DNA from: Antrihabitans stalactiti
GTDB lineage: Bacteria > Actinomycetota > Actinomycetes > Mycobacteriales > Mycobacteriaceae
NCBI RefSeq assembly: GCF_012932915.1
Contig: NZ_VCQU01000001.1
Coordinates: 620,001-684,000, forward strand
Length of the DNA: 64,000 nt
Direction of reading: 5' to 3'
The translations under genes and the position numbers were made by a program. Of the stretch, positions 1 to 64,000 are shown piece by piece (within the stretch, counting starts at the first letter, position 1; each line of letters begins with the position of its first letter). The notes below the pieces were generated by a model, which did not search any database, was not told the DNA's origin, and worked only from the letters and a program-made list of their open reading frames with translations.

Positions 1-304
1 GGTCGACCGATAGCGGCTCGTCCAGCGACACCCCCGTCGTGTCGGCGTACACGCCCTCTGCGACTCCGGGTTCGACGCCCGCGAGCTGAGCGAGTTCGCG
101 ATACGTTCCGGTCAGCGGCGCCCGACCCTCCGGCCAGACCAGCTCGGCGCCCTCGATCCGAATCGGCAGGATCTTTCCACCGATCCCGTCCGAGTCCACC
201 GCCAGTCGAATCGTCTGGTGCAAACGATGCTGCGGACCCGCAATCAGCAACTCCGCAACCGCATGCAGCGATCGCCGGGTCGCGGCCAAAGTCTCGTCGT
301 TCAT
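1..304 (-). CDS. Unknown protein, N-terminal part only (runs off the left edge)
   Basis: An open frame on the minus strand starts at the ATG at 304 and stays open to the window edge, giving about 101 visible residues beginning MNDETLAATRRSLHAVAELL. The visible part is soluble, with a helical start and then a mixed region; I see no signal peptide, membrane segment or known catalytic motif. It is transcribed divergently from the Rieske/ThDP gene, with about 90 bp between them. I do not recognise the family. Codon use is like that of its neighbours, so it is probably real. Confidence 0.6.
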   Translation of the reverse strand, partial: MNDETLAATRRSLHAVAELLIAGPQHRLHQTIRLAVDSDGIGGKILPIRIEGAELVWPEGRAPLTGTYRELAQLAGVEPGVAEGVYADTTGVSLDEPLSVD

Positions 305-396
305 GTGAAGTCCTCGATTCGAATCGGTGTAACGCCATAGGTCGCGCCCTGCACTACGTCTCATACAAGCGTGTCAGGCGAGAGATGGAGCGTTAC

Positions 397-2319
397 ATGA
401 ATCAGTGGCACCGCGTGGCGGAAGTTCCCGCCGAAGGTCGTGTGCACACCGCGATCGTCGACGGCCGCAGCATCGCCCTGACGCGGTGCGGCGGCCGCGT
501 CGGGGCACTCGACAACCATTGTCCCCATCAAGGCGGACCGCTCGGCGAAGGCTCGATCGAGAACGGCCTGCTGCGGTGTCCGTGGCACGGCTACGACTAC
601 AACCCGACCACTGGCCGTCCACCTGCTGGATTCTCGGATGCACCAACAGCTTTCGATGTGGACGAACGCGACGACGGAACCTACGTCTGCTTACCCGACG
701 TAGTCGAACGGCAACGCTCCGTCTCGGACGTTCTCGTCGAAACTCTGGTCGCATGGGGTGTCGACACCGTCTTCGGCATGGTCGGGCACTCGAATCTCGG
801 CTTCGCAGACGCCTTGCGCAAGGCCGAAGAGCGCGGCGAACTGAAATTCATCGGAATTCGCCACGAAGGCGCCGCAGCATTCGCAGCGAGCGGCTACGGC
901 AAACTGACCGGCCGACCGGCCGCCTGCTTCGCCATCGCCGGACCAGGTTCGACAAACTTGCTGACCGGGCTGTACGACGCAAAACTCGACGGCGCTCCGG
1001 TCGTCGCGATTTCCGGTCAGGTCCCGTCGACGGTCCGCGGCCGTGGCGCCTTCCAGGACCTCGACCTCGCTGCCGTGTTTCGCGATGTTGCGTTGTCCAC
1101 CGTCACCATCGAATCCGGCTCCGCACATGCCGAATTGGCGGCGACGTCCGTCAAACGCGCGCTCGACGGACGTGGCGTCACTCATCTCGTCCTGCCAGAC
1201 GAAGTCCAGGACCAACCGTCGGACGCACCCGCGATGGCACCGACCGGACGCTTGGCGGACTGGGCGATCGCCCCACCGGTGGGCCCACTCGCGCGCGCTC
1301 TGGAAACGATCCGGACCGCTCGCCGACCGGTCATCATCGTCGGGCAGGGCGCACGCGGCGCCGCAGAGGAAGTCCGCGAACTGGCCGAATTGTTGCACGC
1401 CCCTGTGCTGACCACGTTCCGTGCGAAAGGGCTTGTGCCGGATACGCATCCGTTGGGCGCAGGCGTACTTGGCCGATCTGGAACGCCAGTGGCATCCTGG
1501 CTGATGAACGAGTCCGATCTCCTTGTCGTCGTCGGTGCGTCCTTCGCGAACCATACGGGCATCGCGCCCTACAAGCCGATCGTGCAGATCGACGACACCC
1601 CAGCTGCGATCGGACGCTTCAACTCCGTCGAGGTCGGCGTGCTCGGCGACGCGGCGATAACCCTGCGCTCCATCGTCGACCAACTCGGCGACGATATCAA
1701 CGCGACCGACCAAACTGCGGATGTCGCTGCGCGCTGGACGATCTGGCGCGCAGAGAAGGCTCGGCGCGCCGACGACGACCGTGGCAACGGTGTGGCGTCG
1801 GCAGCGGTATTCAAGGCACTGACCGACCACTGCCCGACCGAGGCGGTGATCAGCATCGATGTCGGCAACAACGCGTACTCATTCGGCCGGTACTTCGAGA
1901 GTTCCGGTCAGCCGGTCCTGATGAGCGGGTACCTCGGCTCGATCGGATTCGGGTATCCAGCCGCGATGGGTGCGTGGGCCGCCGACCCCACGCGACCGGT
2001 CGTCGCAGTGACCGGCGACGGCGGTTTCGGTCAGTACCTTGCCGAGCTGACGACGGCTGTGAAGTACGGCATCGCCATCAAGCATGTGCTGCTCGACAAC
2101 GGCGTCCTCGGCAAGATCAGCAAAGAACAGCTCGCCGGCGCCTACCCCGTGTGGCAGACCTCGCTGGTCAACCCCGATTTCGCCGAGTACGCCAAAGCCT
2201 GCGGCGCGGTGGGCATCTCGGTCCGTACGACGGCCGAATTGGACGATGGCATGGCGGCGTTGTTCGCAGCCAACGGACCGGCGCTGCTGCACATCCATTG
2301 CGATGCCGAGTTGGTCTGA
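397..2319 (+). CDS. Rieske [2Fe-2S] domain fused to a thiamine-diphosphate-dependent enzyme (acetolactate synthase/pyruvate oxidase type)
   Basis: This 640-residue protein joins two modules. Residues 1-100 form a Rieske ferredoxin with both cluster motifs intact (C42-P-H44 and C61-P-W-H64). Residues 105-640 are a complete ThDP enzyme: the N-terminal Pyr domain carries the catalytic Glu (about E157, in RHEGAAAF), and the C-terminal PP domain carries the GDGG metal/diphosphate motif (G540) with the partner Asn near 568. ATG 397 is preferred over ATG 385 because GGAG lies six bases upstream of it. The antiporter gene starts 2 bp after the stop, so they are probably co-transcribed. A cytosolic 2-oxoacid decarboxylase/oxidase or carboligase using its own Fe-S electron carrier is inferred; the substrate is unknown. 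Confidence 0.85.
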   Translation: MNQWHRVAEVPAEGRVHTAIVDGRSIALTRCGGRVGALDNHCPHQGGPLGEGSIENGLLRCPWHGYDYNPTTGRPPAGFSDAPTAFDVDERDDGTYVCLPDVVERQRSVSDVLVETLVAWGVDTVFGMVGHSNLGFADALRKAEERGELKFIGIRHEGAAAFAASGYGKLTGRPAACFAIAGPGSTNLLTGLYDAKLDGAPVVAISGQVPSTVRGRGAFQDLDLAAVFRDVALSTVTIESGSAHAELAATSVKRALDGRGVTHLVLPDEVQDQPSDAPAMAPTGRLADWAIAPPVGPLARALETIRTARRPVIIVGQGARGAAEEVRELAELLHAPVLTTFRAKGLVPDTHPLGAGVLGRSGTPVASWLMNESDLLVVVGASFANHTGIAPYKPIVQIDDTPAAIGRFNSVEVGVLGDAAITLRSIVDQLGDDINATDQTADVAARWTIWRAEKARRADDDRGNGVASAAVFKALTDHCPTEAVISIDVGNNAYSFGRYFESSGQPVLMSGYLGSIGFGYPAAMGAWAADPTRPVVAVTGDGGFGQYLAELTTAVKYGIAIKHVLLDNGVLGKISKEQLAGAYPVWQTSLVNPDFAEYAKACGAVGISVRTTAELDDGMAALFAANGPALLHIHCDAELV

Positions 2320-2321
2320 TC

Positions 2322-3518
2322 ATGTCGTCGGGTCTCGTCATCGTTCTCGCCGTCGCGGCCGGGGTTCCGCTGCTGCTCGGTTTCCTACCCTGGCTGCGCC
2401 TGCCGGGCGCGCTGCTCGAAATCGCCGCCGGAGTGGTACTTGGTCCGTCGTTGTTGGGCTGGGTCGAGCCCGACGAGACCATCCGGGTCCTAGCCTTGCT
2501 CGGCCTGTCGATTCTGCTGTTTCTCGCAGGCTACGAGGTCGATCCACGACGGTTTCGTGGTCATACCGGAAAGACCGTCGGATTCTCGTTGGCGATGTCG
2601 GTCGTAGCGGCGGTGCTCGTCGCCGTCGTGCTCTCGGCCGCAGGCGTGGATGGCGGAATCGTCATCGGAATCGGCTTGCTGGCAACCTCACTCGGTCTCA
2701 TCGTTCCCGTGCTGGCCGATTCGGGTGCGCTCGACAAGCCGGTAGGGCGCCTCACGGTTGCGGGCGCTTCGGCGGGTGAGATTGCCGCTGTAGTCGTGCT
2801 GTCCGTCGGACTGGCCGGATCGGACACACCGCTGGCAGGGAAGCTGCTGTTGCTCGGGCTACTGCTGCTCGGCCTCGGCGTGATCGCTGCCGTCGTCGTC
2901 GGCGCCGAACACTCGATGCGAATCACCGCCATCATTCGACGCAGTGCCGACACCAGCGCCCAGATCCGTATTCGGCTCACGGTCTTGCTCGTCGCCGGAC
3001 TCGCGCTCGCCGCGGAGGGGCTCGGCTTCGAAGCAATTCTCGGTGCGTTTCTCGCGGGTGTGCTGGTCCGCAGCTTGGATCCCGAACCCGAGAAGACCCA
3101 TCCCCTGTACCCCGTCAAGCTGGAGGCGGTCGGGTTCGGCTTGCTCGTGCCGATTTTCTTCATCACCAGCGGCCTGAACCTCGACCTCAGTGGTCTGGTC
3201 GACAGCCCGTCCGCGCTCCTGCTGGTCCCGGTGTTTCTGGCCGCCCTCTGCATCGTTCGAGGACTGCCCGCCTTGGCATTTCGCGGCGATCTCGCTACCC
3301 GCGACGTGATCGTCGTCGGACTACTGCAGGCCACCTCGTTGCCATTCCTGCTCACCGTCTCCCAGATCGGAACCGAAATGGACCTGATCGATCCGGCTAC
3401 CGCAGCCGGCCTCATCACCGCCGGGCTGGTGTCGGTGCTGGTGTTCCCCGCTGTCGCCTTGCGACTGATCTCGAAGGAAGAATCCCATGCAAATTCGAAA
3501 GCCGCACTTTCCCAATGA
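2322..3518 (+). CDS. Cation:proton antiporter (CPA2/KefB-type membrane protein)
   Basis: The 398-residue product is almost entirely hydrophobic, with about 11-12 membrane segments from the N-terminus onward. Segments such as LLEIAAGVVLGPSLLGW and ILLFLAGYEVD match the family in which Na+/K+:H+ exchange passes through a 13-helix domain. No C-terminal TrkA/RCK regulatory domain is present, so the protein is the membrane core only. The ATG lies 2 bp after the stop of the Rieske/ThDP gene, and the 3' end overlaps the next gene by 32 bp, so the three genes look like one operon. Transported ion and direction cannot be told from sequence. Confidence 0.85.
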   Translation: MSSGLVIVLAVAAGVPLLLGFLPWLRLPGALLEIAAGVVLGPSLLGWVEPDETIRVLALLGLSILLFLAGYEVDPRRFRGHTGKTVGFSLAMSVVAAVLVAVVLSAAGVDGGIVIGIGLLATSLGLIVPVLADSGALDKPVGRLTVAGASAGEIAAVVVLSVGLAGSDTPLAGKLLLLGLLLLGLGVIAAVVVGAEHSMRITAIIRRSADTSAQIRIRLTVLLVAGLALAAEGLGFEAILGAFLAGVLVRSLDPEPEKTHPLYPVKLEAVGFGLLVPIFFITSGLNLDLSGLVDSPSALLLVPVFLAALCIVRGLPALAFRGDLATRDVIVVGLLQATSLPFLLTVSQIGTEMDLIDPATAAGLITAGLVSVLVFPAVALRLISKEESHANSKAALSQ

Positions 3519-3930
3519 AATCGCCGATCTCACGGCGATCTGGAAGCGAGCATCGGAAGCGACGCACACCTTCCTCACGGCGGCCGACGTCGCGGAGATC
3601 GAGGTCAAGGTGCGCGAGGAGTACCTACCGCACGCCTTCGACCAGCTGTGGGTAGCCGCCGACGACTCGGACCGCGCCGTCGGATTTCTCGGGCTCGACG
3701 GTCCGTCGGTGGACGCACTGTGGGTCGACCCTGACCTCCACGGCACTGGAATCGGTACGGCACTACTGGATTTCGCCGCAACTCACCATCGCGAACTCAC
3801 CGTCGACGTCAACGAGCAGAATCCGAAAGCTCACGATTTCTACCGCCGACGCGGATTCGTGGATGTCGGCCGATCGGAGGACGATGGCGAAGGGCGACCG
3901 TTCCCGATCATCCATATGCGTATTCCCTAG
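3487..3930 (+). CDS. GNAT-family N-acetyltransferase, YjaB-like
   Basis: The 147-residue protein is a single GNAT domain. The acetyl-CoA pyrophosphate-binding segment is VDPDLHGTGIGTALLDFA (around residues 78-95), and a conserved VNEQNPKAHDFYRRRGF stretch follows. The start IWKRASEATHTFL and overall layout resemble E. coli YjaB. Its ATG lies inside the end of the antiporter gene (32-bp overlap), behind GGAAG, suggesting translational coupling. The acceptor substrate is unknown. Confidence 0.85.
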   Translation: MQIRKPHFPNEIADLTAIWKRASEATHTFLTAADVAEIEVKVREEYLPHAFDQLWVAADDSDRAVGFLGLDGPSVDALWVDPDLHGTGIGTALLDFAATHHRELTVDVNEQNPKAHDFYRRRGFVDVGRSEDDGEGRPFPIIHMRIP

Positions 3931-4066
3931 GCAATCGCGACGCACAAAGACCAGAATCGCCGCCTCAACATAGGTGCTCGCTCCCGATGTCGCAGAAGGC
4001 TCGATCCTTCAGTGTTGAACTACCGGCACGAGTGGCTGCCGGTGGACACGGAAGAGGTCGAGCGAC

Positions 4067-4588
4067 ATGCCCGAGATGCTGCGCCCCATAGTCATCCTGT
4101 TGCTGGTGCTGACTGAGGTCGCCCTGTGGCAGTGGCGGGTCATCCTTACCGGCCGCGGGCACAAGGGCCTCCCGGCGACGCTCGGCGTGCTCGGCTCGTT
4201 GCTGCAGGTCACCGCCATCGCTCAAGTTGTCACGAACCTCAACGACCCGCTGACCGTCGCCGCCTACGCGATGGGTGTGGGCGGTGGGGTCCTCATCGGC
4301 GTTATTGCCGGGACGAGGTTCTCGTCCGAAGCCGTCGAGGTCAAGCTCGTGACGACCAAGCCCGATCTCGACTCGGCGCTGCGCCTGCGCGGCTGGCCCG
4401 TCATCGCCTACGACGGTCAGGGCAACTCCGGTGCGGTCCAGGTCCTGCAGATCATCGTCCCCGGCCGGCTCCGCTCCGCCCTGCTCGACGACGTGGAAGA
4501 CCTCGCACCCCGAGCCTTCTGGACGATCGAAGACTTGCGGCCCTCCGCCCAGGCCGGTTCGCTCACCGCCCTCCTCGCCACGCCCTGA
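4067..4588 (+). CDS. DUF5698-type membrane protein
   Basis: This 173-residue protein has three probable N-terminal membrane helices (residues about 6-25, 40-60 and 68-90), then a soluble alpha/beta tail containing VEVKLVTTKPDLDSALRLRG. This is the layout of the UPF0316/DUF5698 family, whose function is not established. A small stem (CCGGCA/TGCCGG, 4023-4042) sits just upstream of the start. Its last 26 bp overlap, tail to tail, a truncated sigma-factor gene on the other strand. Confidence 0.7.
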   Translation: MPEMLRPIVILLLVLTEVALWQWRVILTGRGHKGLPATLGVLGSLLQVTAIAQVVTNLNDPLTVAAYAMGVGGGVLIGVIAGTRFSSEAVEVKLVTTKPDLDSALRLRGWPVIAYDGQGNSGAVQVLQIIVPGRLRSALLDDVEDLAPRAFWTIEDLRPSAQAGSLTALLATP

Positions 4589-4892
4589 AATTCCGGCCGC
4601 TCACAGCACAGCGGTAGGGCAGGTGTCGGGCGATCGTCTGGTGGGCGTGCGCAAGCAGCCAGTCCATTGCTGGGCCGCAGGCAGGGTCGTAATCGCGGGC
4701 GGTAGTCCACACCCGTAGATAGATCTCCTCGGTGGCGTCCTCGGCCCGACCCGGATCGCCGAGCCCGCGCAGAACCACGCTGTAAATGCGGTCGCTGGTG
4801 GCGTCGTACAGGTCGGCGAAGGCGGCACGGTCACAGCCTGCGACGCGACCGATGAGTTCGGCAAGTGGGGGTACTCGTAAGTTGGGCGTCAC
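4563..4892 (-). pseudogene. Truncated SigK-like ECF sigma factor (region 2 only)
   Basis: The frame encodes about 109 residues from the GTG at 4892 (an earlier GTG at 4928 is also open). Its body closely matches region 2 of the SigK protein at 9781-10566: AFADLYDAT against AFAELYDAT, and EIYLRVWTTARDYDP against [15 protein letters not shown]. After the equivalent of the [11 protein letters not shown] segment the homology stops and the frame ends in an unrelated arginine-rich tail. Region 4, which reads the -35 element, is missing. The cut lies where the gene runs into the end of the DUF5698 gene. Most likely a decayed paralogue; a stand-alone sigma-2 domain is possible but less likely. Confidence 0.7.
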
Positions 4893-5024
4893 AGTAACGG
4901 TTACCCGATGATTGCAAATCCGAATCACTGTGACGATTTACGACGCACGCGAACGCGTCAGCAGTGCTGATCGATATGCTCAGCGAACTCGTATACAAAG
5001 AGGTCGGGCTGCCGTCGAGGGTAG

Positions 5025-6131
5025 GTGGATGCACTGCTAGCGCTCGTTCGCAGATGGTGGCGAGCTGACTTCGACTACGCGTGGCTTCCTGCGTTTCTGG
5101 ATCGCCGCGGGCTGAGTCGCCCCATGCGCGCGGTCGTCGGCGCGTGGTGCATCATCTTCGGGATCTGCGCGGTGCTGGTCCAGTTCAGCGAAAACGGGCC
5201 GCCCTCGACTGTCGCGCAAGTGGTAATCGGCGTGTTGGCCGCTAGTGCGTTCTACGCAGGGGCGCGCTGGCCGACGGCTCCATGGCCGCCCGAGCATCGG
5301 TCGCTGTGGTTCGTGTGCTGGACCGACATAGGTATGGCGGTCGCAATCTACTTCGGAACCGCAGACAGATTGGCTGCGTTACCGGGATGCGGACTCTTCG
5401 TCGTCATTGGGATGTACGTGGCGGTGATGCACAGCCCGCGCACCCTCACCATCCACTTGGCATTCGCATTGTCGGTCTGCGCGACGCTGACGGTCTCGAT
5501 CGCAGTCGGCGCGCACACGGATATCCCGATCCTGATCGGCCGCGCGCTGATCTTGATGGGATTGATCGTGCTCATCCCGATCTCACTGCATGCGGGGGTG
5601 GCGTTTCTCAAGGAAGACGCTCGCGAGTCGCTCCGCGATCCATTGACCGATTTGCTGAATCGGCGCGGACTCGAATTCGAGGCGCAGCGACTTCTCGGAG
5701 TTCCGACGACAGAAACGATTGCGACAGTGGTCATGATCGTCGACCTGGACCGATTCAAGGGACTCAACGACAACCACGGTCACGCCGGCGGGGACGCCGC
5801 GCTACGAGCGGTCGCGACCCGCCTGGCCCGCGCTGTCCCGGCACACGGCTTGATCGGCCGACTGGGAGGCGACGAATTCGCAGCGCTCTTCCTCTGCCGA
5901 ACCAACGAGTTCGAAGCGCGGACCGACGCGATCCACAACGCAGTTCACTGCCCGGGTGACGCGGTTCCGACCACCGCGAGCAGTGGCGCCTGGATACTCG
6001 TCAGGGAAGATCCGCCGGTCGAGTGCGCATTGGACGACGTCCTGGCACCCGCAGACTCGGCTATGTACGAGGCGAAGCGTGCGGGCGGGAATAGGCTCGT
6101 CCGTCGATCGTCACCTCGGGCCGGTGCCTGA
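5025..6131 (+). CDS. Membrane-bound GGDEF diguanylate cyclase
   Basis: The 368-residue protein begins with about six membrane helices (residues 30-195), followed by a GGDEF domain (about 200-365). The active-site loop GRLGGDEF is intact, as is the substrate/metal segment VDLDRFKGLNDNHGHAGGD, so it should make cyclic di-GMP from two GTP. I see no RxxD inhibitory site five residues before the GGDEF loop. The start is GTG, preceded by GAGGG. No EAL domain is present. The membrane part is not a recognised sensor domain, so the signal is unknown. Confidence 0.88.
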   Translation: MDALLALVRRWWRADFDYAWLPAFLDRRGLSRPMRAVVGAWCIIFGICAVLVQFSENGPPSTVAQVVIGVLAASAFYAGARWPTAPWPPEHRSLWFVCWTDIGMAVAIYFGTADRLAALPGCGLFVVIGMYVAVMHSPRTLTIHLAFALSVCATLTVSIAVGAHTDIPILIGRALILMGLIVLIPISLHAGVAFLKEDARESLRDPLTDLLNRRGLEFEAQRLLGVPTTETIATVVMIVDLDRFKGLNDNHGHAGGDAALRAVATRLARAVPAHGLIGRLGGDEFAALFLCRTNEFEARTDAIHNAVHCPGDAVPTTASSGAWILVREDPPVECALDDVLAPADSAMYEAKRAGGNRLVRRSSPRAGA

Positions 6132-6265
6132 GACGCCGCTCAGGGCGCTCGGTGTTTTCCAGCAGCCTGCCGAGTACGAGGGCGATCGGCACGGACGCCG
6201 CGAGCCACGTCACAATCACGATTGTCCACATATTTTCGGTTTCCCGCCTTCTCCACCACCCAAAC

Positions 6266-6817
6266 CTAGACGGCGGGCTCCCCGACCGGCTCGTCGACAG
6301 CCGCCTTCGCCTGCAGATCTCGAACCCCGGAATTGATCAAATACCGGGTAGCGGTGTTGGCCAGCGCAGTGGCGGCCGCGATGTCGGACGCGAGCCATTC
6401 CCGCTCCACGTCGGAATACAGGTCGAGAACGCCGATCGAGTCGCCCCCGAGAACGATGGGAATCGAGCACACGGCCGCGACCCCGATATGCCCGGCGCTG
6501 TTGGCGAAGAGCGGCCACCGTTCGGTGAAGGTCGCGAGGTCGCCGGCCGACGCCGCTGCGCCGCTTTCGAACGCCGACTGCGCGGGGCCCATTTGGTAAC
6601 GCTCGCCCCACAGTTCGATATCGGTGATCTTCTTGTCCACGGCGGTGGCGAAATACAGCCGACCGTCGGCAGCAAGGCTGATTCCTGCACTGGACAGGCC
6701 GAGAATCGCGGCGACCGCATCAGCCAAGTCGTCGAGAGCTGTCTGGCTCTCGTTCGGGCTCGGCAGCTTTTCGGTGAATTTAGCCAACGCGACGGAAAAG
6801 GTCTTCTGGTCGTACAT
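6266..6817 (-). CDS. GAF-domain protein
   Basis: The 183-residue product is essentially one GAF domain with short ends. The family pattern is visible around VAAVCSIPIVLGGDSIGVLDLYSD (about residues 112-136). No output domain (kinase, GGDEF, ANTAR or HTH) is attached, so it may be a stand-alone small-molecule sensor acting through a partner. The ATG at 6817 has GAGGG six bases upstream. It is convergent with the diguanylate cyclase; a functional link is possible but not shown. Confidence 0.75.
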   Translation of the reverse strand: MYDQKTFSVALAKFTEKLPSPNESQTALDDLADAVAAILGLSSAGISLAADGRLYFATAVDKKITDIELWGERYQMGPAQSAFESGAAASAGDLATFTERWPLFANSAGHIGVAAVCSIPIVLGGDSIGVLDLYSDVEREWLASDIAAATALANTATRYLINSGVRDLQAKAAVDEPVGEPAV

Positions 6818-6998
6818 GACATCCCTCGGTTAACGCCGTCCACTCGGACAGCTGACCGCGACACAAGACCGAGGGCCCAAACCAGGGAGCGCGTCGCCGT
6901 TACTAGTCAACGCTACGCCCCGAAGGGCATGGGCCAAAGTCGTTACGACAGCTAAGATCAAGAGTGGCGGGGATACCAACCTGGGTAAGGACTTTCAC

Positions 6999-7211
6999 AT
7001 GTCGACAAAGAACCTCACAGCAAAAGCAGTTGCCACGGTCGCTTTGGCCTTGTCGATCGGAGCGCTCGCGGCACCCACCGCCAACGCGGAACGTCCGTCG
7101 TACGTCCCCGAACCCACCCCCGCATTGCAGGTGGGCTCGTCCAACATCGGGATCTGCGCGAACGTACCGATCTGGCCGTTCCCGGCCATCGGCATCTACC
7201 TCTGCATCTGA
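6999..7211 (+). CDS. Small secreted peptide of unknown function (70 aa)
   Basis: The frame encodes a clear Sec signal peptide (positively charged start, hydrophobic core ATVALALSIGALAAPT) with a likely cut after ANA at residue 30. This leaves a mature peptide of about 40 residues that ends in a hydrophobic, Pro/Ile-rich stretch with two cysteines (IGICANVPIWPF and the C-terminal YLCI). These could form one disulfide. AAGGA is well placed upstream of the ATG. A strong hairpin follows at 7248-7274. I do not recognise the family. Confidence 0.65.
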   Translation: MSTKNLTAKAVATVALALSIGALAAPTANAERPSYVPEPTPALQVGSSNIGICANVPIWPFPAIGIYLCI

Positions 7212-7247
7212 ATTACGCTATGGCGTGAAAAATGCTGCAGCACAACC

Positions 7248-7274
7248 GGCCTCGTCCGCAGTGCGGACGAGGCC
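7248..7274. terminator. Hairpin between convergent genes
   Basis: A near-perfect inverted repeat has arms GGCCTCGTCCGCA and TGCGGACGAGGCC separated by one base. It lies between the end of the small secreted peptide gene and the end of the fasciclin lipoprotein gene, so it can serve both strands. There is no U tract, as is common for actinobacterial terminators. Confidence 0.7.
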
Positions 7275-7296
7275 AGGTCGAGCCGAACAGGTGTGA

Positions 7297-7950
7297 TCAG
7301 CTTGCAGGCGGCGTCAGAACCGTGTCGATGAGGTAGACGGTCGCATTGGCGGTATGCACTCCGCCACAGATGACCGCTGCATCGTTGACCTTCAGGTCGT
7401 TACCCGAACCGGTGACTTTCACGGTCCCACCCTCGACCGTCTTATGGTCTCCGGCGACCTTGCTGGGGCTGGCCTGGCCCGGAACCACATGGTAAGTAAG
7501 GATTTTCGTCAGCGTCGCCGAGTCGGTCTTCAGACTTTCGATGGTGGCGGGATCCAACTTCGCGAACGCGCTGTCGACCGGCGCGAAGACGGTGAACTCA
7601 CCACCGTTGAGGGTGGAGACCAAGTTCACGTCCGGGTTCAATTTGCCCGACAGAGCAGCCGTGAGCGTCGTGAGCAATGGGTTGTTGGACGCCGCCGTCG
7701 CGACCGGGTCCTGCGCCATGCCCGTGACCGAACCGGGGCCGGTCGGTACCTTGCTCGCATAATCCGAGCAACCGGGACCGACGAGGTCTGCCGCCGGGTC
7801 CGCCGCCGAACTAGTCATCGCCGAAGCACTCGACGTCGTCGAGGTCGCGGAAGAATCGGACTTGCTGTCGTCGCTGGAACAGGCCGAAAAGCCGATCACA
7901 CCGATGGCCGCCAGGCTGGCCGCGACGATCGTGCGTTGCTTGATTTTCAC
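7297..7950 (-). CDS. Fasciclin (FAS1) domain lipoprotein, MPT83-like
   Basis: The 217-residue protein starts at a GTG with GAAGGAG eight bases upstream; the longer open frame to 8409 is not needed. A lipoprotein signal ends in IGFSAC (Cys near residue 23), followed by a Ser/Thr/Ala-rich linker and a FAS1 domain (about 80-217) with typical segments [14 protein letters not shown] and LTYHVVPG. It resembles M. tuberculosis MPT83/MPT70, cell-surface proteins transcribed by SigK. It is divergent from dipZ-sigK-rskA, which supports membership of the SigK regulon. A role in adhesion or surface structure is inferred from the family. Confidence 0.88.
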
Positions 7951-8080
7951 TGAAATGACTCCTTCGTCGTTCGCCGCGCGGTCGCGCACCGAGTCATGAA
8001 GGTCTTCGGAGCACTCCCCCGCGCGGATATGTCCGAATTCATTTGTATTCCGGCCCAAGCCGATTGGGCCTCGGTGCCGA

Positions 8081-9784
8081 ATGCTGTGCATGAACACCCT
8101 CGCTCTCATCGGCCTTCTCGGTGGATTGGTCACCGGAATCTCACCGTGCATCCTTCCGGTGCTTCCGGTCATCTTCTTCTCCGGCGGCGCGCAGAGCGCA
8201 CGGGTTCCTGGGGCAGAAGAGGGAGAGCCGTCGAAGTTGCGGCCGTACCTCGTTATCCTGGGTCTGGTCGTCAGTTTCTCGGCGTTCACGCTGCTCGGGT
8301 CGACTCTGTTGGCGGCGCTCGGACTGCCGCAGGACGTGTTGCGATGGTTCGGCCTGGTAGTGCTCGTGTTGATCGGCATCGGGCTGATCGTCCCGCAATT
8401 CGAATACATCCTGGAGAAACCGTTCTCCTGGATTCCACAGCGTCAGGTCAGCGCCGAACGTGGTGGATTCGTTCTCGGGCTAGCGCTGGGAGCGGTCTAC
8501 GTGCCCTGCGCAGGACCGGTCCTCGCCGCGATCGCCGTTGCCGGATCGACCGGTGAAATAGGCACCGACACAGTAATTCTCACGGTCTCTTTCTCGATCG
8601 GCGCGGCAATTCCGTTGCTGTTCTTCGCTCTTGCCGGCCGCCGAATCGCCGAGCGAGTCAAGGCGTTCCGGCAGCGGCAACGGACGGTCCGACTCGTCGG
8701 AGGCGTTCTGATGATCGCTCTCGCCATCGGACTGGTCTTCGATCTGCCAGCACTGCTGCAGCGCGCGATACCTGATTACACGAGCGCCTTGCAGGACAAG
8801 GTCGGCGAAAAACTGGACCTCGGTGGGCTGGTGAACGACCAGAACAAGGACCTCGACAAGTGCACCAACGGCAATGCCGAGCTCGAAAGCTGTGGCACTG
8901 CACCGGATATCACCGGGATCACACAGTGGTTGAACACACCGGACGGGCAAGCCGTCGATCTCGCCAGCTTGCGCGGCAAAGTGGTGCTGATCGATTTCTG
9001 GGCGTACTCGTGCATCAACTGCCAGCGATCCATCCCGCACGTCCGCGACTGGTACGACACGTACAAGGACGTCGGCTTCGAGGTCATCGGAGTCCACTCC
9101 CCCGAGTACGCATTCGAGAAGGAAGCTCGCAATGTCGCGTCGGGCGCCGAAAAGCTGAACATCGACTATCCGATCGCTTTGGACAACACTCTGTCCACCT
9201 GGACCAACTACCGCAATCGGTACTGGCCTGCGCACTATCTGATCGACGCAACCGGAGTGGTGCGGCACGTCAAATTCGGCGAAGGCGGCTACGCCGACAC
9301 CGAGAATCTCATTCGGCAACTGCTCGAGACGGCCAAGCCCGACGCGAACCTGCCGCAGAAGACTGCGAACGCCGATGAAACTCCGACCTCGAGCACGACG
9401 CCCGAGACCTATCTCAGTGTCGGCAAGCAGGTGAACTACGGCGGCTCCCCCAGACTCGTCGAAGGCGAGGGCGGCTTCGAATTCCCCTCGATGCAGGCAG
9501 CGGATACGTTCGCGCTGCGCGGGCGCTGGAACGTCGATTTCCAGGGCGCTACCGCAGTCGACGACAAGGCCGCCATCCAGCTGAAGTATCACGCGAAGCA
9601 GGTGTTCATCGTCGTCGGCGGGCAGGGCACGATCACCGTCGATCAGAACGGGCGCCGGGAGACCATCCCGATCAGCGGTCCGCCGACGCTCTACAAGATC
9701 CACGACGGCAGCGCAAACGACCCAGGAAATCTGGTCGTCGAACTCGGCGCCGGCCTCCAAGCTTTCTCGTTCACATTCGGGTGA
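8081..9784 (+). CDS. dipZ: DipZ-type membrane protein: CcdA-like electron carrier with extracytoplasmic thioredoxin domain
   Basis: The 567-residue product has an N-terminal CcdA-like membrane domain (residues 1-230, six to seven helices) with its two redox cysteines in SPCILP (C23) and VPCAGP (C143). A thioredoxin/TlpA-like domain follows, carrying the C311-I-N-C314 active site in FWAYSCINC, and then a C-terminal beta-rich lectin-like domain. It should move reducing equivalents from the cytoplasm to exported thiols. The start may be ATG 8081 or ATG 8090. Its stop overlaps the sigK frame by 4 bp. In M. tuberculosis dipZ lies between mpt70 and mpt83 and is SigK-controlled. Confidence 0.92.
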
Positions 9785-10566
9785 TTGAGATGACACCAGT
9801 CCAGAGCGTCCTCGGCAACGAACACTCGGTACAGACGATTGCGCCGGACCAACGCGATCGCCACCGACTACAGCTGCGGAGGTGCACGCCGTTGAGCATC
9901 GTTGGCCGACATCGCCTTGGGAACAACGACCCTGCCGGTTCACCCGATCTTGACACGACGTACGACGCCTGCCCGTTGCCCAACAGCGACGTAATCTCCG
10001 CGAGAGCCAAGGAGGCAGACCACCTTCGCGAACTACTGCGGCGGGTCGGAAAGTCGGACCGGGACGCATTCGCCGAGCTGTACGACGCCACGGCAGCGCG
10101 GTTGTACGGAATGGTGCTGCGGGTGCTGCGCAATCCTGGCTACAGCGAGGAGACGACGCAGGAGATCTACCTCCAGATCTGGAGCACCGCGTCGAAATAC
10201 GACCCGAACCGAGGCTCGCCGCTCGCGTGGATGATGACGATGGCGCATCGTCGGGCGATCGATCGCGTGCGCTCCGAGCAGTCGGGCGCCAATCGGGAAG
10301 CGCAATACGGCTGGAGCACCTACACACCTGACCACGACAGCGTCGTCGAAACGGTCGCGCAGCGCGACGAATCAGACGCAGTCATCGCATGCCTGCACAC
10401 TCTCACCGCGACGCAGCAGGAAGCTGTTCGGCTCGCCTATTACGGCGGCCTGACGTACCGAGAAGTCGGCGAAAAGCTTGCCGTCGCTCTGCCAACTGTG
10501 AAGTCCCGCATCCGCGAAGGGCTTCTGAAACTCAAGAACTGTTTGGGGGTGTCCACCGATGAATGA
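9781..10566 (+). CDS. sigK: ECF RNA polymerase sigma factor SigK
   Basis: The open frame is 261 residues, but the conserved sigma factor begins only near residue 75 ([23 protein letters not shown]). The true start is therefore uncertain: GTG 9781, ATG 9790, or TTG 9976, which would give the usual length of about 190 residues. Region 2 runs to [13 protein letters not shown] and region 4 includes [16 protein letters not shown]. The sequence is close to mycobacterial SigK. It overlaps dipZ by 4 bp and rskA by 8 bp, so the three genes are very likely one transcript. It should direct transcription of the fasciclin lipoprotein and its own operon once released from RskA. Confidence 0.9.
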
Positions 10567-11287
10567 CGATGAAGACGGACGATCGGGTAATGCGGTGAAC
10601 ATGTTCGATCGTGGCCTGCTCAGCGCGGCATACGGATACGCGCTGGATGCAATCGATTCCGCCGAACGTGCCGATATCGAAGCTCGACTCAAAGCGGCGA
10701 GCGGCGATATGAGGCAGAACTTCCGCCGAGTCGTCCGAGAGCTGCACGAGACGATGGCAGTCGCCGCCGCAGCGGCCACGACGTCACCGCCGCCCGAGCT
10801 GCGCTCCCGCATCATGGACGCGGTCGGCCTGCTGGAGCCGGAAGTGCGCGACAACCGCAAGTGGCGGCGCATCGCCATCGCCGCCGCGGCAGCTGCCGTC
10901 GTCGGACTCGGCGGCGTCGCAGCAGTCCAGCTGACGGCCAATCAGCGCGGCAGCGTCGTCGACCTCGTGATGCAGGCACCGGACGGCAGGACCGCAACGG
11001 TCAGGCTCGCCGGTGGCACCGCAACCCTGACCTACTCCCACGAGAAAGACTCGGCGGTCCTGGAGTTCGAAGGTGTGACGCCTCCGGAGGCAGGCAAGGT
11101 CTATCAATTGTGGTTGTTCAAGGGTCCGCCGCAATCGGCGGGCACGGTGGCGGCGAGCGATCTCGGATCGCGACGCGTGATCACCGACCTCGGTCCTGCA
11201 ACGGCGTTTGCGATCACCGTCGAGCCCCTGGGTGGCTCCCCTGCCCCGACCTCCGCCCCGATCGCCTCGGTCACGCTGACGTCTTGA
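10559..11287 (+). CDS. rskA: Anti-sigma-K factor RskA
   Basis: The 242-residue protein has an N-terminal cytosolic anti-sigma domain (residues 1-95; LLSAAYGYALDAID and a helical segment with RRVVRELHETMA), one membrane helix (about 103-122, IAIAAAAAAVVGLGGVAA), and an extracytoplasmic RskA_C beta domain with the family motif VYQLWLFKG. It should hold SigK at the membrane until regulated proteolysis frees it. It is translationally coupled to sigK by an 8-bp overlap. A dispersed hairpin element starts 3 bp after the stop codon. Confidence 0.92.
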   Translation: MNDDEDGRSGNAVNMFDRGLLSAAYGYALDAIDSAERADIEARLKAASGDMRQNFRRVVRELHETMAVAAAAATTSPPPELRSRIMDAVGLLEPEVRDNRKWRRIAIAAAAAAVVGLGGVAAVQLTANQRGSVVDLVMQAPDGRTATVRLAGGTATLTYSHEKDSAVLEFEGVTPPEAGKVYQLWLFKGPPQSAGTVAASDLGSRRVITDLGPATAFAITVEPLGGSPAPTSAPIASVTLTS

Positions 11288-11289
11288 CA

Positions 11290-11348
11290 CCCACCCCTCG
11301 TGAGTCTTTTAGGAGTCCAGAGACTCCGAAAAGACTCACGAGGGTGGG
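11290..11348. repeat. Dispersed hairpin element, copy 1 (convergent gene end)
   Basis: The left arm reads CTCGTGAGTC, TTTT, AGGAGTC; the right arm is its complement with one mismatch, and flanking CCCACC/GGTGGG extends the stem to about 27 bp. The stop codon of the TerD-vWA gene (11336-11338) lies in the right arm, and the rskA stop is 3 bp to the left. A bidirectional terminator is the likely role. Other copies are at 20303, 54521 and 56383. Confidence 0.85.
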
Positions 11349-12859
11349 AGCAGTCCCTTCTGCTTCGCCTGCACGACCCAGCCGGGGTACTCGTTCATCA
11401 TGAGGTCGTAGAGCTGACCGTCGGGAAGCGACGCCGGGTCGGCGACCGAGAAGAAGTCGGCGTTGTCGAGGAATCGGCCCGGCAGGTCGTCGAGTTCTTC
11501 GAGGAACTTGAAGTCGCCCGTTGCGAGCGCCGCGAGCCTGGCGCCCAAGCCGCCGCCGGCAGGCTTGGTCCTACCGAACATGCCTTTTCGTTGCTGCGGT
11601 GGCGGAGGCGGTGCACTGGGCTGGAGCGGATTGAGGTGCTTGGCGTTGTCGTACGCCGGGTCCGGGATGACGTTCTTGGTGGACTGTCCGAGCGCCATGA
11701 ACTGCCAGAACAACGGCTCGAACGACGACCACGTGACCTGGTTGCGGGTGCCGTTCTGATCGGTCGTCTGACCATCGGTGACGAACATGACGTAGACGGG
11801 CAGCTTGTCGGGGCGTGGGGTATTACGAGGTCCCCCACCGGATTCCGGGAAGTAGAACCGCCGGACCGCTTCCATCGCGTGGTTGTAATTGGTGCCGCCT
11901 TCGAGCGGACGCCTGCGCAGCAGACCGTCCACCCAACCGCCATAGTTCTTCAGATCGAGCGGACCCTCCTCGTATCCCCCTGTGCCGAAGGTGAATACGT
12001 CGCATGCGCCGTCGTCGTCGAACTGGACAGCCAGACCGAGAATCCGCTCGCACAACTGCTGCACCTTGCCGGACCGGTACAGCGGGTGCATCGAACCCGA
12101 GATATCCAGGCACAACGCAACTCTTGCCCGGTGCTCGCTCAACCCCTTCTTCTCGAGGGAGATGCCCGCCTTCTGGACCATCTTCACCATGTTGGGCGGC
12201 TGGCCTTGCAGCTGCTTCTGCAGGCGGACCCCCTTGCTCATGCTGATCGACTGACCGCCAGCCTGCTGTGGCGGCGCCTGCCGGGGCGGCGCTTGCCGGG
12301 GCGGCGCTTGCGTCGGTGGGGGTGGCGGCGGGGCGGCAGCGGGCTCGTCGTCGACGGTGATGCCGTAATCGCCTGCAAGTCCAGCCAATCCAGAGGCCCA
12401 TCCCTGCCCGACAGCGCGGAACTTCCACGCGCCGTTGCGCTTGTACAGCTCCCCGAGCACGAACGCTGTCTCGGTTGCCGCAGGCGGGACATCGAAGCGG
12501 ACCAGCTCGTTGGCGCCGGTCTCGTCGAGTACCCGGACCGCCAGACCCCCGACCTGGCTGAACGGCGCGCCGTCTGCCGATGCGGTGACCGCGACCGTTT
12601 CGATTGCGGCGGGCATCGCTGCGAGATCGACGCTGAGAGCGTCCCTCGTACCGGACTTCCCGAGGTGCCGGACCGTGCCCTCGGCAGAGCTCGGCTGGTT
12701 GTAGAAGATCATGTCCGCGTCGGAGCGGACCTTGCCCGCCGCGGTCAGCAGCAGGGCCGTTGCGTCGAGATTCGGCCCACCTGCCCACACGACCTCGACG
12801 TTGACTTTCCGGACTCCTGCGGGGAGCCCGACGTTGCCGCCCTTGGTAATTGTCGTCAC
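11336..12859 (-). CDS. TerD-domain protein fused to a von Willebrand factor A domain
   Basis: The 507-residue protein has an N-terminal TerD domain (residues 1-170, including VRSDADMIFYNQ), a Pro/Gln-rich linker, then a vWA domain starting near residue 245 with the metal-ion motif DISGSM (DxSxS). A second Pro-rich insert (PSAPPPPPQQ) follows and the tail ends with EYPGWVVQAKQ. TerD domains bind calcium; vWA domains bind metals and protein partners. This layout occurs in bacterial stress/tellurite-type gene sets, but no other ter gene is visible nearby. A cytosolic, Ca2+-responsive scaffold is a plausible inference. Confidence 0.85.
   Translation of the reverse strand: MTTITKGGNVGLPAGVRKVNVEVVWAGGPNLDATALLLTAAGKVRSDADMIFYNQPSSAEGTVRHLGKSGTRDALSVDLAAMPAAIETVAVTASADGAPFSQVGGLAVRVLDETGANELVRFDVPPAATETAFVLGELYKRNGAWKFRAVGQGWASGLAGLAGDYGITVDDEPAAAPPPPPPTQAPPRQAPPRQAPPQQAGGQSISMSKGVRLQKQLQGQPPNMVKMVQKAGISLEKKGLSEHRARVALCLDISGSMHPLYRSGKVQQLCERILGLAVQFDDDGACDVFTFGTGGYEEGPLDLKNYGGWVDGLLRRRPLEGGTNYNHAMEAVRRFYFPESGGGPRNTPRPDKLPVYVMFVTDGQTTDQNGTRNQVTWSSFEPLFWQFMALGQSTKNVIPDPAYDNAKHLNPLQPSAPPPPPQQRKGMFGRTKPAGGGLGARLAALATGDFKFLEELDDLPGRFLDNADFFSVADPASLPDGQLYDLMMNEYPGWVVQAKQKGLLPPS
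12268..12312. repeat. Short tandem repeat in the TerD-vWA linker
   Basis: About three copies of a 15-base unit (GGGGCGGCGCTTGCC, the first with one change) encode the QAPPR-type repeats of the linker. Such repeats can vary in number between strains. Confidence 0.6.
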
Positions 12860-12881
12860 GGAGCCACTCTAGGTCGGACAG

Positions 12882-13643
12882 TCATGACCGTCGAGGCACA
12901 TCGAACTGTGCGAGCTCTGTCCGTAATGCCTGAATCTGGTTCGACAGATCCGCGACCTGAGCGCGCGTCGCCGCCTCGGACCGCTCGTCTTGCTCGGCGA
13001 CCCGCTGAATCATCCACGACGCCAAGGTCGCGGTGATGACACCGAGCAAGGCGATCCCCGCGGTCATCAACCCGAGCGCGATCAGCCGGCCGGTGTCCGT
13101 CACGGGATAAAAATCGCCGTAGCCCACGGTGGTGACGGTGACGGCCGCCCACCACAGCGCGTCGCTGAACGACTTGATGCTCGACGCCGGGTCCACACGC
13201 TCCGCCTCCAGTACCGCAAGGGAGGACACGAAAATCAGGAGTCCGGTACCGCCCGCGGCGTAGAGCACGACACGACCGCGAAACGCCGTTCCCACGGATC
13301 GCTGAAAGACCCCGACCAGGGTGACGAGGCGCAGCAGCTTCAACGGCCGCACCAACGGGAGGACGACGATCGCGAATTCGTACCAGTTGCGAACGAACCA
13401 TCGGCCCCGTTCTTCGGACAGGTAGAGCCGGATCAGATAGTCGACGGCGAAGAAGAACCAGGTCACGTACATCAGCGACTCGACGACGGTGCGTGGCGTA
13501 CCGCTGGGTTGCGCGAGGACCGAGAACGCGTACGCGACCAAGAACGCGAGCGCCGCCCCCATCATCGGCCAGTCGGTCGAGTGATGCCAGGCGTCCTCGG
13601 TCAGGTGTAGCTCGTGCGTCGGGTGCTCGGAATCGCTGGACAT
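12882..13643 (-). CDS. Voltage-gated-type potassium channel, six-helix
   Basis: The 253-residue protein has about six membrane helices and the exact potassium selectivity filter TVGYGD (about residue 175), placed between the last two helices after WWAAVTVT. A basic helix (RPLKLLRLVTLVGVFQRS) resembles a voltage-sensor S4. The C-terminal 35 residues are a charged coiled-coil-like stretch (EQDERSEAATRAQVADLSNQ) that may tetramerise. I chose the ATG at 13643; an upstream ATG at 13691 would add 16 residues. It is 22 bp upstream of the TerD-vWA gene and probably co-transcribed with it. Confidence 0.88.
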   Translation of the reverse strand: MSSDSEHPTHELHLTEDAWHHSTDWPMMGAALAFLVAYAFSVLAQPSGTPRTVVESLMYVTWFFFAVDYLIRLYLSEERGRWFVRNWYEFAIVVLPLVRPLKLLRLVTLVGVFQRSVGTAFRGRVVLYAAGGTGLLIFVSSLAVLEAERVDPASSIKSFSDALWWAAVTVTTVGYGDFYPVTDTGRLIALGLMTAGIALLGVITATLASWMIQRVAEQDERSEAATRAQVADLSNQIQALRTELAQFDVPRRS

Positions 13644-13720
13644 GGGACACAATTCTGACGCCCGAACGGGCAAACGGTCAGATATCGCCATTCAAGCGGG
13701 GAACGTGTTCTACTGAAAGT

Positions 13721-14260
13721 ATGACCATGGTTGCCGTCGACGTCAGCCGGGCTGGATTATGGGACGCCGAGGCGCTGAGCGACGTTGCGGCAGCAACATT
13801 CCCGCTTGCGTGCCCCCCGAATGCCACGCCAGAGGACATCGAGGTTTTCATCGATGAGGCCCTGTCGTACGAGCGATTCGGCGAGTACCTTTCCGACCCG
13901 AATCGCACAGTTCTCAAAGCAACAAAGAACGGGAAGATCGTCGGGTACGCGATGCTCGTCGACGGTCCACCCGAGGATCCCGCCGTCGCCAAGGTCGTGA
14001 CGCTCCGGCCGGTCCTCGAGATCAGCAAAATGTACGTCCTGCCCGGCCAGCACGGCAAAGGGGTGTCGACTGCGTTGATGTCGGCGGCCGTCGAGTTCGC
14101 GCGCCGTGGTGATTTCGCCGGCGTCTGGCTCGGCGTCAACCAACACAACCAGCGCGCGCAGCGGTTCTACACCAAGAACCATTTCGAAACCGTGGGGACG
14201 AAGACGTTCCAGGTGGGTTCGCAAACCCAGCACGACTTCGTGATGCAACGCGCGGTCTAG
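13721..14260 (+). CDS. GNAT-family acetyltransferase
   Basis: The 179-residue protein is one GNAT domain with the acetyl-CoA loop LPGQHGKGVSTALM (about residues 107-120) and the closing NQRAQRFYTKNHFETVG. The ATG at 13721 is used rather than the far upstream open frame, which overlaps the channel gene. Its position next to zapE matches Rv2669, the first gene of the conserved M. tuberculosis-like block. The stop codon interlocks with that of zapE in the four bases CTAG. The substrate is unknown. Confidence 0.85.
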   Translation: MTMVAVDVSRAGLWDAEALSDVAAATFPLACPPNATPEDIEVFIDEALSYERFGEYLSDPNRTVLKATKNGKIVGYAMLVDGPPEDPAVAKVVTLRPVLEISKMYVLPGQHGKGVSTALMSAAVEFARRGDFAGVWLGVNQHNQRAQRFYTKNHFETVGTKTFQVGSQTQHDFVMQRAV

Positions 14261-15270
14261 CTGGTTGCAGCCTCGAAGCGAGACAGGGCTAGGAGCCGAG
14301 ATGTCGCGCGCAGGTACTTCTTGCGGTAACCACCATCCAGCATTTCCTGCGTGAAAATCTGGTCGAGCTTGGCGCCGGACACCTTGACCGGAATGCTGGC
14401 GTCGTAGAGCCGGTCGGCGAGGACGACGAACCGCAGCGCAACCGCCTGATCCTCCACCGGATGCACATGTTCGATGAACACCGACGTCACGCCCGTGACG
14501 AGCTTGCCGTAGCGCGACGGGTGCAACGTGCTCAGGTGCTTGCACAGTGCGTCGAAATCGTCGAGTGTGGCGCCGGGCGTGGCATTGGCCCGATCGATCA
14601 ACATGCTGTCGGTGGCAGGTTCGGGTGCGGGCGGCAGGTCGCGATGCCGGTAGTCGGGACCGTCGACGCGGATCGTTTCGAAAATCGCCGCGAGCTTCTT
14701 GATCTCGCGCAGAAAGTCCTGGGCAGCGAACCGGCCTTCGCCCAGTTGGCCGGGCAGCGTGTTCGACGTCGCGACGATCGACACACCGCGAGCGGTCAGT
14801 TCGGCGAGCAGCCGTGAGATCAGCATCGTGTCGCCCGGATCGTCGAGTTCGAACTCGTCGATGCACAGCAGGCTGTTCGCTGCGAACTCTTCGACGGCCT
14901 TGGTGAATCCGAGCGCACCGACTACGTGGGTCAATTCGACGAACGTGCCGAAGGACTTCGGTCCGGGCGCGCTGTGGAAGATCGACGCGAGAAGGTGGGT
15001 CTTGCCGACACCGAATCCGCCATCGAGATACAGGCCAATACCGGTCCCTTGGGACTTCTTGCCGAAAAGTCCGCGCTTCCCCGACCGGATCTTCGGCAAT
15101 TTTTCGGCGAACTCCGCTGCCTTCGACACTGCGACCCGCTGGGTCGGCTCGTCCGGATTGGGAATGTAGGACGCGAAACTGACGTCGTCGAACATGGGCG
15201 GCGGCACCAATTGCGCGACCAATTGGTCGGCAGGCACAACCGGATTGCGATCGACGAGACGTTCGGGCAT
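14257..15270 (-). CDS. zapE: ZapE/AFG1-like ATPase
   Basis: The 337-residue protein is an AFG1-type P-loop ATPase. Walker A is GGFGVGKT (residues 84-91) and Walker B is LLCIDEF (134-140), with a conserved arginine-containing TSNTLPGQLGEGRF segment behind. E. coli ZapE helps Z-ring function under stress; the mitochondrial relative AFG1 acts in membrane protein quality control. The ATG at 15270 is chosen over the TTG two codons upstream. It corresponds to Rv2670c and is divergent from the pyrimidine reductase gene, with 35 bp between starts. Confidence 0.88.
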   Translation of the reverse strand: MPERLVDRNPVVPADQLVAQLVPPPMFDDVSFASYIPNPDEPTQRVAVSKAAEFAEKLPKIRSGKRGLFGKKSQGTGIGLYLDGGFGVGKTHLLASIFHSAPGPKSFGTFVELTHVVGALGFTKAVEEFAANSLLCIDEFELDDPGDTMLISRLLAELTARGVSIVATSNTLPGQLGEGRFAAQDFLREIKKLAAIFETIRVDGPDYRHRDLPPAPEPATDSMLIDRANATPGATLDDFDALCKHLSTLHPSRYGKLVTGVTSVFIEHVHPVEDQAVALRFVVLADRLYDASIPVKVSGAKLDQIFTQEMLDGGYRKKYLRATSRLLALSRFEAATS

Positions 15271-15305
15271 GGGCAAAACCCTAACGACGTGCTCTTATCT
15301 GTCTT

Positions 15306-16064
15306 GTGCAGCCTAACGATAATGGGACCCACCTCACACGGGCATCCTCGCTCGACGCCGACCAACTCCGCGACCTCTACGCCTATCCCGCCGAACTCGG
15401 TCAGCCTTGGCTTCGGGTCAATTTCATTTGCAGTATCGACGGTGCGGTCACCGTCGACGGACGCTCAGGTGGACTCGGAACACCATCGGACAGAAGAGTT
15501 TTCGCCGCGCTACGGGAGCTCACGGACGTCATTCTCGTCGGCGCCGGAACCGTGCGAACCGAAGACTATCGAGGTGCCCGGACCAACGAGCGTCTGCGGG
15601 AATGGCGGCTGGAACACGGCCTCGCAGCCGTCCCGCCCGTCGCGGTGGTGTCGGCCAGCGCCCACCTCGACCCGGCCGCGCGGTTCTTCACCGACACGAG
15701 CGTGCCACCGTTGGTCTTGACCTCCCAGCGTGCTTCCGACGTGGCCAAGAACCGGCTCACCGAGGCAGGCGCGCGCGTGCTCGAACTCGGCGCCGACGCG
15801 GTGTCGACAGTCGCCATCCTCGACACCCTTGCAGACCTGGGCCTGCACAGAGTTCTGTGCGAAGGCGGCCCGTCGCTGTTCGGTCAGTTCCTTGCCGACG
15901 ATGCGGTCGACGAGTTGTGTCTGACGACGTCACCCGTCCTCGCGGGAGGTCCGACGGGCCGAATCTCGTTCTCGCCGAAGTCGGTCGACAACGCTATGGC
16001 GTGCGGTCATATCCTCGCCGACGACGACGGCACTGTGCTCACCAGATGGGTGCGCGCCCGGTAG
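15306..16064 (+). CDS. Pyrimidine reductase family protein (RibD C-terminal domain type)
   Basis: The 252-residue protein is a RibD_C/dihydrofolate-reductase-like fold: NFICSIDGAVTVDGRSGGLG at the substrate site, DVILVGAGTVRTEDYRG, and the NADPH-side motif VLCEGGPSLFGQ. It lacks the deaminase domain of full RibD. The family reduces 5-amino-6-ribosylamino-uracil phosphate or related pteridines; the actinobacterial member Rv2671 has been reported to act on dihydrofolate as well. The start is GTG. A stand-alone copy away from other rib genes leaves its main role open. Confidence 0.85.
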   Translation: MQPNDNGTHLTRASSLDADQLRDLYAYPAELGQPWLRVNFICSIDGAVTVDGRSGGLGTPSDRRVFAALRELTDVILVGAGTVRTEDYRGARTNERLREWRLEHGLAAVPPVAVVSASAHLDPAARFFTDTSVPPLVLTSQRASDVAKNRLTEAGARVLELGADAVSTVAILDTLADLGLHRVLCEGGPSLFGQFLADDAVDELCLTTSPVLAGGPTGRISFSPKSVDNAMACGHILADDDGTVLTRWVRAR

Positions 16065-16091
16065 CGCCGGGAAACCTGGCAGGCTGTGCAT

Positions 16092-17654
16092 ATGCGTTGG
16101 ACAACCTTGGCGGCCGTCGTCGGCACCGTCGCGATGCTGTGCTCCGCCTGCGGCGCCGGACCATCGGACCGACCGGTGGTCGCGGTGAAGCAAGGTGTGG
16201 GGGGCGACAACCCGAATCCGACGACGACAAAGCCCGCCGACCAGGCGCCCGCCCTCGAGACGCCGAAAGGCGACCTCGAATGGCGGGACTGCAAAGCCCT
16301 GCTCAATCTCTACGGTCTAGGTCCGGGACCGGACGGCCTGGTTCTGCAGTGTGCGGAGTTCAACGCGCCCGTCGAATCGAACGGGTCGGTCTACGGTTCG
16401 GTCGCGATCGGCGTGCTGCGCGCCAAGCTGGCGAACACTCCTGCCGATGCGCCGCCGCTGGTGCTCACGTCCGGGTCCGATCGCCCGTCGACGATGACGC
16501 TCACCGCTCTGGCGTCGGGTCAAGGTAACGCGATCCTCAGTGCACGGCCGATCGTCGCAATCGACCGTCGCGGCATCGGTGACTCGATGGCAATCGACTG
16601 CATGAAGGCCGAAACGCGGCGCGGCCTCAACGACCTCGGCCAGTTCACCACCGCGAACGGGCAGGACGCGGTCGACACGGTCTCGGCCCTGAGTCAGGAC
16701 GCGACGATCGCGTGCAAGGACTACCTGCAGCCGCAGGAGATGGCATTCGACACCGGCCATGGCGCGGACGATCTCGAGCAGTTGCGCAAGGTGTGGGAGG
16801 TCAACACGCTCGCGATCATGGGCACCGGCAACGGCGCAAAGGTTGCACTCGCTTACGCCCAGAAGCACCCGAAGAACGTCTCGCGGCTGATTCTGGACTC
16901 CCCCGAAGGCTTCGGACTCGACGCGACGACCCTCACCGAACAGCGCCTGCAGGGTGCAGAAGCGGCGATCACCGGATTCGCAGGCCGATGCACCGGCATC
17001 AAATGCTCGCTCGGCGCCGATCCGCGGCAGGCGATCATCAACCTCGTCGAGAAAGCGAGGGCGGGTCAACTGGGGTCCATCTCGTCGAATGCACTCGTCA
17101 CCGCGATTTCGGGTTTCCTCGGTTCGCCGCGCGCCGATCAAGGCACTCGCGTTGCCGAACTGTCCGATGCGTTGAGCGCCGCGGATCGCGGCGACTACAC
17201 CGCACTCAACGGACTGATCATGCGAGCGGAAGCACAGACGAACAGCGACGGGCAGTTCGTCAACCGTTGCAGCGACGGCCAGCAATGGCCCACGCCGGCG
17301 AAGGTCCGCGAACTACAAACCGAGTGGGGGAAGAAGTACCCGATCTTCGGCCGCGACGGCGCTACCGGGATGCTGGCGTGCTCAGCCTGGCCTGTTGCGT
17401 CGCCGCAGAAGGCCCCGACGGACCTGAAACTCCCGGTCCTCGTCCTCAGTTCCGATGCCGACCCGATCACCGGCAACGGCGGACTGGCGTCGGTGACGGG
17501 TGCGCTGAACAGTGGCGGGGCCCGGGTTGCGGCAATCAGCTGGCGCGGCTGGGGTCACCCGGCTTCGGCGCACTCTGGTTGTGTACAGCAAGCGGTCGCC
17601 GCGTACATCGAGTCGGGCAAACTGCCGAAGAACGGCACAGTCTGCCCGGCTTGA
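16092..17654 (+). CDS. Secreted lipoprotein alpha/beta hydrolase (TAP-like peptidase family)
   Basis: The 520-residue protein has a lipoprotein signal with lipobox LCSAC (Cys near 18), then an alpha/beta-hydrolase fold. The nucleophile region is IMGTGNGAKVALAYAQKHP, in which the usual GxSxG serine is replaced by Asn (GTGNG); VAIDRRGIGDSM gives the oxyanion-side strand. The C-terminal part (PVLVLSSDADPITG, then GWGHPA) is the TAP-like domain with probable Asp and His. It matches Rv2672, annotated as a possible secreted protease. The serine-to-asparagine change raises doubt about normal catalysis. ATG 16092 is preferred to GTG 16086. Confidence 0.85.
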   Translation: MRWTTLAAVVGTVAMLCSACGAGPSDRPVVAVKQGVGGDNPNPTTTKPADQAPALETPKGDLEWRDCKALLNLYGLGPGPDGLVLQCAEFNAPVESNGSVYGSVAIGVLRAKLANTPADAPPLVLTSGSDRPSTMTLTALASGQGNAILSARPIVAIDRRGIGDSMAIDCMKAETRRGLNDLGQFTTANGQDAVDTVSALSQDATIACKDYLQPQEMAFDTGHGADDLEQLRKVWEVNTLAIMGTGNGAKVALAYAQKHPKNVSRLILDSPEGFGLDATTLTEQRLQGAEAAITGFAGRCTGIKCSLGADPRQAIINLVEKARAGQLGSISSNALVTAISGFLGSPRADQGTRVAELSDALSAADRGDYTALNGLIMRAEAQTNSDGQFVNRCSDGQQWPTPAKVRELQTEWGKKYPIFGRDGATGMLACSAWPVASPQKAPTDLKLPVLVLSSDADPITGNGGLASVTGALNSGGARVAAISWRGWGHPASAHSGCVQQAVAAYIESGKLPKNGTVCPA

Positions 17655-17687
17655 CCGGGGTGTCCGACCGGCGTCGGTAGCCGATCG

Positions 17688-18956
17688 GTGTACCGTTCCC
17701 GAGTGTTCTTAGGACAGCTCGAGCCGCGGACTGCGCGCACGACCGCCGACGCGATCAGATACGCGATGTGGCCCCTCGCCATCATGACCGTGCTGCATCG
17801 GGTGCTGGTCAAGGCCGTCAGCGGCTACATCACCGACGATTTCAAGCCGGTGTACGAGGCCGCCCTCGCCTTTCTCAATCGGCGCGAGGTCTACAACGCG
17901 AACTTCGATTCCGTCGACCCGCACTACCTGTATCCGCCGAGCGGAACACTGCTGATCTCGCCGATCGCGATCATCGATCCTGAGAAATCGCGCTGGATCT
18001 TCATCTCGGTCAACGCGGCAGCAGTGATACTTGCCGGATATTTGCTGCTAAAGCTGTTCGACCTGGGTATCAAGTCCGTCGCCGCACCGATCCTGCTGTT
18101 CGGAATGTTCTCGTCAGAGACGGTCACCAACACGTTGATCTTCACCAACATCAACGGTGTCGTGCTGCTCGCCGAAGTCGTGTTCATCATGTTGCTGCTG
18201 CGGCGAAAAGATCTGTGGGCAGGTGCGGCGATGGGTCTGACCATCGCGGTCAAACCCATTCTCATTCCGTTGCTGTTGCTTCCGTTCGTTCGCGGCCAAT
18301 GGAAAGTCTTCGTGACCGCATTCGGCATTCCGCTGATTCTGACCGCCATCGCGTGGCCGCTTTCGGTGGATCCGATGAACTTCTTCAAGCGCACCGGGCC
18401 CTATATTCTCGAAACTCGCGACTACTTCAACAGCTCGATCAGCGGCAACGGCGAGTATTACGGTCTGCCGCCGTGGCTGACCTGGGGCCTTCGCTTGCTG
18501 TTCGGCGCGATGGTTCTGATCTCGCTGTGGATCCTGTACCGCTATTACCGCACCGACGAACTGTTCTTCGTCACGACGACGTCCGGGCTGGTCCTGACCG
18601 CCTCGTTCCTGCTGCCCTCGCTCGGCCAGATGTACTACTCGATGATGCTGTTCCCGTTCCTCATGACGGTCGTGCTGAAGAATTCGGTGTTGCGTAACTG
18701 GCCTGCCTGGTTCGCGATCTACGCCTTCATGTCCTACGACGGCTGGCTCTCGACTCGCTTTCCTGCCGAAGGCAGGCTCGCCGAATACATGCGGACCACG
18801 TTGGGTTGGAGTCTGCTGATCATCGTGATCTTCTCGGTCCTGGGCGATCGATACCTTGCGGCTCGGCGCGAAGGCCGCCTCGACGTGTCGCTCGACCCGG
18901 TCGAGCCAGCTCCAGCGCCGGCCAGTGTCACAGAGTTGTCAGACTCTCTTCGCTGA
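17688..18956 (+). CDS. aftC: Arabinofuranosyltransferase AftC (GT-C fold, GT87 family)
   Basis: The 422-residue protein has about ten membrane helices and the acidic motif DDFKPVYEA in the first extracytoplasmic loop, expected for decaprenyl-phosphoarabinose-using GT-C enzymes. AftC adds alpha-1,3 branches to arabinan in arabinogalactan and lipoarabinomannan of mycolic-acid bacteria. It starts with GTG 33 bp after the hydrolase gene, in the same order as Rv2672-Rv2673-Rv2674. Its presence is a good sign that the host has an arabinogalactan cell wall. Confidence 0.88.
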   Translation: MYRSRVFLGQLEPRTARTTADAIRYAMWPLAIMTVLHRVLVKAVSGYITDDFKPVYEAALAFLNRREVYNANFDSVDPHYLYPPSGTLLISPIAIIDPEKSRWIFISVNAAAVILAGYLLLKLFDLGIKSVAAPILLFGMFSSETVTNTLIFTNINGVVLLAEVVFIMLLLRRKDLWAGAAMGLTIAVKPILIPLLLLPFVRGQWKVFVTAFGIPLILTAIAWPLSVDPMNFFKRTGPYILETRDYFNSSISGNGEYYGLPPWLTWGLRLLFGAMVLISLWILYRYYRTDELFFVTTTSGLVLTASFLLPSLGQMYYSMMLFPFLMTVVLKNSVLRNWPAWFAIYAFMSYDGWLSTRFPAEGRLAEYMRTTLGWSLLIIVIFSVLGDRYLAARREGRLDVSLDPVEPAPAPASVTELSDSLR

Positions 18957-18975
18957 AACCTATTAGCGTGGAGGC

Positions 18976-19398
18976 ATGAGTTCAACCGAATCGAAGCCTC
19001 CCGTCCAGCTGAGTGACGATGAGTGGCGCGTGCGCCTGACACCAGCGGAATTCAAGGTTCTCCGCCTGGCTGGCACCGAGCGCGCATTCACCGGCGAATA
19101 CACCGATACCAAGACCGAAGGCGTCTACGAGTGCCGCGCCTGCGGAGCCGAATTGTTCCGCAGCACCGAGAAGTTCGACTCGCACTGCGGCTGGCCGTCG
19201 TTCTTCGACCCTAAGGATTCCGACGCCGTCATCCTGCGGGAGGACCGGTCGCTGTTTCAGCGCCGCGTCGAAGTGTTGTGCGCGAACTGCCACAGCCACC
19301 TCGGCCACGTCTTCGAAGGCGAGGGCTACAACAACCCGACCGACAAGCGGTACTGCATCAACAGCATTTCGTTGCGTTTGAAGCCGGCCGAAGGCTAG
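18976..19398 (+). CDS. msrB: Peptide-methionine (R)-S-oxide reductase MsrB
   Basis: The 140-residue enzyme has every expected residue: structural zinc cysteines C53/C56 and C102/C105, the HCGWPSFF segment (70-77), and the catalytic Cys127 in RYCINS. It repairs the R form of methionine sulfoxide in proteins with thioredoxin as reductant. It lies 19 bp after aftC, as in M. tuberculosis (Rv2674). A hairpin follows at 19414. Confidence 0.95.
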   Translation: MSSTESKPPVQLSDDEWRVRLTPAEFKVLRLAGTERAFTGEYTDTKTEGVYECRACGAELFRSTEKFDSHCGWPSFFDPKDSDAVILREDRSLFQRRVEVLCANCHSHLGHVFEGEGYNNPTDKRYCINSISLRLKPAEG

Positions 19399-19413
19399 GC
19401 GGCTGCGCCGCCC

Positions 19414-19453
19414 GTGCGTGAGTTTGGCCTCCGGAGGGGCCAAACTCACGCAC
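19414..19453. terminator. Strong hairpin after msrB
   Basis: Arms GTGCGTGAGTTTGGCC and GGCCAAACTCACGCAC flank a TCCGGAGG loop. It ends the aftC-msrB unit before the NadR-like gene. Its outer GTGAGT/ACTCAC parts resemble the dispersed 46-bp element, but the core differs. It also shows that the open frame from 19418 cannot be the real start of the next gene. Confidence 0.75.
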
Positions 19454-19483
19454 AGTTGCCGAGGGCGCAGCTATGGTCGGCAA

Positions 19484-20302
19484 GTGTTCCGCCACGGGGT
19501 CATCATCGGCAAGTTCTATCCGCCGCACGCCGGTCACCACTATCTGATCCTCGAGGCGGCGGCCGCAGCGGAGAATGTCACCGTCGTGGTGATGGCGTCG
19601 GTGACCGAATCGGTGTCGTTGGCCGATCGGATCACGTGGCTGCGCGCTGAGCACGAAGGCGTGCCGGGAGTCGCCATCAGCGGAATCACCTGCGACGCAC
19701 CATTCGACCTCACTTCCCGCACCGTGTGGGCCGCGCAGACGGCATGTATGAAAGCTGCGGTCCGCGTGGTCAACACCGAACCTGTGGACGCGGTGTTCAC
19801 CAGCGAGGCCTACGGCGACGAATTGGCCGGCTGGTTCGGCGCCAAGCACGTCTCGGTCGACCCGGACCGCGGGCATGTCCCGATATCGGCGAGTGCCTGT
19901 CGAGACGATCTGGCTGGCATGTGGTCGCAGTTGAGCGAACCGGTCCGGATTGGGTTGGTCACGCAGATCGTCGTCGTCGGCACGGGCGCCGCTGATATGA
20001 GTCGCCAACTGACCGAGCATTATCGCGGCCGCGGCGGAATTTGGGCCAAGACCGACGACACGCCAAGTTCACCGGTCCTCATCCGGGACGTCGATCCATA
20101 CCAGCACCGACCCCCCGGCTCGGAATATCTCGTTCTCGATGAAGACGACGAGTCCACCACCAGGTTGGTCGACGCACTCACCGCCGCAGGTCAATCCTGG
20201 ATTCTGTTGACCGGCACGCCAGCGGAACGACTCGACCTCGCGGTCCGGGTGTCGGACAAGGCGATCGCGTACCGCGCGAAATTCGGTCCGCGCGGCAACT
20301 GA
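19484..20302 (+). CDS. NadR-like nucleotidyltransferase with a degenerate kinase half
   Basis: From GTG 19484 the protein has 272 residues. Residues 1-150 form an HIGH-superfamily nucleotidyltransferase: GKFYPPHAGHH carries the HxGH motif, and ISASACRDDLAGMW fits the ISxxxxR motif of NMN adenylyltransferases. Residues 160-272 occupy the place of the ribosylnicotinamide kinase of NadR, but the P-loop position reads VVVGTGAADMSRQL, without the GxxxxGKS/T lysine. Expected role is NAD salvage (NMN to NAD); kinase activity is doubtful. No DNA-binding domain is present. Confidence 0.75.
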   Translation: MFRHGVIIGKFYPPHAGHHYLILEAAAAAENVTVVVMASVTESVSLADRITWLRAEHEGVPGVAISGITCDAPFDLTSRTVWAAQTACMKAAVRVVNTEPVDAVFTSEAYGDELAGWFGAKHVSVDPDRGHVPISASACRDDLAGMWSQLSEPVRIGLVTQIVVVGTGAADMSRQLTEHYRGRGGIWAKTDDTPSSPVLIRDVDPYQHRPPGSEYLVLDEDDESTTRLVDALTAAGQSWILLTGTPAERLDLAVRVSDKAIAYRAKFGPRGN

Positions 20303-20348
20303 CTCGTGAGTCTTTTTGGAGTCCATAGACTCCTAAAGGACTCACGAG
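20303..20348. repeat. Dispersed hairpin element, copy 2 (convergent gene end)
   Basis: This copy runs CTCGTGAGTC, TTTTT, GGAGTCC, then ATA, and returns through GACTCC, TAAAG, GACTCACGAG. It starts directly after the stop of the NadR-like gene and lies 10 bp from the end of hemQ on the other strand. Two bases in the right arm differ from the consensus, so the stem is slightly imperfect. Confidence 0.85.
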
Positions 20349-20357
20349 GATTGGGTG

Positions 20358-21053
20358 CTACGGGAGTGCGGCGATCAGCTTGTCGACGTCGACGCGCGGA
20401 CCGGTGAAGAACGGAATCTCTTCGCGCACATGCAGTCTCGCCTCGGTGGCACGGAGATCACGCATCAAGTCGACGATGCGGTGCAGCTCAGGAGCCTCGA
20501 ACGCCAGGATCCACTCGTAATCGCCCAGCGCGAACGAACTGACGGTGTTGGCACGAACATCGGGGTAGGTGCGCGCAGCTTTGCCGTGGTCGGCGAGCAT
20601 CTTGCGGCGCTCCTCATCGGGCAGCAGGTACCACTCGTAGGACCGGACGAAGGGGTAGACGCAGATGTAGTTACCCGCCTCCTCCCCCGCGAGGAACGCC
20701 GGGACGTGGCTCTTGTTGAACTCTGCGGGCCGATGGATCGCGACGTTGCTCCATACCGGCGCGCTGGCTTTACCCAACGCTGTCGTGCGGCGGAAATCGG
20801 AGTACGCGGTCTGAAGGTCTTCGACGTGCTCAGCGTGGGTCCACAACATGAAGTCGGCATCGGCGCGCAAACCCGCGACGTCGTAGATCCCCCGGACCAC
20901 AACGCCTTTGTCCTCGAGTCCTTCGAAGAAGATCCGCGCTTCTTTGATCGCAGCTTCACGGTCGTCGCCGAGAACGCCCGGCTGAACTTGGAATACCGAG
21001 AACATCAGGTAGCGGATCGTCGAATTCAATGCTTGGTAATCGAGGCGTGCCAT
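20358..21053 (-). CDS. hemQ: Coproheme decarboxylase HemQ/ChdC (chlorite-dismutase family)
   Basis: The 231-residue protein is an actinobacterial ChdC. The proximal heme ligand is probably His156 ([17 protein letters not shown]) and the catalytic tyrosine Tyr133 ([13 protein letters not shown]). It removes two propionates from coproheme with peroxide to make heme b, the last step of the coproporphyrin-dependent pathway. It lies 4 bp downstream of hemY and forms one operon with hemE-hemY-hemQ, as in Rv2678c-Rv2676c. Confidence 0.95.
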
Positions 21054-21057
21054 AGCT

Positions 21058-22398
21058 CTATCGTGCCACTAGCCTCGTGGCCGCCGCCGCGCCGGAGGCC
21101 ACACAGGCCGGCACTCCCACACCGTGCAGGAACGCGCCCGCGATCTCGATGCCGTCGAGCTCCGCGATGCCTGCCTCGACCGCGGCGACACGGTCGAGAT
21201 GCCCCGGACCGTACTGCGGCAGGCCGTCGGGCCAATGCTGGACGAGCGCGTCGACCGGTTCGGCCAGTACTCCGGAGACCACCGCGAAGTCCTCGCGTGC
21301 CGCGCCGATCAGTTCCGCATCGGACCAGGCGCTGACCGGATCGCCGAACCGGCCGAACGACGCGCGGACCAACTTCACCTCGCGCTCGGCGAGATGCGGC
21401 CATTTTCGGCTGGACAACGTGAATGCTTTGGCCCGCAACGGCTCTCCGGTGGCGACCAGAATCCCGGACCGCTGGGGTAGCTCGACGCCGGCAGGAAATG
21501 CGAGCGCGACGAGCGCCGATGATGCGAGTGGGACCTCACGCAGGGCTTGCGCGGCGGCGTGGTTGAGCCCGGAGAGCAACTCGGCCGCCCAGCGGGCAGG
21601 CAGTGCCAACACCACGCCGTCGACGGGGCCGATCCCGCCGATCGCCCACTGACCGCCTGGCACGCGAGTGATCGTCTGTACTCGCGTTCCCACTCGGACG
21701 TCTGCTGCGGACTCGCGGACCAGCGCGTCGAGCAGCACGCCGTACCCGTCACGAATCCCGCCGAACACCGGTGCCGTGGACGGCGGCGGCAACGCCCGCC
21801 GGACCGCCTCGGTCAGGCTAGGGGCGCCGTCGTCCAATGCTGTTGCGAGCGTGGGCAATGCGCCTCGCACGCCGATCGTCCGGGATGACCCCGAGTAGAC
21901 GCCGCCGAGCAACGGGTCCACCGACCGCTGGACCACCTGCTCGCCGAACCGTGCCGCGACGAGCTCTTCGACGGTGCAGTCGGACGTGCGGTCCCAGGCG
22001 AACTGGGTGGTGGGTTCGGCTTCGATCTTGGCCAGAGTTTCGCCGTCCACCAGCCGGTCCAGGTACTCCGGACCTGCCGGGATGCCCATCAATGTGCCTG
22101 GCGGCAGCGGTCGGGCATCTCCGTCCGCCCAGATCACCGGCCGTAGCCCCGACGGGTGCACCAGCTGATCTGCCAACCCCAACTCACGCAGCAGAGCGGG
22201 CACCTCGGGGCGACGTCCGACGAACGCCTCGGCACCGATGTCGATGTCGTCTCCCGCGAGCGAAACGGTCCGTAGTTTGCCGCCGACGCGGTCCGACGCC
22301 TCAGCGATCACGATTTCCGCGTCAGGACCGAGCGATTGGCGCAGCTTGTATGCCGCGACAAGGCCAGAAATCCCCCCGCCTACGACAGCGAACCTCAC
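21058..22398 (-). CDS. hemY: Coproporphyrinogen III oxidase / protoporphyrinogen oxidase HemY (CgoX)
   Basis: The 446-residue flavoprotein starts with the FAD dinucleotide fold [16 protein letters not shown] and carries [10 protein letters not shown], typical of HemY. In Gram-positive bacteria it oxidises coproporphyrinogen III to coproporphyrin III, upstream of ferrochelatase and HemQ. Its ATG overlaps the hemE stop in ATGA, so translation is coupled. The ferrochelatase gene is not in this window. Confidence 0.93.
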
Positions 22399-23459
22399 AG
22401 CGAGTGCACCAGCTCCACCACAGCGGTCAGGACGCCCGGATCGGTGGCAGGCAGCACGCCGTGACCGAGGTTGAAGATGTGTCCGGCCGAGCCGAGCTCG
22501 ATGGCACGGTCGCCTTCGGCGACGATTCTGCGCACTTCCGACTCGACCGCCGCCGGCCCTGAGAACAGGACGGCGGGATCGAGATTGCCCTGCAACGCTT
22601 TACCGGGTCCGACGCGTCCGGCGGCGACGTCGAGTGGGATCCGCCAGTCGACCCCGACCACGTCTGCGCCTGCCTCCCCCATTGCCCCGAGCAGTTCGCC
22701 AGTCCCGACGCCGAAATGGATCCGCGGGACGCCTGCGTTCGCGAGTTCGGCGAAGACCCGCTCGCTGTGCGGCAGAACGTGCGCGCGGTACTGCGCGAGC
22801 GACAACGAGCCCGCCCAGGAATCGAACAGCTGAATCGCGTCGACACCGGCCCGGACCTGCGCCTGCAGGAACGCGATGGTGATGTCGGTCAGCGCTCCGA
22901 GCAGCGCGTTCCACGTCGTCGGATCGCCGTGCATGAGCGCTTTGGTGCGTTCGAGGTTGCGGCTCGGCCCACCCTCGACGAGGTAGGACGCGAGCGTGAA
23001 CGGTGCACCTGCGAAGCCGATCAGCGGGGTATCCCCCAGCTCGGCAGTCAGCAGCGTGATCGCATCGGTGACCGCACCGACTTCTTCCGGGAGCAACCGG
23101 GGCAACGCGGCCACATCCGAGGTGGTCCGGACGGGATTGGCCACGACCGGTCCGACGCCTGCGACGATATCGAGGTCGATGCCTGCGGCCTTGAGCGGAA
23201 CGACGATGTCGGAGAACAAGATCGCAGCGTCGACTTTGTGCCGTCGAATCGGCTGCATCGTGATCTCACACACCAGCTCGGGGTTGAAGCACGATTCGAG
23301 CATGCCCACGTCGGACCTGATCGCTCGATACTCGGGCAACGACCGCCCGGCTTGGCGCATGAACCACACCGGTCGATGGCTGGGAGTTTGCCCTGTAGCG
23401 GCGGCGAGGAACGGCGCGTTGCTCAGCAGTCTGCGGGTCGGAATGCTCATCGGTGCCAT
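22395..23459 (-). CDS. hemE: Uroporphyrinogen decarboxylase HemE
   Basis: The 354-residue length is normal for HemE. The conserved substrate-site stretch [16 protein letters not shown] is near residues 30-45, and [13 protein letters not shown] and [18 protein letters not shown] are also present. It makes coproporphyrinogen III from uroporphyrinogen III. The start is ATG 23459 (or ATG 23450); the longer open frame would run into the DUF3000 gene. It is the first gene of the heme operon and is divergent from the DUF3000 gene, with 61 bp between. Confidence 0.94.
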
Positions 23460-23520
23460 GCTCTCACGAATCGGCGCGCCTACCTGCGCGGGCTGGCGAG
23501 TGAGACTACCGTTCGAGATT

Positions 23521-24096
23521 GTGACGACGTCTGCCGCCGAACCGGCTCCGTTTCGCGCCGCAATCGACGCGATGCTTTCGGCGACGGTGCACCCCAGCAT
23601 CGAGCTGGGACCCATCCGGCCGCCGCAGCGCCTTGCGCCGTATTCCTATGCGATCGGCGCCGAGGTGAAGCACCCGGACAGCGACAGCATTCCTGAACAA
23701 TCCGAAGGCGACGCCTTCGGCAGACTGATCCTGCTGTACGACCCCAACGGTGACGAAGCTTGGAACGGCACTCTCCGCTTGGTCGCCTATATCCAAGCCG
23801 ACCTCGACGCCGCTCTTGCCGCCGACCCGCTCCTCCCCGAGGTTGCTTGGAGCTGGCTCGTCGATGCGCTCGAGTCACGCAGCGAACCCCTCAACGCCCT
23901 CGGCGGCACGGTGACCGCGACCAGTTCGGTCCGCTACGGCGACATCGCCGGACCGCCCCGCGCCCACCAACTGGAACTGCGCGCATCGTGGACCGCCGTC
24001 AACGCTGCCCTCGCACCACACGTCGAGGCCTTCGGCGAGGTGCTCGCGTACGCGGCCGGACTTCCCCCTGCCGGAATCACCGAGCTTCGCGCCTAA
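23521..24096 (+). CDS. DUF3000 family protein
   Basis: The 191-residue soluble protein (GTG start) matches Rv2680 in position next to hemE and in its pattern, with [20 protein letters not shown] and [10 protein letters not shown]. The function is not known. The first 100 bases of the longer open frame overlap hemE and are not used. It is probably transcribed from the short hemE divergent promoter region. Confidence 0.8.
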
Positions 24097-24132
24097 CGTC
24101 CCAAACTGACTAATTGGGGATATCGTGCGGCG

Positions 24133-24954
24133 ATGAGCCTCGCACTGGTCAGCGCGCTAGCCTCAGCCCTCTGCTACGGCATCGCGAGCGTTCTGCAATC
24201 GATCGGCGCCCGCAAGACGGAGGCATCGGCCACCGTCGACCCTCGCCTCATGATTCGCCTCGCACAGTCACTGCCGTACGTCATCGGAGTGGCGTTCGAC
24301 GTCCTCGGTTTCCTGGTCTCGCTGGTCGCACTAAGGGACCTGCCGTTGTTCGTCGTTCAGGCAATCGTCTCGTCGTATCTCGCGGTTGTGGCCGTCCTTG
24401 CGGTGTCGTTCCTGCATGCACGCCTCGGCCGGACCGAGTGGCTCGCGATCGGCGTAGTCGTCCTCGGATTGATCTTGCTTGCCTTCTCGGCCGGACCAGA
24501 AGGCCCTGCGACCCTGGCGACGCCTGGTCGGTGGGCTCTCCTCGCGTTCGGAGTGCTCCTCGCGATCGTGGCGTGGGCAATCGGAAGCGTCAGCGGACGA
24601 GTCGGCGCGCTGCTGATCGGTGCTCTGGCAGGGCTTGGATTCGGCTTGGTCGGGGTCGCCACACGCGTGCTGCGAGACCCCATCACCGTATCCGGACTAC
24701 TCACCGATCCCGCGGCCTACGCCGTGGCCCTCGGTGGCCTGCTCGGCATGTTGCTGTTCGCCACCGCATTGCAACGCGGGGCGGTCACCACTGCGACCGC
24801 TGCGACCGTCGCCGGCCAGACCTTCGCCCCGGCCTTGGTCGGAGTGCTGGTGCTCGGTGACCACACCCGGCCAGGTCTGGGCATCGTCGGTCTCGTCGGC
24901 TTCGCCCTCGCAGTGGCTGGCGCGATCACGCTCGGCAGGTACGGCGAGCTTTAG
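24133..24954 (+). CDS. DMT/EamA-like multi-span membrane transporter
   Basis: The 273-residue protein has about nine or ten hydrophobic segments and an internal two-fold pattern typical of drug/metabolite transporters. It starts ALCYGIASVLQSIGARK and ends with PALVGVLVLGDHTRPGLG and a final helix. The substrate is unknown. Its stop lies 4 bp from the convergent serine hydrolase stop. This is the first gene of a block that interrupts the Rv2680-Rv2681 order. Confidence 0.78.
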   Translation: MSLALVSALASALCYGIASVLQSIGARKTEASATVDPRLMIRLAQSLPYVIGVAFDVLGFLVSLVALRDLPLFVVQAIVSSYLAVVAVLAVSFLHARLGRTEWLAIGVVVLGLILLAFSAGPEGPATLATPGRWALLAFGVLLAIVAWAIGSVSGRVGALLIGALAGLGFGLVGVATRVLRDPITVSGLLTDPAAYAVALGGLLGMLLFATALQRGAVTTATAATVAGQTFAPALVGVLVLGDHTRPGLGIVGLVGFALAVAGAITLGRYGEL

Positions 24955-24958
24955 ACCT

Positions 24959-26467
24959 TTAGACGCAGGCAGGGGACGGGGTTGCCTGTGCACTTGTGAT
25001 GTAGCACGCCCAGCCCTGCGAGATCTTCCATTCCCCGTCGTCCGCGACGAAGCCGATGACCGACGGAGTCTTGTGACCGTCTGCGAGCGCCACCGTCACC
25101 GTGGCAGCGAGCCTGCCACCGCCGAGGTCGGTCACGCGATCCACCTGAACGGTCTGCTGCGCGTCGGCGAATGCGTTGGCCACCTGGGTGATCAGCTCGG
25201 GATCCTTCTCGTCACCCTTGACTCGCAAGGTCTTCGTCCGTGCGGCGATGGTCGGGTCCAGCGCTTCCTGTAGGTCGGCGTTGAGCGAGACGGCATCAGG
25301 GGTGGGCGGTGACGTCACCGAATCGCCCTCGCGCGGCATCGAATCTGCATACAGCTCCTCGGCGATCGCCCGAAAGATCGAGTCGGCGCCTTCGGGCAAC
25401 GTCAGTCCGGGGTCGTACCGATTGACCGCGACGGCGATCGTGGCGTCGTGCTCGGGCAGGTAGTAGACCGCGGTGCTGTATCCGAGAACGTCTCCGCCGT
25501 GGCCGAGCCAGCCCGACATGTCGAACAGTCCCAGTCCGTAGTCGGCGCCCTCGCCCAACGAGGTGAACTGCGTTCTGGCTGCGTGCGTCTCGGGCTTCAA
25601 CAGCGTGCCGGTCGCGAGTAGCTTTCCATATTTCAGGAGGTCACCGACGGTGGAGATGGCTGCGCCCGCTGCCGTGAACTCCGAGGGTGGCGTCGACGCC
25701 GTGACGTCGGTCTGCACGTCGTAGACGTACTTGTACCCGTGGCTGGCCGGAGCGGGCACAGCGGAACCTGCTGGATACGACGAGTTCTTCAGTCCGAGAT
25801 CCGCCATCAGGTCGTTGATGACGTCGCGCGCTGGTGTGCCGGTCACCTTCTCGATGACCAGGCCGAGCAAGTAATACTCGGCGTTGTTGTAGACCGTCGC
25901 TTTGTCGGGAGCAGTCGCCTTGTCGGGGTGCGCGCGAATGATGCGCAGCCCGTCCGTGGCCTTCCAACCGGGCGTTTGTGGGTCGGCGAAATAGTGTTCG
26001 GCAAACTCCGGATCGCTGGTGTAGTCGTAGACGCCGCCCCGCATGCCTAGCAGATTCCGCAGCGTGATGGCGTCGCCGTTCGGCACCCCGTCGACGAACT
26101 TGCTCAACGAGTCGTCGAGAGTGAGCTTGCCCTCGTCCGCTAGCCGAAGCACCGCAGTTGCGGTGAAAGTCTTTGTGATACTGCCGATTCGGAAGTGATC
26201 GTCGACTGCGGACGCTCGTCCGGTCTCGACGTCGGCGGTGCCGTAGGCGTGGATGTAACTGCCGCGCTCGGGATCCGACACGGCGACGACCGCGCCCGGA
26301 ATCAGGAACGCATCCAGCCGGGCCTGCACGATCGTGTCGATCTTCGCCGCGAGGTCGGTGCGCAATTGCGGCTCGGTCGCAGTGCCGTGGACAGTCGCGC
26401 ACGACGCAACCAGCGCAGCCAGGAGCACGATGAGCGCCGTTCGATGGCGCCGAATGTTCTCGATCAC
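24959..26467 (-). CDS. Lipoprotein serine hydrolase, beta-lactamase/PBP4* family
   Basis: The 502-residue protein has a lipoprotein signal (LVASC, Cys near 23) and a beta-lactamase fold with SITK as the SxxK nucleophile motif (about residue 96), YNN as the YxN motif, and HGG in place of KTG near residue 320. These suit an esterase or D-aminopeptidase-type enzyme rather than a true beta-lactamase. The last 110 residues (after ALDPTIAARTKTL) form a separate domain that looks like a SnoaL/lumazine-binding-type add-on. It acts outside the membrane. The substrate is unknown. Confidence 0.83.
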   Translation of the reverse strand: MIENIRRHRTALIVLLAALVASCATVHGTATEPQLRTDLAAKIDTIVQARLDAFLIPGAVVAVSDPERGSYIHAYGTADVETGRASAVDDHFRIGSITKTFTATAVLRLADEGKLTLDDSLSKFVDGVPNGDAITLRNLLGMRGGVYDYTSDPEFAEHYFADPQTPGWKATDGLRIIRAHPDKATAPDKATVYNNAEYYLLGLVIEKVTGTPARDVINDLMADLGLKNSSYPAGSAVPAPASHGYKYVYDVQTDVTASTPPSEFTAAGAAISTVGDLLKYGKLLATGTLLKPETHAARTQFTSLGEGADYGLGLFDMSGWLGHGGDVLGYSTAVYYLPEHDATIAVAVNRYDPGLTLPEGADSIFRAIAEELYADSMPREGDSVTSPPTPDAVSLNADLQEALDPTIAARTKTLRVKGDEKDPELITQVANAFADAQQTVQVDRVTDLGGGRLAATVTVALADGHKTPSVIGFVADDGEWKISQGWACYITSAQATPSPACV

Positions 26468-26693
26468 CTATACGCAAACGCATCGGCGTCCGGCGGCGTT
26501 CACATGCCGTCGGGTTTGTTATCCAACGTAGATGTAAGAACAATCCGACAATTCAATCGTACGTCCAGTTCGTTTATGCCCCACAAATCGGGGATTCCAG
26601 TCCGGCGCAATTTAGGGGTAACGCAGGCGGCGTTTCGCTGGATACCAATAACAAATCGGAATACCCTCGCCGAGACTCGGAATTGTTTCGCCA

Positions 26694-27713
26694 ATGAGGG
26701 AAGAACGGGAACGAGTGATCAGCGTGGTTCGTGTGGTCAGCGCTCGGGCGCAGCGCAGTATCGGAGTCTGGCTGCGAGAGTGTCCAGCGGTGGCAACTCC
26801 GTCGCTGATGGCGAAGACCACGGGCGGACTATTCCTGGCTGGAGGTTCGCTGGCCACGGTGGTCACCGCGCAGATGCCTGCAGGCTCGTCCGGTGTCGTG
26901 GTGATGTGCACGGCAGCGCTCATCGGGGTCTGCGTCGGAGCCGTCTTATTGGTGTACGGCGAGCGGCTTCGGCCGTGCTCGTATCAATTTTTCATCGTCA
27001 TCGCGACGACGTTGATAACGGTCGCCATTTATTCGGCGCCCAGCGATACCGCGGCGCTCGCGATTGCGAGTTTCTACATTTTGGTCGCATGCGACGCATT
27101 CGCGTTCTTCGGTTGGTTCGCGGCTACCGCGCAGGTTGCATTTGCCATCGCGAGTTGCATTTGGGTCCTGACCACACACGGTGTGCCGTGGTGGTCCGGT
27201 CTGGCAATCGGAGGTGCAGCCACGGCCGTGAGCGTGTTGATCGGCATCTTGGGCCGGCTGGCGACCGAGGGCGAGGTCGACACGTTGACCGGACTGCCAA
27301 ACCGTCGTGGACTCGATCGCGCACTGAACCTCGAACTTGCTCATGGCGCACGGCCGACCGTGGTGCTCATCGACATCGACGACTTCACCTCGTACAACGA
27401 TCGTTTCGGCGACGCGGCAGGCGACGCAGTATTGCGAGATATCGCCGACACGTGGTCGACGATCTTGGGCGCGAATCGATTCCTGTCCCGGTCCGGGGGC
27501 GACGAATTCACCGTGATGGCCGGTGATGCGACAGAAACCGAGGCCACCGAGCTTGCCGCCCGGCTGCGACTGCACAGTCCGCTGGGACTATCGGCAGGTA
27601 TCGCGACGTGGCAGCCCGGCGATTCGGCGTCGATGCTCGTCTACCGCGCGGATGTCGGGCTGTATCACGCGAAGTTGGCCGGCCGTAACTGTTCTGTCGT
27701 CGAGCCCGCATAG
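26694..27713 (+). CDS. Second membrane-bound GGDEF diguanylate cyclase
   Basis: The 339-residue protein has six or so membrane helices (residues 40-195) and a GGDEF domain (200-335) with SRSGGDEF and the metal/substrate segment LIDIDDFTSYNDRFGDAAGD. The catalytic loop is intact. No RxxD inhibitory site stands before it. The last 49 bp overlap, tail to tail, the LipC-like esterase gene. The preceding 226 bp are noticeably AT-richer than the genes and probably hold its promoter, but I could not fix a specific site. Confidence 0.87.
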   Translation: MREERERVISVVRVVSARAQRSIGVWLRECPAVATPSLMAKTTGGLFLAGGSLATVVTAQMPAGSSGVVVMCTAALIGVCVGAVLLVYGERLRPCSYQFFIVIATTLITVAIYSAPSDTAALAIASFYILVACDAFAFFGWFAATAQVAFAIASCIWVLTTHGVPWWSGLAIGGAATAVSVLIGILGRLATEGEVDTLTGLPNRRGLDRALNLELAHGARPTVVLIDIDDFTSYNDRFGDAAGDAVLRDIADTWSTILGANRFLSRSGGDEFTVMAGDATETEATELAARLRLHSPLGLSAGIATWQPGDSASMLVYRADVGLYHAKLAGRNCSVVEPA

Positions 27714-28921
27714 CCGGCGTCTGCCCGCGCCCATTCCAGGAACCTGGCGACGCCGGCAACCACGTGCGCGCTTCGAATCGAAGGAAACACATCGAATGCG
27801 TGCTGCCCGCCGCGAAGTTCGGCGTACGCAACTGGATTTCGCGAGACCGACCGCAATTTGTCGACGAAAGCACGGGCTTCGGCCACCGGGATCAACGAGT
27901 CGTTGGTGCCGTGCACCACGAAGAACGGCGGCGCGTCCACATGCGCGCGCGCATACGGCGACGCAGCTCGGTAGCCGTCCGGATCACGGCCGAACACCAT
28001 CGGCATGATTCGTGATTTCACGCGCAGCCGAACGTTCCTGATATCCGTCTCGCCAGCGATGTCCATCGGTGCGTAGTGCGGTACGCACGCCGAAACAGTC
28101 GTGTCCGCGGATTCGAACCCCGGCTGCAGCGAGGGATCGTTGGCGGTCAAGGCCGTCATCGTCGCGACATGACCGCCGGACGAGCCACCGGTGATTGCCA
28201 CGAACTCCGGTGCCGCACCATAGGTACCCGCATTTTCGCGTAGCCATGCAATCGCCCGCTTTGCGGCGACGAGTTGCTCGGGCCATTTCGCTTTCGGCGC
28301 CAGCGGATAGTTCATCGACGCACATACCCAGCCGCGCGCCGCCATCTCGAACATCAACGGCAAAGCCTGATGGTCCTTGTTGCTCGTCACCCACCCGCCG
28401 CCGTGGATGTTGAGCAGAATCGGAGCGTTGGTCGGGATGTCCTTTCGATGGAACAGGTCCAGTCGAAATCGCTTCCCACCCTCGGCGTAGGCGACATTGC
28501 GTAGCCGCACGACATCGGGCCGCTTGGGTCGGAACGGGTAGCCGATCCGCTGCCATTGCACGGCGGGCTCCAGGGTCCACGCGGGCAGTCCGACTCGATA
28601 GTCAGCCCCAAGCGCGGCTGCGAGTGCACCCTCCACCTCGACCGCTGCTCCCACGCCGGCAGCGATCACGGCACCGAGGCCCACCGCCGACAGCCCAGCA
28701 GCGGCAAGGCCGACCTTTGTACTGCGGTCGCGTACGCCGTGCCGGATCACTGTCACGGCGCTGTCGGCAACCGTGGCGGCCAGCAGGTGCGGAGCCAACT
28801 CCGCGGTCAGCCACCCCGCGAACATCACAGGTACCGACGCCGGCATTCCCGGCAGCGGCCGGACTGCGTTCGCTGCCAGCGCCAGCCCCGTCGCTTGCCT
28901 CAACATGAACTTTTCGGTCAT
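27665..28921 (-). CDS. LipC-like alpha/beta hydrolase (HSL-family esterase)
   Basis: The 418-residue protein has an N-terminal hydrophobic region (residues 1-110) and an HSL-type esterase domain: HGGGW for the oxyanion hole, GGSSGGH with the nucleophilic serine, HGTNDSLIP with the Asp, and GGQHAFD with the His. It resembles M. tuberculosis LipC (Rv0220), which is also next to a WS/DGAT gene. It is divergent from the acyltransferase gene at 29007, with a KstR-like palindrome between them. A role in hydrolysing lipid esters is inferred. Confidence 0.85.
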   Translation of the reverse strand: MTEKFMLRQATGLALAANAVRPLPGMPASVPVMFAGWLTAELAPHLLAATVADSAVTVIRHGVRDRSTKVGLAAAGLSAVGLGAVIAAGVGAAVEVEGALAAALGADYRVGLPAWTLEPAVQWQRIGYPFRPKRPDVVRLRNVAYAEGGKRFRLDLFHRKDIPTNAPILLNIHGGGWVTSNKDHQALPLMFEMAARGWVCASMNYPLAPKAKWPEQLVAAKRAIAWLRENAGTYGAAPEFVAITGGSSGGHVATMTALTANDPSLQPGFESADTTVSACVPHYAPMDIAGETDIRNVRLRVKSRIMPMVFGRDPDGYRAASPYARAHVDAPPFFVVHGTNDSLIPVAEARAFVDKLRSVSRNPVAYAELRGGQHAFDVFPSIRSAHVVAGVARFLEWARADAGYAGSTTEQLRPANFA

Positions 28922-28982
28922 GTGTCCAGCCCCTCTGAGGCGTTGATTACCACTGATTTTGCGGTTTACTTGGACGAAATAT

Positions 28983-28996
28983 TAGAACACGTTCTA
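28983..28996. promoter_or_regulatory. KstR-like operator 1 (TAGAACACGTTCTA)
   Basis: This perfect 14-bp palindrome fits the published KstR pattern TNNAACNNGTTNNA. It lies between the divergent esterase and WS/DGAT genes, 10 bp before the WS/DGAT ATG. An identical copy is at 31230. Confidence 0.7.
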
Positions 28997-29006
28997 GTAT
29001 AGATCC

Positions 29007-30425
29007 ATGGAACGACTCAGTGGTCTCGACGCAAGCTTCCTGTACATGGAGACGTCCACGCAGCTGCTACACGTATGCGGCCTGATCGAGCTCGATCCGA
29101 CAACCATCCCGGGTGGTTACGACTTCGAAGCGCTCAAAATCAACCTAGCGGCCCGGTCGCGCAGTATTGCCATTTTCCGCCGGAAGCTCGCCGATTCGTG
29201 GCTGAATCTCGACCATCCGGTCTGGGTCGACGATACCGATTTCGACATCGACCGGCATGTCCATCGGGTTGCGGTTCCGGCTCCCGGCGGTCGCGAGGAA
29301 CTCGCCGACCTCTGCGGCCACATCGCCAGCCAACCACTCAACCGCACGCGGCCGTTGTGGGAGATGTGGATCATCGAAGGGCTCGAAGGCGGCCACATCG
29401 CCATCATGTCGAAAATGCACCACGCAGGCGTCGACGGCGTTACCGGCGCCAACGTCATGTCGCAGCTGTGCAGCCTCGAACCCGAATCGCCGTTGCTCGG
29501 TCCGAGCGGCGCTGCGGATGTCGGCGGCGGTAACACCTGGGATATCGCCGTCGGCGGGCTGTTCGAATTCGCAACTCGGCCATTGAAATTCGCGAAAGTT
29601 TTACCGACGGCAGTCGCCTTACCGCAATGGATTTCGCGGGCGCGGCGCGGTGTGGCGATGCCCGCGCCGTTCACGGCACCGCGCACGTCGTTCAACGGAA
29701 CCATCACAGGTCACCGCAGCATCGCCTACGCCCAGCTCGATCTGGACAAGGTCAAGCTCGTGAAGAATGCCTTCGGAGCCAAGGTCAACGACGTCGTCCT
29801 CACGCTGACCGCCGGTGCCCTACGGATGTATCTCGAAGATCGCGGCGAACTGCCGGATTCGTCGTTGGTCGCCGTCGTCCCGGTGTCTGTTCACGACAAG
29901 TCGGACCGGCCAGGCACGAACAAGGTGTCGAGCATGTTCAGCCAATTACGGACCGACATCGAAGACCCAGCGGAGCGGATTCAAGCGATCGCCGAAGCCA
30001 ACGTCGTAGCGAAGCTGCACCAAGAGGCACTCGACGCCAACATGCTGCAGGACTGGACCCAATTCGCGGGTCCGGCGACGTTCGGTGTTGCGATGCGGCT
30101 GTACGCGAAGCTGAGACTTGCCGATCGGCACCCCGTCATCCACAACCTCGTCGTGTCCAACGTTCCCGGACCGCCGGTGCCGCTGTACTTCTTGGGCGCG
30201 CGAGTGAAAGGCATGTATCCGCTCGGTCCGGTGTTCCATGGCGCCGGACTTACGGTCACCGTGCTGTCGATCGAGAATCAGCTGAACGTCGGTCTCATCG
30301 CATGTACCGAACTGGCGCCGAACCTCTGGTCGCTCGCGGACGCGTTCCCCGAGGCCCTCGACGAACTCGTCAAAGTCGCGCGCGCGAAATCACGGAAGCG
30401 CAAGCCGGCATCAGTCCAGAGCTGA
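29007..30425 (+). CDS. WS/DGAT wax ester synthase / acyl-CoA:diacylglycerol acyltransferase
   Basis: The 472-residue enzyme has the active-site motif HHAGVDG (H138-H139 to D143-G144) and begins with MERLSGLDASFLYMET, typical of the family. The C-terminal half contains NDVVLTLTAGALR and NVPGPPVPLYFLGA. It transfers acyl groups from acyl-CoA to diacylglycerol or long-chain alcohols, making storage lipid at the inner membrane face. It pairs with the LipC-like esterase as Rv0221 does with Rv0220. The 3' end overlaps the next gene tail to tail by 56 bp. Confidence 0.9.
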   Translation: MERLSGLDASFLYMETSTQLLHVCGLIELDPTTIPGGYDFEALKINLAARSRSIAIFRRKLADSWLNLDHPVWVDDTDFDIDRHVHRVAVPAPGGREELADLCGHIASQPLNRTRPLWEMWIIEGLEGGHIAIMSKMHHAGVDGVTGANVMSQLCSLEPESPLLGPSGAADVGGGNTWDIAVGGLFEFATRPLKFAKVLPTAVALPQWISRARRGVAMPAPFTAPRTSFNGTITGHRSIAYAQLDLDKVKLVKNAFGAKVNDVVLTLTAGALRMYLEDRGELPDSSLVAVVPVSVHDKSDRPGTNKVSSMFSQLRTDIEDPAERIQAIAEANVVAKLHQEALDANMLQDWTQFAGPATFGVAMRLYAKLRLADRHPVIHNLVVSNVPGPPVPLYFLGARVKGMYPLGPVFHGAGLTVTVLSIENQLNVGLIACTELAPNLWSLADAFPEALDELVKVARAKSRKRKPASVQS

Positions 30426-31215
30426 ACTCGTCGGCCTCCAGCACGCACGAGGCATGCCCGCAGTTGACGTCGTAGCTTGCTGCGCCCCTGATCTGCCGGG
30501 CGATCCAGCGCTGCCGCGAGGGTGGAAGTACACGGTCGCGCGCCGTGACGACGACTGCGGTCGGGACGTCGATATCGGCGATCCAGCCGGTCGAATCGAA
30601 CTTCCCGACCTCAGCGGTCGCGCGGCCGACCGCACCCGGGCTGGTCTGGCGAAACTGCCCGATCGCCCACGCACGGTCGCCCTTCGCGGGTGCCGCCGAG
30701 TCGGGCGGCAACGACCCTGCCTTCGGCGCGAACGCGTCGACCGCACGGGAGATCATGTCCATCGACACCCGCTCGCGTGGAGCTAGCCGAAAATTGGCTG
30801 CAGCAGCACACAGCACGAGGCCCGCGACGCGTTCGGGGTGGCGACGCCACAACAGTTGGCCGACCAACGAGCCCATCGAATAGCCGACGGCAATGAACCG
30901 ATCGATGCCCAGAACGTCCGCCAATGCGACGGCGTCGTCAGCGCAGTCCTCGAGCGTGAACGACGGCGTCCGGAATCCTCGTCCGTGCCAGCGCTGATCG
31001 AAGACGACGACGCGGCCTTTCGCCGCCAATCGGTCGAAGTGCGGGTACCAGGTGAGCATTCCCGTGCACGCGATCGAATGCAGAAGGAGCAGCGGTGGCG
31101 CGGTGCTCGACGTCGGTCCGGTGTCGACGACGAACGTGCTTCCGCGCCCCGGAACGTCGACCATCTCCCCTACCGGCAGAGTTCCGACGGGGGCAACGGT
31201 CGCCAATGACACCAT
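30370..31215 (-). CDS. Alpha/beta hydrolase (MhpC/PcaD-like)
   Basis: The 281-residue protein has a classic alpha/beta-hydrolase triad: the nucleophile in VGYSMGSLVGQ, Asp in VTARDRVLP, and His in NCGHASCVLE. The oxyanion region is LLLHSIACTG. ATG 31215 is chosen; the longer frame would run through the RNase D gene. An exact KstR-like palindrome sits 15 bp upstream, suggesting a role in lipid or sterol breakdown. The precise substrate is unknown. Confidence 0.83.
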   Translation of the reverse strand: MVSLATVAPVGTLPVGEMVDVPGRGSTFVVDTGPTSSTAPPLLLLHSIACTGMLTWYPHFDRLAAKGRVVVFDQRWHGRGFRTPSFTLEDCADDAVALADVLGIDRFIAVGYSMGSLVGQLLWRRHPERVAGLVLCAAAANFRLAPRERVSMDMISRAVDAFAPKAGSLPPDSAAPAKGDRAWAIGQFRQTSPGAVGRATAEVGKFDSTGWIADIDVPTAVVVTARDRVLPPSRQRWIARQIRGAASYDVNCGHASCVLEADEFSSGLMPACASVISRARL

Positions 31216-31229
31216 GGCGCCATCGTAAC

Positions 31230-31243
31230 TAGAACACGTTCTA
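31230..31243. promoter_or_regulatory. KstR-like operator 2 (TAGAACACGTTCTA)
   Basis: Identical in all 14 bases to the copy at 28983. It lies 15 bp before the start of the hydrolase gene on the minus strand and 50 bp before the RNase D gene on the plus strand; its distance fits control of the hydrolase. Confidence 0.7.
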
Positions 31244-31293
31244 AAATGTGCAAGAAATTCACATGCTGGCGGAAACACGTAAGGTTTTCCTCT

Positions 31294-32532
31294 ATGTCCG
31301 ATACGACCGCTGAGCGGGAAGAGGAAACCCCCGCATCGACGGCGGTGCCGCTGCTGGTACCTGCCGACGGGGTGCCGGACGTCCTGACCAGCGCAGACGA
31401 GGTCGCCGAGGCCGCAGCATCGATCGCCGCCGGTACCGGACCGCTTGCCGTCGACGCCGAACGAGCCTCGGGATTCCGCTATTCGGGCCGCGCGTATCTG
31501 ATCCAACTTCGGCGCGCGGGCGCCGGATCTTTTCTGATCGACCCGATCCCCACCGCCGACGCCATGGCGCCGCTGGCAGCTGCAATCAATCCGCTCGAGT
31601 GGATTCTGCATTCCGCCGACCAGGATCTACCCGGCTTGGCCGAGCTCGGCTTGGCGCCCGCAAAGCTGTTCGACACCGAACTAGCCGGACGCCTCGCGGG
31701 ATTCGAACGAGTCGGGCTGGCCGCCGTCGTCGAGTCGACACTCGGGCTGGAACTGCGCAAAGGCCACGGTGCGGCCGATTGGTCGGTCCGGCCGTTGCCT
31801 GATGCGTGGCTCAACTACGCCGCGCTTGACGTCGAAGTGCTGCTCGAACTGCGGGAAGAAATGGCGAAGGAACTTGCCGAGCAAGGTAAGGCCGACTGGG
31901 CAGCGCAGGAATTCGAGTACGTCCGGACCATGGGCCCGCCGAAACCCAAACCCGATCGCTGGCGCCGAACCTCGCAGATCCACACGTTGAAGAAGGCCCG
32001 CCAACTCGCGGCTGTGCGGTCGCTGTGGCAGGCACGCGACGCCGTCGCCGCCGAACGCGACGTCGCACCCGGGCGGATCCTGCCGGACTCTGCCATCGTC
32101 GCCGCAGCGGTCGCAGACCCGCGCTCCATCGACGAGCTCCGCAAACTGCCGGTCTTCGGCGGTCCGCGACAACGACGGTCCGCGCGACTGTGGTTCGACG
32201 CGTTGCGGGCGGCGCGGGCACTACCGGACGACGAACTGCCGCCGCTGGCGAAGCCGTTCGACGGTCCGCCGCCGGTCAATCGGTGGGAGCGCCGCAATCC
32301 CGAAGCCGCTGCCCGGATCACAGCGGCTCGGGCGGTGATGACGGAGCTCAGTGCCGAGGTGAACATCCCGGTCGAGAACCTGTTGACACCCGACCTGCTG
32401 CGGAGGCTGTGCTGGGACGGCACCGCGCACACCGAAGCGGAGATCGATGCCTACCTGGCGGCCGGCAACGCACGCCCGTGGCAACGGGAATTGACGGCTC
32501 CCAGGCTCAGCACTGCACTCCACGAACTGTGA
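31294..32532 (+). CDS. rnd: Ribonuclease D-like 3'-5' exonuclease with HRDC domain
   Basis: The 412-residue protein has a DEDD exonuclease domain: motif I PLAVDAERA (DxE), motif II ILHSADQDLPGL and motif III LNYAALDVEVLLEL (YxxxD). A C-terminal HRDC-type helical region follows (about 215-300, WQARDAVAAERDVAPGRILPD), with an extra C-terminal domain. It should trim 3' ends of stable RNA. It corresponds to Rv2681, beside dxs. ATG 31294 is used; the 16 codons upstream lie in the regulatory region. Confidence 0.9.
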   Translation: MSDTTAEREEETPASTAVPLLVPADGVPDVLTSADEVAEAAASIAAGTGPLAVDAERASGFRYSGRAYLIQLRRAGAGSFLIDPIPTADAMAPLAAAINPLEWILHSADQDLPGLAELGLAPAKLFDTELAGRLAGFERVGLAAVVESTLGLELRKGHGAADWSVRPLPDAWLNYAALDVEVLLELREEMAKELAEQGKADWAAQEFEYVRTMGPPKPKPDRWRRTSQIHTLKKARQLAAVRSLWQARDAVAAERDVAPGRILPDSAIVAAAVADPRSIDELRKLPVFGGPRQRRSARLWFDALRAARALPDDELPPLAKPFDGPPPVNRWERRNPEAAARITAARAVMTELSAEVNIPVENLLTPDLLRRLCWDGTAHTEAEIDAYLAAGNARPWQRELTAPRLSTALHEL

Positions 32533-32539
32533 GTGAATT

Positions 32540-34435
32540 TCACCCCTGGGAGGGTAAGGCGCGCGCACAGGCGGCGTAGCCGCTGATCTTGCGGGCGAGG
32601 TCCGCGGCGGTGAGCCCGAGGTCGCGATGAATCTGGTCGCGCGAGGCATGGTCCAGGAATCGCTGCGGCACACCGAGATCGCGGCACGGCACATCGACGC
32701 CTGCCGCGCGCAGCACTGCTGAGACGGTCGAGCCGATGCCACCGTGGACGCCGCTGTCTTCCAACGTGACGACCAAGCGGAAATCCTCGGCCAGCTTCAC
32801 CACAGCCTCTGGCACCGGCAGCACCCACCGCGGATCGACGACCGCTGCGGAAATACCTTGCTCGGCGAGGTGATTCGCGGTTTCGAGCGCAAGGCTGGCG
32901 AACGGACCGACGGCGACGATCAATACGTCACCATGGTTCTCGCTCGGCATGCGAAGAACGTCGACGCCATCGATGCGATCGATCGCGGAAATGTCCTCGA
33001 CGACAGCACCCTTCGGGAAGCGGATCGCAGTCGGACCATCGTTGATGGCGAGCGCCTCTGCCAACTCCTCGCGCAGCGTGACCGCATCCCGCGGCGCCGC
33101 GACCCGTATGCCGGGAACGATTCCGAGCAACGACAGATCCCACATGCCGTTATGGCTGGCACCGTCTTGACCGGTGACACCCGAACGGTCGAGCACCAAC
33201 GTGACCGGCAGGTCGAGCAGCGCGACGTCCATCAACAACTGATCGAACGCGCGGTTCAAGAAGGTCGAGTAGATGGCAACGACAGGGTGCAAGCCGCCGA
33301 GCGCCAAGCCCGCCGCGGACGTGACGGCCTGCTGCTCGGCGATACCGACATCGAACATCCGGTCGGGAAACCGCTCGCCGAACGCGGCGAGACCGGTGGG
33401 GCCGGCCATTGCCGCCGTGATTGCGACGATGTCTTTGCGCTGCTCCGCGTGCTTGATGAGCTCGGCGGAGAACACCGAAGTCCAGTCCGGCGCCGACGTG
33501 GTGGTCGCTATGCCCGTGAGGGGGTCGATGACGCCGCACGCGTGCATCTGGTCGGCCTCGTGGTTCTCGGCGGGCGCGTAGCCCATCCCCTTACGAGTGA
33601 CGGCGTGCACGATCACCGGACCGCCGAACGCTTTCGCGCGATGGAACGCAGCCTCCATCGCACGCTCGTCGTGACCGTCCACCGGACCGAGATACTTGAT
33701 GCCGAGGTCGGTGAAGAGCACTTGCGGGCTCATCGCGTCCTTCAGCCCAGCCTTGACGCCATGGAGAATCGAGTATGCGGACTGCCCGATCCATGGCATG
33801 CGCTGAACGAAGCGTCGACCGGTTTCGAGGGCTCTCTCGTACTGCGGCTGCAACCGCAGCGCCGCCAGCCGGTCGGCAAGCCCACCGATCGTGGGCGCGT
33901 ACGAACGGCCGTTGTCGTTGACGACGATGACGACAGACCGGTCCTTGGCCGAGGCGATGTTGTTGAGCGCCTCCCAGCACATCCCGCCGGTCAGCGCACC
34001 ATCACCGACGACGGCGACGACATGGCGCTGCTGGCCGGTGAGATGGAAGGCCTTCGCGAGACCGTCTGCATAGGACAGTGAAGCCGACGCGTGCGATGAC
34101 TCGACCCAGTCGTGGTCACTCTCGGCACGGCTCGGGTAACCCGACAGACCGCCTTGCTTGCGTAGGTCGTCGAACCGGTCTCTGCGGCCGGTGAGGATCT
34201 TGTGGACGTAGGCCTGGTGGCCGGTGTCGAAGATGATGGCGTCGTTCGGGGAATCGAACACCCGGTGCATCGCGATCGTCAGTTCGACGACACCGAGGTT
34301 CGGGCCAAGATGCCCGCCGGTTGCTGAGACCTTCTGAACGAGGAAGTCGCGAATCTCGTCTGCCAGCTCGCTGAGCTCGGCTTGCGTGAGACCGCGTAGA
34401 TCCGCCGGTGCGTCGACCCGGGATAGAACACCCAA
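32540..34435 (-). CDS. dxs: 1-deoxy-D-xylulose-5-phosphate synthase
   Basis: The enzyme condenses pyruvate and glyceraldehyde-3-phosphate with ThDP, the first step of the non-mevalonate isoprenoid pathway. [16 protein letters not shown] is the ThDP diphosphate motif; [12 protein letters not shown] and [15 protein letters not shown] are family signatures. From TTG 34435 the protein is 631 residues and begins [15 protein letters not shown], the usual DXS start, with AAGGGAG seven bases upstream. An in-frame ATG at 34492 would add 19 residues with weaker support. It equals Rv2682c and is convergent with the RNase D gene. Confidence 0.94.
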
Positions 34436-34642
34436 CGAATCGCTCCCTTCGGACGTCCGACTTCGACTGGCGGGGTCTGTCGGCGTGAACATTTCCCGTC
34501 AGTCTACGGAGCTTCGGGAGTGCAACGAGTCGCCAGCCGGGCGCCGTCTGCCCATTATGCCGGACGGAGTGAGTGAGATCACGCCGCATCACACGGCTAG
34601 GGTCGAGTTTGGGCGAGACCACCAACGGGGAGGGTTGTCGAC

Positions 34643-35529
34643 GTGGCGTTGACCATCGATCACATCAGCAAGAACTACGGGAGTCTGCGGGCGCTGACCG
34701 ATATCAGCTTCGAGGTCGCCGACGGCGAAATCTTCGGCTTCGTCGGCAGCAACGGGGCAGGCAAAACCACCACGATGCGTATCGCACTCGGCGTTTGGCC
34801 GCCGACTCCGGCAACGTCTCCATCGATGGTCACCCGGTCGACCTGGAGACTCGCAAGCGAATCGGTTACATGCCCGAGGAGCGCGGCCTGTATCCGAAGA
34901 TGAAGGTCGGCGAGCAACTGTCTTACTTGGCGCGACTGCACGGACTGTCGAAGTCGGCAGCCGACAGCGCGGTCACGCGCTGGACCGCGCGGCTCGGCGT
35001 CGAGGGACGGCTCGGCGACACGGTCAGCCAGCTCTCGCTCGGCAACCAGCAGCGGGTCCAGTTGGCCGCCGCGCTGGTGCACGACCCCGCAGTCCTCGTG
35101 CTCGACGAGCCGTTCTCCGGGCTCGATCCTGTCGCCGTCGACGTGATGAGCGACGTGCTGAAGGAGAAGGCAGCCGAGGGCGTCCCAGTGCTGTTCTCCA
35201 GCCACCAGCTTGCGCTGGTCGAGAGCCTGTGCGACAGAGTCGGCATCATCGTCAGCGGAAGCATGCGAGCGCTGGGCTCGGTCGGGCAATTGCAGGAGCG
35301 CGCCAACGCGCACTTGCATGTGGTCGCGCCGCAAGCACCGGCGGGCTGGGCCGACGAACTTCCGAATACTGTTGTGGTGCAACACAACGCCGACCGTACG
35401 ATTCTCGAATTGCTGCCCGGCGCAGATGATCAGCTGATCCTGCGGACCGCTTTGGCGACTGGCCCGGTCCGTGAATTCGCGACGCGCAGACCGACACTCA
35501 CCGAGCTCTACCGCGAGGTCGTGGCCTGA
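34643..35529 (+). pseudogene. ABC transporter ATP-binding protein with an apparent one-base frameshift
   Basis: The reading frame from GTG 34643 encodes the start of an ABC ATPase including Walker A (GSNGAGKTTT), but breaks near 34794-34796. There GGCGTTTGGCC needs one more T to read GVLAADSGNVSIDG. The rest of the protein continues in the next frame: Q-loop region YMPEERGLYP, signature LSLGNQQRVQL, Walker B VLVLDEPFSGLDP, and the H-loop. Repaired, it would be about 295 residues and normal. It overlaps the permease start (TGATG). This is either a recent mutation or a sequencing error; the remaining sequence shows no decay. Confidence 0.85.
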
Positions 35530-36695
35530 TGAATCCGATCCTGCTCGTCGCCCGGCGCGAACTCCTGACCAGGGTCCGCACGAAGTCGTTCGTCGTCTCG
35601 AACGCGCTCATTCTCGTCGTCCTCATCGCAGGTCTCGTCGTCCTGTCGATCGTCTCCAAGAACAACGATTCCGACGCGACCAAGGTCGGGCTGGTCGGCG
35701 CATCGACCGCACTGGAGCAGCGACTGGAAGCGATCGGCGAAGCCGCAGGCACGCCGATCGACGCCCGGCCGATCGAGAACGCCGACATCGCGCGCGACCA
35801 GGTGAAGGACGGCGATCTCGAGGCCGCGCTTCTGGACGGCAACGAGGTCGTCGTCAAGGATTCGCTGAATAGTGAGCTGCGCACGGTCCTGCAGGCGGCG
35901 GTCCAGCAGGAGGCGACGAATGCGGAACTGCTCCGCCAAGGCGTCGACATCGACCGGCTGGCGACGGTGGTGAAGGACACTGCGTTGATCGTCACACCGA
36001 CCGACCCCAAGTCCGACGATCGGTCGCAACGGCTCGCCCTCGCCTATATCGGGACGATGCTGTTGTTCCTGGCGGTCGCGACGTTCGCGCCGTACGTCGG
36101 GGTCGGCGTCGTCGAGGAGAAGTCCAGCCGCGTGGTCGAACTGTTGCTGTCCACGATCAAGCCATTGCATCTGTTGTGGGGGAAGGTCCTCGGGCTCGGG
36201 GTGGTCGGGCTCGCGCAGGTCGCGGTGTTTGCGGCCGTTGGCCTCATCACCGGTCAGGCGACCGGGCAACTCGACGTTCCGGGTGCGGCAATCGTGTCGG
36301 CACTGTCGCTGCTCGTCTGGTTCGTGCTCGGGTTCACTTTCTACGCGGTTCTGTATGCGGCGGGCGGCTCGATGGTGTCGCGGCAGGAGGAAATTCAGTC
36401 CACGACCATGCCAGTCCTGCTCGTCCTCATCGCCTCCCTCTACCTCGGCCTGTTCGGGGTCGACAACCTCGACACGACGTTCTATACCGTGATGAGCTTC
36501 GTGCCGCCGTTCTCTGCGGTGCTGATGCCGATGCAGGTCGCCGTCGGCAACGCGTCGTTCGTCGAGGTCGCGGCAAGCGTTGTGGTGATGGCCGCCGCCA
36601 CTGCTGCGTGCGCATGGCTCGCGGCAGGCATCTATCAGCGCTCGGTGCTACGAACCGGAGCGAAGGTCTCGTGGAAGGAAGCGATCGGGCGATGA
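35529..36695 (+). CDS. ABC-2 type transporter permease (NatB-like)
   Basis: The 388-residue protein has one N-terminal helix (about 22-42), a large extracytoplasmic domain of about 130 residues, then five or six helices, the layout of the NatB/YhaP-type ABC-2 permeases. VEEKSSRVVELLLSTIKPLHLLWGK is the conserved cytosolic segment of the family. It is joined to the ATPase gene by TGATG and to the SIMPL gene by ATGA, so the three are one operon. The family exports Na+ or small peptides/drugs; the substrate here is unknown. Confidence 0.88.
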   Translation: MNPILLVARRELLTRVRTKSFVVSNALILVVLIAGLVVLSIVSKNNDSDATKVGLVGASTALEQRLEAIGEAAGTPIDARPIENADIARDQVKDGDLEAALLDGNEVVVKDSLNSELRTVLQAAVQQEATNAELLRQGVDIDRLATVVKDTALIVTPTDPKSDDRSQRLALAYIGTMLLFLAVATFAPYVGVGVVEEKSSRVVELLLSTIKPLHLLWGKVLGLGVVGLAQVAVFAAVGLITGQATGQLDVPGAAIVSALSLLVWFVLGFTFYAVLYAAGGSMVSRQEEIQSTTMPVLLVLIASLYLGLFGVDNLDTTFYTVMSFVPPFSAVLMPMQVAVGNASFVEVAASVVVMAAATAACAWLAAGIYQRSVLRTGAKVSWKEAIGR

Positions 36696-37333
36696 CGAGC
36701 GACAGCATCACCGTCGTCGGGCATGGCAGGGCGTCGGCAGCGCCTGACCTGATGCGCGTCACGGTATCGGTCGAGTCCCGTCAGGCCGATGTCGCCGCCG
36801 CGTACCGACGTGCCAGCGAACGTGCCCACGCCGTCGCGCAATCGCTGCGCGCGAACGGTGTGCGATCTGCAGACATCGCGACGACAGGGCTCACCTTGCA
36901 GACCGAAACAGCGTGGGAGGAAGGCAAGGGCAGCAGAGTCACCGGCTACCTCGCCACCACGTCGATGGCGGTCGTGCTGCGTGACCTGCGGGAAGACGCC
37001 CATCCCGCGCCCGCGGAGATCATCGGATTGTGCGTCGAGGCGGGCGGCGACGACGTGCGCTTCGGCGGCCTCGAACTCGGCTTCGCCAACCAAGCTGGAC
37101 TGCTCGCCGAGGCACGTGATGCAGGCTGGGAAGACGCTCTAGCGAAGGCTGAGCAATACGCGGGACTCGCCCACCGCCAACTCGGTGAGGTCATCGAGAT
37201 CACCGAGGATGTCGGTCCGAGCGATCCGCAGCCCATGGCACGCGGCATGAAGTCCATGGCATTCGCGATGCCCATCGAACGTGGCGAAGCAGAGATCAGC
37301 GTCGACGTGCGGGTCCGCTGGCGCCTCGCATAA
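36692..37333 (+). CDS. SIMPL-domain (DUF541) protein
   Basis: The 213-residue protein begins ITVVGHGRASAAPDLMRVTVSVES, the typical start of SIMPL/DUF541 proteins, and continues with the A.A.A pattern and TTGLTLQTE. No signal peptide is visible, whereas many members are exported. The ATG overlaps the permease stop in ATGA. Family members associate with membranes and oxidative stress responses, but the biochemical role is unclear. Confidence 0.85.
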   Translation: MTSDSITVVGHGRASAAPDLMRVTVSVESRQADVAAAYRRASERAHAVAQSLRANGVRSADIATTGLTLQTETAWEEGKGSRVTGYLATTSMAVVLRDLREDAHPAPAEIIGLCVEAGGDDVRFGGLELGFANQAGLLAEARDAGWEDALAKAEQYAGLAHRQLGEVIEITEDVGPSDPQPMARGMKSMAFAMPIERGEAEISVDVRVRWRLA

Positions 37334-37354
37334 CTCCTGATCCCCCAAACCCGT

Positions 37355-37412
37355 TGATCATGGAGTTAAGCACCCCGCGGTCTCGGCCGATGGGTGACAA
37401 AGTCCATGATCA
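37355..37412. terminator. Imperfect long hairpin between convergent genes
   Basis: Arms of 21 bases (starting TGATCATGGA and ending TCCATGATCA) pair with about four mismatches around a 16-base loop. It lies between the SIMPL gene and the convergent PhaC-like gene and could end transcription from both sides. It is unrelated in sequence to the 46-bp dispersed element. Confidence 0.5.
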
Positions 37413-37429
37413 CCGCGGAAGGGGTAGGG

Positions 37430-38470
37430 CTAGGCGGCGAGGAAGTCGTCGATGTGCGGCCAGGTCGTGTTCTTCGCCCCCGGACCGGCTAGGACGCCGA
37501 GGTGGCTGCCGGGCACGGTTTCGAATTGCACCGACGGGGCGCCGGTGAGGATTTTGACGATGTACTGCGCGGCGTCGACACTCGTAATGGCGTCGGTGGT
37601 GCCTGCCAGTGCGAGGACCGGGACCGTGACGTTGGCGAATTCGATTCGACGCGATCCGAGTTTGATCCGTCCCTTCGCAAGGTCGTTGCGAAGGGTGATG
37701 CGGCTCATCAACTGTCCGTACAACCGGCCCGGGTAGCCCGGCATGCGGCTCATGAAACGCTCGATCGCTTCCATCTGCGCCAAGGTCTCCGTGGCGTGCA
37801 GATTGCGCGCGATGAACCAGGGCCTGGTGATCTCACGTTCCAGAGCTGTCGCGCGGAAGCTCAGCTGGACGATCGATCCCGGGATCCCGCCGGCGATCCG
37901 GCTGAACAAGGTCTGCTCGTATCCGCCGGTGAACTTCGCCAGGAACTGCATCGGCGCGACGGACCACATCTTCGTGTAGTCGATCGGCGTGGCGACCGTG
38001 ACGATCGACCGCAGCGGAAGGTCATCGTGCGCGGCGGCGGTCATGAGCGTCATCGTCCCGCCGAGGCACCAGGCGACGACGTCGACGAGTGCGCCGTTGT
38101 TGTCCTCGGACACGCGCTTGATCGCCTCCGGCAGGATGTCGTCGATCCAGTGCTCGAAACCGAGGCGACGGTCCTCGAACGAGATGGTGCCGTAGTCGAT
38201 GACATAAGGCGTCCGGCCGCTGTCGAGCAGGTATTCGGCGAGGCTCTGGCCCGGGCGCAGATCGAAGCAGCTGGCCGGCGCGGCGAGCGGCGGCACCAGG
38301 AGAACGGGTCGGCGGCTGCCGTCGTGCTCGGTGCCGAATCGCTTCAGCGTCTTGTGCGGTTCGTCCCAGATGACGGTCGAGGGTGTCGGGCTGTACTGCT
38401 CGACACCGTCACCGAACGACAGTGCCCACGCATTACGCGCAGCAGTACCTACAGTTGCGACGACACTCAC
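37430..38470 (-). CDS. PhaC-like alpha/beta hydrolase (PHA synthase family)
   Basis: The 346-residue protein has the PHA-synthase lipase-like box AWCLGGT with a cysteine nucleophile, VLLVPPLAAPASCFDL and YVIDYGT upstream, then LALAGTTDAIT (Asp) and GSHLGVLAG (His). The GTG at 38470 has GGGAGC five bases upstream. It is shorter than polymerising class I PhaC and resembles the actinobacterial PhaC-like proteins whose activity is not settled. No phaA/B or phasin gene is nearby. Confidence 0.8.
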   Translation of the reverse strand: MSVVATVGTAARNAWALSFGDGVEQYSPTPSTVIWDEPHKTLKRFGTEHDGSRRPVLLVPPLAAPASCFDLRPGQSLAEYLLDSGRTPYVIDYGTISFEDRRLGFEHWIDDILPEAIKRVSEDNNGALVDVVAWCLGGTMTLMTAAAHDDLPLRSIVTVATPIDYTKMWSVAPMQFLAKFTGGYEQTLFSRIAGGIPGSIVQLSFRATALEREITRPWFIARNLHATETLAQMEAIERFMSRMPGYPGRLYGQLMSRITLRNDLAKGRIKLGSRRIEFANVTVPVLALAGTTDAITSVDAAQYIVKILTGAPSVQFETVPGSHLGVLAGPGAKNTTWPHIDDFLAA

Positions 38471-38537
38471 GTTCGGCTCCCTTGATTCACGTGGCGGATT
38501 CAAGGAAGTGTGGCATACCCGTTACTGGTGGTACCGC

Positions 38538-39908
38538 CTAGTGTGAGGAATTCAACTCACGCATTCGTACGCGCAATCCGTCCTTCGGTGCAGGTAGAGA
38601 GGTCATGTCCCACCGAATCTCGTAATTCGGATCAACCGACCATTCGAACTTCTGCAACACCTGATGCAAGACCGCCTTGACTTGCATTCCGCCGAAGAAC
38701 TGACCGATGCATTTGTGGACGCCACCACCGAACGGCACCCATGCATGCTTGTGCACCTTGTCCTCTCGGCGATCGTCGGCAAATCGCTCAGGGTCGAATT
38801 TGCGTGGCTCCGGCCAATACTCGGACATGAGGTGGTTGAGCTGGGGCATCACCATGACGAATGTCCCGGCCGGGAGGAAGTGGCCGAGCACTTCGGCGTC
38901 GGCGACCGTGGCGCGCGGCATTTCCGGGAGGGGCGCGAGCAACCGCAGCGATTCCTTCATCACGAGATCGAGCGAGTGCAGCGACTCCTGCCCCCCGAAG
39001 TCCAGAGTCGGCGAACCGAGCGCGAGGCTCTCGGCCCGACACCGCTCCTGCCATTCCGGATGCTTTGCGAGGTAGTACATCATCGTGGTCATCGTGATCG
39101 TGGTCGTGTCATGGGCAGCCATGAGCAAGAAGATCATGTGGTTGATGACGTCGTCGTCGGAGAAGCTGTGTCCGTCATCGCTTTCGGCGTGGCACAGCGC
39201 GCTGAACAGGTCCGCACCATCACCCGCACGCTTCGACGGAAGCTGTTCGCGCAACATCTGCTCCAGCACCTTCCGTCCGTGTAGACCACGCGACCAGCGA
39301 AGTCCGGGAACCGGAAACCGCACGTACGCGGTACCGGCGTGTACGCAATCGATAAAGGCACGGTTGATTCGGTCGGCACCAGGGCCGAGCGGTGCTCCCA
39401 TGAACGTTCGCGTGGCAATATCGAGCGTGAGTTGCTTGAGTGCCGGATAGGTGCGGAAACGGTCGGATTCGGACCACACCGCCAACCCGTCGGCAATGAC
39501 CGGGTTCATCCCGTCGAGGTAGCTCGTCAATCGCGACTTGGCGAATGCCTGCATCATGATCCGTTTGTGGAAGAGGTGCTCGTCGAAGTCGAGCAGCATC
39601 AGACCGCGCGGGAAGAACGGTCCAATGAGGTAATTCCATGCGTCGCCGCTCGCGAACAACTTGTCGCGATTCATGATCGGCGCATCCCAGGCATCGGGAC
39701 CGAGCAGCGTCACGATGGTCTTGCCGAATGCGCTCGTCCACGAAACGGGCCCGTAGCGCTCGTATCGTTTCGTGGCCCAACCGACCGGATCATGGAGGAG
39801 TTGGACACTATCGCCGATCAGCGGTAGCCCCGCTGAACCAGGAATCGAAGCGAGTCCGCTCCCTGCGGGCGCGGCTGCTGGAGCGGGCATTACGAACGAC
39901 GTCGACAT
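38538..39908 (-). CDS. Cytochrome P450, CYP136-like
   Basis: The 456-residue protein has the heme loop FGGGVHKCIGQFF with the cysteine ligand C400, the I-helix oxygen motif AAHDTTT, the K-helix ESLR and PERF. No reductase or ferredoxin domain is attached. ATG 39908 has AGGTG seven bases upstream. It is divergent from a TetR regulator, with two TTGACA-N8-TGTCAA palindromes between them; the same arrangement exists for CYP136 (Rv3059) and its neighbour Rv3058c. Substrate unknown; a lipid or sterol is possible. Confidence 0.9.
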   Translation of the reverse strand: MSTSFVMPAPAAAPAGSGLASIPGSAGLPLIGDSVQLLHDPVGWATKRYERYGPVSWTSAFGKTIVTLLGPDAWDAPIMNRDKLFASGDAWNYLIGPFFPRGLMLLDFDEHLFHKRIMMQAFAKSRLTSYLDGMNPVIADGLAVWSESDRFRTYPALKQLTLDIATRTFMGAPLGPGADRINRAFIDCVHAGTAYVRFPVPGLRWSRGLHGRKVLEQMLREQLPSKRAGDGADLFSALCHAESDDGHSFSDDDVINHMIFLLMAAHDTTTITMTTMMYYLAKHPEWQERCRAESLALGSPTLDFGGQESLHSLDLVMKESLRLLAPLPEMPRATVADAEVLGHFLPAGTFVMVMPQLNHLMSEYWPEPRKFDPERFADDRREDKVHKHAWVPFGGGVHKCIGQFFGGMQVKAVLHQVLQKFEWSVDPNYEIRWDMTSLPAPKDGLRVRMRELNSSH

Positions 39909-39930
39909 CGATGTCACCTCAGGCTCGTGT

Positions 39931-39954
39931 AGTTGACACTCTGCCATGTCAACT
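39931..39954. promoter_or_regulatory. Palindromic operator A (TTGACA-N8-TGTCAA)
   Basis: Arms AGTTGACA and TGTCAACT are perfect complements around an 8-base spacer. The site begins 23 bp before the P450 start, so binding there should block its translation start region or promoter. A second site with the same arms and spacing is centred 39 bp away. Confidence 0.75.
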
Positions 39955-39970
39955 TGCTTTTGATAGTGAA

Positions 39971-39992
39971 CTTGACACAGACATATGTCAAG
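39971..39992. promoter_or_regulatory. Palindromic operator B (TTGACA-N8-TGTCAA)
   Basis: Arms CTTGACA and TGTCAAG are perfect around an 8-base spacer. It ends 8 bp before the TetR regulator ATG at 40001, fitting autoregulation by the regulator, with operator A covering the P450 side. Confidence 0.75.
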
Positions 39993-40000
39993 ATTGTTCT

Positions 40001-40633
40001 ATGCCCAATGTCGTCCGCCCCTTCAAAGGTGTGAGCGCTGAAGATCGCGTCACCCAGCGGCGTGCCGACCTCATCGATGCCGCGCTGGACCTGGTCGGCA
40101 GCGGCGGCATCGGCAACTTGACGATGACCGCGGTGTGCGAAGGTGCAGGGCTCACTCAGCGCTACTTCTACGAGCATTTTCGCAATCGAGACGAGCTCGT
40201 CGTTGCCTTGTTCGACACCGTTTTCGACGAGTTCTTCGGACGCGTCCAGGATGCCGTCGAAGCTGCCCCACCGGACCTGTCCGCTCGCGCCCACGCCACG
40301 ATGGAAGTCTTCGTCGACTTTTTCGCATCGGATCCACGCAAGGCGAGGGTATTTGCAGAAGCAACCACGGCCGACGTGGTCACTGCACACAAAACCGAAT
40401 CAGTGCACAGATTCGCCGAATATGCTGTGGGACAAGTAATATCGACCGCGGGCCCGTTCACCGAGCGGGAGCAGACCCGGGTGCTGCTGGCCGTCATCAT
40501 CATCGTCGGCGGCCAGGCCGACGCGGCGGCCCAATGGTTGCGCGGCACAATCGATCTCCCCCGCGACGAGTTCATCGACGAACTCGCCGAACTGTTCGTC
40601 ACCGCCGTCGACGCCGCGCGCAAGGTGCGCTGA
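40001..40633 (+). CDS. TetR/AcrR-family transcriptional regulator
   Basis: The 210-residue protein has the N-terminal TetR helix-turn-helix (residues 20-70): RADLIDAALDLVGSGGIGNLTMTAVCEGAGLTQRYFYEHFRNRDELV. The C-terminal ligand domain is not assignable. ATG 40001 lies 8 bp after operator B; the long upstream open frame overlaps the P450 gene and is not used. It most likely represses itself and the P450 through the two palindromes. It corresponds in context to Rv3058c. Confidence 0.88.
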   Translation: MPNVVRPFKGVSAEDRVTQRRADLIDAALDLVGSGGIGNLTMTAVCEGAGLTQRYFYEHFRNRDELVVALFDTVFDEFFGRVQDAVEAAPPDLSARAHATMEVFVDFFASDPRKARVFAEATTADVVTAHKTESVHRFAEYAVGQVISTAGPFTEREQTRVLLAVIIIVGGQADAAAQWLRGTIDLPRDEFIDELAELFVTAVDAARKVR

Positions 40634-40637
40634 CGAG

Positions 40638-41900
40638 CTACCGCACCAGCAACCCGATGCACTCCACGTGGTGAGTGAGCGGGAAAGCGTCGAACGCGCG
40701 CAGCTGCTCGAGCCGATAGCCGTTCGCGATGTACAGCGCTACGTCGCGCGCGAAAGCGGCTGGATCACAACCGATGTGAACAATCCGCGCCGGACCGTGC
40801 GCACCGACCGCCTCGATGACGCCGCGACCCGCTCCGGACCGTGGCGGATCCGCGACGACCACACTCGGCGAACCGGGCAAGCTCGCGAGCGCGCGCTCGA
40901 CGTCGTCGGCGATCAACTGCACCTGCGGCAGATCCGCCAACGCCGTGGCACCATCCCGGACCGCGTGGCGCGAGAACTCCACTCCCGCAACAATTCCCGC
41001 TGTGCCGACCTGCTCGGCCAGCGCCGCCGCGAACACGCCGACGCCTGCGTACAGATCCCACACCGTCGCTCCCGGCGCAGCATCCGCCCACTCGGCGACG
41101 ACGGTCGAATACGTCTGCGCGGCGGTGCGATGCGCTTGCCAGAACCCCGTCGCTCCCAGTTCCCAGGTGCGCTCCCCCACCCGCTCGACCACGCGACCGC
41201 TCCCGATCGCCACTCGCTCCGGCCGTGGTGCGCTGGCAGCCGCCCGGCGAGCCGTTGCGCCGCGACGACCGCGGTCGAGCTTGCGCGCCTTGGACACCTG
41301 CGACGGACCGAGTTCGACGACGTGACGGGCACCGGTCGCGTCCACCGCCACGGCCAACTCGACACCCGCCTTCCAGCGCCGGTCGCTCAGTCCGTCGGTC
41401 GCGCCCGAAACAGGTTGCGGGCAGCGCAGATCGGCGATCACCTCGCTACTGCGATAGCCGTGCACACCAGCCTTGCCCTCGCGATCGACGGCCAGTCGTA
41501 GGCGCGTACGCCACCCAGTTCCTGCCCCGGTCTCGGGCAACTCCTCGACCTCGACATCCCAATCGACGCGCGCAATTCGCCGCAGTTGCTCGGCCACTAC
41601 GGTCGCCTTGATCGCCCGCTGCGCGGGCAACGTGGCGTGGGAGAAATCGCAACACCCCGCACCACCCGGACCCGACACCGGGCACAGCCCAGGCACCCGA
41701 TCCGGCGAGGGTTCGAGAATCTCGATCGCATCGGCCCTGCAGAACGAGCCACCGCGGTCCTCGGTGATCCGTGCGACGACCGTCTCACCCGGCAGACCGT
41801 GTCGCACGAACACAACCCTGCCGTCGTGCCTGGCGACGCAGAACCCGCCGTGGCCCGGATTACCTAGTTCCAGCCGAAATTCCTGCCCGAACAGTGACAT
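40638..41900 (-). CDS. Class I SAM-dependent RNA methyltransferase with TRAM domain (TrmA/RumA family)
   Basis: The 420-residue protein has an N-terminal TRAM RNA-binding domain (1-60), a cysteine-containing Fe-S-type segment (LCPVSGPGGAGCCDFSHA), the SAM-binding VWDLYAGVGVFAAAL, and the catalytic region VVADPPRSGAG, with HIGCDPAAFARDV carrying the catalytic-type cysteine. It should methylate uridine C5 in rRNA or tRNA. ATG 41900 is used. It equals Rv2689c, beside the APC permease. Confidence 0.9.
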   Translation of the reverse strand: MSLFGQEFRLELGNPGHGGFCVARHDGRVVFVRHGLPGETVVARITEDRGGSFCRADAIEILEPSPDRVPGLCPVSGPGGAGCCDFSHATLPAQRAIKATVVAEQLRRIARVDWDVEVEELPETGAGTGWRTRLRLAVDREGKAGVHGYRSSEVIADLRCPQPVSGATDGLSDRRWKAGVELAVAVDATGARHVVELGPSQVSKARKLDRGRRGATARRAAASAPRPERVAIGSGRVVERVGERTWELGATGFWQAHRTAAQTYSTVVAEWADAAPGATVWDLYAGVGVFAAALAEQVGTAGIVAGVEFSRHAVRDGATALADLPQVQLIADDVERALASLPGSPSVVVADPPRSGAGRGVIEAVGAHGPARIVHIGCDPAAFARDVALYIANGYRLEQLRAFDAFPLTHHVECIGLLVR

Positions 41901-41926
41901 TCCCCCGTCGCTTCGCTCGCCCCGTC

Positions 41927-43915
41927 TCACTTGGGATCTTGATAGCCGCGCCGAATCGCCCCGGGCGCGTCCTGCCACTCCTGGGATTTCGCGCGCTCCG
42001 ACGACGCGAGCTGCCACGGAACGCTCGTGACCATGACGCCGGGCTCGAACAACAACCGCCCCTTCAGCCGCAGCGCACTTTGGTTGTGCAGCACCTGTTC
42101 CCACCAATGACCGACGACGTACTCGGGGATGAAGACGGTCACCACATCGCGCGGTGAATCCTTGCGGACCCGATGCACATAGTCGAGGACGGGCTTCGTG
42201 ATTTCGCGGTAGGGCGATTCGATCACCTTGAGCGGCACCGCGATGTCGCTGCGCTCCCATTCCCGGACAAGCGCGCGCGTATCTGGTTCGTCGACGTTGA
42301 CGGTGATCGCTTCGAGCGTGTCCGGCCGCGTGGCCCGGGCATAGGCCAGGGCGCGCTTGGTCGGCATGTGCAGTTTGGAAACGAGCACAATCGAATGGGT
42401 TCGGCTCGGCAGCACGCCGTTCCATTCGGTTTCGGAGAGTTCACGTGCGACGGAGTCGTAGTGACGGCGAATCATGCGCATCACCACGAAGATCGCGGCC
42501 ATGGTCACGATCGCGATCCAAGCGCCTACCAGGAACTTCGTGACGAGGACGATCACCAGCACGACCGCCGTCATCGTCAAACCGACCGCGTTGATCGCCC
42601 TGGACCGCTTCATCCGTGCACGCTGCGAGGGCTCGGTTTCGGTCTTCAAATGGCGCGTCCAATGCCGCAACATCCCGGTCTGGCTGAGCACGAACGACAC
42701 GAACACACCGACGATGTAGAGCTGAATCAGCTTGGTGACCTCGGCGCCGAACAGCACGACGAACGCGATCGCCGCGCCGGCCAGGAACAAGATTCCATTG
42801 CTGAACGCCAACCGGTCGCCGCGCGTATGCAACTGACGTGGCAGGAAGCGGTCCTGCGCGAGGATCGAGCCGAGCACCGGAAAGCCGTTGAAGGCGGTAT
42901 TTGCGGCGAGCACGAGGATGAGAGCGGTGACCGCAGTGAGGAAGTAGAAGCCGATCGGGAACCCGCTGAACACTGCATGCGCGAGTTGCGCGATCAACGT
43001 CTTCTGCTGGTAGCCGTCGGGTGCGCCGATCAGGTGAGCCGGGTCATGGGCAATGACAGCGCCGATCTTCTGCGACAGGAACAGAATTCCCATGAACATC
43101 ACGATCGCGATTGCGCCGAGCAGCAACAACGTCGTTGCCGCGTTGCGCGACTTCGGCTTCCGGAAGGCCGGTACGCCGTTGCTGATGGCCTCGACACCGG
43201 TCAAGGCGGCGCAGCCGGAGGAAAATGCCCGAGCGATGAGGAACGCGAATGCGATGCCGTAGAGGTGCTCGTGCTCGGCATCGAGGCCGAGCCCGGCCGA
43301 TTCGGCCTGGACGTTGTCACCGAAGATCTCGATTCGGACGAATCCCCAGATCAGCATGAAGAACATGCCGATGATGAACGCGTAGACCGGAATTGCGAAC
43401 GCGAACCCGGATTCCTTCACGCCGCGAAGGTTGATCGACGTGAGCAGAATGATCGCGACGACAGCGAAGAGCACCTTGTGTTCGGCGACGAACGGGACGG
43501 CCGAGCCGATGTTCGATGCCGCCGACGAGATCGAGACCGCGACGGTCAAGACGTAGTCGACCAGCAGGGCGCTGCCGACGGTCAGCCCGGCAGTCGGCCC
43601 GAGGTTCTTGGTGGCGACCTCGTAGTCACCACCGCCGGACGGGTATGCATGGACGTTCTGGCGATAACTTGCGACGACGACGGCCATGACGGCGGCGACG
43701 GCGAACCCGACCCACGGCGCATAGACGTAGGCCGAGAGCCCCGCGGTCGACAGGACGAGGAAGATCTCCTCCGGCGCGTACGCCACCGACGACATGGCGT
43801 CGGACGCGAAAACCGGCAGCGCAATCCGCTTGGGCAGCAACGTATGGCCCAACTGTTCACTGCGAAAGGGCCTACCGAGCAGCAGCCGCTTTGTGGCGGT
43901 GGTGAGCTTGGACAC
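41927..43915 (-). CDS. APC-superfamily permease with C-terminal cytosolic domain
   Basis: The 662-residue protein starts at a GTG. It has about 12 membrane helices (residues 40-500) of the APC/KUP-like fold, with AYPSGGGDYEVATKNLGPTAG as the first-helix substrate loop. A cytosolic tail of 150 residues follows with a universal-stress-like pattern (HSIVLVSKLHMPTKRALAYA). It equals Rv2690c and is divergent from ceoB-ceoC, which encode TrkA-type potassium-regulating proteins; potassium uptake is therefore a reasonable alternative to amino acid transport. Confidence 0.87.
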   Translation of the reverse strand: MSKLTTATKRLLLGRPFRSEQLGHTLLPKRIALPVFASDAMSSVAYAPEEIFLVLSTAGLSAYVYAPWVGFAVAAVMAVVVASYRQNVHAYPSGGGDYEVATKNLGPTAGLTVGSALLVDYVLTVAVSISSAASNIGSAVPFVAEHKVLFAVVAIILLTSINLRGVKESGFAFAIPVYAFIIGMFFMLIWGFVRIEIFGDNVQAESAGLGLDAEHEHLYGIAFAFLIARAFSSGCAALTGVEAISNGVPAFRKPKSRNAATTLLLLGAIAIVMFMGILFLSQKIGAVIAHDPAHLIGAPDGYQQKTLIAQLAHAVFSGFPIGFYFLTAVTALILVLAANTAFNGFPVLGSILAQDRFLPRQLHTRGDRLAFSNGILFLAGAAIAFVVLFGAEVTKLIQLYIVGVFVSFVLSQTGMLRHWTRHLKTETEPSQRARMKRSRAINAVGLTMTAVVLVIVLVTKFLVGAWIAIVTMAAIFVVMRMIRRHYDSVARELSETEWNGVLPSRTHSIVLVSKLHMPTKRALAYARATRPDTLEAITVNVDEPDTRALVREWERSDIAVPLKVIESPYREITKPVLDYVHRVRKDSPRDVVTVFIPEYVVGHWWEQVLHNQSALRLKGRLLFEPGVMVTSVPWQLASSERAKSQEWQDAPGAIRRGYQDPK

Positions 43916-44069
43916 CGGGAAAGCGTAAGCCGTGTTGGCTCGGTAGCGTCGGGCAGCATCGGCGAGGCTGCCGAAAGTGTCAGAGGAAGCTGACACGCCG
44001 AACGAATCGGCGGTACGGTTCTTCCCGGCCGTTAGCGAGCATGTTTCGCATGGAGATGGGGTTTGGGCG

Positions 44070-44735
44070 TTGTACGTCGTTGTCATGGGCTGCGGGCGAG
44101 TCGGTTCGTCGCTCGCCACTGCATTGGTCCGGATCGGGCACGAAGTTGCGGTGATCGACCGTGACGGAAGCGCATTTCTGCGCCTCGGCGCCGAATACAC
44201 CGGTCTCAAGGTCGTCGGTATGGGATTCGACCGCGATGTGCTGATCAAGGCGGGCATCGAGCGCGCCGAAGCCTTCGCAGCCGTCTCGTCGGGCGACAAC
44301 TCGAACATCATCTCGGCGCGCGTTGCCCGCGAGATGTTCGGCGTCGAACGCGTCGTCGCCCGAATTTACGACGCGAAACGCGCGGCGGTGTACGAGCGAC
44401 TCGGCATCCCGACCGTCGCAACCGTGCCGTGGACCGTCGACCGGTTCCTTCACACGTTGATTCAGGACGGTCAGACCACGAAGTGGCGCGATCCATCCGG
44501 CGCCGTCGCGGTCGCTGAGCTGAACTTGCACGAAGACTGGATGGGCCGAACGGTCAGCGCACTGCAATCGGCCACCGGGTCGCGTGTTGCGTTCATCATT
44601 CGGTACGGCGACGGGTTGCTCCCGACGAACAAGACGGTGATTCAAGCCGGCGATTCGGTGTTCGTCGCCGCGGTCTCGGGAACAGTCGGCGAAGCCGTCG
44701 CGCTCGCGGGCAATCCCCCACCTGCAGATAGCTGA
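44070..44735 (+). CDS. ceoB: TrkA/RCK-type potassium uptake regulatory protein CeoB
   Basis: The 221-residue protein has an RCK N-terminal NAD-binding fold (VVVMGCGRVGSSLA, with Asp at the end of strand 2 in VAVIDRDG) and a C-terminal RCK_C domain. The conserved protein starts at the TTG at 44070; the GTG at 43977 would add 31 unrelated residues. It gates a potassium transporter in response to nucleotides. It is followed 16 bp later by ceoC, the order seen in Rv2691-Rv2692. Confidence 0.9.
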   Translation: MYVVVMGCGRVGSSLATALVRIGHEVAVIDRDGSAFLRLGAEYTGLKVVGMGFDRDVLIKAGIERAEAFAAVSSGDNSNIISARVAREMFGVERVVARIYDAKRAAVYERLGIPTVATVPWTVDRFLHTLIQDGQTTKWRDPSGAVAVAELNLHEDWMGRTVSALQSATGSRVAFIIRYGDGLLPTNKTVIQAGDSVFVAAVSGTVGEAVALAGNPPPADS

Positions 44736-44751
44736 AGGAGCAGGGAAGCAA

Positions 44752-45414
44752 ATGAGAGTCGCAATCGCAGGTGCGGGAGCTGTCGGACGGTCGATCGCGC
44801 GGGAACTACTGCGCAACGGCCACGAGGTGATGCTGCTGGAGCGCTCGCTCGAGCACGTCGACCCCAGCTCGGTACCCGAGGCGAAATGGGTGCACGCAGA
44901 CGCGTGTGAGCTGGTTTCGCTCGAAGCCGCGAAGCTACAGACCTACGACGTCGTCATTGCCGCGACCGGCGACGACAAGGTAAATCTCGTGCTGAGCCTG
45001 CTGGCCAAGACCGAGTTCGGCACCCGCCGCGTCGTCGCCCGCGTGAACGATCCGCGCAACGAGTGGCTGTTCGACCCTTCCTGGGGCATCGACGTCGCCG
45101 TGTCGACCCCGCGCATCCTCGCCTCGCTTGTCGAGGAAGCGGTGTCGGTCGGCGACCTGGTGCGACTGATGACGTTGCGCCAAGGCCAAGCCAACCTCGT
45201 CGAGATCACGCTGCCTGCCGACACGCCACTGGCGGGCAAGGCGGTCAAGAAGCTGACCGTCACCCTCCCGCGCGACGCAGCGCTGGTGACGATCCTGCGC
45301 GGCGGGCGCGTGATCGTGCCCCAGGCGGACGACTCGCTGGAAGGTGGCGACGAACTGCTGTTCGTCGCGTCGGTGGAAGTGGAAGACGCGCTACGGACGG
45401 CCGTCGGCCTCTGA
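44752..45414 (+). CDS. ceoC: TrkA/RCK-type potassium uptake regulatory protein CeoC
   Basis: The 220-residue protein has the same two-domain layout as CeoB: VAIAGAGAVGRSIAREL with Glu at strand 2 (MLLERS), DVVIAATGDDKVNLV, then RCK_C (VKKLTVTLPRDAALVTILRGG). GAAGGAG stands upstream of the ATG. CeoB and CeoC probably form a heteromeric ring on the cytosolic face of the transporter, possibly the adjacent permease. Confidence 0.92.
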   Translation: MRVAIAGAGAVGRSIARELLRNGHEVMLLERSLEHVDPSSVPEAKWVHADACELVSLEAAKLQTYDVVIAATGDDKVNLVLSLLAKTEFGTRRVVARVNDPRNEWLFDPSWGIDVAVSTPRILASLVEEAVSVGDLVRLMTLRQGQANLVEITLPADTPLAGKAVKKLTVTLPRDAALVTILRGGRVIVPQADDSLEGGDELLFVASVEVEDALRTAVGL

Positions 45415-45425
45415 ACCACCCAGCG

Positions 45426-46013
45426 CTACCCGGCCATCGCCAGCGCGGTGCTGCCGATCTGCGCACGCAGCCGATTCAACGCGCGGTGCTGCATCACCCG
45501 AACGACGCCCGCACTCGTGCCGAGCGCGTCGGCGGTTTCCGCGGCGGACCACCCCATGACAAGGCGCATCACGAGTACTTCCTTGTGCTTCGGCGAGAGC
45601 ACGTCCATCAGCTGACGAATGTGTTCGCGCTGCTCACCGGCGAGAGCCAATTCTTCGGGCCCGTGCTCTTCGCAAATTCGCTCCGGCAGTTCGTCGACCG
45701 ACTGCAGCGAATGACTCTGATTGCGGCGCCGCGCGTCCGCGAGTTTGTTGGCGGCGATTCCGTACACGAACGCGAGAAACGATTTTCCCTGGTCTTCGTA
45801 CCGCGGAATCGCCCGAATTGTTGCGATGCAGATCTCTTGCGCGATGTCATCGGCAGTGACCTGAAGGTCGCCAGGCCGGCCGAGACGATTGGAGCAGTAG
45901 CGGCGCATCAGAGGGTGTACGAGACGGATGATTTCGGTCACCGCTGCTTCGTCCCCCGCGGCTGCGTACGGCACCAAAGCTTCCAACGCTTTGGACGTAG
46001 CCAAGTCGGCCAT
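45426..46013 (-). CDS. ECF sigma factor, SigD/ShbA-like
   Basis: The 195-residue protein starts at ATG 46013 behind GGGGAG. Region 2 is DIAQEICIATIRAIPRYEDQGKSF followed by FVYGIAANKLADARR; region 4 is LVMGWSAAETADALGTSAGVVRVMQHRALNRLR. This pattern is close to mycobacterial SigD and streptomycete ShbA. No anti-sigma gene follows: the gene runs into the convergent ceoC stop. It interrupts the Rv2692-Rv2693c order. SigD acts on ribosomal and stress genes in M. tuberculosis, and ShbA on the principal sigma gene in Streptomyces. Confidence 0.87.
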   Translation of the reverse strand: MADLATSKALEALVPYAAAGDEAAVTEIIRLVHPLMRRYCSNRLGRPGDLQVTADDIAQEICIATIRAIPRYEDQGKSFLAFVYGIAANKLADARRRNQSHSLQSVDELPERICEEHGPEELALAGEQREHIRQLMDVLSPKHKEVLVMRLVMGWSAAETADALGTSAGVVRVMQHRALNRLRAQIGSTALAMAG

Positions 46014-46158
46014 CGAATTCTCCCCACATTCGGACGTAATCGCGTACCCCGCAATTTCGGGGTACATGTCGATCGTCGTGTGTGAGCAGTACTTCCAACC
46101 AGTCCCCCCAGGGGTGGTAAGTGACCACCCTGAAGATCGAACTGAACCGCCGCGCGGT

Positions 46159-46845
46159 CTATTTCGTTGCGTCGTGCGACTCGGTCGCGGTGTCGGTGGC
46201 CGGTTTTGTCAGGTGGTCCGCGCGTCGCGCAGCCCAGATCGAGACGACCAGCGCGACCGCTGCGAGCGGCCACCCCATCGCGATGCGGGCGAACGCAAGC
46301 CACCCGGTCTGGTCCGTGTCGTACAGATTCGACTGGACGAGGTAGCGAGCGCCGAACACCACGGCCCAGGCCAGCGTTGCGAGGTCGTAGGCACGCAGCG
46401 CCGACTTCCTGGTCCGCCAATCGTTGCCGTGTCCGTTGAGAAACCCCCAGATGACCCCGACCAGCGGCCAGCGCGCGAGAATCGACACCAGAAACACCGC
46501 GCCGTAGGCAAGGCTGCTGTAGATCCCGAAGAGGAAGTAGCCCTTGGCATCTCCGGTCCGGTAGGCGATGAATGCGCAGACACCGACACCGAAGAACGCC
46601 GAGATTGCCGGCTGGATCGGATCCTTGCGATACAGCCGCCACGCCAAGATTGCGACCGAAGCGCCCAACGCCGCCCAGATCGCCGCAGCCAGACCCCACA
46701 CGCCGTTCACCGGAACGAAAATCAGCACGGGCACGGACGAGTAGATGATGCCGCTGACGCCGCCCATCTGCTCGAGGACGGTCTTTTCCGGCTGCCGTGG
46801 TGATTCTTGCTCGTGCTCGGACGGCTCTTGCTGGTGCTCTGTCAC
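46159..46845 (-). CDS. DUF3159 membrane protein
   Basis: The 228-residue protein has a hydrophilic, Glu/Gln-rich start and about six membrane helices, and matches Rv2693c in position and pattern (GVWGLAAAIWAALGASV, YLVQSNLYDTDQTGWL). GTG 46845 is the likely start. The family occurs in actinobacteria beside the OB-fold protein gene; function unknown. Confidence 0.83.
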   Translation of the reverse strand: MTEHQQEPSEHEQESPRQPEKTVLEQMGGVSGIIYSSVPVLIFVPVNGVWGLAAAIWAALGASVAILAWRLYRKDPIQPAISAFFGVGVCAFIAYRTGDAKGYFLFGIYSSLAYGAVFLVSILARWPLVGVIWGFLNGHGNDWRTRKSALRAYDLATLAWAVVFGARYLVQSNLYDTDQTGWLAFARIAMGWPLAAVALVVSIWAARRADHLTKPATDTATESHDATK

Positions 46846-46886
46846 TTCACGAGGGTGCCATATCAGCGGCTGGCGGGTCGAAAATG

Positions 46887-47270
46887 CTAAGCCTGCGTAT
46901 CGCCCTGTAGCTCGTAGGCGGGGTTGTAGATGACCTTTTGCCCGGCGCGGTCGCCGACCCGTCCGCGAATCCTCAGCACCTTCCCGGGCTCGATGCCGGG
47001 AATGCGCCGCCGACCGATCCACACCAACGTGACCGCGTCGGTCCCGTCGAAGAATTCCGCCTCCATGCTCGCCCCAGAGGACTTCGCGCAGGAATCGACA
47101 CTGCGCAATCTTCCGAGCATCTCGACTTCGTCACCACGTGCGCAATCAGATGCGCGACATGCGCCGGAGGCGTCAGCAGTCTCCGCCATTTCCTCGGCGT
47201 CGAGTTGATCGAGGTCTTCTGTCAGCCGACGGGTAAGTCGGCGGAAGTAGCCTGCGGCAGCGGGTGCCAT
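46887..47270 (-). CDS. OB-fold nucleic acid-binding protein (Rv2694c-like)
   Basis: The 127-residue protein starts at ATG 47270 behind GGAG. After a helical N-terminus it has an OB fold: VEMLGRLRSVDSCAKS, MEAEFFDGTDAVTLVWIGRRRIPGIEPGKVLRIRGRV. This resembles the OB domains of RecG and aminoacyl-tRNA synthetases and likely binds nucleic acid. It lies 41 bp upstream of the DUF3159 gene. Confidence 0.83.
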   Translation of the reverse strand: MAPAAAGYFRRLTRRLTEDLDQLDAEEMAETADASGACRASDCARGDEVEMLGRLRSVDSCAKSSGASMEAEFFDGTDAVTLVWIGRRRIPGIEPGKVLRIRGRVGDRAGQKVIYNPAYELQGDTQA

Positions 47271-47389
47271 AGCGCGCTCCTGGAGCAAAACGTGGCGCGG
47301 TTCTCGCGCCACTGGTAGGGCCTTCGATCGCCACTGTAGACCCATAGACCCCGCCTAACCACCCGGCCGCAACCACCCAGCACAATCGA

Positions 47390-48100
47390 GTGATGAAGGA
47401 CACCACGCTGCCCGCAGCAGCCGTTCTGCTGCCCGGGACCGGCACTGATGCCCGCTTCATCACCGACGCCTTCGGACCTGCCCTGACCAGTGCAGGAGTG
47501 GAATTCATTGCGGTCGAACCCGATCCACGCCGTGTCGTCGGCAGCTATCTGGACGCGCTGGACTCCGCAGTCGCCGCGCACGGGCCGATCCTTGTGGCGG
47601 GCGTCTCCATCGGCGCTCATACCGCACTCAACTGGGCATTCGACCAACCAGGCGACGCCGCCGCGGTGCTCGCGGTGATGCCTGGCTGGACCGGTCCGCC
47701 CGCAGACGCCCCTGCGGCCCTCAGCGCGGCGCTGACCGCGCGACTGCTGCGGGCGGACGGCATCGACGCAGTGACCGCGGTGATGCGGTCCAGCAGCCCG
47801 GCGTGGCTCGGCGACATCCTCGCGCGATCGTGGCAATCGCAGTGGCCGGACTTCCCACACGCACTGGATGAAGCCGCCGCCAACATCGCGCCGACCGTCG
47901 AGAAGCTGGCCGCAATCTCCGTGCCGGTCGGGATCGTCGGCGCCACCGACGACGCAGTTCATCCATTCGCCGTCGCCCAGGAATGGGCCGATCACCTTGC
48001 ACACGCTGCGATTACCCGCGTGACGCTGGACGAGATCGGCGCAGACAACGGCGTGCTCGGGCACCGCGCAATGGCGGCGCTGGAGCAGTTGTTTACCTAG
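47390..48100 (+). CDS. Alpha/beta hydrolase (Rv2695-like)
   Basis: The 236-residue protein has an alpha/beta-hydrolase pattern: LLPGTGTDARFITDAF, nucleophile GVSIGAHTAL, Asp in GATDDAVHP, and His in LGHRAMAAL. The position between the OB-fold gene and the DUF3710 gene is conserved with Rv2695. It ends 4 bp before the convergent DUF3710 stop. Substrate unknown. Confidence 0.8.
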   Translation: MMKDTTLPAAAVLLPGTGTDARFITDAFGPALTSAGVEFIAVEPDPRRVVGSYLDALDSAVAAHGPILVAGVSIGAHTALNWAFDQPGDAAAVLAVMPGWTGPPADAPAALSAALTARLLRADGIDAVTAVMRSSSPAWLGDILARSWQSQWPDFPHALDEAAANIAPTVEKLAAISVPVGIVGATDDAVHPFAVAQEWADHLAHAAITRVTLDEIGADNGVLGHRAMAALEQLFT

Positions 48101-48104
48101 CTGC

Positions 48105-48872
48105 TTACTTACCGAGCTGCTGCATCGCCGAACCTTCGGCGCCGCGGCGAGCCTTCCGCACGGGCGGCGGCGCTGCCTGGGGCTGAACAGGGGTTGCCGC
48201 CGCTGTCTCCGCCGCCTGCTGTGCAGCGAGCTGCTGTTGATGCGCGGCGACGAGCTGGTCTGCGAGTTCCTTCGGAAGCGCAATGGGAAGCGGCGTCCGA
48301 ACCGGATGCGGATCGGTCCCGCGCCTGACCACCGTCTCGCGCAGTGCCGCTCTGGCCGCTTCGACCAGCGGACTACCCTCGACAACCGAACCGGCTGGGC
48401 CGGTGGCCACGAGTCGGACCATCCAGCGGTAGCCGTCGACGCCGATGAAGCGCAGATCGGCAGCCGGATTGGTCGCTACCAGTTCGCGTCCCCACGGGCC
48501 GGTTTCGATGGTCACGGAGGTGACGTTGTCGGCCCGCAACGCCGTGGTGAGCTCGCCGATCACTTCTCGCCACTGCCCCGGCGACTTCGGCGCCGCATAG
48601 GCAGCGATCGTGATTCGTCCGTGGTCTGTGACGAGATGCACACCTTGCGGGCTGCCGTCGGGCGACATTTCGACCTGCAGTTGGCCACCGGCAGGCATCG
48701 GGACGACGACCGAACCGAGGTCCAGCCGACCTTCGGACTGCGTTTCGAGCTGCTCGGCCACATCGTCGATGTCGTAGGGACCGCTGCCACTGCCGAGCTC
48801 GCTCGTCGCGGCGTCTTCGGTGGTGTCCGGCGCTTCGGCGGACTCGGCTTGTTTCTTACGCTTTCCGAACAT
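48105..48872 (-). CDS. DUF3710 family protein
   Basis: The 255-residue protein (ATG 48872) has an acidic N-terminal tail, a folded middle (residues 45-200; RLDLGSVVVPMPAGGQLQVE, GPWGRELVATNPAADLRFIGVDG), and a Gln/Ala/Pro-rich C-terminus. It equals Rv2696c and lies 2 bp after dut, so the two are co-transcribed. The function is unknown. Confidence 0.85.
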   Translation of the reverse strand: MFGKRKKQAESAEAPDTTEDAATSELGSGSGPYDIDDVAEQLETQSEGRLDLGSVVVPMPAGGQLQVEMSPDGSPQGVHLVTDHGRITIAAYAAPKSPGQWREVIGELTTALRADNVTSVTIETGPWGRELVATNPAADLRFIGVDGYRWMVRLVATGPAGSVVEGSPLVEAARAALRETVVRRGTDPHPVRTPLPIALPKELADQLVAAHQQQLAAQQAAETAAATPVQPQAAPPPVRKARRGAEGSAMQQLGK

Positions 48873-48874
48873 GC

Positions 48875-49345
48875 TCAAGCCCCTTTCTCGGCCAGACTGG
48901 CATGACCGCCGCTGGAGCCGTATCCCCCAGCGCCGCGAGTGGTGTCGTCGAGTGACTCGACCTCGACGAAGTCGACGAGCTCCACGCGCTGTACGACGAG
49001 CTGCGCAATGCGGTCGCCGCGGCGCACGACGATCGGCGTCCGCAAGTCGTGATTGATGAGGCAGACCTTGATTTCACCGCGATAGCCTGCGTCGATCGTG
49101 CCCGGTGTGTTGACAACGGACAGGCCGGATTTCGCGGCCAACCCGGACCGAGGATGAATGAGGCCGACGGTCCCGATCGGCAGGGCAATCGCGATACCGG
49201 TTCCCACCAGCGTCCGCTCACCCGGCTCGATCGTCACGTCGATGGTGGAACAGAGGTCGACGCCGGCGTCGCCGGCGTGGGCGCGCGCAGGAATCGCAAT
49301 ATCGGGATCGAGTCGCACAAGGGCGACGGCAGGAAGACCGCTCAC
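48875..49345 (-). CDS. dut: dUTP diphosphatase
   Basis: The 156-residue trimeric dUTPase has the five family motifs, including [10 protein letters not shown] (motif 1), [13 protein letters not shown] (2), [13 protein letters not shown] (3), [10 protein letters not shown] (4) and the C-terminal [12 protein letters not shown] (5). It removes dUTP and supplies dUMP for thymidylate synthesis. The start is GTG. It equals Rv2697c and is divergent from the DUF3093 gene. Confidence 0.95.
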
Positions 49346-49391
49346 GTGGTCCGAGACTACGCGTAATGACGTACTGACTACGCTGAAGCCT

Positions 49392-49910
49392 GTGTCAGAG
49401 CAATCGCAGTCGGCTGCCCCCGCGAATCACAGCGGTGACGCTGTGCTTTTTGCCGAGCGATTGTGGGTTCCGTGGTGGTGGTGGCCGGTGGCATTCGCCA
49501 TAACGGCGATCCTCGCGGCGGAGATCACGATGGGCGCGCCCGGAATCCGGGCTTGGCTTCCTTATGTCCTGCTTTTGCCGTTGCCCACGTTCGTCTTGAT
49601 CTGGTTGAGCAGGCTGCGCGTCGACGTCGTCGCACTCGACGGCGGGGGTCGTGAATTGCGGGTCGGCCGGGCGCACATGCCGGTCGACGTGATCGCCCGG
49701 GGAGCTTTGGTGCCGGTGACTGCGAAGAGTGCTGCAATGGGTCGGCAGCTCGACCCTGCGGCGTACGTCCAACATCGCCCGTGGGTGAAGGAGATGGTGC
49801 TCGCCGTCCTCGATGATCCGGACGATCCGACGCCATACTGGCTGTTCAGCACCCGTCGTCCAGCACAACTGCTTGTTGCGCTGGGGCTACCGGAGCAACC
49901 CCAGCGCTGA
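49392..49910 (+). CDS. DUF3093 membrane protein
   Basis: The 172-residue protein (GTG start at 49392) has two membrane helices in residues 30-72 ([16 protein letters not shown] and [19 protein letters not shown]), then a soluble domain with [22 protein letters not shown]. It equals Rv2698. Function unknown. Confidence 0.85.
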
Positions 49911-49927
49911 TCACACTGCGCCTGTTG

Positions 49928-50230
49928 TCAGGCCGCGCAATCCATGCAGACCAATTGGCCGTTGACGTTACTGGCGAGCCTGCTCCGGTGGTGAACCAAG
50001 AAGCAGCTCGAACAGGTGAACTCGTCGGCCTGCTTCGGTATGACGCGAACCGAGAGCTCTTCGCCGGATAGGTCGGCGCCCGGAAGTTCGAACGATTCCG
50101 CAGTGTCGGATTCGTCGACGTCGACGACCGCGGACTGCGCTTCGTTGCGTCGCGCCTTCAGCTCCTCCAGCGAATCCTCGGATACATCGTCGGTTTCGGT
50201 TCGCCTCGGTGCGTCGTAGTCGGTTGCCAT
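49928..50230 (-). CDS. DUF4193 zinc-ribbon-like protein
   Basis: The 100-residue acidic protein carries two CxxC pairs in its last 30 residues (CSSC and CMDC) separated by a basic stretch, so a zinc ribbon is likely. The N-terminal half is disordered-looking and rich in Asp/Glu. It equals Rv2699c, a highly conserved actinobacterial small protein without assigned function. The 400 bp upstream hold no gene. Confidence 0.87.
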   Translation of the reverse strand: MATDYDAPRRTETDDVSEDSLEELKARRNEAQSAVVDVDESDTAESFELPGADLSGEELSVRVIPKQADEFTCSSCFLVHHRSRLASNVNGQLVCMDCAA

Positions 50231-50638
50231 GTCGCTTCCCCTCGTTCTCTTTCGTGTAGCCCGGCCCTGCTCAGCGGTTCGAACGGGACTGTTCGAACGA
50301 ACCTGTGCGGGACCGCCGGTGGTGCACATCGCCCCGTAGTTGCGTAACGTTTCGCATGCACTGGAAGTGCCCGAAACCAGTACTAGAAAAACCCCATCTG
50401 CACTCGCTGAGGGTTTCTCCTCGAACGGTTGGAAGCTCCAACTGATCGACCTGGGCCGCCAGACAATAGCGGATGCTGACCGGGAAGTGGGGATTCACAC
50501 CCGAATCGATTCGAAACTGTCTGACAATCGTCACCAACACCACAGGAATGCGAGACATTCCGCGCCACGACAGTCGAAATAGTTCGGCTGACTTCGGGCC
50601 TACTAGAGTGGGCCGGCACCGAGAAAAAAGGGGACGCT
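50231..50638. other. Gene-free divergent region between DUF4193 and cei
   Basis: This 408-bp stretch has no convincing gene; the short frames in it lack family signals and start sites. It must hold both divergent promoters. It contains a striking palindromic site at 50277-50298. I see no strong terminator hairpin or tRNA-like structure. A small RNA could lie here, but nothing in the sequence proves it. Confidence 0.6.
50277..50298. promoter_or_regulatory. Paired GTTCGAAC palindromes
   Basis: Two copies of the self-complementary octamer GTTCGAAC are separated by six bases (GGGACT), 47 bp upstream of the DUF4193 start. It resembles the actinobacterial SOS box (CGAAC-N4-GTTCG) but has a spacer of six, so it is not a standard LexA site. 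An operator is likely; the protein is unknown. Confidence 0.5.
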
Positions 50639-51316
50639 GTGGTTTCACTGATCACCGACGGCAGCTCGACGGACCCGCAGGGAAAACCCTTTCCCCGGCG
50701 GCGTCGCACGCCCTGGTTGGTAATGGTTGCGGTCTTCGCAGTCCTCGCGCTCTTCGTGTGGGCGAAGGTACTGACCAGAAGCGAGTCGAGCGCTACCCCC
50801 ATCACGTGCAACAGCCCGAAAGCGACGACGTCGGCCGCTCCCGGTTCGCCGACGCCGCCTGCGCTGGGCACTCGCGTCGGGGCGTCCCGGTTGCAGGACG
50901 TCGAGCCCGCCGCCCTCTCGGCGACCAAGGTCCGGGTGTTCAACGCCAACGGTGAACACGGTCAGGCTGCCGAAGTCGCGCAGCAATTGAGCGACTACGG
51001 CTTCCCCAGCTCACCCGTCGACAACGATCCGATCTACGTCGACCTCAATCTCGACTGCTACGGGCAGATCCGGTTCGGCCCGAGCGGTCGCGCTACCGCC
51101 GCATCGCTGCAGCTCGTCGCACCGTGTGCGGAACTGCGCGAAGACACGCGGACCGACGATGGCGCCGATCTTGCGCTCGGCACCGTTTTCCGTGAGGTCG
51201 CGCCGAACACCGACGCCGAGGAGGTTCTGCGGACCCTCAAGGATCCGTCGCCCGGCGTGGCTCCAGCCCCGCTGGACCTCGATCTCCTTGCCGCTGCGCG
51301 ACGGGCCAAGTGCTGA
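50639..51316 (+). CDS. cei: Envelope integrity protein Cei (LytR C-terminal-type domain)
   Basis: The 225-residue protein has a basic start, one membrane helix (about 26-45, TPWLVMVAVFAVLALFVWAK), then an extracytoplasmic LytR_C-like domain with VRVFNANGEHGQAAEVAQQLSDYGF. It equals Rv2700 (Cei), needed for a normal envelope in mycobacteria. The start is GTG. It ends 4 bp before the convergent suhB stop. Confidence 0.9.
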   Translation: MVSLITDGSSTDPQGKPFPRRRRTPWLVMVAVFAVLALFVWAKVLTRSESSATPITCNSPKATTSAAPGSPTPPALGTRVGASRLQDVEPAALSATKVRVFNANGEHGQAAEVAQQLSDYGFPSSPVDNDPIYVDLNLDCYGQIRFGPSGRATAASLQLVAPCAELREDTRTDDGADLALGTVFREVAPNTDAEEVLRTLKDPSPGVAPAPLDLDLLAAARRAKC

Positions 51317-51320
51317 CCCG

Positions 51321-52229
51321 TCAGTAGTCGGGCATCGGCGCGTACACGCCCAACTCACTGAACACGGCGTCGAGTTCGTCCGCGATCCCCGGTGCGCATG
51401 CCACCACGACTTCCCCTGCGTCGCTCGACGTCGCTGCCGACGGCACTCGCAGGACGGCTCCTGCTTCGGCGGCGATGAGCGCGCCTCCAGCCCAGTCCCA
51501 CGGTCCCAGCCCGTGTTCGAAATGCGCGTCTACCAGTCCCGATGCCACCATGCACAGGTCCAGGGCCGCGGACCCGACGCGTCTGATGTCGCGGACGCGT
51601 GGCAGTAGTTTGGCGATCAACTCACCCTGCCGCTGGCGTCGTTGCGCCCCGTAGCCGAAGCCGGTTGCCACCAACGCCAGCGATACCGAGTCGACGCTGT
51701 TGCACCGCAAGTCGGTGACAATGCCGTCGGAGTCCGTTCGGGTCGCACCCTGGCCGGCCGCGGCGGAGTAGGTCACGTTGTTCGGCACGTCGACGACGGC
51801 GGCCGCCACCGAGCGCCCGTCGATCTGAGCCGCGACGGACACCGCGTAGGCCGGAATGCCGTAAACGAAGTTGACGGTTCCGTCTATCGGGTCGACCACC
51901 CATCGCAGTCCGGCGAGGTCCGCCGGCGCGCCACCCTCTTCTTCGCCCAGGATTCGGTCATGTGGCCGCAGATCCGCCAGCTGGCGTCGCACCAGGGCTT
52001 CGGTCTCGGTGTCGACGATGGTGACCGGGTCGGTCGGGTTGCTCTTCGTCGCCACCGTCCCGGGCTCGTCGTCGAGCGCAGCGGTCCCCGTGGTGGCGAA
52101 CAGTTCGTGGCGGCGCGCTCGCACATGAGCTGCGGCATCGGTCGCGATTCGGACCGCGACAGCGCGAAGATCGCTGGGGTGGGTAGACGAACTGGACGTG
52201 AATTCTGTTCTCTCATCCGGATAACGCAC
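51321..52229 (-). CDS. suhB: Inositol monophosphatase family protein SuhB
   Basis: The 302-residue enzyme has both metal-binding motifs: WVVDPIDGTVNF and GPWDWAGGALIAAEAG, with LGEEEGG upstream. It hydrolyses inositol-1-phosphate, feeding phosphatidylinositol and mycothiol-type metabolism in actinomycetes. The start is a GTG 48 bp from the divergent ppgK ATG. It equals Rv2701c. Confidence 0.92.
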   Translation of the reverse strand: MRYPDERTEFTSSSSTHPSDLRAVAVRIATDAAAHVRARRHELFATTGTAALDDEPGTVATKSNPTDPVTIVDTETEALVRRQLADLRPHDRILGEEEGGAPADLAGLRWVVDPIDGTVNFVYGIPAYAVSVAAQIDGRSVAAAVVDVPNNVTYSAAAGQGATRTDSDGIVTDLRCNSVDSVSLALVATGFGYGAQRRQRQGELIAKLLPRVRDIRRVGSAALDLCMVASGLVDAHFEHGLGPWDWAGGALIAAEAGAVLRVPSAATSSDAGEVVVACAPGIADELDAVFSELGVYAPMPDY

Positions 52230-52277
52230 CCGCCAATCGCATCACACGACCCCCGCACCGCGCTTAAGGTGGCCGCC

Positions 52278-53030
52278 ATGAGCCAACTTGGATTCGGTGT
52301 CGACGTCGGTGGCAGCGGTGTCAAGGGCGGCATCGTCGATCTGTCGACCGGCGAGATGACCCACGATCGGCTCAAGATCGCCACACCGCAGCCCGCAACG
52401 CCCGATGCCGTAGCCGACACGATTGCCCAGATCGTGAAACAGGCCGGCTGGGAAGGTGCGGTCGGCGTCACACTCCCCTGCGTCGTCGTCGGCGCGACCA
52501 CACTGTCGGCAGCCAACGTCGACAAGTCCTGGATCGGTACCGACACCCGCGAACTGTTCGCGCGAGCGCTGCCCGGCCACCAGGTGAACGTGCTCAACGA
52601 TGCCGACGCGGCAGGCATCGCCGAGGACCGTTTCGGTGCGGGAAAGGACGCAAAGGGCATCGTCATTCTGTTGACCTTCGGGACCGGAATCGGGTCGGCG
52701 ATCCTCAACAACGGTGTGTTGCTGCCGAATTCGGAGCTCGGTCACATGGAGGTCGACGGCATGGAGGCAGAGCACCGCGCCGCAGCGTCGATCAAGGAAC
52801 GCAAGGGCTGGTCGTTCGAAGAGTGGACGAAGGAAGTCTCACTCGTGCTGTCTCGCTACGAGGCCCTGCTCTGGCCGGATCTGTTCATCGCGGGTGGTGG
52901 AATCAGCCGTGAATACGAGACCTGGATACCGATGTTGACCAACAGAACCCCAGTTGTGCCGGCTGAATTGCGCAACACCGCGGGCATCGTCGGCGCAGCT
53001 TTCGCAGCAGAGAATGGCATCGCGCCGTAA
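52278..53030 (+). CDS. ppgK: Polyphosphate glucokinase
   Basis: The 250-residue enzyme is a ROK-family kinase: phosphate-1 motif DVGGSGVKGG (residues 9-18), catalytic Asp in NVLNDADAAG, and LTFGTGIGSA. It phosphorylates glucose with polyphosphate or ATP. ATG 52278 is used; the longer frame overlaps suhB. It equals Rv2702 and lies just before sigA. Confidence 0.94.
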   Translation: MSQLGFGVDVGGSGVKGGIVDLSTGEMTHDRLKIATPQPATPDAVADTIAQIVKQAGWEGAVGVTLPCVVVGATTLSAANVDKSWIGTDTRELFARALPGHQVNVLNDADAAGIAEDRFGAGKDAKGIVILLTFGTGIGSAILNNGVLLPNSELGHMEVDGMEAEHRAAASIKERKGWSFEEWTKEVSLVLSRYEALLWPDLFIAGGGISREYETWIPMLTNRTPVVPAELRNTAGIVGAAFAAENGIAP

Positions 53031-53048
53031 CGATCGCAAATACATCGT

Positions 53049-53054
53049 TACAAT
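53049..53054 (+). promoter_or_regulatory. Possible -10 element for sigA (TACAAT)
   Basis: TACAAT matches the -10 consensus at five of six bases and lies about 95 bp before the sigA start in the only gap between ppgK and sigA. I see no convincing -35 element, so this is tentative. Confidence 0.35.
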
Positions 53055-53151
53055 GGTGGATGCCCGGCGGCTAGCCGGTGAAAAGCCGTCAGACCTCTCC
53101 GCCGGAAAACCTCTGGCGTGACGCCGCACGAACCGTCACGAAAGGGTGTAC

Positions 53152-54522
53152 GTGGTAGCCACGACCCGACAGACCACTGATTCACCAGCTCCCGAGGACC
53201 CGAACGGAGCCGTCGCCCCGACTGCACGCCGGGCGCCGGCGAAGAAAGTGGCTGCGAAGAAGGCTCCCGCCAAGAAGGCGGCGCCAGCAAAGAAGGCTCC
53301 AGCAAAGAAAGCACCTGCCAAGGCGACTGACGCCAAGGCCACCTCGCCTGCCGAACCCGGCGATATCGATCCCGATGCCGAGCCAGCTGATATCGAAGAC
53401 ATCAGCGAGCTCGACGTCCCCGAAGGCGATCTTGCAGCCGTCGAGTCCGACGTGGTCGAGGTCGTCGCCGTCGGTGCCGAGGTAGAAGAGGACGGCGCGG
53501 TCGATGAACCGACCAGTGCCGACAAGGCGTCTGGCGACTTCGTCTGGGACGAAGAAGAGTCCGAAGCCCTGCGGCAGGCCCGCAAGGACGCCGAACTCAC
53601 TGCTTCGGCCGACTCGGTCCGTGCCTACCTCAAGCAGATCGGCAAGGTTGCCCTCCTCAACGCCGAAGAGGAGGTCGAGCTCGCCAAGCGCATCGAGGCC
53701 GGGCTGTACGCCACCGAGAAGATGCGCGAGCTGGCCGACAAGGGCGAGAAGCTGCCCGTTGCCCAGCGTCGCGATCTCAACTGGATCTGCCGCGACGGTA
53801 ACCGCGCCAAGAACCACCTGCTCGAAGCCAACCTTCGCCTCGTCGTGTCGCTCGCCAAGCGCTACACCGGCCGCGGCATGGCGTTCCTGGACCTCATCCA
53901 GGAAGGCAACCTCGGTCTGATCCGCGCGGTCGAGAAGTTCGACTACACCAAGGGCTACAAGTTCTCGACGTACGCCACCTGGTGGATCCGGCAGGCCATC
54001 ACCCGCGCGATGGCCGACCAGGCCCGCACCATCCGTATTCCGGTGCACATGGTCGAGGTCATCAACAAGCTCGGCCGTATCCAGCGCGAACTTCTTCAGG
54101 ACCTGGGTCGCGAGCCCACTCCCGAAGAGCTCGCCAAGGAAATGGACATCACGCCGGAGAAGGTGCTGGAGATCCAGCAGTACGCGCGTGAGCCCATCTC
54201 GCTCGACCAGACCATCGGCGACGAAGGCGACAGCCAGCTCGGCGACTTCATCGAAGACTCCGAAGCGGTCGTTGCCGTCGACGCTGTCTCGTTCACCCTG
54301 CTGCAGGATCAGTTGCAATCCGTCCTGGAGACGCTGAGCGAGCGCGAAGCCGGTGTCGTCCGGCTGCGCTTCGGCCTCACCGACGGCCAGCCACGCACCC
54401 TCGACGAAATCGGTCAGGTCTACGGCGTCACGCGTGAGCGGATCCGTCAGATCGAATCGAAGACCATGAGCAAGCTGCGCCACCCGTCGCGGTCGCAGGT
54501 TCTTCGCGACTACCTGGACTGA
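53152..54522 (+). CDS. sigA: Principal RNA polymerase sigma factor SigA
   Basis: The protein has about 456 residues from GTG 53152, which is preceded by AAAGG; GTG 53146 is an alternative. Residues 20-55 are Lys/Ala/Pro repeats (PAKKA type) and 60-120 are acidic. The conserved core begins at [19 protein letters not shown] and is almost identical to mycobacterial SigA, with region 1.2 [15 protein letters not shown], region 2.3-2.4 [19 protein letters not shown], and region 4.2 [20 protein letters not shown]. It directs housekeeping transcription. A copy of the dispersed hairpin follows the stop. Confidence 0.97.
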
Positions 54523-54577
54523 CACCAGTCGTGAGTCTTTTTGGAGTCCAGAGACTCCAAAAAGACTCACGAGTGTC
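54521..54577. repeat. Dispersed hairpin element, copy 3 (sigA terminator)
   Basis: The core (54529-54572) is a perfect inverted repeat: TCGTGAGTC, TTTTT, GGAGTC, a CAGA loop, then GACTCC, AAAAA, GACTCACGA. GACAC/GTGTC at the edges extends it. It overlaps the sigA stop on the left and the stop of the convergent acyltransferase gene on the right. Confidence 0.88.
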
Positions 54578-55511
54578 AGCCGAACAGCGGCAGCGCGCGT
54601 TTGCGTGCCAAGGCGTCCATGCCGGACTGAATACTGTCCTGCACTTCGTGGTACTTGGCTTCGATGTACTGATCGTCTTTGACGCGCTCGGGATCGTGAT
54701 CGGCTTCGACGGGCGGCATGAAGCGAGTCCGGATCTTCGCGGGCAATGGGAACTGCGGCAGTGCGGCGGGCGCTATACCCCACGGCAGCGAGACCGCGAT
54801 CGGGAAGACCTTCAACCGAAACAGCTTGTCCAGTTTGAGTATTCGAGATAGTCGGTCACCGCGGATCAGCACAGGCATGGCGTCGGCGCCCCCGACGGTC
54901 GCGATCGGCACGATCGACACGCCTGCGCGAATCGCCATCTTCACGAATCCCGTCCGCCCAGCGAGGACGGCGCGATCGCGCTCGGTCCACGGCCGCAACG
55001 AGTCGACTTCGCCACCGGGCCACAACGCCACGTCTCGGCCTTCGGCGAGAGCAGTCGCGATGGAATCGGGCGCCGCCGGAAGCACTCCCATCGAACGGAA
55101 GTAGTTCCCGATCAGCGGGATCGCCATGAGCGCGTCGTGTGCAGTGCCGTGCAGCGGCCGCTCTTCGCCGAACCGGCGCCACCACTGCACGCCGACGGTC
55201 CATGCGTCCCAGACGAACGGCGCGCCGGAATGGATGCCCACAAGCAGGGCAGGTGGCTCGGGAATGTTTTCCCAGCCGTCTATCTCCATGCGGAACCAGT
55301 AGTCGATCAACGCATTCCAGACGTATTTCTGCCGCTGCATCGTTGCCTGGTCCGGTCCGCGAAGGTCCCATTTCCCTGCTCGAGCGGTGATCCACCCGGC
55401 GACACCGTCGGACTGCTCGTCCCTTTTCCGGTCCATGGTCGCGCGGGCTTCTTCGGCGTGGATTTGCGCCTGCTCTATCAGGTCTGTCGACCTTTTGTCG
55501 TCATTGGTCAT
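54576..55511 (-). CDS. Lysophospholipid acyltransferase family protein (DGAT2/PlsC-like)
   Basis: The 311-residue protein has the substrate-site pattern GIHSGAPFVWDAW near residue 95, where the histidine-to-acidic spacing is longer than the usual HX4D of PlsC, then LWPGGEVDSLRPW and GFVKMAIRAGVSIVPIATVGGAD. This layout fits the diacylglycerol/lysophospholipid acyltransferase superfamily acting at the cytosolic membrane face. The N-terminal 50 residues are charged and helical. The acyl acceptor is unknown. Confidence 0.8.
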   Translation of the reverse strand: MTNDDKRSTDLIEQAQIHAEEARATMDRKRDEQSDGVAGWITARAGKWDLRGPDQATMQRQKYVWNALIDYWFRMEIDGWENIPEPPALLVGIHSGAPFVWDAWTVGVQWWRRFGEERPLHGTAHDALMAIPLIGNYFRSMGVLPAAPDSIATALAEGRDVALWPGGEVDSLRPWTERDRAVLAGRTGFVKMAIRAGVSIVPIATVGGADAMPVLIRGDRLSRILKLDKLFRLKVFPIAVSLPWGIAPAALPQFPLPAKIRTRFMPPVEADHDPERVKDDQYIEAKYHEVQDSIQSGMDALARKRALPLFG

Positions 55512-55603
55512 CTCGAAGGCGTACCCGTAATTCCGCTGTTCAAGCGGGACAGGCCGGTCGGTAAGCGGGTTGGTCGCCTATCGACAGTGATACAAACTCC
55601 TAC

Positions 55604-56371
55604 ATGGCTGAGCGTGTGACGTTCGAAAGCTCCACCGGACCGCGACTTGCGGGAATCATCGATCGCCCGACAGGCGAGATCCGTGGTTGGGGTGTGTTCT
55701 CGCACGGATTCACGCTCGGCAAGGACTCCCCCGCATCGGCGCGCATCTGTAAGCAGTTGGCCGCCGACGGAATCGGGATGCTGCGCTTCGATGCTCTCGG
55801 CCTCGCCGATTCCGAGGGTGACTGGGGCGACGGTTCGTTCACAGTCAAAGTCGACGACGTGGTCCGGGCCTGCGAATTCATGGCCGAGCGCGGTACGCCT
55901 GCCGACATCCTCATCGGCCACTCGTTCGGCGGCGCGGCAGTGATCGCCGCGGCACGCCAATCACCCGGCGTGCGCGCGGTCGTCACCGTCTGCGCACCGG
56001 TCGACCCGTCGCATGCCGAGAAGCAGTACGACGCCGTCGTCGACCGAGTTCTTGCCGAAGGCAGCGCCGAATGGCTGGTCGGCGGACGGAAGCTCACGCT
56101 CAAAAAGGCATTCGTCGAAGACGTCCGCAACGCGCGACTGGAGGAGAAGATCCGGGGTCTGAAACTGCCCTTGCTGATCCTGCACTCCCCGACCGACAAC
56201 ACGGTCGGCATCGCGAACGCAAGCGCGATCTTCCAGACCGCACGCCACCCGCGTAGCTTCGTCTCGCTCGAAGGCTCCGAACACTTCCTCACCCGCCCCG
56301 GTCAAGCGCAGCGGGCAGGCCGCATCATCGGCGCGTGGGCCGATGCCTATCTCGGCTCGAACCGCGCGTGA
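55604..56371 (+). CDS. Alpha/beta hydrolase
   Basis: The 255-residue protein has a full triad: serine in GHSFGGAAV, Asp in HSPTDNTVG and His in GSEHFLT, with VFSHGFTLGKDSPASARI at the oxyanion side. This matches the hydrolase type often joined to OsmC domains, but no OsmC domain is attached here. It stands alone between two divergent or convergent neighbours and ends just before hairpin copy 4. Confidence 0.85.
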   Translation: MAERVTFESSTGPRLAGIIDRPTGEIRGWGVFSHGFTLGKDSPASARICKQLAADGIGMLRFDALGLADSEGDWGDGSFTVKVDDVVRACEFMAERGTPADILIGHSFGGAAVIAAARQSPGVRAVVTVCAPVDPSHAEKQYDAVVDRVLAEGSAEWLVGGRKLTLKKAFVEDVRNARLEEKIRGLKLPLLILHSPTDNTVGIANASAIFQTARHPRSFVSLEGSEHFLTRPGQAQRAGRIIGAWADAYLGSNRA

Positions 56372-56382
56372 GCCGACCCCCA

Positions 56383-56433
56383 CCCTCGTGAGTCTTTTTG
56401 GAGTCCCTGGACTCCAAAAAGACTCACGAGGGG
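56383..56433. repeat. Dispersed hairpin element, copy 4 (convergent gene end)
   Basis: The stem is a perfect match of about 23 bp: CCCTCGTGAGTC, TTTTT, GGAGTCC and its complement, with a CTG centre. It lies 12 bp after the upstream hydrolase stop and directly before the stop of the convergent hydrolase gene. Confidence 0.88.
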
Positions 56434-56434
56434 G

Positions 56435-57688
56435 TTAGTCGCCGAAGTGGTCGTGCAGCCACGCGCCGATGTCGGCGGCGGCCAGACTCGCCCCGCTCGG
56501 TTCGCCTGAACGAAGCGGTCCGCCGAAATGCGTTCCCGGTAGCCGGGCGAAGGTCTTGTCGTCGGCTCCCAGAGCGTCGGTCATCGCGGAAGCGTCCTCG
56601 GGGAAACATGCTTGATCACCGGACAATTCGACGAACAGCGTGGGCACCGTGACGTGTGGAGCGCAGCGGACGAAGTCGGCGTTCGTGGACAGTCCGGACC
56701 ACGTAGACAACCACGCGTCGGGAGTCGAGAAGCGCGCGAAGCCGACGAGACCGTAATTGGTCAGGTCCGGGCGCCGGCCGAACAGGGACCCATATGGTCG
56801 GTCGTTCGGGCTCAGCGACAAGTCGGTGAACCTGAGATCGGCGTCGGTGCGGTAGACGGTCAGCACCCTTGGAGCGAGAGCCGCACGGCGGTCGGCTGGG
56901 TCGCCGGTGGCCTTGAAGCGCCGACGTGCCGTGTCGGCTTCCGCGACGCGCTCGAGAGCGACCGCATCGAGGCGAGCTATCCGGTCCCGTTGGGCCGCAC
57001 GGTATTTGTCGACGAACTCGGGCGAGTAGGTCGAACTGCCGGGTGGTTCGGCGAAGCCGTTCTCGGCGGAAAAGGGGTTCAGCTCGGGGTCTACGGCGAG
57101 CGGATCGGTTTCGTCGATCACCGACGGGTCGATCAGCCGCATGAGCAGCGCCCCTTGGCCCGGATGCGGTGCCATGAAGATGGCGCCGTCGGGCAGCGGC
57201 AGGTCGGCGCCTGCGAGGTCCACCGGGCGACCGGCTGGAGTTGCGGCGACGCGCTCGGAAGGCGGCAGGCCGGCTTGTTCGTGGTAGAACGCGAACAACG
57301 TTCCGCCACCGGAGTGCCCGAGGGTGACGACGTTGGCGAACCTGCGGTCACGCAGAAACCGTTGCCCAGCAGCAGCATCCAGCAGCGCCTGCTCGTGCAC
57401 GAGCGCCACGTCGTTGTTCACCGACCGGGTGCCTTGCGTCCACACCGCGAAGCCGCGAGCAAGCAATTCAGGGACCAGAACGTGGTGGGTCAGGTCCTGC
57501 CGCGGGTGCATCAACGTGACGACCGTGGTGGCGTGCGGAACCACGCGCAGGACGCCCGACACCTTCGCGCCGTCGTGAGTGGTCAGTTCGTGCACCGCCG
57601 TGACCGTGTTGGCCGGCGCCTGCGCGGCCTCGATGTAGCGGCCCGCGCCCAGCCGTTGCTGGGTCTTGATCTGCACGGTCCGAGTCAT
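56435..57688 (-). CDS. Alpha/beta hydrolase, last gene of a coupled catabolic operon
   Basis: The 417-residue protein has a central nucleophile GHSGGGTLFAFYHEQ, with Asp in VELSGDQACFP and His in GTHFGG at the C-terminal end, and a helical insert between residues 165 and 290. ATG 57688 overlaps the stop of the 81-residue gene in ATGA, so translation is coupled. It is the last of four genes starting with the maleate-isomerase-like gene. It may cleave an ester or C-C bond in the same pathway. Confidence 0.82.
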   Translation of the reverse strand: MTRTVQIKTQQRLGAGRYIEAAQAPANTVTAVHELTTHDGAKVSGVLRVVPHATTVVTLMHPRQDLTHHVLVPELLARGFAVWTQGTRSVNNDVALVHEQALLDAAAGQRFLRDRRFANVVTLGHSGGGTLFAFYHEQAGLPPSERVAATPAGRPVDLAGADLPLPDGAIFMAPHPGQGALLMRLIDPSVIDETDPLAVDPELNPFSAENGFAEPPGSSTYSPEFVDKYRAAQRDRIARLDAVALERVAEADTARRRFKATGDPADRRAALAPRVLTVYRTDADLRFTDLSLSPNDRPYGSLFGRRPDLTNYGLVGFARFSTPDAWLSTWSGLSTNADFVRCAPHVTVPTLFVELSGDQACFPEDASAMTDALGADDKTFARLPGTHFGGPLRSGEPSGASLAAADIGAWLHDHFGD

Positions 57689-57930
57689 CGTGGCTCGATC
57701 CGCATTGCGTCCTTGTCCCACTGAGTGATTCGCGACTGCTCCAGGCCTGCCACGCAGCTGTACCAAACCGCGTGGCGGCATCCGGTTGCCCGGCGATCTA
57801 TTGCGATGGCGGTGTCGGACGCGATCCGAAAGTACGGACCGATGCGGTCGATCGTGACCGCACCGTCGCGGCTCGCCACGTCGACAACGGGAGTGTTCTC
57901 TGGGACATCGAGGATGAACAGGGTGGTCAT
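57685..57930 (-). CDS. Unknown 81-residue protein coupled within the operon
   Basis: The short frame starts at ATG 57930, which overlaps the VOC gene stop in ATGA, and its own stop overlaps the hydrolase ATG in ATGA. Such coupling on both sides strongly supports a real gene. The sequence begins MTTLFILDVPENTP and has a Cys/His/Tyr patch (GCRHAVWYSC) near residue 60. No signal or membrane segment is visible. I do not recognise it; a small subunit or accessory protein is possible. Confidence 0.75.
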   Translation of the reverse strand: MTTLFILDVPENTPVVDVASRDGAVTIDRIGPYFRIASDTAIAIDRRATGCRHAVWYSCVAGLEQSRITQWDKDAMRIEPR

Positions 57931-58541
57931 CGGCTGGTCAACTCCCATGCAGCAGCACGCTCGACGATCAGTTCCGCCTTGCGGGTCAGCAGCGCCGCCA
58001 TGCTCGGGTTTGGTCCGCTAACGACGTCGACGAGCGCGTCGATGGTCAGATTCGCGTCGAGGTCTTCTTGCGGCGTGACCGGCCGCAACGCGCGGGTGAT
58101 CTCGATCATGTAGCCGTTGGGGTCGTGCGTGTAGATGGATTCGATTGTCTCGTGCTGGATCTGCATTTCCACCGGCCACTGGCTGCCGTCGAGCCGACGC
58201 CGGTACTCGAGCAGGTCGGCCTCGTTGTCGACGTGAATCGCGAGGTGGCGAGACCGGATGAACCAGATCGGGATGTGCTCGTCGAATTTCGCGTAGACGT
58301 CGCCCTGGGGTCCGCCGTCGAACGGTTCGAGGCCGAAGTAGTAGAAGAACGCGAGCCGGTCGTCGTTGCCGATGTCGAAGAAGAAGTGGATGAAGTCCGG
58401 ATGCTTGTCCGGACCCCACCCTGCCGCGCAAATCGAATGCACGACAGGGAAACCCAGCACGTCGCGATAGAACTTGACGGTCGCCGCCGGGTCGAATGTG
58501 GGAAATGCGGCGTGGTCGACACCACGGACCAGATGCTTCAT
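57927..58541 (-). CDS. VOC-superfamily protein (glyoxalase/extradiol dioxygenase type)
   Basis: The 204-residue protein begins VRGVDHAAFPTFDPAATVKFYRDVLGFP, a typical VOC module, with candidate metal ligands His9, a His in SRHLAIHVDN (about 118) and Glu in GYMIEITR. These could bind Fe2+ as in type I extradiol dioxygenases, or another metal as in glyoxalases. It lies 14 bp after the isomerase-like gene and is coupled to the next small gene. Function depends on the pathway, which is not known. Confidence 0.82.
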   Translation of the reverse strand: MKHLVRGVDHAAFPTFDPAATVKFYRDVLGFPVVHSICAAGWGPDKHPDFIHFFFDIGNDDRLAFFYYFGLEPFDGGPQGDVYAKFDEHIPIWFIRSRHLAIHVDNEADLLEYRRRLDGSQWPVEMQIQHETIESIYTHDPNGYMIEITRALRPVTPQEDLDANLTIDALVDVVSGPNPSMAALLTRKAELIVERAAAWELTSR

Positions 58542-58555
58542 CGTGTGCACCCCTT

Positions 58556-59311
58556 CTATGCGGGAACGGTCGCGAGATCGGCGCGAAGCAGACCGCCTGC
58601 GTCCGGAATCGCAACGGGCAGGCCGAGGCTGCGCAACAAGCTGTAGGCACCCGCGGTGGCGGCAGACAGGACCGGAATACCGAATTCCTGCTCGGCGGCA
58701 TCGATGAGATCCAGCGACGGCATCTGTACGCATGCCGAAATCACAAGGGCGTCAACGCCGTCCAAGTTCAGTGACCGTGCAGCGGCCAGGACTCGATCGC
58801 CGGGGATGCAGCCGACCTCGGCGTTGTCGGCGACTTCCAGCGCTCGCCAGTCGACCACCGTGAAGCCCTCGGCCTCGAGGTATTCGACGACCTTCTCGGC
58901 GAGCGGACGCAAGTAGGGCGTCACGAGTGCGATCCGCTTCGCGTCGAGCGCATGCAGCCCTTCGACGAGCGCGCCCGCGCTGGACCTGATCAGTGCAGGT
59001 GAGCCGCCTGCCGCCAATTGCTCGGCCACAGCGCTTTCGACCCGTTGGTGCTCACCGGGTCCACCGACCATCAGCGCCACCAGGCACGCATAAAGGATCA
59101 CTTCCGGCGCCGCATCCGCGATCTCCATGACGCAACGCTCCCGCTGTGCGTTCATCGCGGCGAGTTGCTCCGGAGACACCGTGTGCATCCGCATCCGGGT
59201 CGAGTGGAACGAGAACTGTGACACGCCATGGCGAGACAGCAGAGCAGGCAGCTCGGTCTCGACGGTGACGTTCGAACTCGGCACGACGAGGCCGATGCGA
59301 TGTATGCCCAT
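58556..59311 (-). CDS. Maleate cis-trans isomerase / arylmalonate decarboxylase family protein
   Basis: The 251-residue protein is of the Asp/Glu racemase superfamily. It opens with IGLVVPSSNVTVETELP and has the two family cysteines at C76 (LYACLVALMVGG) and C194 (VISACVQMPSL). As I recall, these are the same numbers as the catalytic pair of Nocardia farcinica maleate isomerase, so a maleate-to-fumarate isomerase is a good guess. A decarboxylase is an alternative. It is first in a leftward operon, with GGAAGGGG before the ATG. Confidence 0.82.
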   Translation of the reverse strand: MGIHRIGLVVPSSNVTVETELPALLSRHGVSQFSFHSTRMRMHTVSPEQLAAMNAQRERCVMEIADAAPEVILYACLVALMVGGPGEHQRVESAVAEQLAAGGSPALIRSSAGALVEGLHALDAKRIALVTPYLRPLAEKVVEYLEAEGFTVVDWRALEVADNAEVGCIPGDRVLAAARSLNLDGVDALVISACVQMPSLDLIDAAEQEFGIPVLSAATAGAYSLLRSLGLPVAIPDAGGLLRADLATVPA

Positions 59312-59411
59312 CCGGCACCCCTTCCAGTTGTTTACGTCTACGACAATTATTCGACGTTAACGAAAGTAAGTCAAGGATCGAGAGCTCCGGTGACCCTGTT
59401 CACATTGCCTA

Positions 59412-59440
59412 TTGACATGTCTTCACTGGCGTCAAATACT
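59412..59440 (+). promoter_or_regulatory. Probable sigma-70 promoter of the hyuA operon
   Basis: TTGACA (59412-59417) is followed after exactly 17 bases by AATACT (59435-59440). The -35 is a perfect match and the -10 matches at four of six. It lies 43 bp before the hyuA ATG and overlaps a perfect palindrome. Confidence 0.6.
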
Positions 59441-59446
59441 TGACGC
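59429..59446. promoter_or_regulatory. Palindromic operator GCGTCAA-N4-TTGACGC
   Basis: Seven-base arms are perfectly complementary around ATAC. The site covers the -10 region of the probable hyuA promoter and lies in the 171-bp gap shared with the divergent isomerase operon, so one repressor could control both. The regulator gene is not in the window. Confidence 0.7.
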
Positions 59447-59482
59447 ATACGTAAGCAGCAAACCTTGAGGAGAATCACGGCC

Positions 59483-61585
59483 ATGGGATATGTGATCGGT
59501 GTGGACGTCGGTGGCACGTTCACCGATGCAGTACTCGACGACGATGCCGGAACGATCTTCGCGGCGAAGGCCCCGTCGACACCGCCGGACTATTCGCAAG
59601 GAGTGCTCGACGTTCTCGATGCCCTTGCAGCGCAGCTGGGTATGCCAATCGAGGAGATGCTCGCCAAGACGCATCACATCGCGCACGGCACGACGTCATC
59701 GCTGAACGCGCTCGTTACAGGCAACGTTCCGCCGGTCGGGTTCCTCACGACCAAGGGGCATCGAGACTCGATCTACATCATGAACGTCGAAGGCCGATAC
59801 CTCGGACGCTCGCCCGCTGAGCTGCAGAATGTGCTGGGGCAGGCCAAGTCCCACGGGCTTGTGCCGAAGAAGCACGCGCTCGAGATCACCGAACGCCTCG
59901 ACCGCGACGGCAAGGTCGTCGTTGCGCTGGACGAGGATGCGGCACGCGACGCCATCAAAACCCTCCTTGCCGACGGCCTCCGAGCGATCGCAGTGTCGCT
60001 GCTCTGGTCGTTCCGCAATCCCGCTCACGAGCAGCGCATCCGCGAGCTGGTCCACGAGATCGATCCGACCGTCTTCGTGTCGTTGTCCAGCGAGGTCAGC
60101 CCGCGGATCCGCGAGTTCGCCCGTAACGCAACAACAATCATGAGCACGCAGATCGGACCGGGTCTGCGCGACTATCTCGGCAACCTCGAATCGAAGCTCC
60201 GTGACCGCAAGCTCGCTGGGCCACTGCTGGTCATGCAGAGCAACGGTGGCGCCGTCGCCGCGGCCGAGGCGCCGCGCAACGCCATCAGCACAGTCGGCTC
60301 GGTTCTCACCGGCGGCGTCGTCGGCGCGGTGTCACTGGGCAAGCAACTCGGCCACAAGAACATCATCGCCACCGACGTCGGCGGCACGACCTTCCTCGTC
60401 GGACTCGTCGTCGACGGCGAACCGGTCCGGGCCAGCAGCACGATCATCAACCATCACCCGATCAACGTCCCGACCCTGAAGGTGCACGCCATCGGGTCCG
60501 GCGGTGGCGCAATCGCATGGCTCGACGCAGGCGGCAACCTGCAGGTCGGTCCGCACAGCGCGCAAGCTGTCCCCGGTCCTGCCTGTTACGGCCAAGGTGG
60601 CGTCGAACCGACCAACGCCGATGCGAACCTGGTCTTGGGCATCCTGCCCGAACGCGGCCTGCTCGGTGGCCGCAAGCCGCTGGACAAGGCGCTCGCTCGC
60701 GAGGCGATCCGTACCAAAATTGCCGAGCCGCTGGACCTTTCGGTCGAGGATGCCGCGGCGGCGATCTACGCCGTCCAGAACGCGCAAACCGGCGACCTCC
60801 TCCGCAAGACCGTCGTCGAGGCTGGGCACGATCCGCGCGAATTCGTGCTCTACGCATTCGGCGGTGCGGGCCCAGCGCACTGTGCCGCGTACGCCGCAGA
60901 AGTCGGTGTCCGCGAGGTGATCGTCCCGCTCGGCCAGGTCGCCTCCGCGTTCTCCGCGTACGGGCTGGCAGCGTCGAACATCGTTCTCGCAGCGGAGATG
61001 TCGGACCCGGCACCCATGCCCATGGACCCGCTCCGCGCGGAGCGCAACTTCGACCGGCTCGAGTCCCAGGTCCGCGAACAGCTCGACCGGCAGGGCCTGA
61101 ACTACTCGAGCGTCGAGATCGAACGCGAAATCGACATGCGTTTCGCCATGCAACTCGCCGAGGTGGCGACGCCCATTCCGGGTGGCACGTTGGACTCCGG
61201 CGCCATCGCGCTGGCATCCGATCTGTTCGAAGAGCGTTACGCCGAGTTGTACGGCGCCGGAAGCGGTTTCCGGGAAGCCGGGATTCAGGCGATCACGTTC
61301 CGCGTCCGCGCCACCGGCGTGTTGCCCTTCTCCCCCGCACTTCCCGACCTGAAATCGGCCGATTCCCCCGACGCTCGGTCGGCGCGGATCGGCAGCCGCA
61401 AGGTCTGCCTCGACGGCAAACGCGGGTATGTCGACACCGACGTCTACGACTACAGCTTGCTGCGCGCCGGGCACGTCCTCGCAGGTCCGGCCATCGTCGA
61501 GGTTCCCACCACGACAGTCGTCGTCCCACACGACACCACCGGCACCGTCGACCGTCTCGGCAACCTCAACATCGTCGCCAAGTAG
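59483..61585 (+). CDS. hyuA: Hydantoinase/oxoprolinase A subunit (HyuA; ATP-dependent carboxylase-type)
   Basis: The 700-residue protein has an ASKHA-type ATP-binding start YVIGVDVGGTFTDAVLDD, a second phosphate motif ATDVGGTTFLVGLV near residue 300, and the GAGPAHCAAYAAEVG segment. These are common to N-methylhydantoinase A, 5-oxoprolinase and the large subunits of acetone and acetophenone carboxylases. ATG 59483 has GAGGAG ten bases upstream. hyuB follows after 10 bp. The context favours ATP-dependent activation or carboxylation of an unknown small substrate. Confidence 0.88.
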   Translation: MGYVIGVDVGGTFTDAVLDDDAGTIFAAKAPSTPPDYSQGVLDVLDALAAQLGMPIEEMLAKTHHIAHGTTSSLNALVTGNVPPVGFLTTKGHRDSIYIMNVEGRYLGRSPAELQNVLGQAKSHGLVPKKHALEITERLDRDGKVVVALDEDAARDAIKTLLADGLRAIAVSLLWSFRNPAHEQRIRELVHEIDPTVFVSLSSEVSPRIREFARNATTIMSTQIGPGLRDYLGNLESKLRDRKLAGPLLVMQSNGGAVAAAEAPRNAISTVGSVLTGGVVGAVSLGKQLGHKNIIATDVGGTTFLVGLVVDGEPVRASSTIINHHPINVPTLKVHAIGSGGGAIAWLDAGGNLQVGPHSAQAVPGPACYGQGGVEPTNADANLVLGILPERGLLGGRKPLDKALAREAIRTKIAEPLDLSVEDAAAAIYAVQNAQTGDLLRKTVVEAGHDPREFVLYAFGGAGPAHCAAYAAEVGVREVIVPLGQVASAFSAYGLAASNIVLAAEMSDPAPMPMDPLRAERNFDRLESQVREQLDRQGLNYSSVEIEREIDMRFAMQLAEVATPIPGGTLDSGAIALASDLFEERYAELYGAGSGFREAGIQAITFRVRATGVLPFSPALPDLKSADSPDARSARIGSRKVCLDGKRGYVDTDVYDYSLLRAGHVLAGPAIVEVPTTTVVVPHDTTGTVDRLGNLNIVAK

Positions 61586-61595
61586 GAGCACAGTA

Positions 61596-63908
61596 ATGAC
61601 CATGGCCATCCCCGGCTCGGAAATCTTCTCGAGCCGACCCGTCGACCCGGACGTGCTGACACGGTCGCTGCCGCCGTCACTTCCGGTGCACACCGTCACG
61701 CAGGAACAGATCGACAACATCGACCCCCTCACGTACGAGGTTGTGCGGCACCGGCTCTGGTCGGTCACCGAAGAAATGGGCGAGGCGCTCAAGCGCATGT
61801 CCGGCTCACCGATCGTGACCGACGCTAACGACTTCGACTTCGCCATCAGCGACGAGGTCGGTCAGGAAGTCCAGGTCGGGCTGTACAACACCATGCTCGT
61901 CGGTGCTGTCGACCTCGCGATCTACTGGACGCTGCAACATCGTGCGACCAACCCCGGCATCGCCGAGGGCGACATGTTCTTGTGCAACGACCCGTGGGTC
62001 GGTGGCGGTCTGCACCAGAGCGACGTGATCGTCTACCAGCCGATCTTCCACGAGGGCAAGCTCTTTGCGTGGACGAGCGCGATCTGCCACGAACCCGACC
62101 TCGGCGGCGTCGGCCTGGGCTCCTTCTCCCCCGCGGCCCAAGACGTCTTCTCCGAATCACTTCCGACACCACCCATCAAAGTGGTACGCGACAACGTCTT
62201 ACAGTCCGATGTCGCCGACGCCTGGGTGCGCCGTTCACGAGTACCGATGCTCGTCGGGCTGGACCTGCGCGCCAAGATCGGCGCAAACACTGTGGGCCGG
62301 AACCGCATCCACGCCGTCATCGAGCAGTACGGCGCCGACACCGTGAAAGCGGTAATGAAGCGCATGATGTCGGACGCCGAAGGGCGCCTGCGCGGCAAGC
62401 TCACCAGCTTGCCCAACGGCACGTGGAAAGCGACCGGCTACCAAGACCAGTCGCACACCGGTGACCGCGGACTGCACAAGATCACCGTTGCCATGACCAA
62501 GCGCGACGACCATCTCGTCTTCGACTTCACCGGGACCGACAAGCAGGTCGGCGTCATCAACTGCACCTACGCAGGCATGCGCGGCGGTGTGATGCTCGCG
62601 CTGCTGCCGATCCTGGCCGGCGACATCCCTTGGTCCGCGGGCGGATTGATGCGCTGCTTCGACCTCATCTCCGAGGAAGGCACGATCAACAACGCCACCT
62701 ATCCGGCCGCCGTCAGCCGCGGACCGATCGGTCCCGCGTGGCTGACGGGAACCCTTATCGCCGAGTGCCTCTCGCAGATGCTGGACCGGTCCGTCGACCT
62801 GGGCCGCAGCGTCCAAGCCGCGTGTTGCGGAACCTGGGACACGGCCGTCATCGCCGGTCTCGACGAACGTCCCGAACAGCCAGTACCGTTCCTGAACATC
62901 TTGATGGAACCGATGGCAGGCGGCTACGGCGCGCGTCCGGCCGCCGACGGCATGGATACGGGCGGCTTGTTCTGTATCCCGATGGGCCGCGTTCCCGACA
63001 CCGAAATGACCGAGTTCCTCTATCCCGTGCTCACGCTGTGGCGGCGCGAGGAACCCGACTCCGGCGGTCCGGGCAGGCAGCGCGGCGGCGTCAGCGCGTC
63101 CATCGCGATCACGCCCTACGGCACCAGCCTGCCGATGGGACTTGTCCTCGCCTCGGCCGGAAAGGCCGTGGCGCAGAACAACGGACTGTCCGGCGGCTAC
63201 CCCGGCAACACCGGCGTCGACATTCTGGCCCGCGGTAGTGGCGTCAACGAACAGTTCGCGAACGGCACGATTCCCGGCAGCCTCGCCGAGCTGGACGGTC
63301 ACAGCGAGCTCGGCGCCTGCTACGCCGAAAGTTACATCGCCCCAGGCGAAGTGCTGTACATGCATTGGCAAGGCGGTGGCGGCTACGGCGATCCGTTACT
63401 GCGCGATCCGGAGGCCGTGGCGGTCGACGTCCGCGAGGGCAAAGTCACAGCCGGTGCGGCCGAGTCGGTCTACGGCGTGGTTCTGGGCGACGACGACGCC
63501 ACCACCCGGCTGCGGACCTCGATGCGTGACGAACGCAGGGACCGCTCGTCCGGCTACGAGGCTGACGCCCCGACAATGGATCTGACGTCCGCCAGGCGCC
63601 TCGACGACAACCTCGCCGAGCTGACCATCGGCGATACCCACGTCATCGCGTGCGCACACTGCGGCCGACTGCTGGGCGACGACAAGAACGACACCGAATT
63701 GCACCTCGCACGGTTCGAAGGTCCGTCGAGCCTCGCAGGTCCGCAGGTGACGTCCGATCCGACCGAGTACGTCGACGCTCCGGTGGTATTCCGCCAGCTG
63801 TCGTGCCCGGGCTGCTGGACCGCCTTCTACTCCAGCATCGTCCCTGCCGATCATCCCGACCATGCCCTCGACCTCGCCCGGTTGCTCCCCGCGGCGCCGG
63901 CGAGCTGA
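61596..63908 (+). CDS. hyuB: Hydantoinase/oxoprolinase B subunit fused to an acetone-carboxylase-gamma-like zinc domain
   Basis: The 770-residue protein is longer than usual HyuB (about 520-600). Residues 40-610 form the HyuB domain (DPLTYEVVRHRLWSVTEEMGEAL, CNDPWVGGGLHQSD, GGGGYGDPLLRDPEAV). The extra C-terminal part (about 650-770) has two CxxC pairs, C686/C689 and C737/C740, like the small zinc-binding gamma-type subunit of acetone/acetophenone carboxylases. This fusion points to a ketone or related carboxylase rather than a hydantoinase. It lies 10 bp after hyuA and 8 bp before the next gene. Confidence 0.85.
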   Translation: MTMAIPGSEIFSSRPVDPDVLTRSLPPSLPVHTVTQEQIDNIDPLTYEVVRHRLWSVTEEMGEALKRMSGSPIVTDANDFDFAISDEVGQEVQVGLYNTMLVGAVDLAIYWTLQHRATNPGIAEGDMFLCNDPWVGGGLHQSDVIVYQPIFHEGKLFAWTSAICHEPDLGGVGLGSFSPAAQDVFSESLPTPPIKVVRDNVLQSDVADAWVRRSRVPMLVGLDLRAKIGANTVGRNRIHAVIEQYGADTVKAVMKRMMSDAEGRLRGKLTSLPNGTWKATGYQDQSHTGDRGLHKITVAMTKRDDHLVFDFTGTDKQVGVINCTYAGMRGGVMLALLPILAGDIPWSAGGLMRCFDLISEEGTINNATYPAAVSRGPIGPAWLTGTLIAECLSQMLDRSVDLGRSVQAACCGTWDTAVIAGLDERPEQPVPFLNILMEPMAGGYGARPAADGMDTGGLFCIPMGRVPDTEMTEFLYPVLTLWRREEPDSGGPGRQRGGVSASIAITPYGTSLPMGLVLASAGKAVAQNNGLSGGYPGNTGVDILARGSGVNEQFANGTIPGSLAELDGHSELGACYAESYIAPGEVLYMHWQGGGGYGDPLLRDPEAVAVDVREGKVTAGAAESVYGVVLGDDDATTRLRTSMRDERRDRSSGYEADAPTMDLTSARRLDDNLAELTIGDTHVIACAHCGRLLGDDKNDTELHLARFEGPSSLAGPQVTSDPTEYVDAPVVFRQLSCPGCWTAFYSSIVPADHPDHALDLARLLPAAPAS

Positions 63909-63916
63909 CGACAAGG

Positions 63917-64000
63917 AATGGAAGTGACAGTCTCCGACTGGCGCGGGCGCCTCGTGCGCTACCCAGCTGAACGCGCACACGCCTACCGCACCAGCGGAGC
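63917..64000 (+). CDS. Probable AMP-dependent acyl-CoA ligase, first residues only
   Basis: Only about 28 codons are visible from ATG 63917, with AAGGA a few bases upstream. The segment RLVRYPAERAHAYRTSG resembles the N-terminus of aryl/acyl-adenylate ligases (YPxExxxxYRxxG). It lies 8 bp after hyuB, so it is co-transcribed. A ligase would activate the carboxylated product, as in the acetophenone pathway. The call rests on very little sequence. Confidence 0.5.

Follow-up and report, generated by a model that had tools for sequence, protein, structure and literature searches.

Short palindromes with a 40-bp core, dispersed through the genome of Antrihabitans stalactiti and set close behind stop codons, are read here, with a probability of about 0.7, as a small non-autonomous REP-like mobile element whose copies survive at gene ends, where they probably form the 3′ ends of mRNAs. 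Copies would be made by an enzyme other than a Y1/RAYT transposase. Insertions would survive chiefly just behind coding sequences, where they harm no gene, and would persist by lending to the mRNAs from one or both sides a transcribed stem of 20–24 bp as a strong 3′ end. That end could be a terminator, or else a barrier or processing site.

The window, the whole stretch of 64,000 nucleotides analysed, lies at C1:620001-684000 of the A. stalactiti assembly (G000; 6.76 Mb in 26 contigs). Comparisons were made with A. stalagmiti YC3-6 (G003), which belongs to the same GTDB genus, and with two further sister species (G001 and G002). We call F1 the hairpin family of the form GTGAGTC-N18..30-GACTCAC, and F2 a sister form, GTGCGYG-N26-CRCGCAC. 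The four near-identical inverted repeats reported by the first-pass annotation are all present where it placed them (Table 1), and they rank among the strongest of the window in an inverted-repeat scan. As it proposed, they sit between convergent genes at stop codons, with both flanking stops no more than 16 nt away from the core in all four cases, and each copy holds four GANTC sites, as counted by eye. The T5/A5 tracts that it described within the stem are unbroken in copies 3 and 4 (54.5 and 56.4 kb), but a variable base or mismatch interrupts them in the other two (TTTTA/GAAAA and TTTTT/TAAAG). RNA folds of the window copies range from -36.7 to -50.6 kcal/mol, and Rfam gave no match within the window at gathering scores. 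The core pattern, with up to 2 mismatches, matches the window exactly 4 times and none of 100 dinucleotide shuffles, an after-the-fact check given that the pattern was derived from the same four copies. The F2 element of the window has, on its stop side, the layout typical of A. stalagmiti described below, and its other side is without a visible mini-hairpin.

Table 1. Hairpin elements, neighbouring genes and insertion sequence (IS) loci. Positions are those of the window, except where a contig is named.
Feature	Position	Strand	Context
F1 copy 1	46-bp unit 11297-11342; core 11300-11339		convergent junction
RskA-like gene	ends 11287	+	left of copy 1
TerD/vWA gene	11336-12859	-	right of copy 1; its own stop is the TGA within the element
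F1 copy 2	46-bp unit 20303-20348; core 20306-20345		convergent junction
Gene without Pfam match	19484-20302	+	left of copy 2
Chlorite dismutase family gene	20358-21053	-	right of copy 2
F1 copy 3	46-bp unit 54528-54573; core 54531-54570		convergent junction
Sigma-70 factor gene	ends 54522	+	left of copy 3
Acyltransferase gene	54576-55511	-	right of copy 3
F1 copy 4	46-bp unit 56385-56430; core 56388-56427		convergent junction
Alpha/beta hydrolase gene	ends 56371	+	left of copy 4
Gene without Pfam match	56435-57688	-	right of copy 4
F2 40-bp element	19414-19453		co-directional junction, behind the SelR-domain gene
SelR-domain gene	18976-19398	+	TAG stop at 19396-19398
Mini-hairpin GCGGC-TGC-GCCGC	19399-19411		between the TAG stop and the F2 core
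Possible degenerate 40-bp member	32529-32568		between convergent genes; weak (one mismatch, chance expectation 0.61)
Gene	31294-32532	+	flank of 32529-32568; its stop is the TGA in GTGA
Gene	32540-34492	-	flank of 32529-32568
TGT-ended IS loci, G000	C1:901816, C3:240183, C4:222705; contig starts C3, C7, C10, others
TGT-ended IS locus, G003	C42:353774
TGT-ended IS loci, ids	L295, L299, L303, L308, L311, L315, L316-L331, L142

Genome-wide, F1 pairs number 199 in G000, 135 in G003, 2 in G002 and 0 in G001, and the reversed pattern, which provides the control independent of the window copies, gives 0 in all four. The ten-base word CTCGTGAGTC occurs 148+143 times in G000, its reversed control 2+1 times. 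These counts bear out the proposed dispersed family, whose sequence is conserved beyond the needs of terminator function; a small number of copies or a random placement, either of which would speak against it, was looked for and neither was found. The core is a GTG...CAC inverted repeat with 18-bp arms and a 4-nt loop. Its length is 40 bp in all 26 matches from unselected G000 and G003 stretches, found with fixed arms and a free gap, and in 126 of 127 members of a wider set, part of which was retrieved with a fixed-length pattern. We read 49 distinct F1 copies of G000, a non-random set made of those in 400 kb round the window and of loci taken in search-list order. The mean identity of their 40-mers is 94%, arm position 12 matches in 34 of the 49, and the only common sequence beyond the 46-bp unit is a weak CCCACCC/GGGTGGG tail. 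Scanned for palindromes of 40 bp, these 400 kb gave 22 elements (reversed control 0), of which 11 are F1 and 11 are others.

The position of these copies relative to genes is far from uniform. All junction counts depend on gene calls from a custom script, which are weaker in short loci. Among the 321 junctions of the 400 kb (190 co-directional, 66 convergent and 65 divergent), F1 occupies 10 convergent and 1 co-directional (P 1.2e-6 against 66/321). The 49 copies, which contain these 11, are distributed over 28 convergent, 19 co-directional and 2 divergent junctions, a convergent excess for which P is 2e-8 if measured by junction number and 3e-6 if measured by intergenic bases. The 11 sister-form elements of the 400 kb divide into 5 convergent, 5 co-directional and 1 divergent, and the 46 copies read in A. 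stalagmiti into 22, 15 and 4, with 5 at locus edges. The first-pass claim that the hairpins mark convergent gene ends thus stands as a preference, but with 19 of 49 copies co-directional and 2 divergent, F1 marks gene 3′ ends rather than convergent ends alone. The nearest stop codon lies at a median of 7 nt from the core in G000 (n=47), and both stops are within 16 nt of it in 21 of the 28 convergent copies. Co-directional copies are closer to the upstream stop than to the downstream start in 13 of 19 cases, which is not significant (P = 0.17). The TGA inside GTGAGTC is the stop of the gene itself in 11 of the 49 copies. Two cores of the 49 (C1:830366 and L010) lie entirely inside the final bases of a called ORF, which reads through the whole core just before its stop; in both, the element may encode the final residues of the protein. 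The other 47 cores are located between genes or overlap a gene end.

Evidence for the gain of copies comes from orthologous junctions, matched between G000 and the three sister species via reciprocal best proteins. The synteny of G000 and G003 was anchored by sigA, the hydrolase gene having led to a non-syntenic G003 contig. Elements of G000 with an adjacent orthologous pair number 5 for G003, 7 for G002 and 3 for G001, and the ortholog also carries an element in 1 of 5 (of another subfamily), 0 of 7 and 0 of 3, respectively; without junction 821903, a doubtful gene call, the numbers become 4 (1), 6 (0) and 2 (0). At 827641, 51 nt in G000 stand against 5, 11 and 4 nt in G003, G002 and G001; at 806454, 55 nt against 23, 8 and 20 in the same order; at 715641, 48 nt against 3 in G002; and at 676388 (copy 4 of the window), 63 nt against genes that overlap in G003 by our custom calls, with no hairpin there. 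These four near-gapless sister junctions point to a gain of the hairpin in G000. The reverse case is found at G003 291707, with 51 nt against 16 in G000 and 15 in G002. Together with the 199 copies, the empty orthologous sites agree with the proposal that the family spreads through a copying process.

The protein ends at such junctions are partly conserved. LRTSSW* is kept in all four species at 827641, and LWRLLA* in G000 and G002 faces LWRLLS* in G003, where the element contributes TCG-TGA; tails differ at 830366, and that of the right-hand gene is not kept at 806454 and 676388. The case for gain is weaker at co-directional junctions, where element-free sister gaps are as long (755749, 71 versus 129 nt; 781911, 129 versus 139; G002 417295, 79 versus 78, 89 and 58 nt). 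The genes at G000 830366 and G003 350238 are apparently orthologous, each of the two ending at an element, and since one or two junctions carry elements in both species, old shared sites with concerted change are possible. The end of sigA, where G000 has an F1 copy and G003 an ordinary hairpin of unrelated sequence, illustrates turnover.

The A. stalagmiti version of the element is more elaborate. Its 46 copies, read with 18 nt on each side, follow the order mini-hairpin, core, mini-hairpin. All 5 bp of the left mini-hairpin are paired at a fixed offset in 28 of these 46 and in 8 of 18 Rhodococcus copies, the 5-bp mini-hairpins being less regular in Rhodococcus spelaei and its relatives. In a gapless A. 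stalagmiti alignment, changes affect both sides in 9 of 10 mini-hairpin pairs, and the double-change cells (92 in the whole structure, 70 in the mini-hairpins) compare with a shuffle value of 50.9 (sd 7.0) and with 19-37 for slid controls; the structure was taken from the consensus, so that the paired percentage by itself is biased. Counting also the copies whose mini-hairpin is not intact, only 3 of 46 have the same outer five-base arm left and right, so it is the local stems that are maintained and not the overall dyad, which may be taken as a sign of single-strand folding, of RNA or DNA.

Stop codons occupy defined places in this version. Among 59 gene ends facing an element (41 copies), 35 have their stop at the tip, ending 14-16 nt from the core, 12 use the core TGA and 12 stop elsewhere, which places 47 of 59 at tip or core. 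Where no gene stops (23 sides), TAG stands at the tip in just 3 cases, so selection, and not the element sequence, probably maintains the T of TAG. At convergent junctions of A. stalagmiti, among them L223, L224, L258 and L271, the element often fills the entire stop-to-stop interval; no bases are left over on either side, a result not to be expected of simple insertion into an old gap.

The hairpins are themselves landing pads for insertion sequences. Two kinds of IS with TGT ends, presumably IS481-like, lie inside them and were traced from hairpins broken at contig ends; the first kind has a diverged relative in G003. The places listed in G000 and G003 amount to 8 + 6 for the first kind and 15 for the second, and none were found in G002, G001 and G048. 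In all 19 junctions read among these 29 places (the remaining ten being of the second kind), the IS end follows directly after base 27 of the 40-mer, G003 included despite its different core. A 14-bp target duplication considered for these IS was dropped, since every junction represents the same IS end, in one orientation or the other. In both assemblies, several contig ends coincide with a TGT-ended IS. Other insertion sequences are found as well: at the end of C1 in G000 (L296:721-1373), a hairpin interrupted near base 14 is succeeded by an ISL3-type transposase (PF13542, PF14690), at the start of C9 in G000 (L310) a similar IS end comes after base 35 of a different hairpin, and a transposase with rve (PF00665) and HTH domains, which we take to be IS30-like, separates two half-hairpins (L244:2633-3913, contig3 of A. 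stalagmiti).

Across 401 genomes of the family, more than 2 GTGAGTC pairs per genome occur only within the genus of the window and in genus g21, of which the six members searched have 43, 15, 11, 11, 4 and 1; other genera have 0-2. Identical 40-mers suggest that g21 corresponds to the R. spelaei group. Among named genomes, a scan yielded at least 69 stretches, at least 41 of them from A. stalagmiti YC3-6 and the other 28 or more from Rhodococcus spelaei, maanshanensis, oryzae, zopfii and sp. RD6.2, Saccharopolyspora oryzae and elongata, and a Pseudonocardiaceae metagenome-assembled genome (MAG). The core sequence varies by lineage. The outer GTGAGTCYTT was built into one search pattern, where its sharing is by construction, and it is also shared among matches obtained with only GTGAGTC fixed. 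Related 40-bp hairpins with a different core are present in actinobacteria outside the family of the window (S. oryzae L222, L247, L260, L272, L275 and L286; S. elongata L277; the Pseudonocardiaceae MAG L226), and could reflect either an old superfamily or transfer. F2 has 128 copies in G000, 15 in G001, 42 in G002 and 8 in G003 (controls 0, 2, 1 and 0), the arm sequences listed for G000, G001 and G002 being mutually different. Among 14 genomes searched, three of g21 have 57, 46 and 16 copies, two of g23 and g27 have 36 and 39, and five others have 0-3 (controls 0-2). A 100-kb sample of G031, a genome only tentatively placed in its genus, held 3 hairpins, none of them of this family, and the genome has 2 F2 matches, which is too small a basis to judge mycobacteria. 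Viral contigs gave 0 matches to the core pattern, plasmids gave none to a query of one copy with its flanks, and the best-ranked matches of a literature search contained no description of the F1 family.

Several explanations compete for the spread of the family. Its mobility rests on empty sites and copy number, because the searches brought out neither a clear target duplication nor a mobilising gene. Flanking direct repeats show no clear excess round the copies examined (49 of G000, 45 of A. stalagmiti and 18 of Rhodococcus); among the many boundaries tried there are small excesses of 2 bases, and decay in old copies is possible. As in MITEs, terminal inverted repeats are present, the whole element being an inverted repeat. 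Movement by a RAYT (Y1 HUH) transposase, as for REP elements, would suit the size, palindromy, placement behind genes, species-specific sequence and IS targeting that REPs display (PMC3733652, PMC8450116). At E 0.001, though, the Y1/RAYT domain PF01797 has no match in G000-G003 or in six g21 genomes, and the same search was positive in 5 of 14 controls and, within the family, in 3 further genomes. Only 4 of 49 copies in G000 and 2 of 46 in A. stalagmiti carry a GTAG or CGTC tag no more than 8 nt from the core. If the limit is widened to 18 nt, 25 of the 46 have GTAG, CGTC or a complement on at least one side, a point in favour of RAYT, but these matches come via one mini-hairpin loop variant of several and form no constant tag. 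RAYT mobilisation is very improbable, although a cognate Y1 gene that has since died out is conceivable. We find it equally hard to believe that F1 is the binding site of a nucleoid, partition or methylation-related protein. The fixed 40-bp length and the outer GTGAGTC half-sites conserved across two genera would fit, but one genome has different arm sequences (F1 and F2) in the same layout, and gene-end placement and stop-codon use are left unexplained. The GANTC methylase or binding-protein reading raised at first is weak, since the inner GAGTC pair of the GANTC sites is lost in A. stalagmiti and only the outer pair kept. Inverted pairs of DNA uptake signals, as in Neisseria and Pasteurellaceae, recall by their 10-mer pairs at gene ends the terminators of PMC1852404. 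We rejected them as next to impossible for lack of a surplus of single copies: CTCGTGAGTC is no more frequent than 199 hairpins supply, and 400 kb of G000 hold 0 unpaired F1 half-hairpins, which were also sought as traces of a parent IS. Among the listed places, single 10-mers outside hairpins number three (L014, L294 and L300); the 10-mer at C1:192546 is such a lone copy.

On the side of function, the hairpin probably shapes the ends of the messages of neighbouring genes, and a 3′-end barrier or processing site appears about as likely as an intrinsic terminator. A stable hairpin behind the stop codon, as expected of an intrinsic terminator, is indeed found. The family could then consist of immobile TRIT-like bidirectional terminators, selected site by site and homogenised by gene conversion. 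The position flush behind stop codons, the great stability of the hairpin, the different hairpins of G000 and G003 at the sigA end and the one or two junctions occupied in both species would all be accommodated, and a conserved terminator model, TRIT, exists for M. tuberculosis (PMC3526491). We nevertheless hold this to be unlikely. At four convergent junctions of G000, the sisters compared leave too little space for a hairpin of 40 bp. The stem carries its T-run on the 5′ arm and its A-run on the 3′ arm, an arrangement opposite to that in the bidirectional terminators of PMC1852404. The stem is followed by GAGGGTGGG-like flanks and by no U-tract, in agreement with the first reading of the window, which speaks against a canonical intrinsic terminator. 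A terminator consensus scan of 48-64 kb, covering two of the four window copies, listed neither among its 9 sites, and has little power with 9.3 sites in shuffles. A hairpin for 3′ RNA stability or RNase III processing, with transcription ending elsewhere, for example by Rho, is an appreciable, if not the favoured, possibility: the stem is long and near-perfect (20-24 bp), the mini-hairpins covary in A. stalagmiti and the U-tract is absent. It accounts for persistence and not for copying, and therefore competes with the functional step of the mobile-palindrome reading only. An extended form of that reading is put forward tentatively, as something we would sooner doubt than accept: a gene-end cassette in which the palindrome takes over the stop-to-stop interval, supplies stops and a 3′ hairpin to both genes, is copied by a kind of enzyme new to REP-like repeats and offers a landing pad to several IS families.

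If the REP-like mobile palindrome is confirmed, many gene-end hairpins of these Mycobacteriales would be recent mobile insertions and not slowly evolved sites. It would add another REP-like family without a REP-moving transposase, in a group that goes unmentioned in the main text of the main REP survey (PMC3733652), where 'actinobacter', 'rhodococcus' and 'mycobacteri' each occur 0 times. What moves orphan REPs could then be tested in culturable relatives, and the hairpin would provide a ready marker of transcript ends for RNA 3′-end work in Antrihabitans and Rhodococcus. The precision at stop codons and the use as an IS landing pad would portray mobile DNA settling in a compact genome with little damage.

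Among known systems, TRIT was reportedly described by Gardner et al. in 2011 (RNIE) as a conserved, repeated hairpin terminator motif near M. tuberculosis gene ends. By this description, F1 would resemble it as a repeated gene-end hairpin of Mycobacteriales, and differs in having no U-tract and in its empty-site evidence of gain. REPs are found mostly between convergent or co-directional ORFs, behind genes, and are plausibly transcribed (PMC3733652). Like REP/REPIN sequences of the GTAG and CGTC superfamilies, F1 is a short, high-copy, species-specific and mainly extragenic palindrome (PMC3733652), and the CGTC class is likewise without a known transposase (PMC3733652, PMC3116915). We do not class F1 as a REP because it has no consistent GTAG or CGTC tag and no RAYT was found; it is also set apart by its symmetric 40-bp core, its mini-hairpin arms and the stop codons within the element. 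In the uptake-signal terminators of Neisseria and Pasteurellaceae, inverted repeats of a conserved short word form gene-end hairpins (PMC1852404), as in F1, which in contrast has no single-copy surplus, numbers hundreds and not a thousand or more, and has 18-bp arms. ISPpu9 of P. putida has all seven copies at one specific site within a repeated palindrome (PMC8450116). Here, unlike ISPpu9, two kinds of TGT-ended IS share one base in two species with differing hairpin cores, and where the break falls at other bases the hairpins are next to transposases of the ISL3 and rve types.
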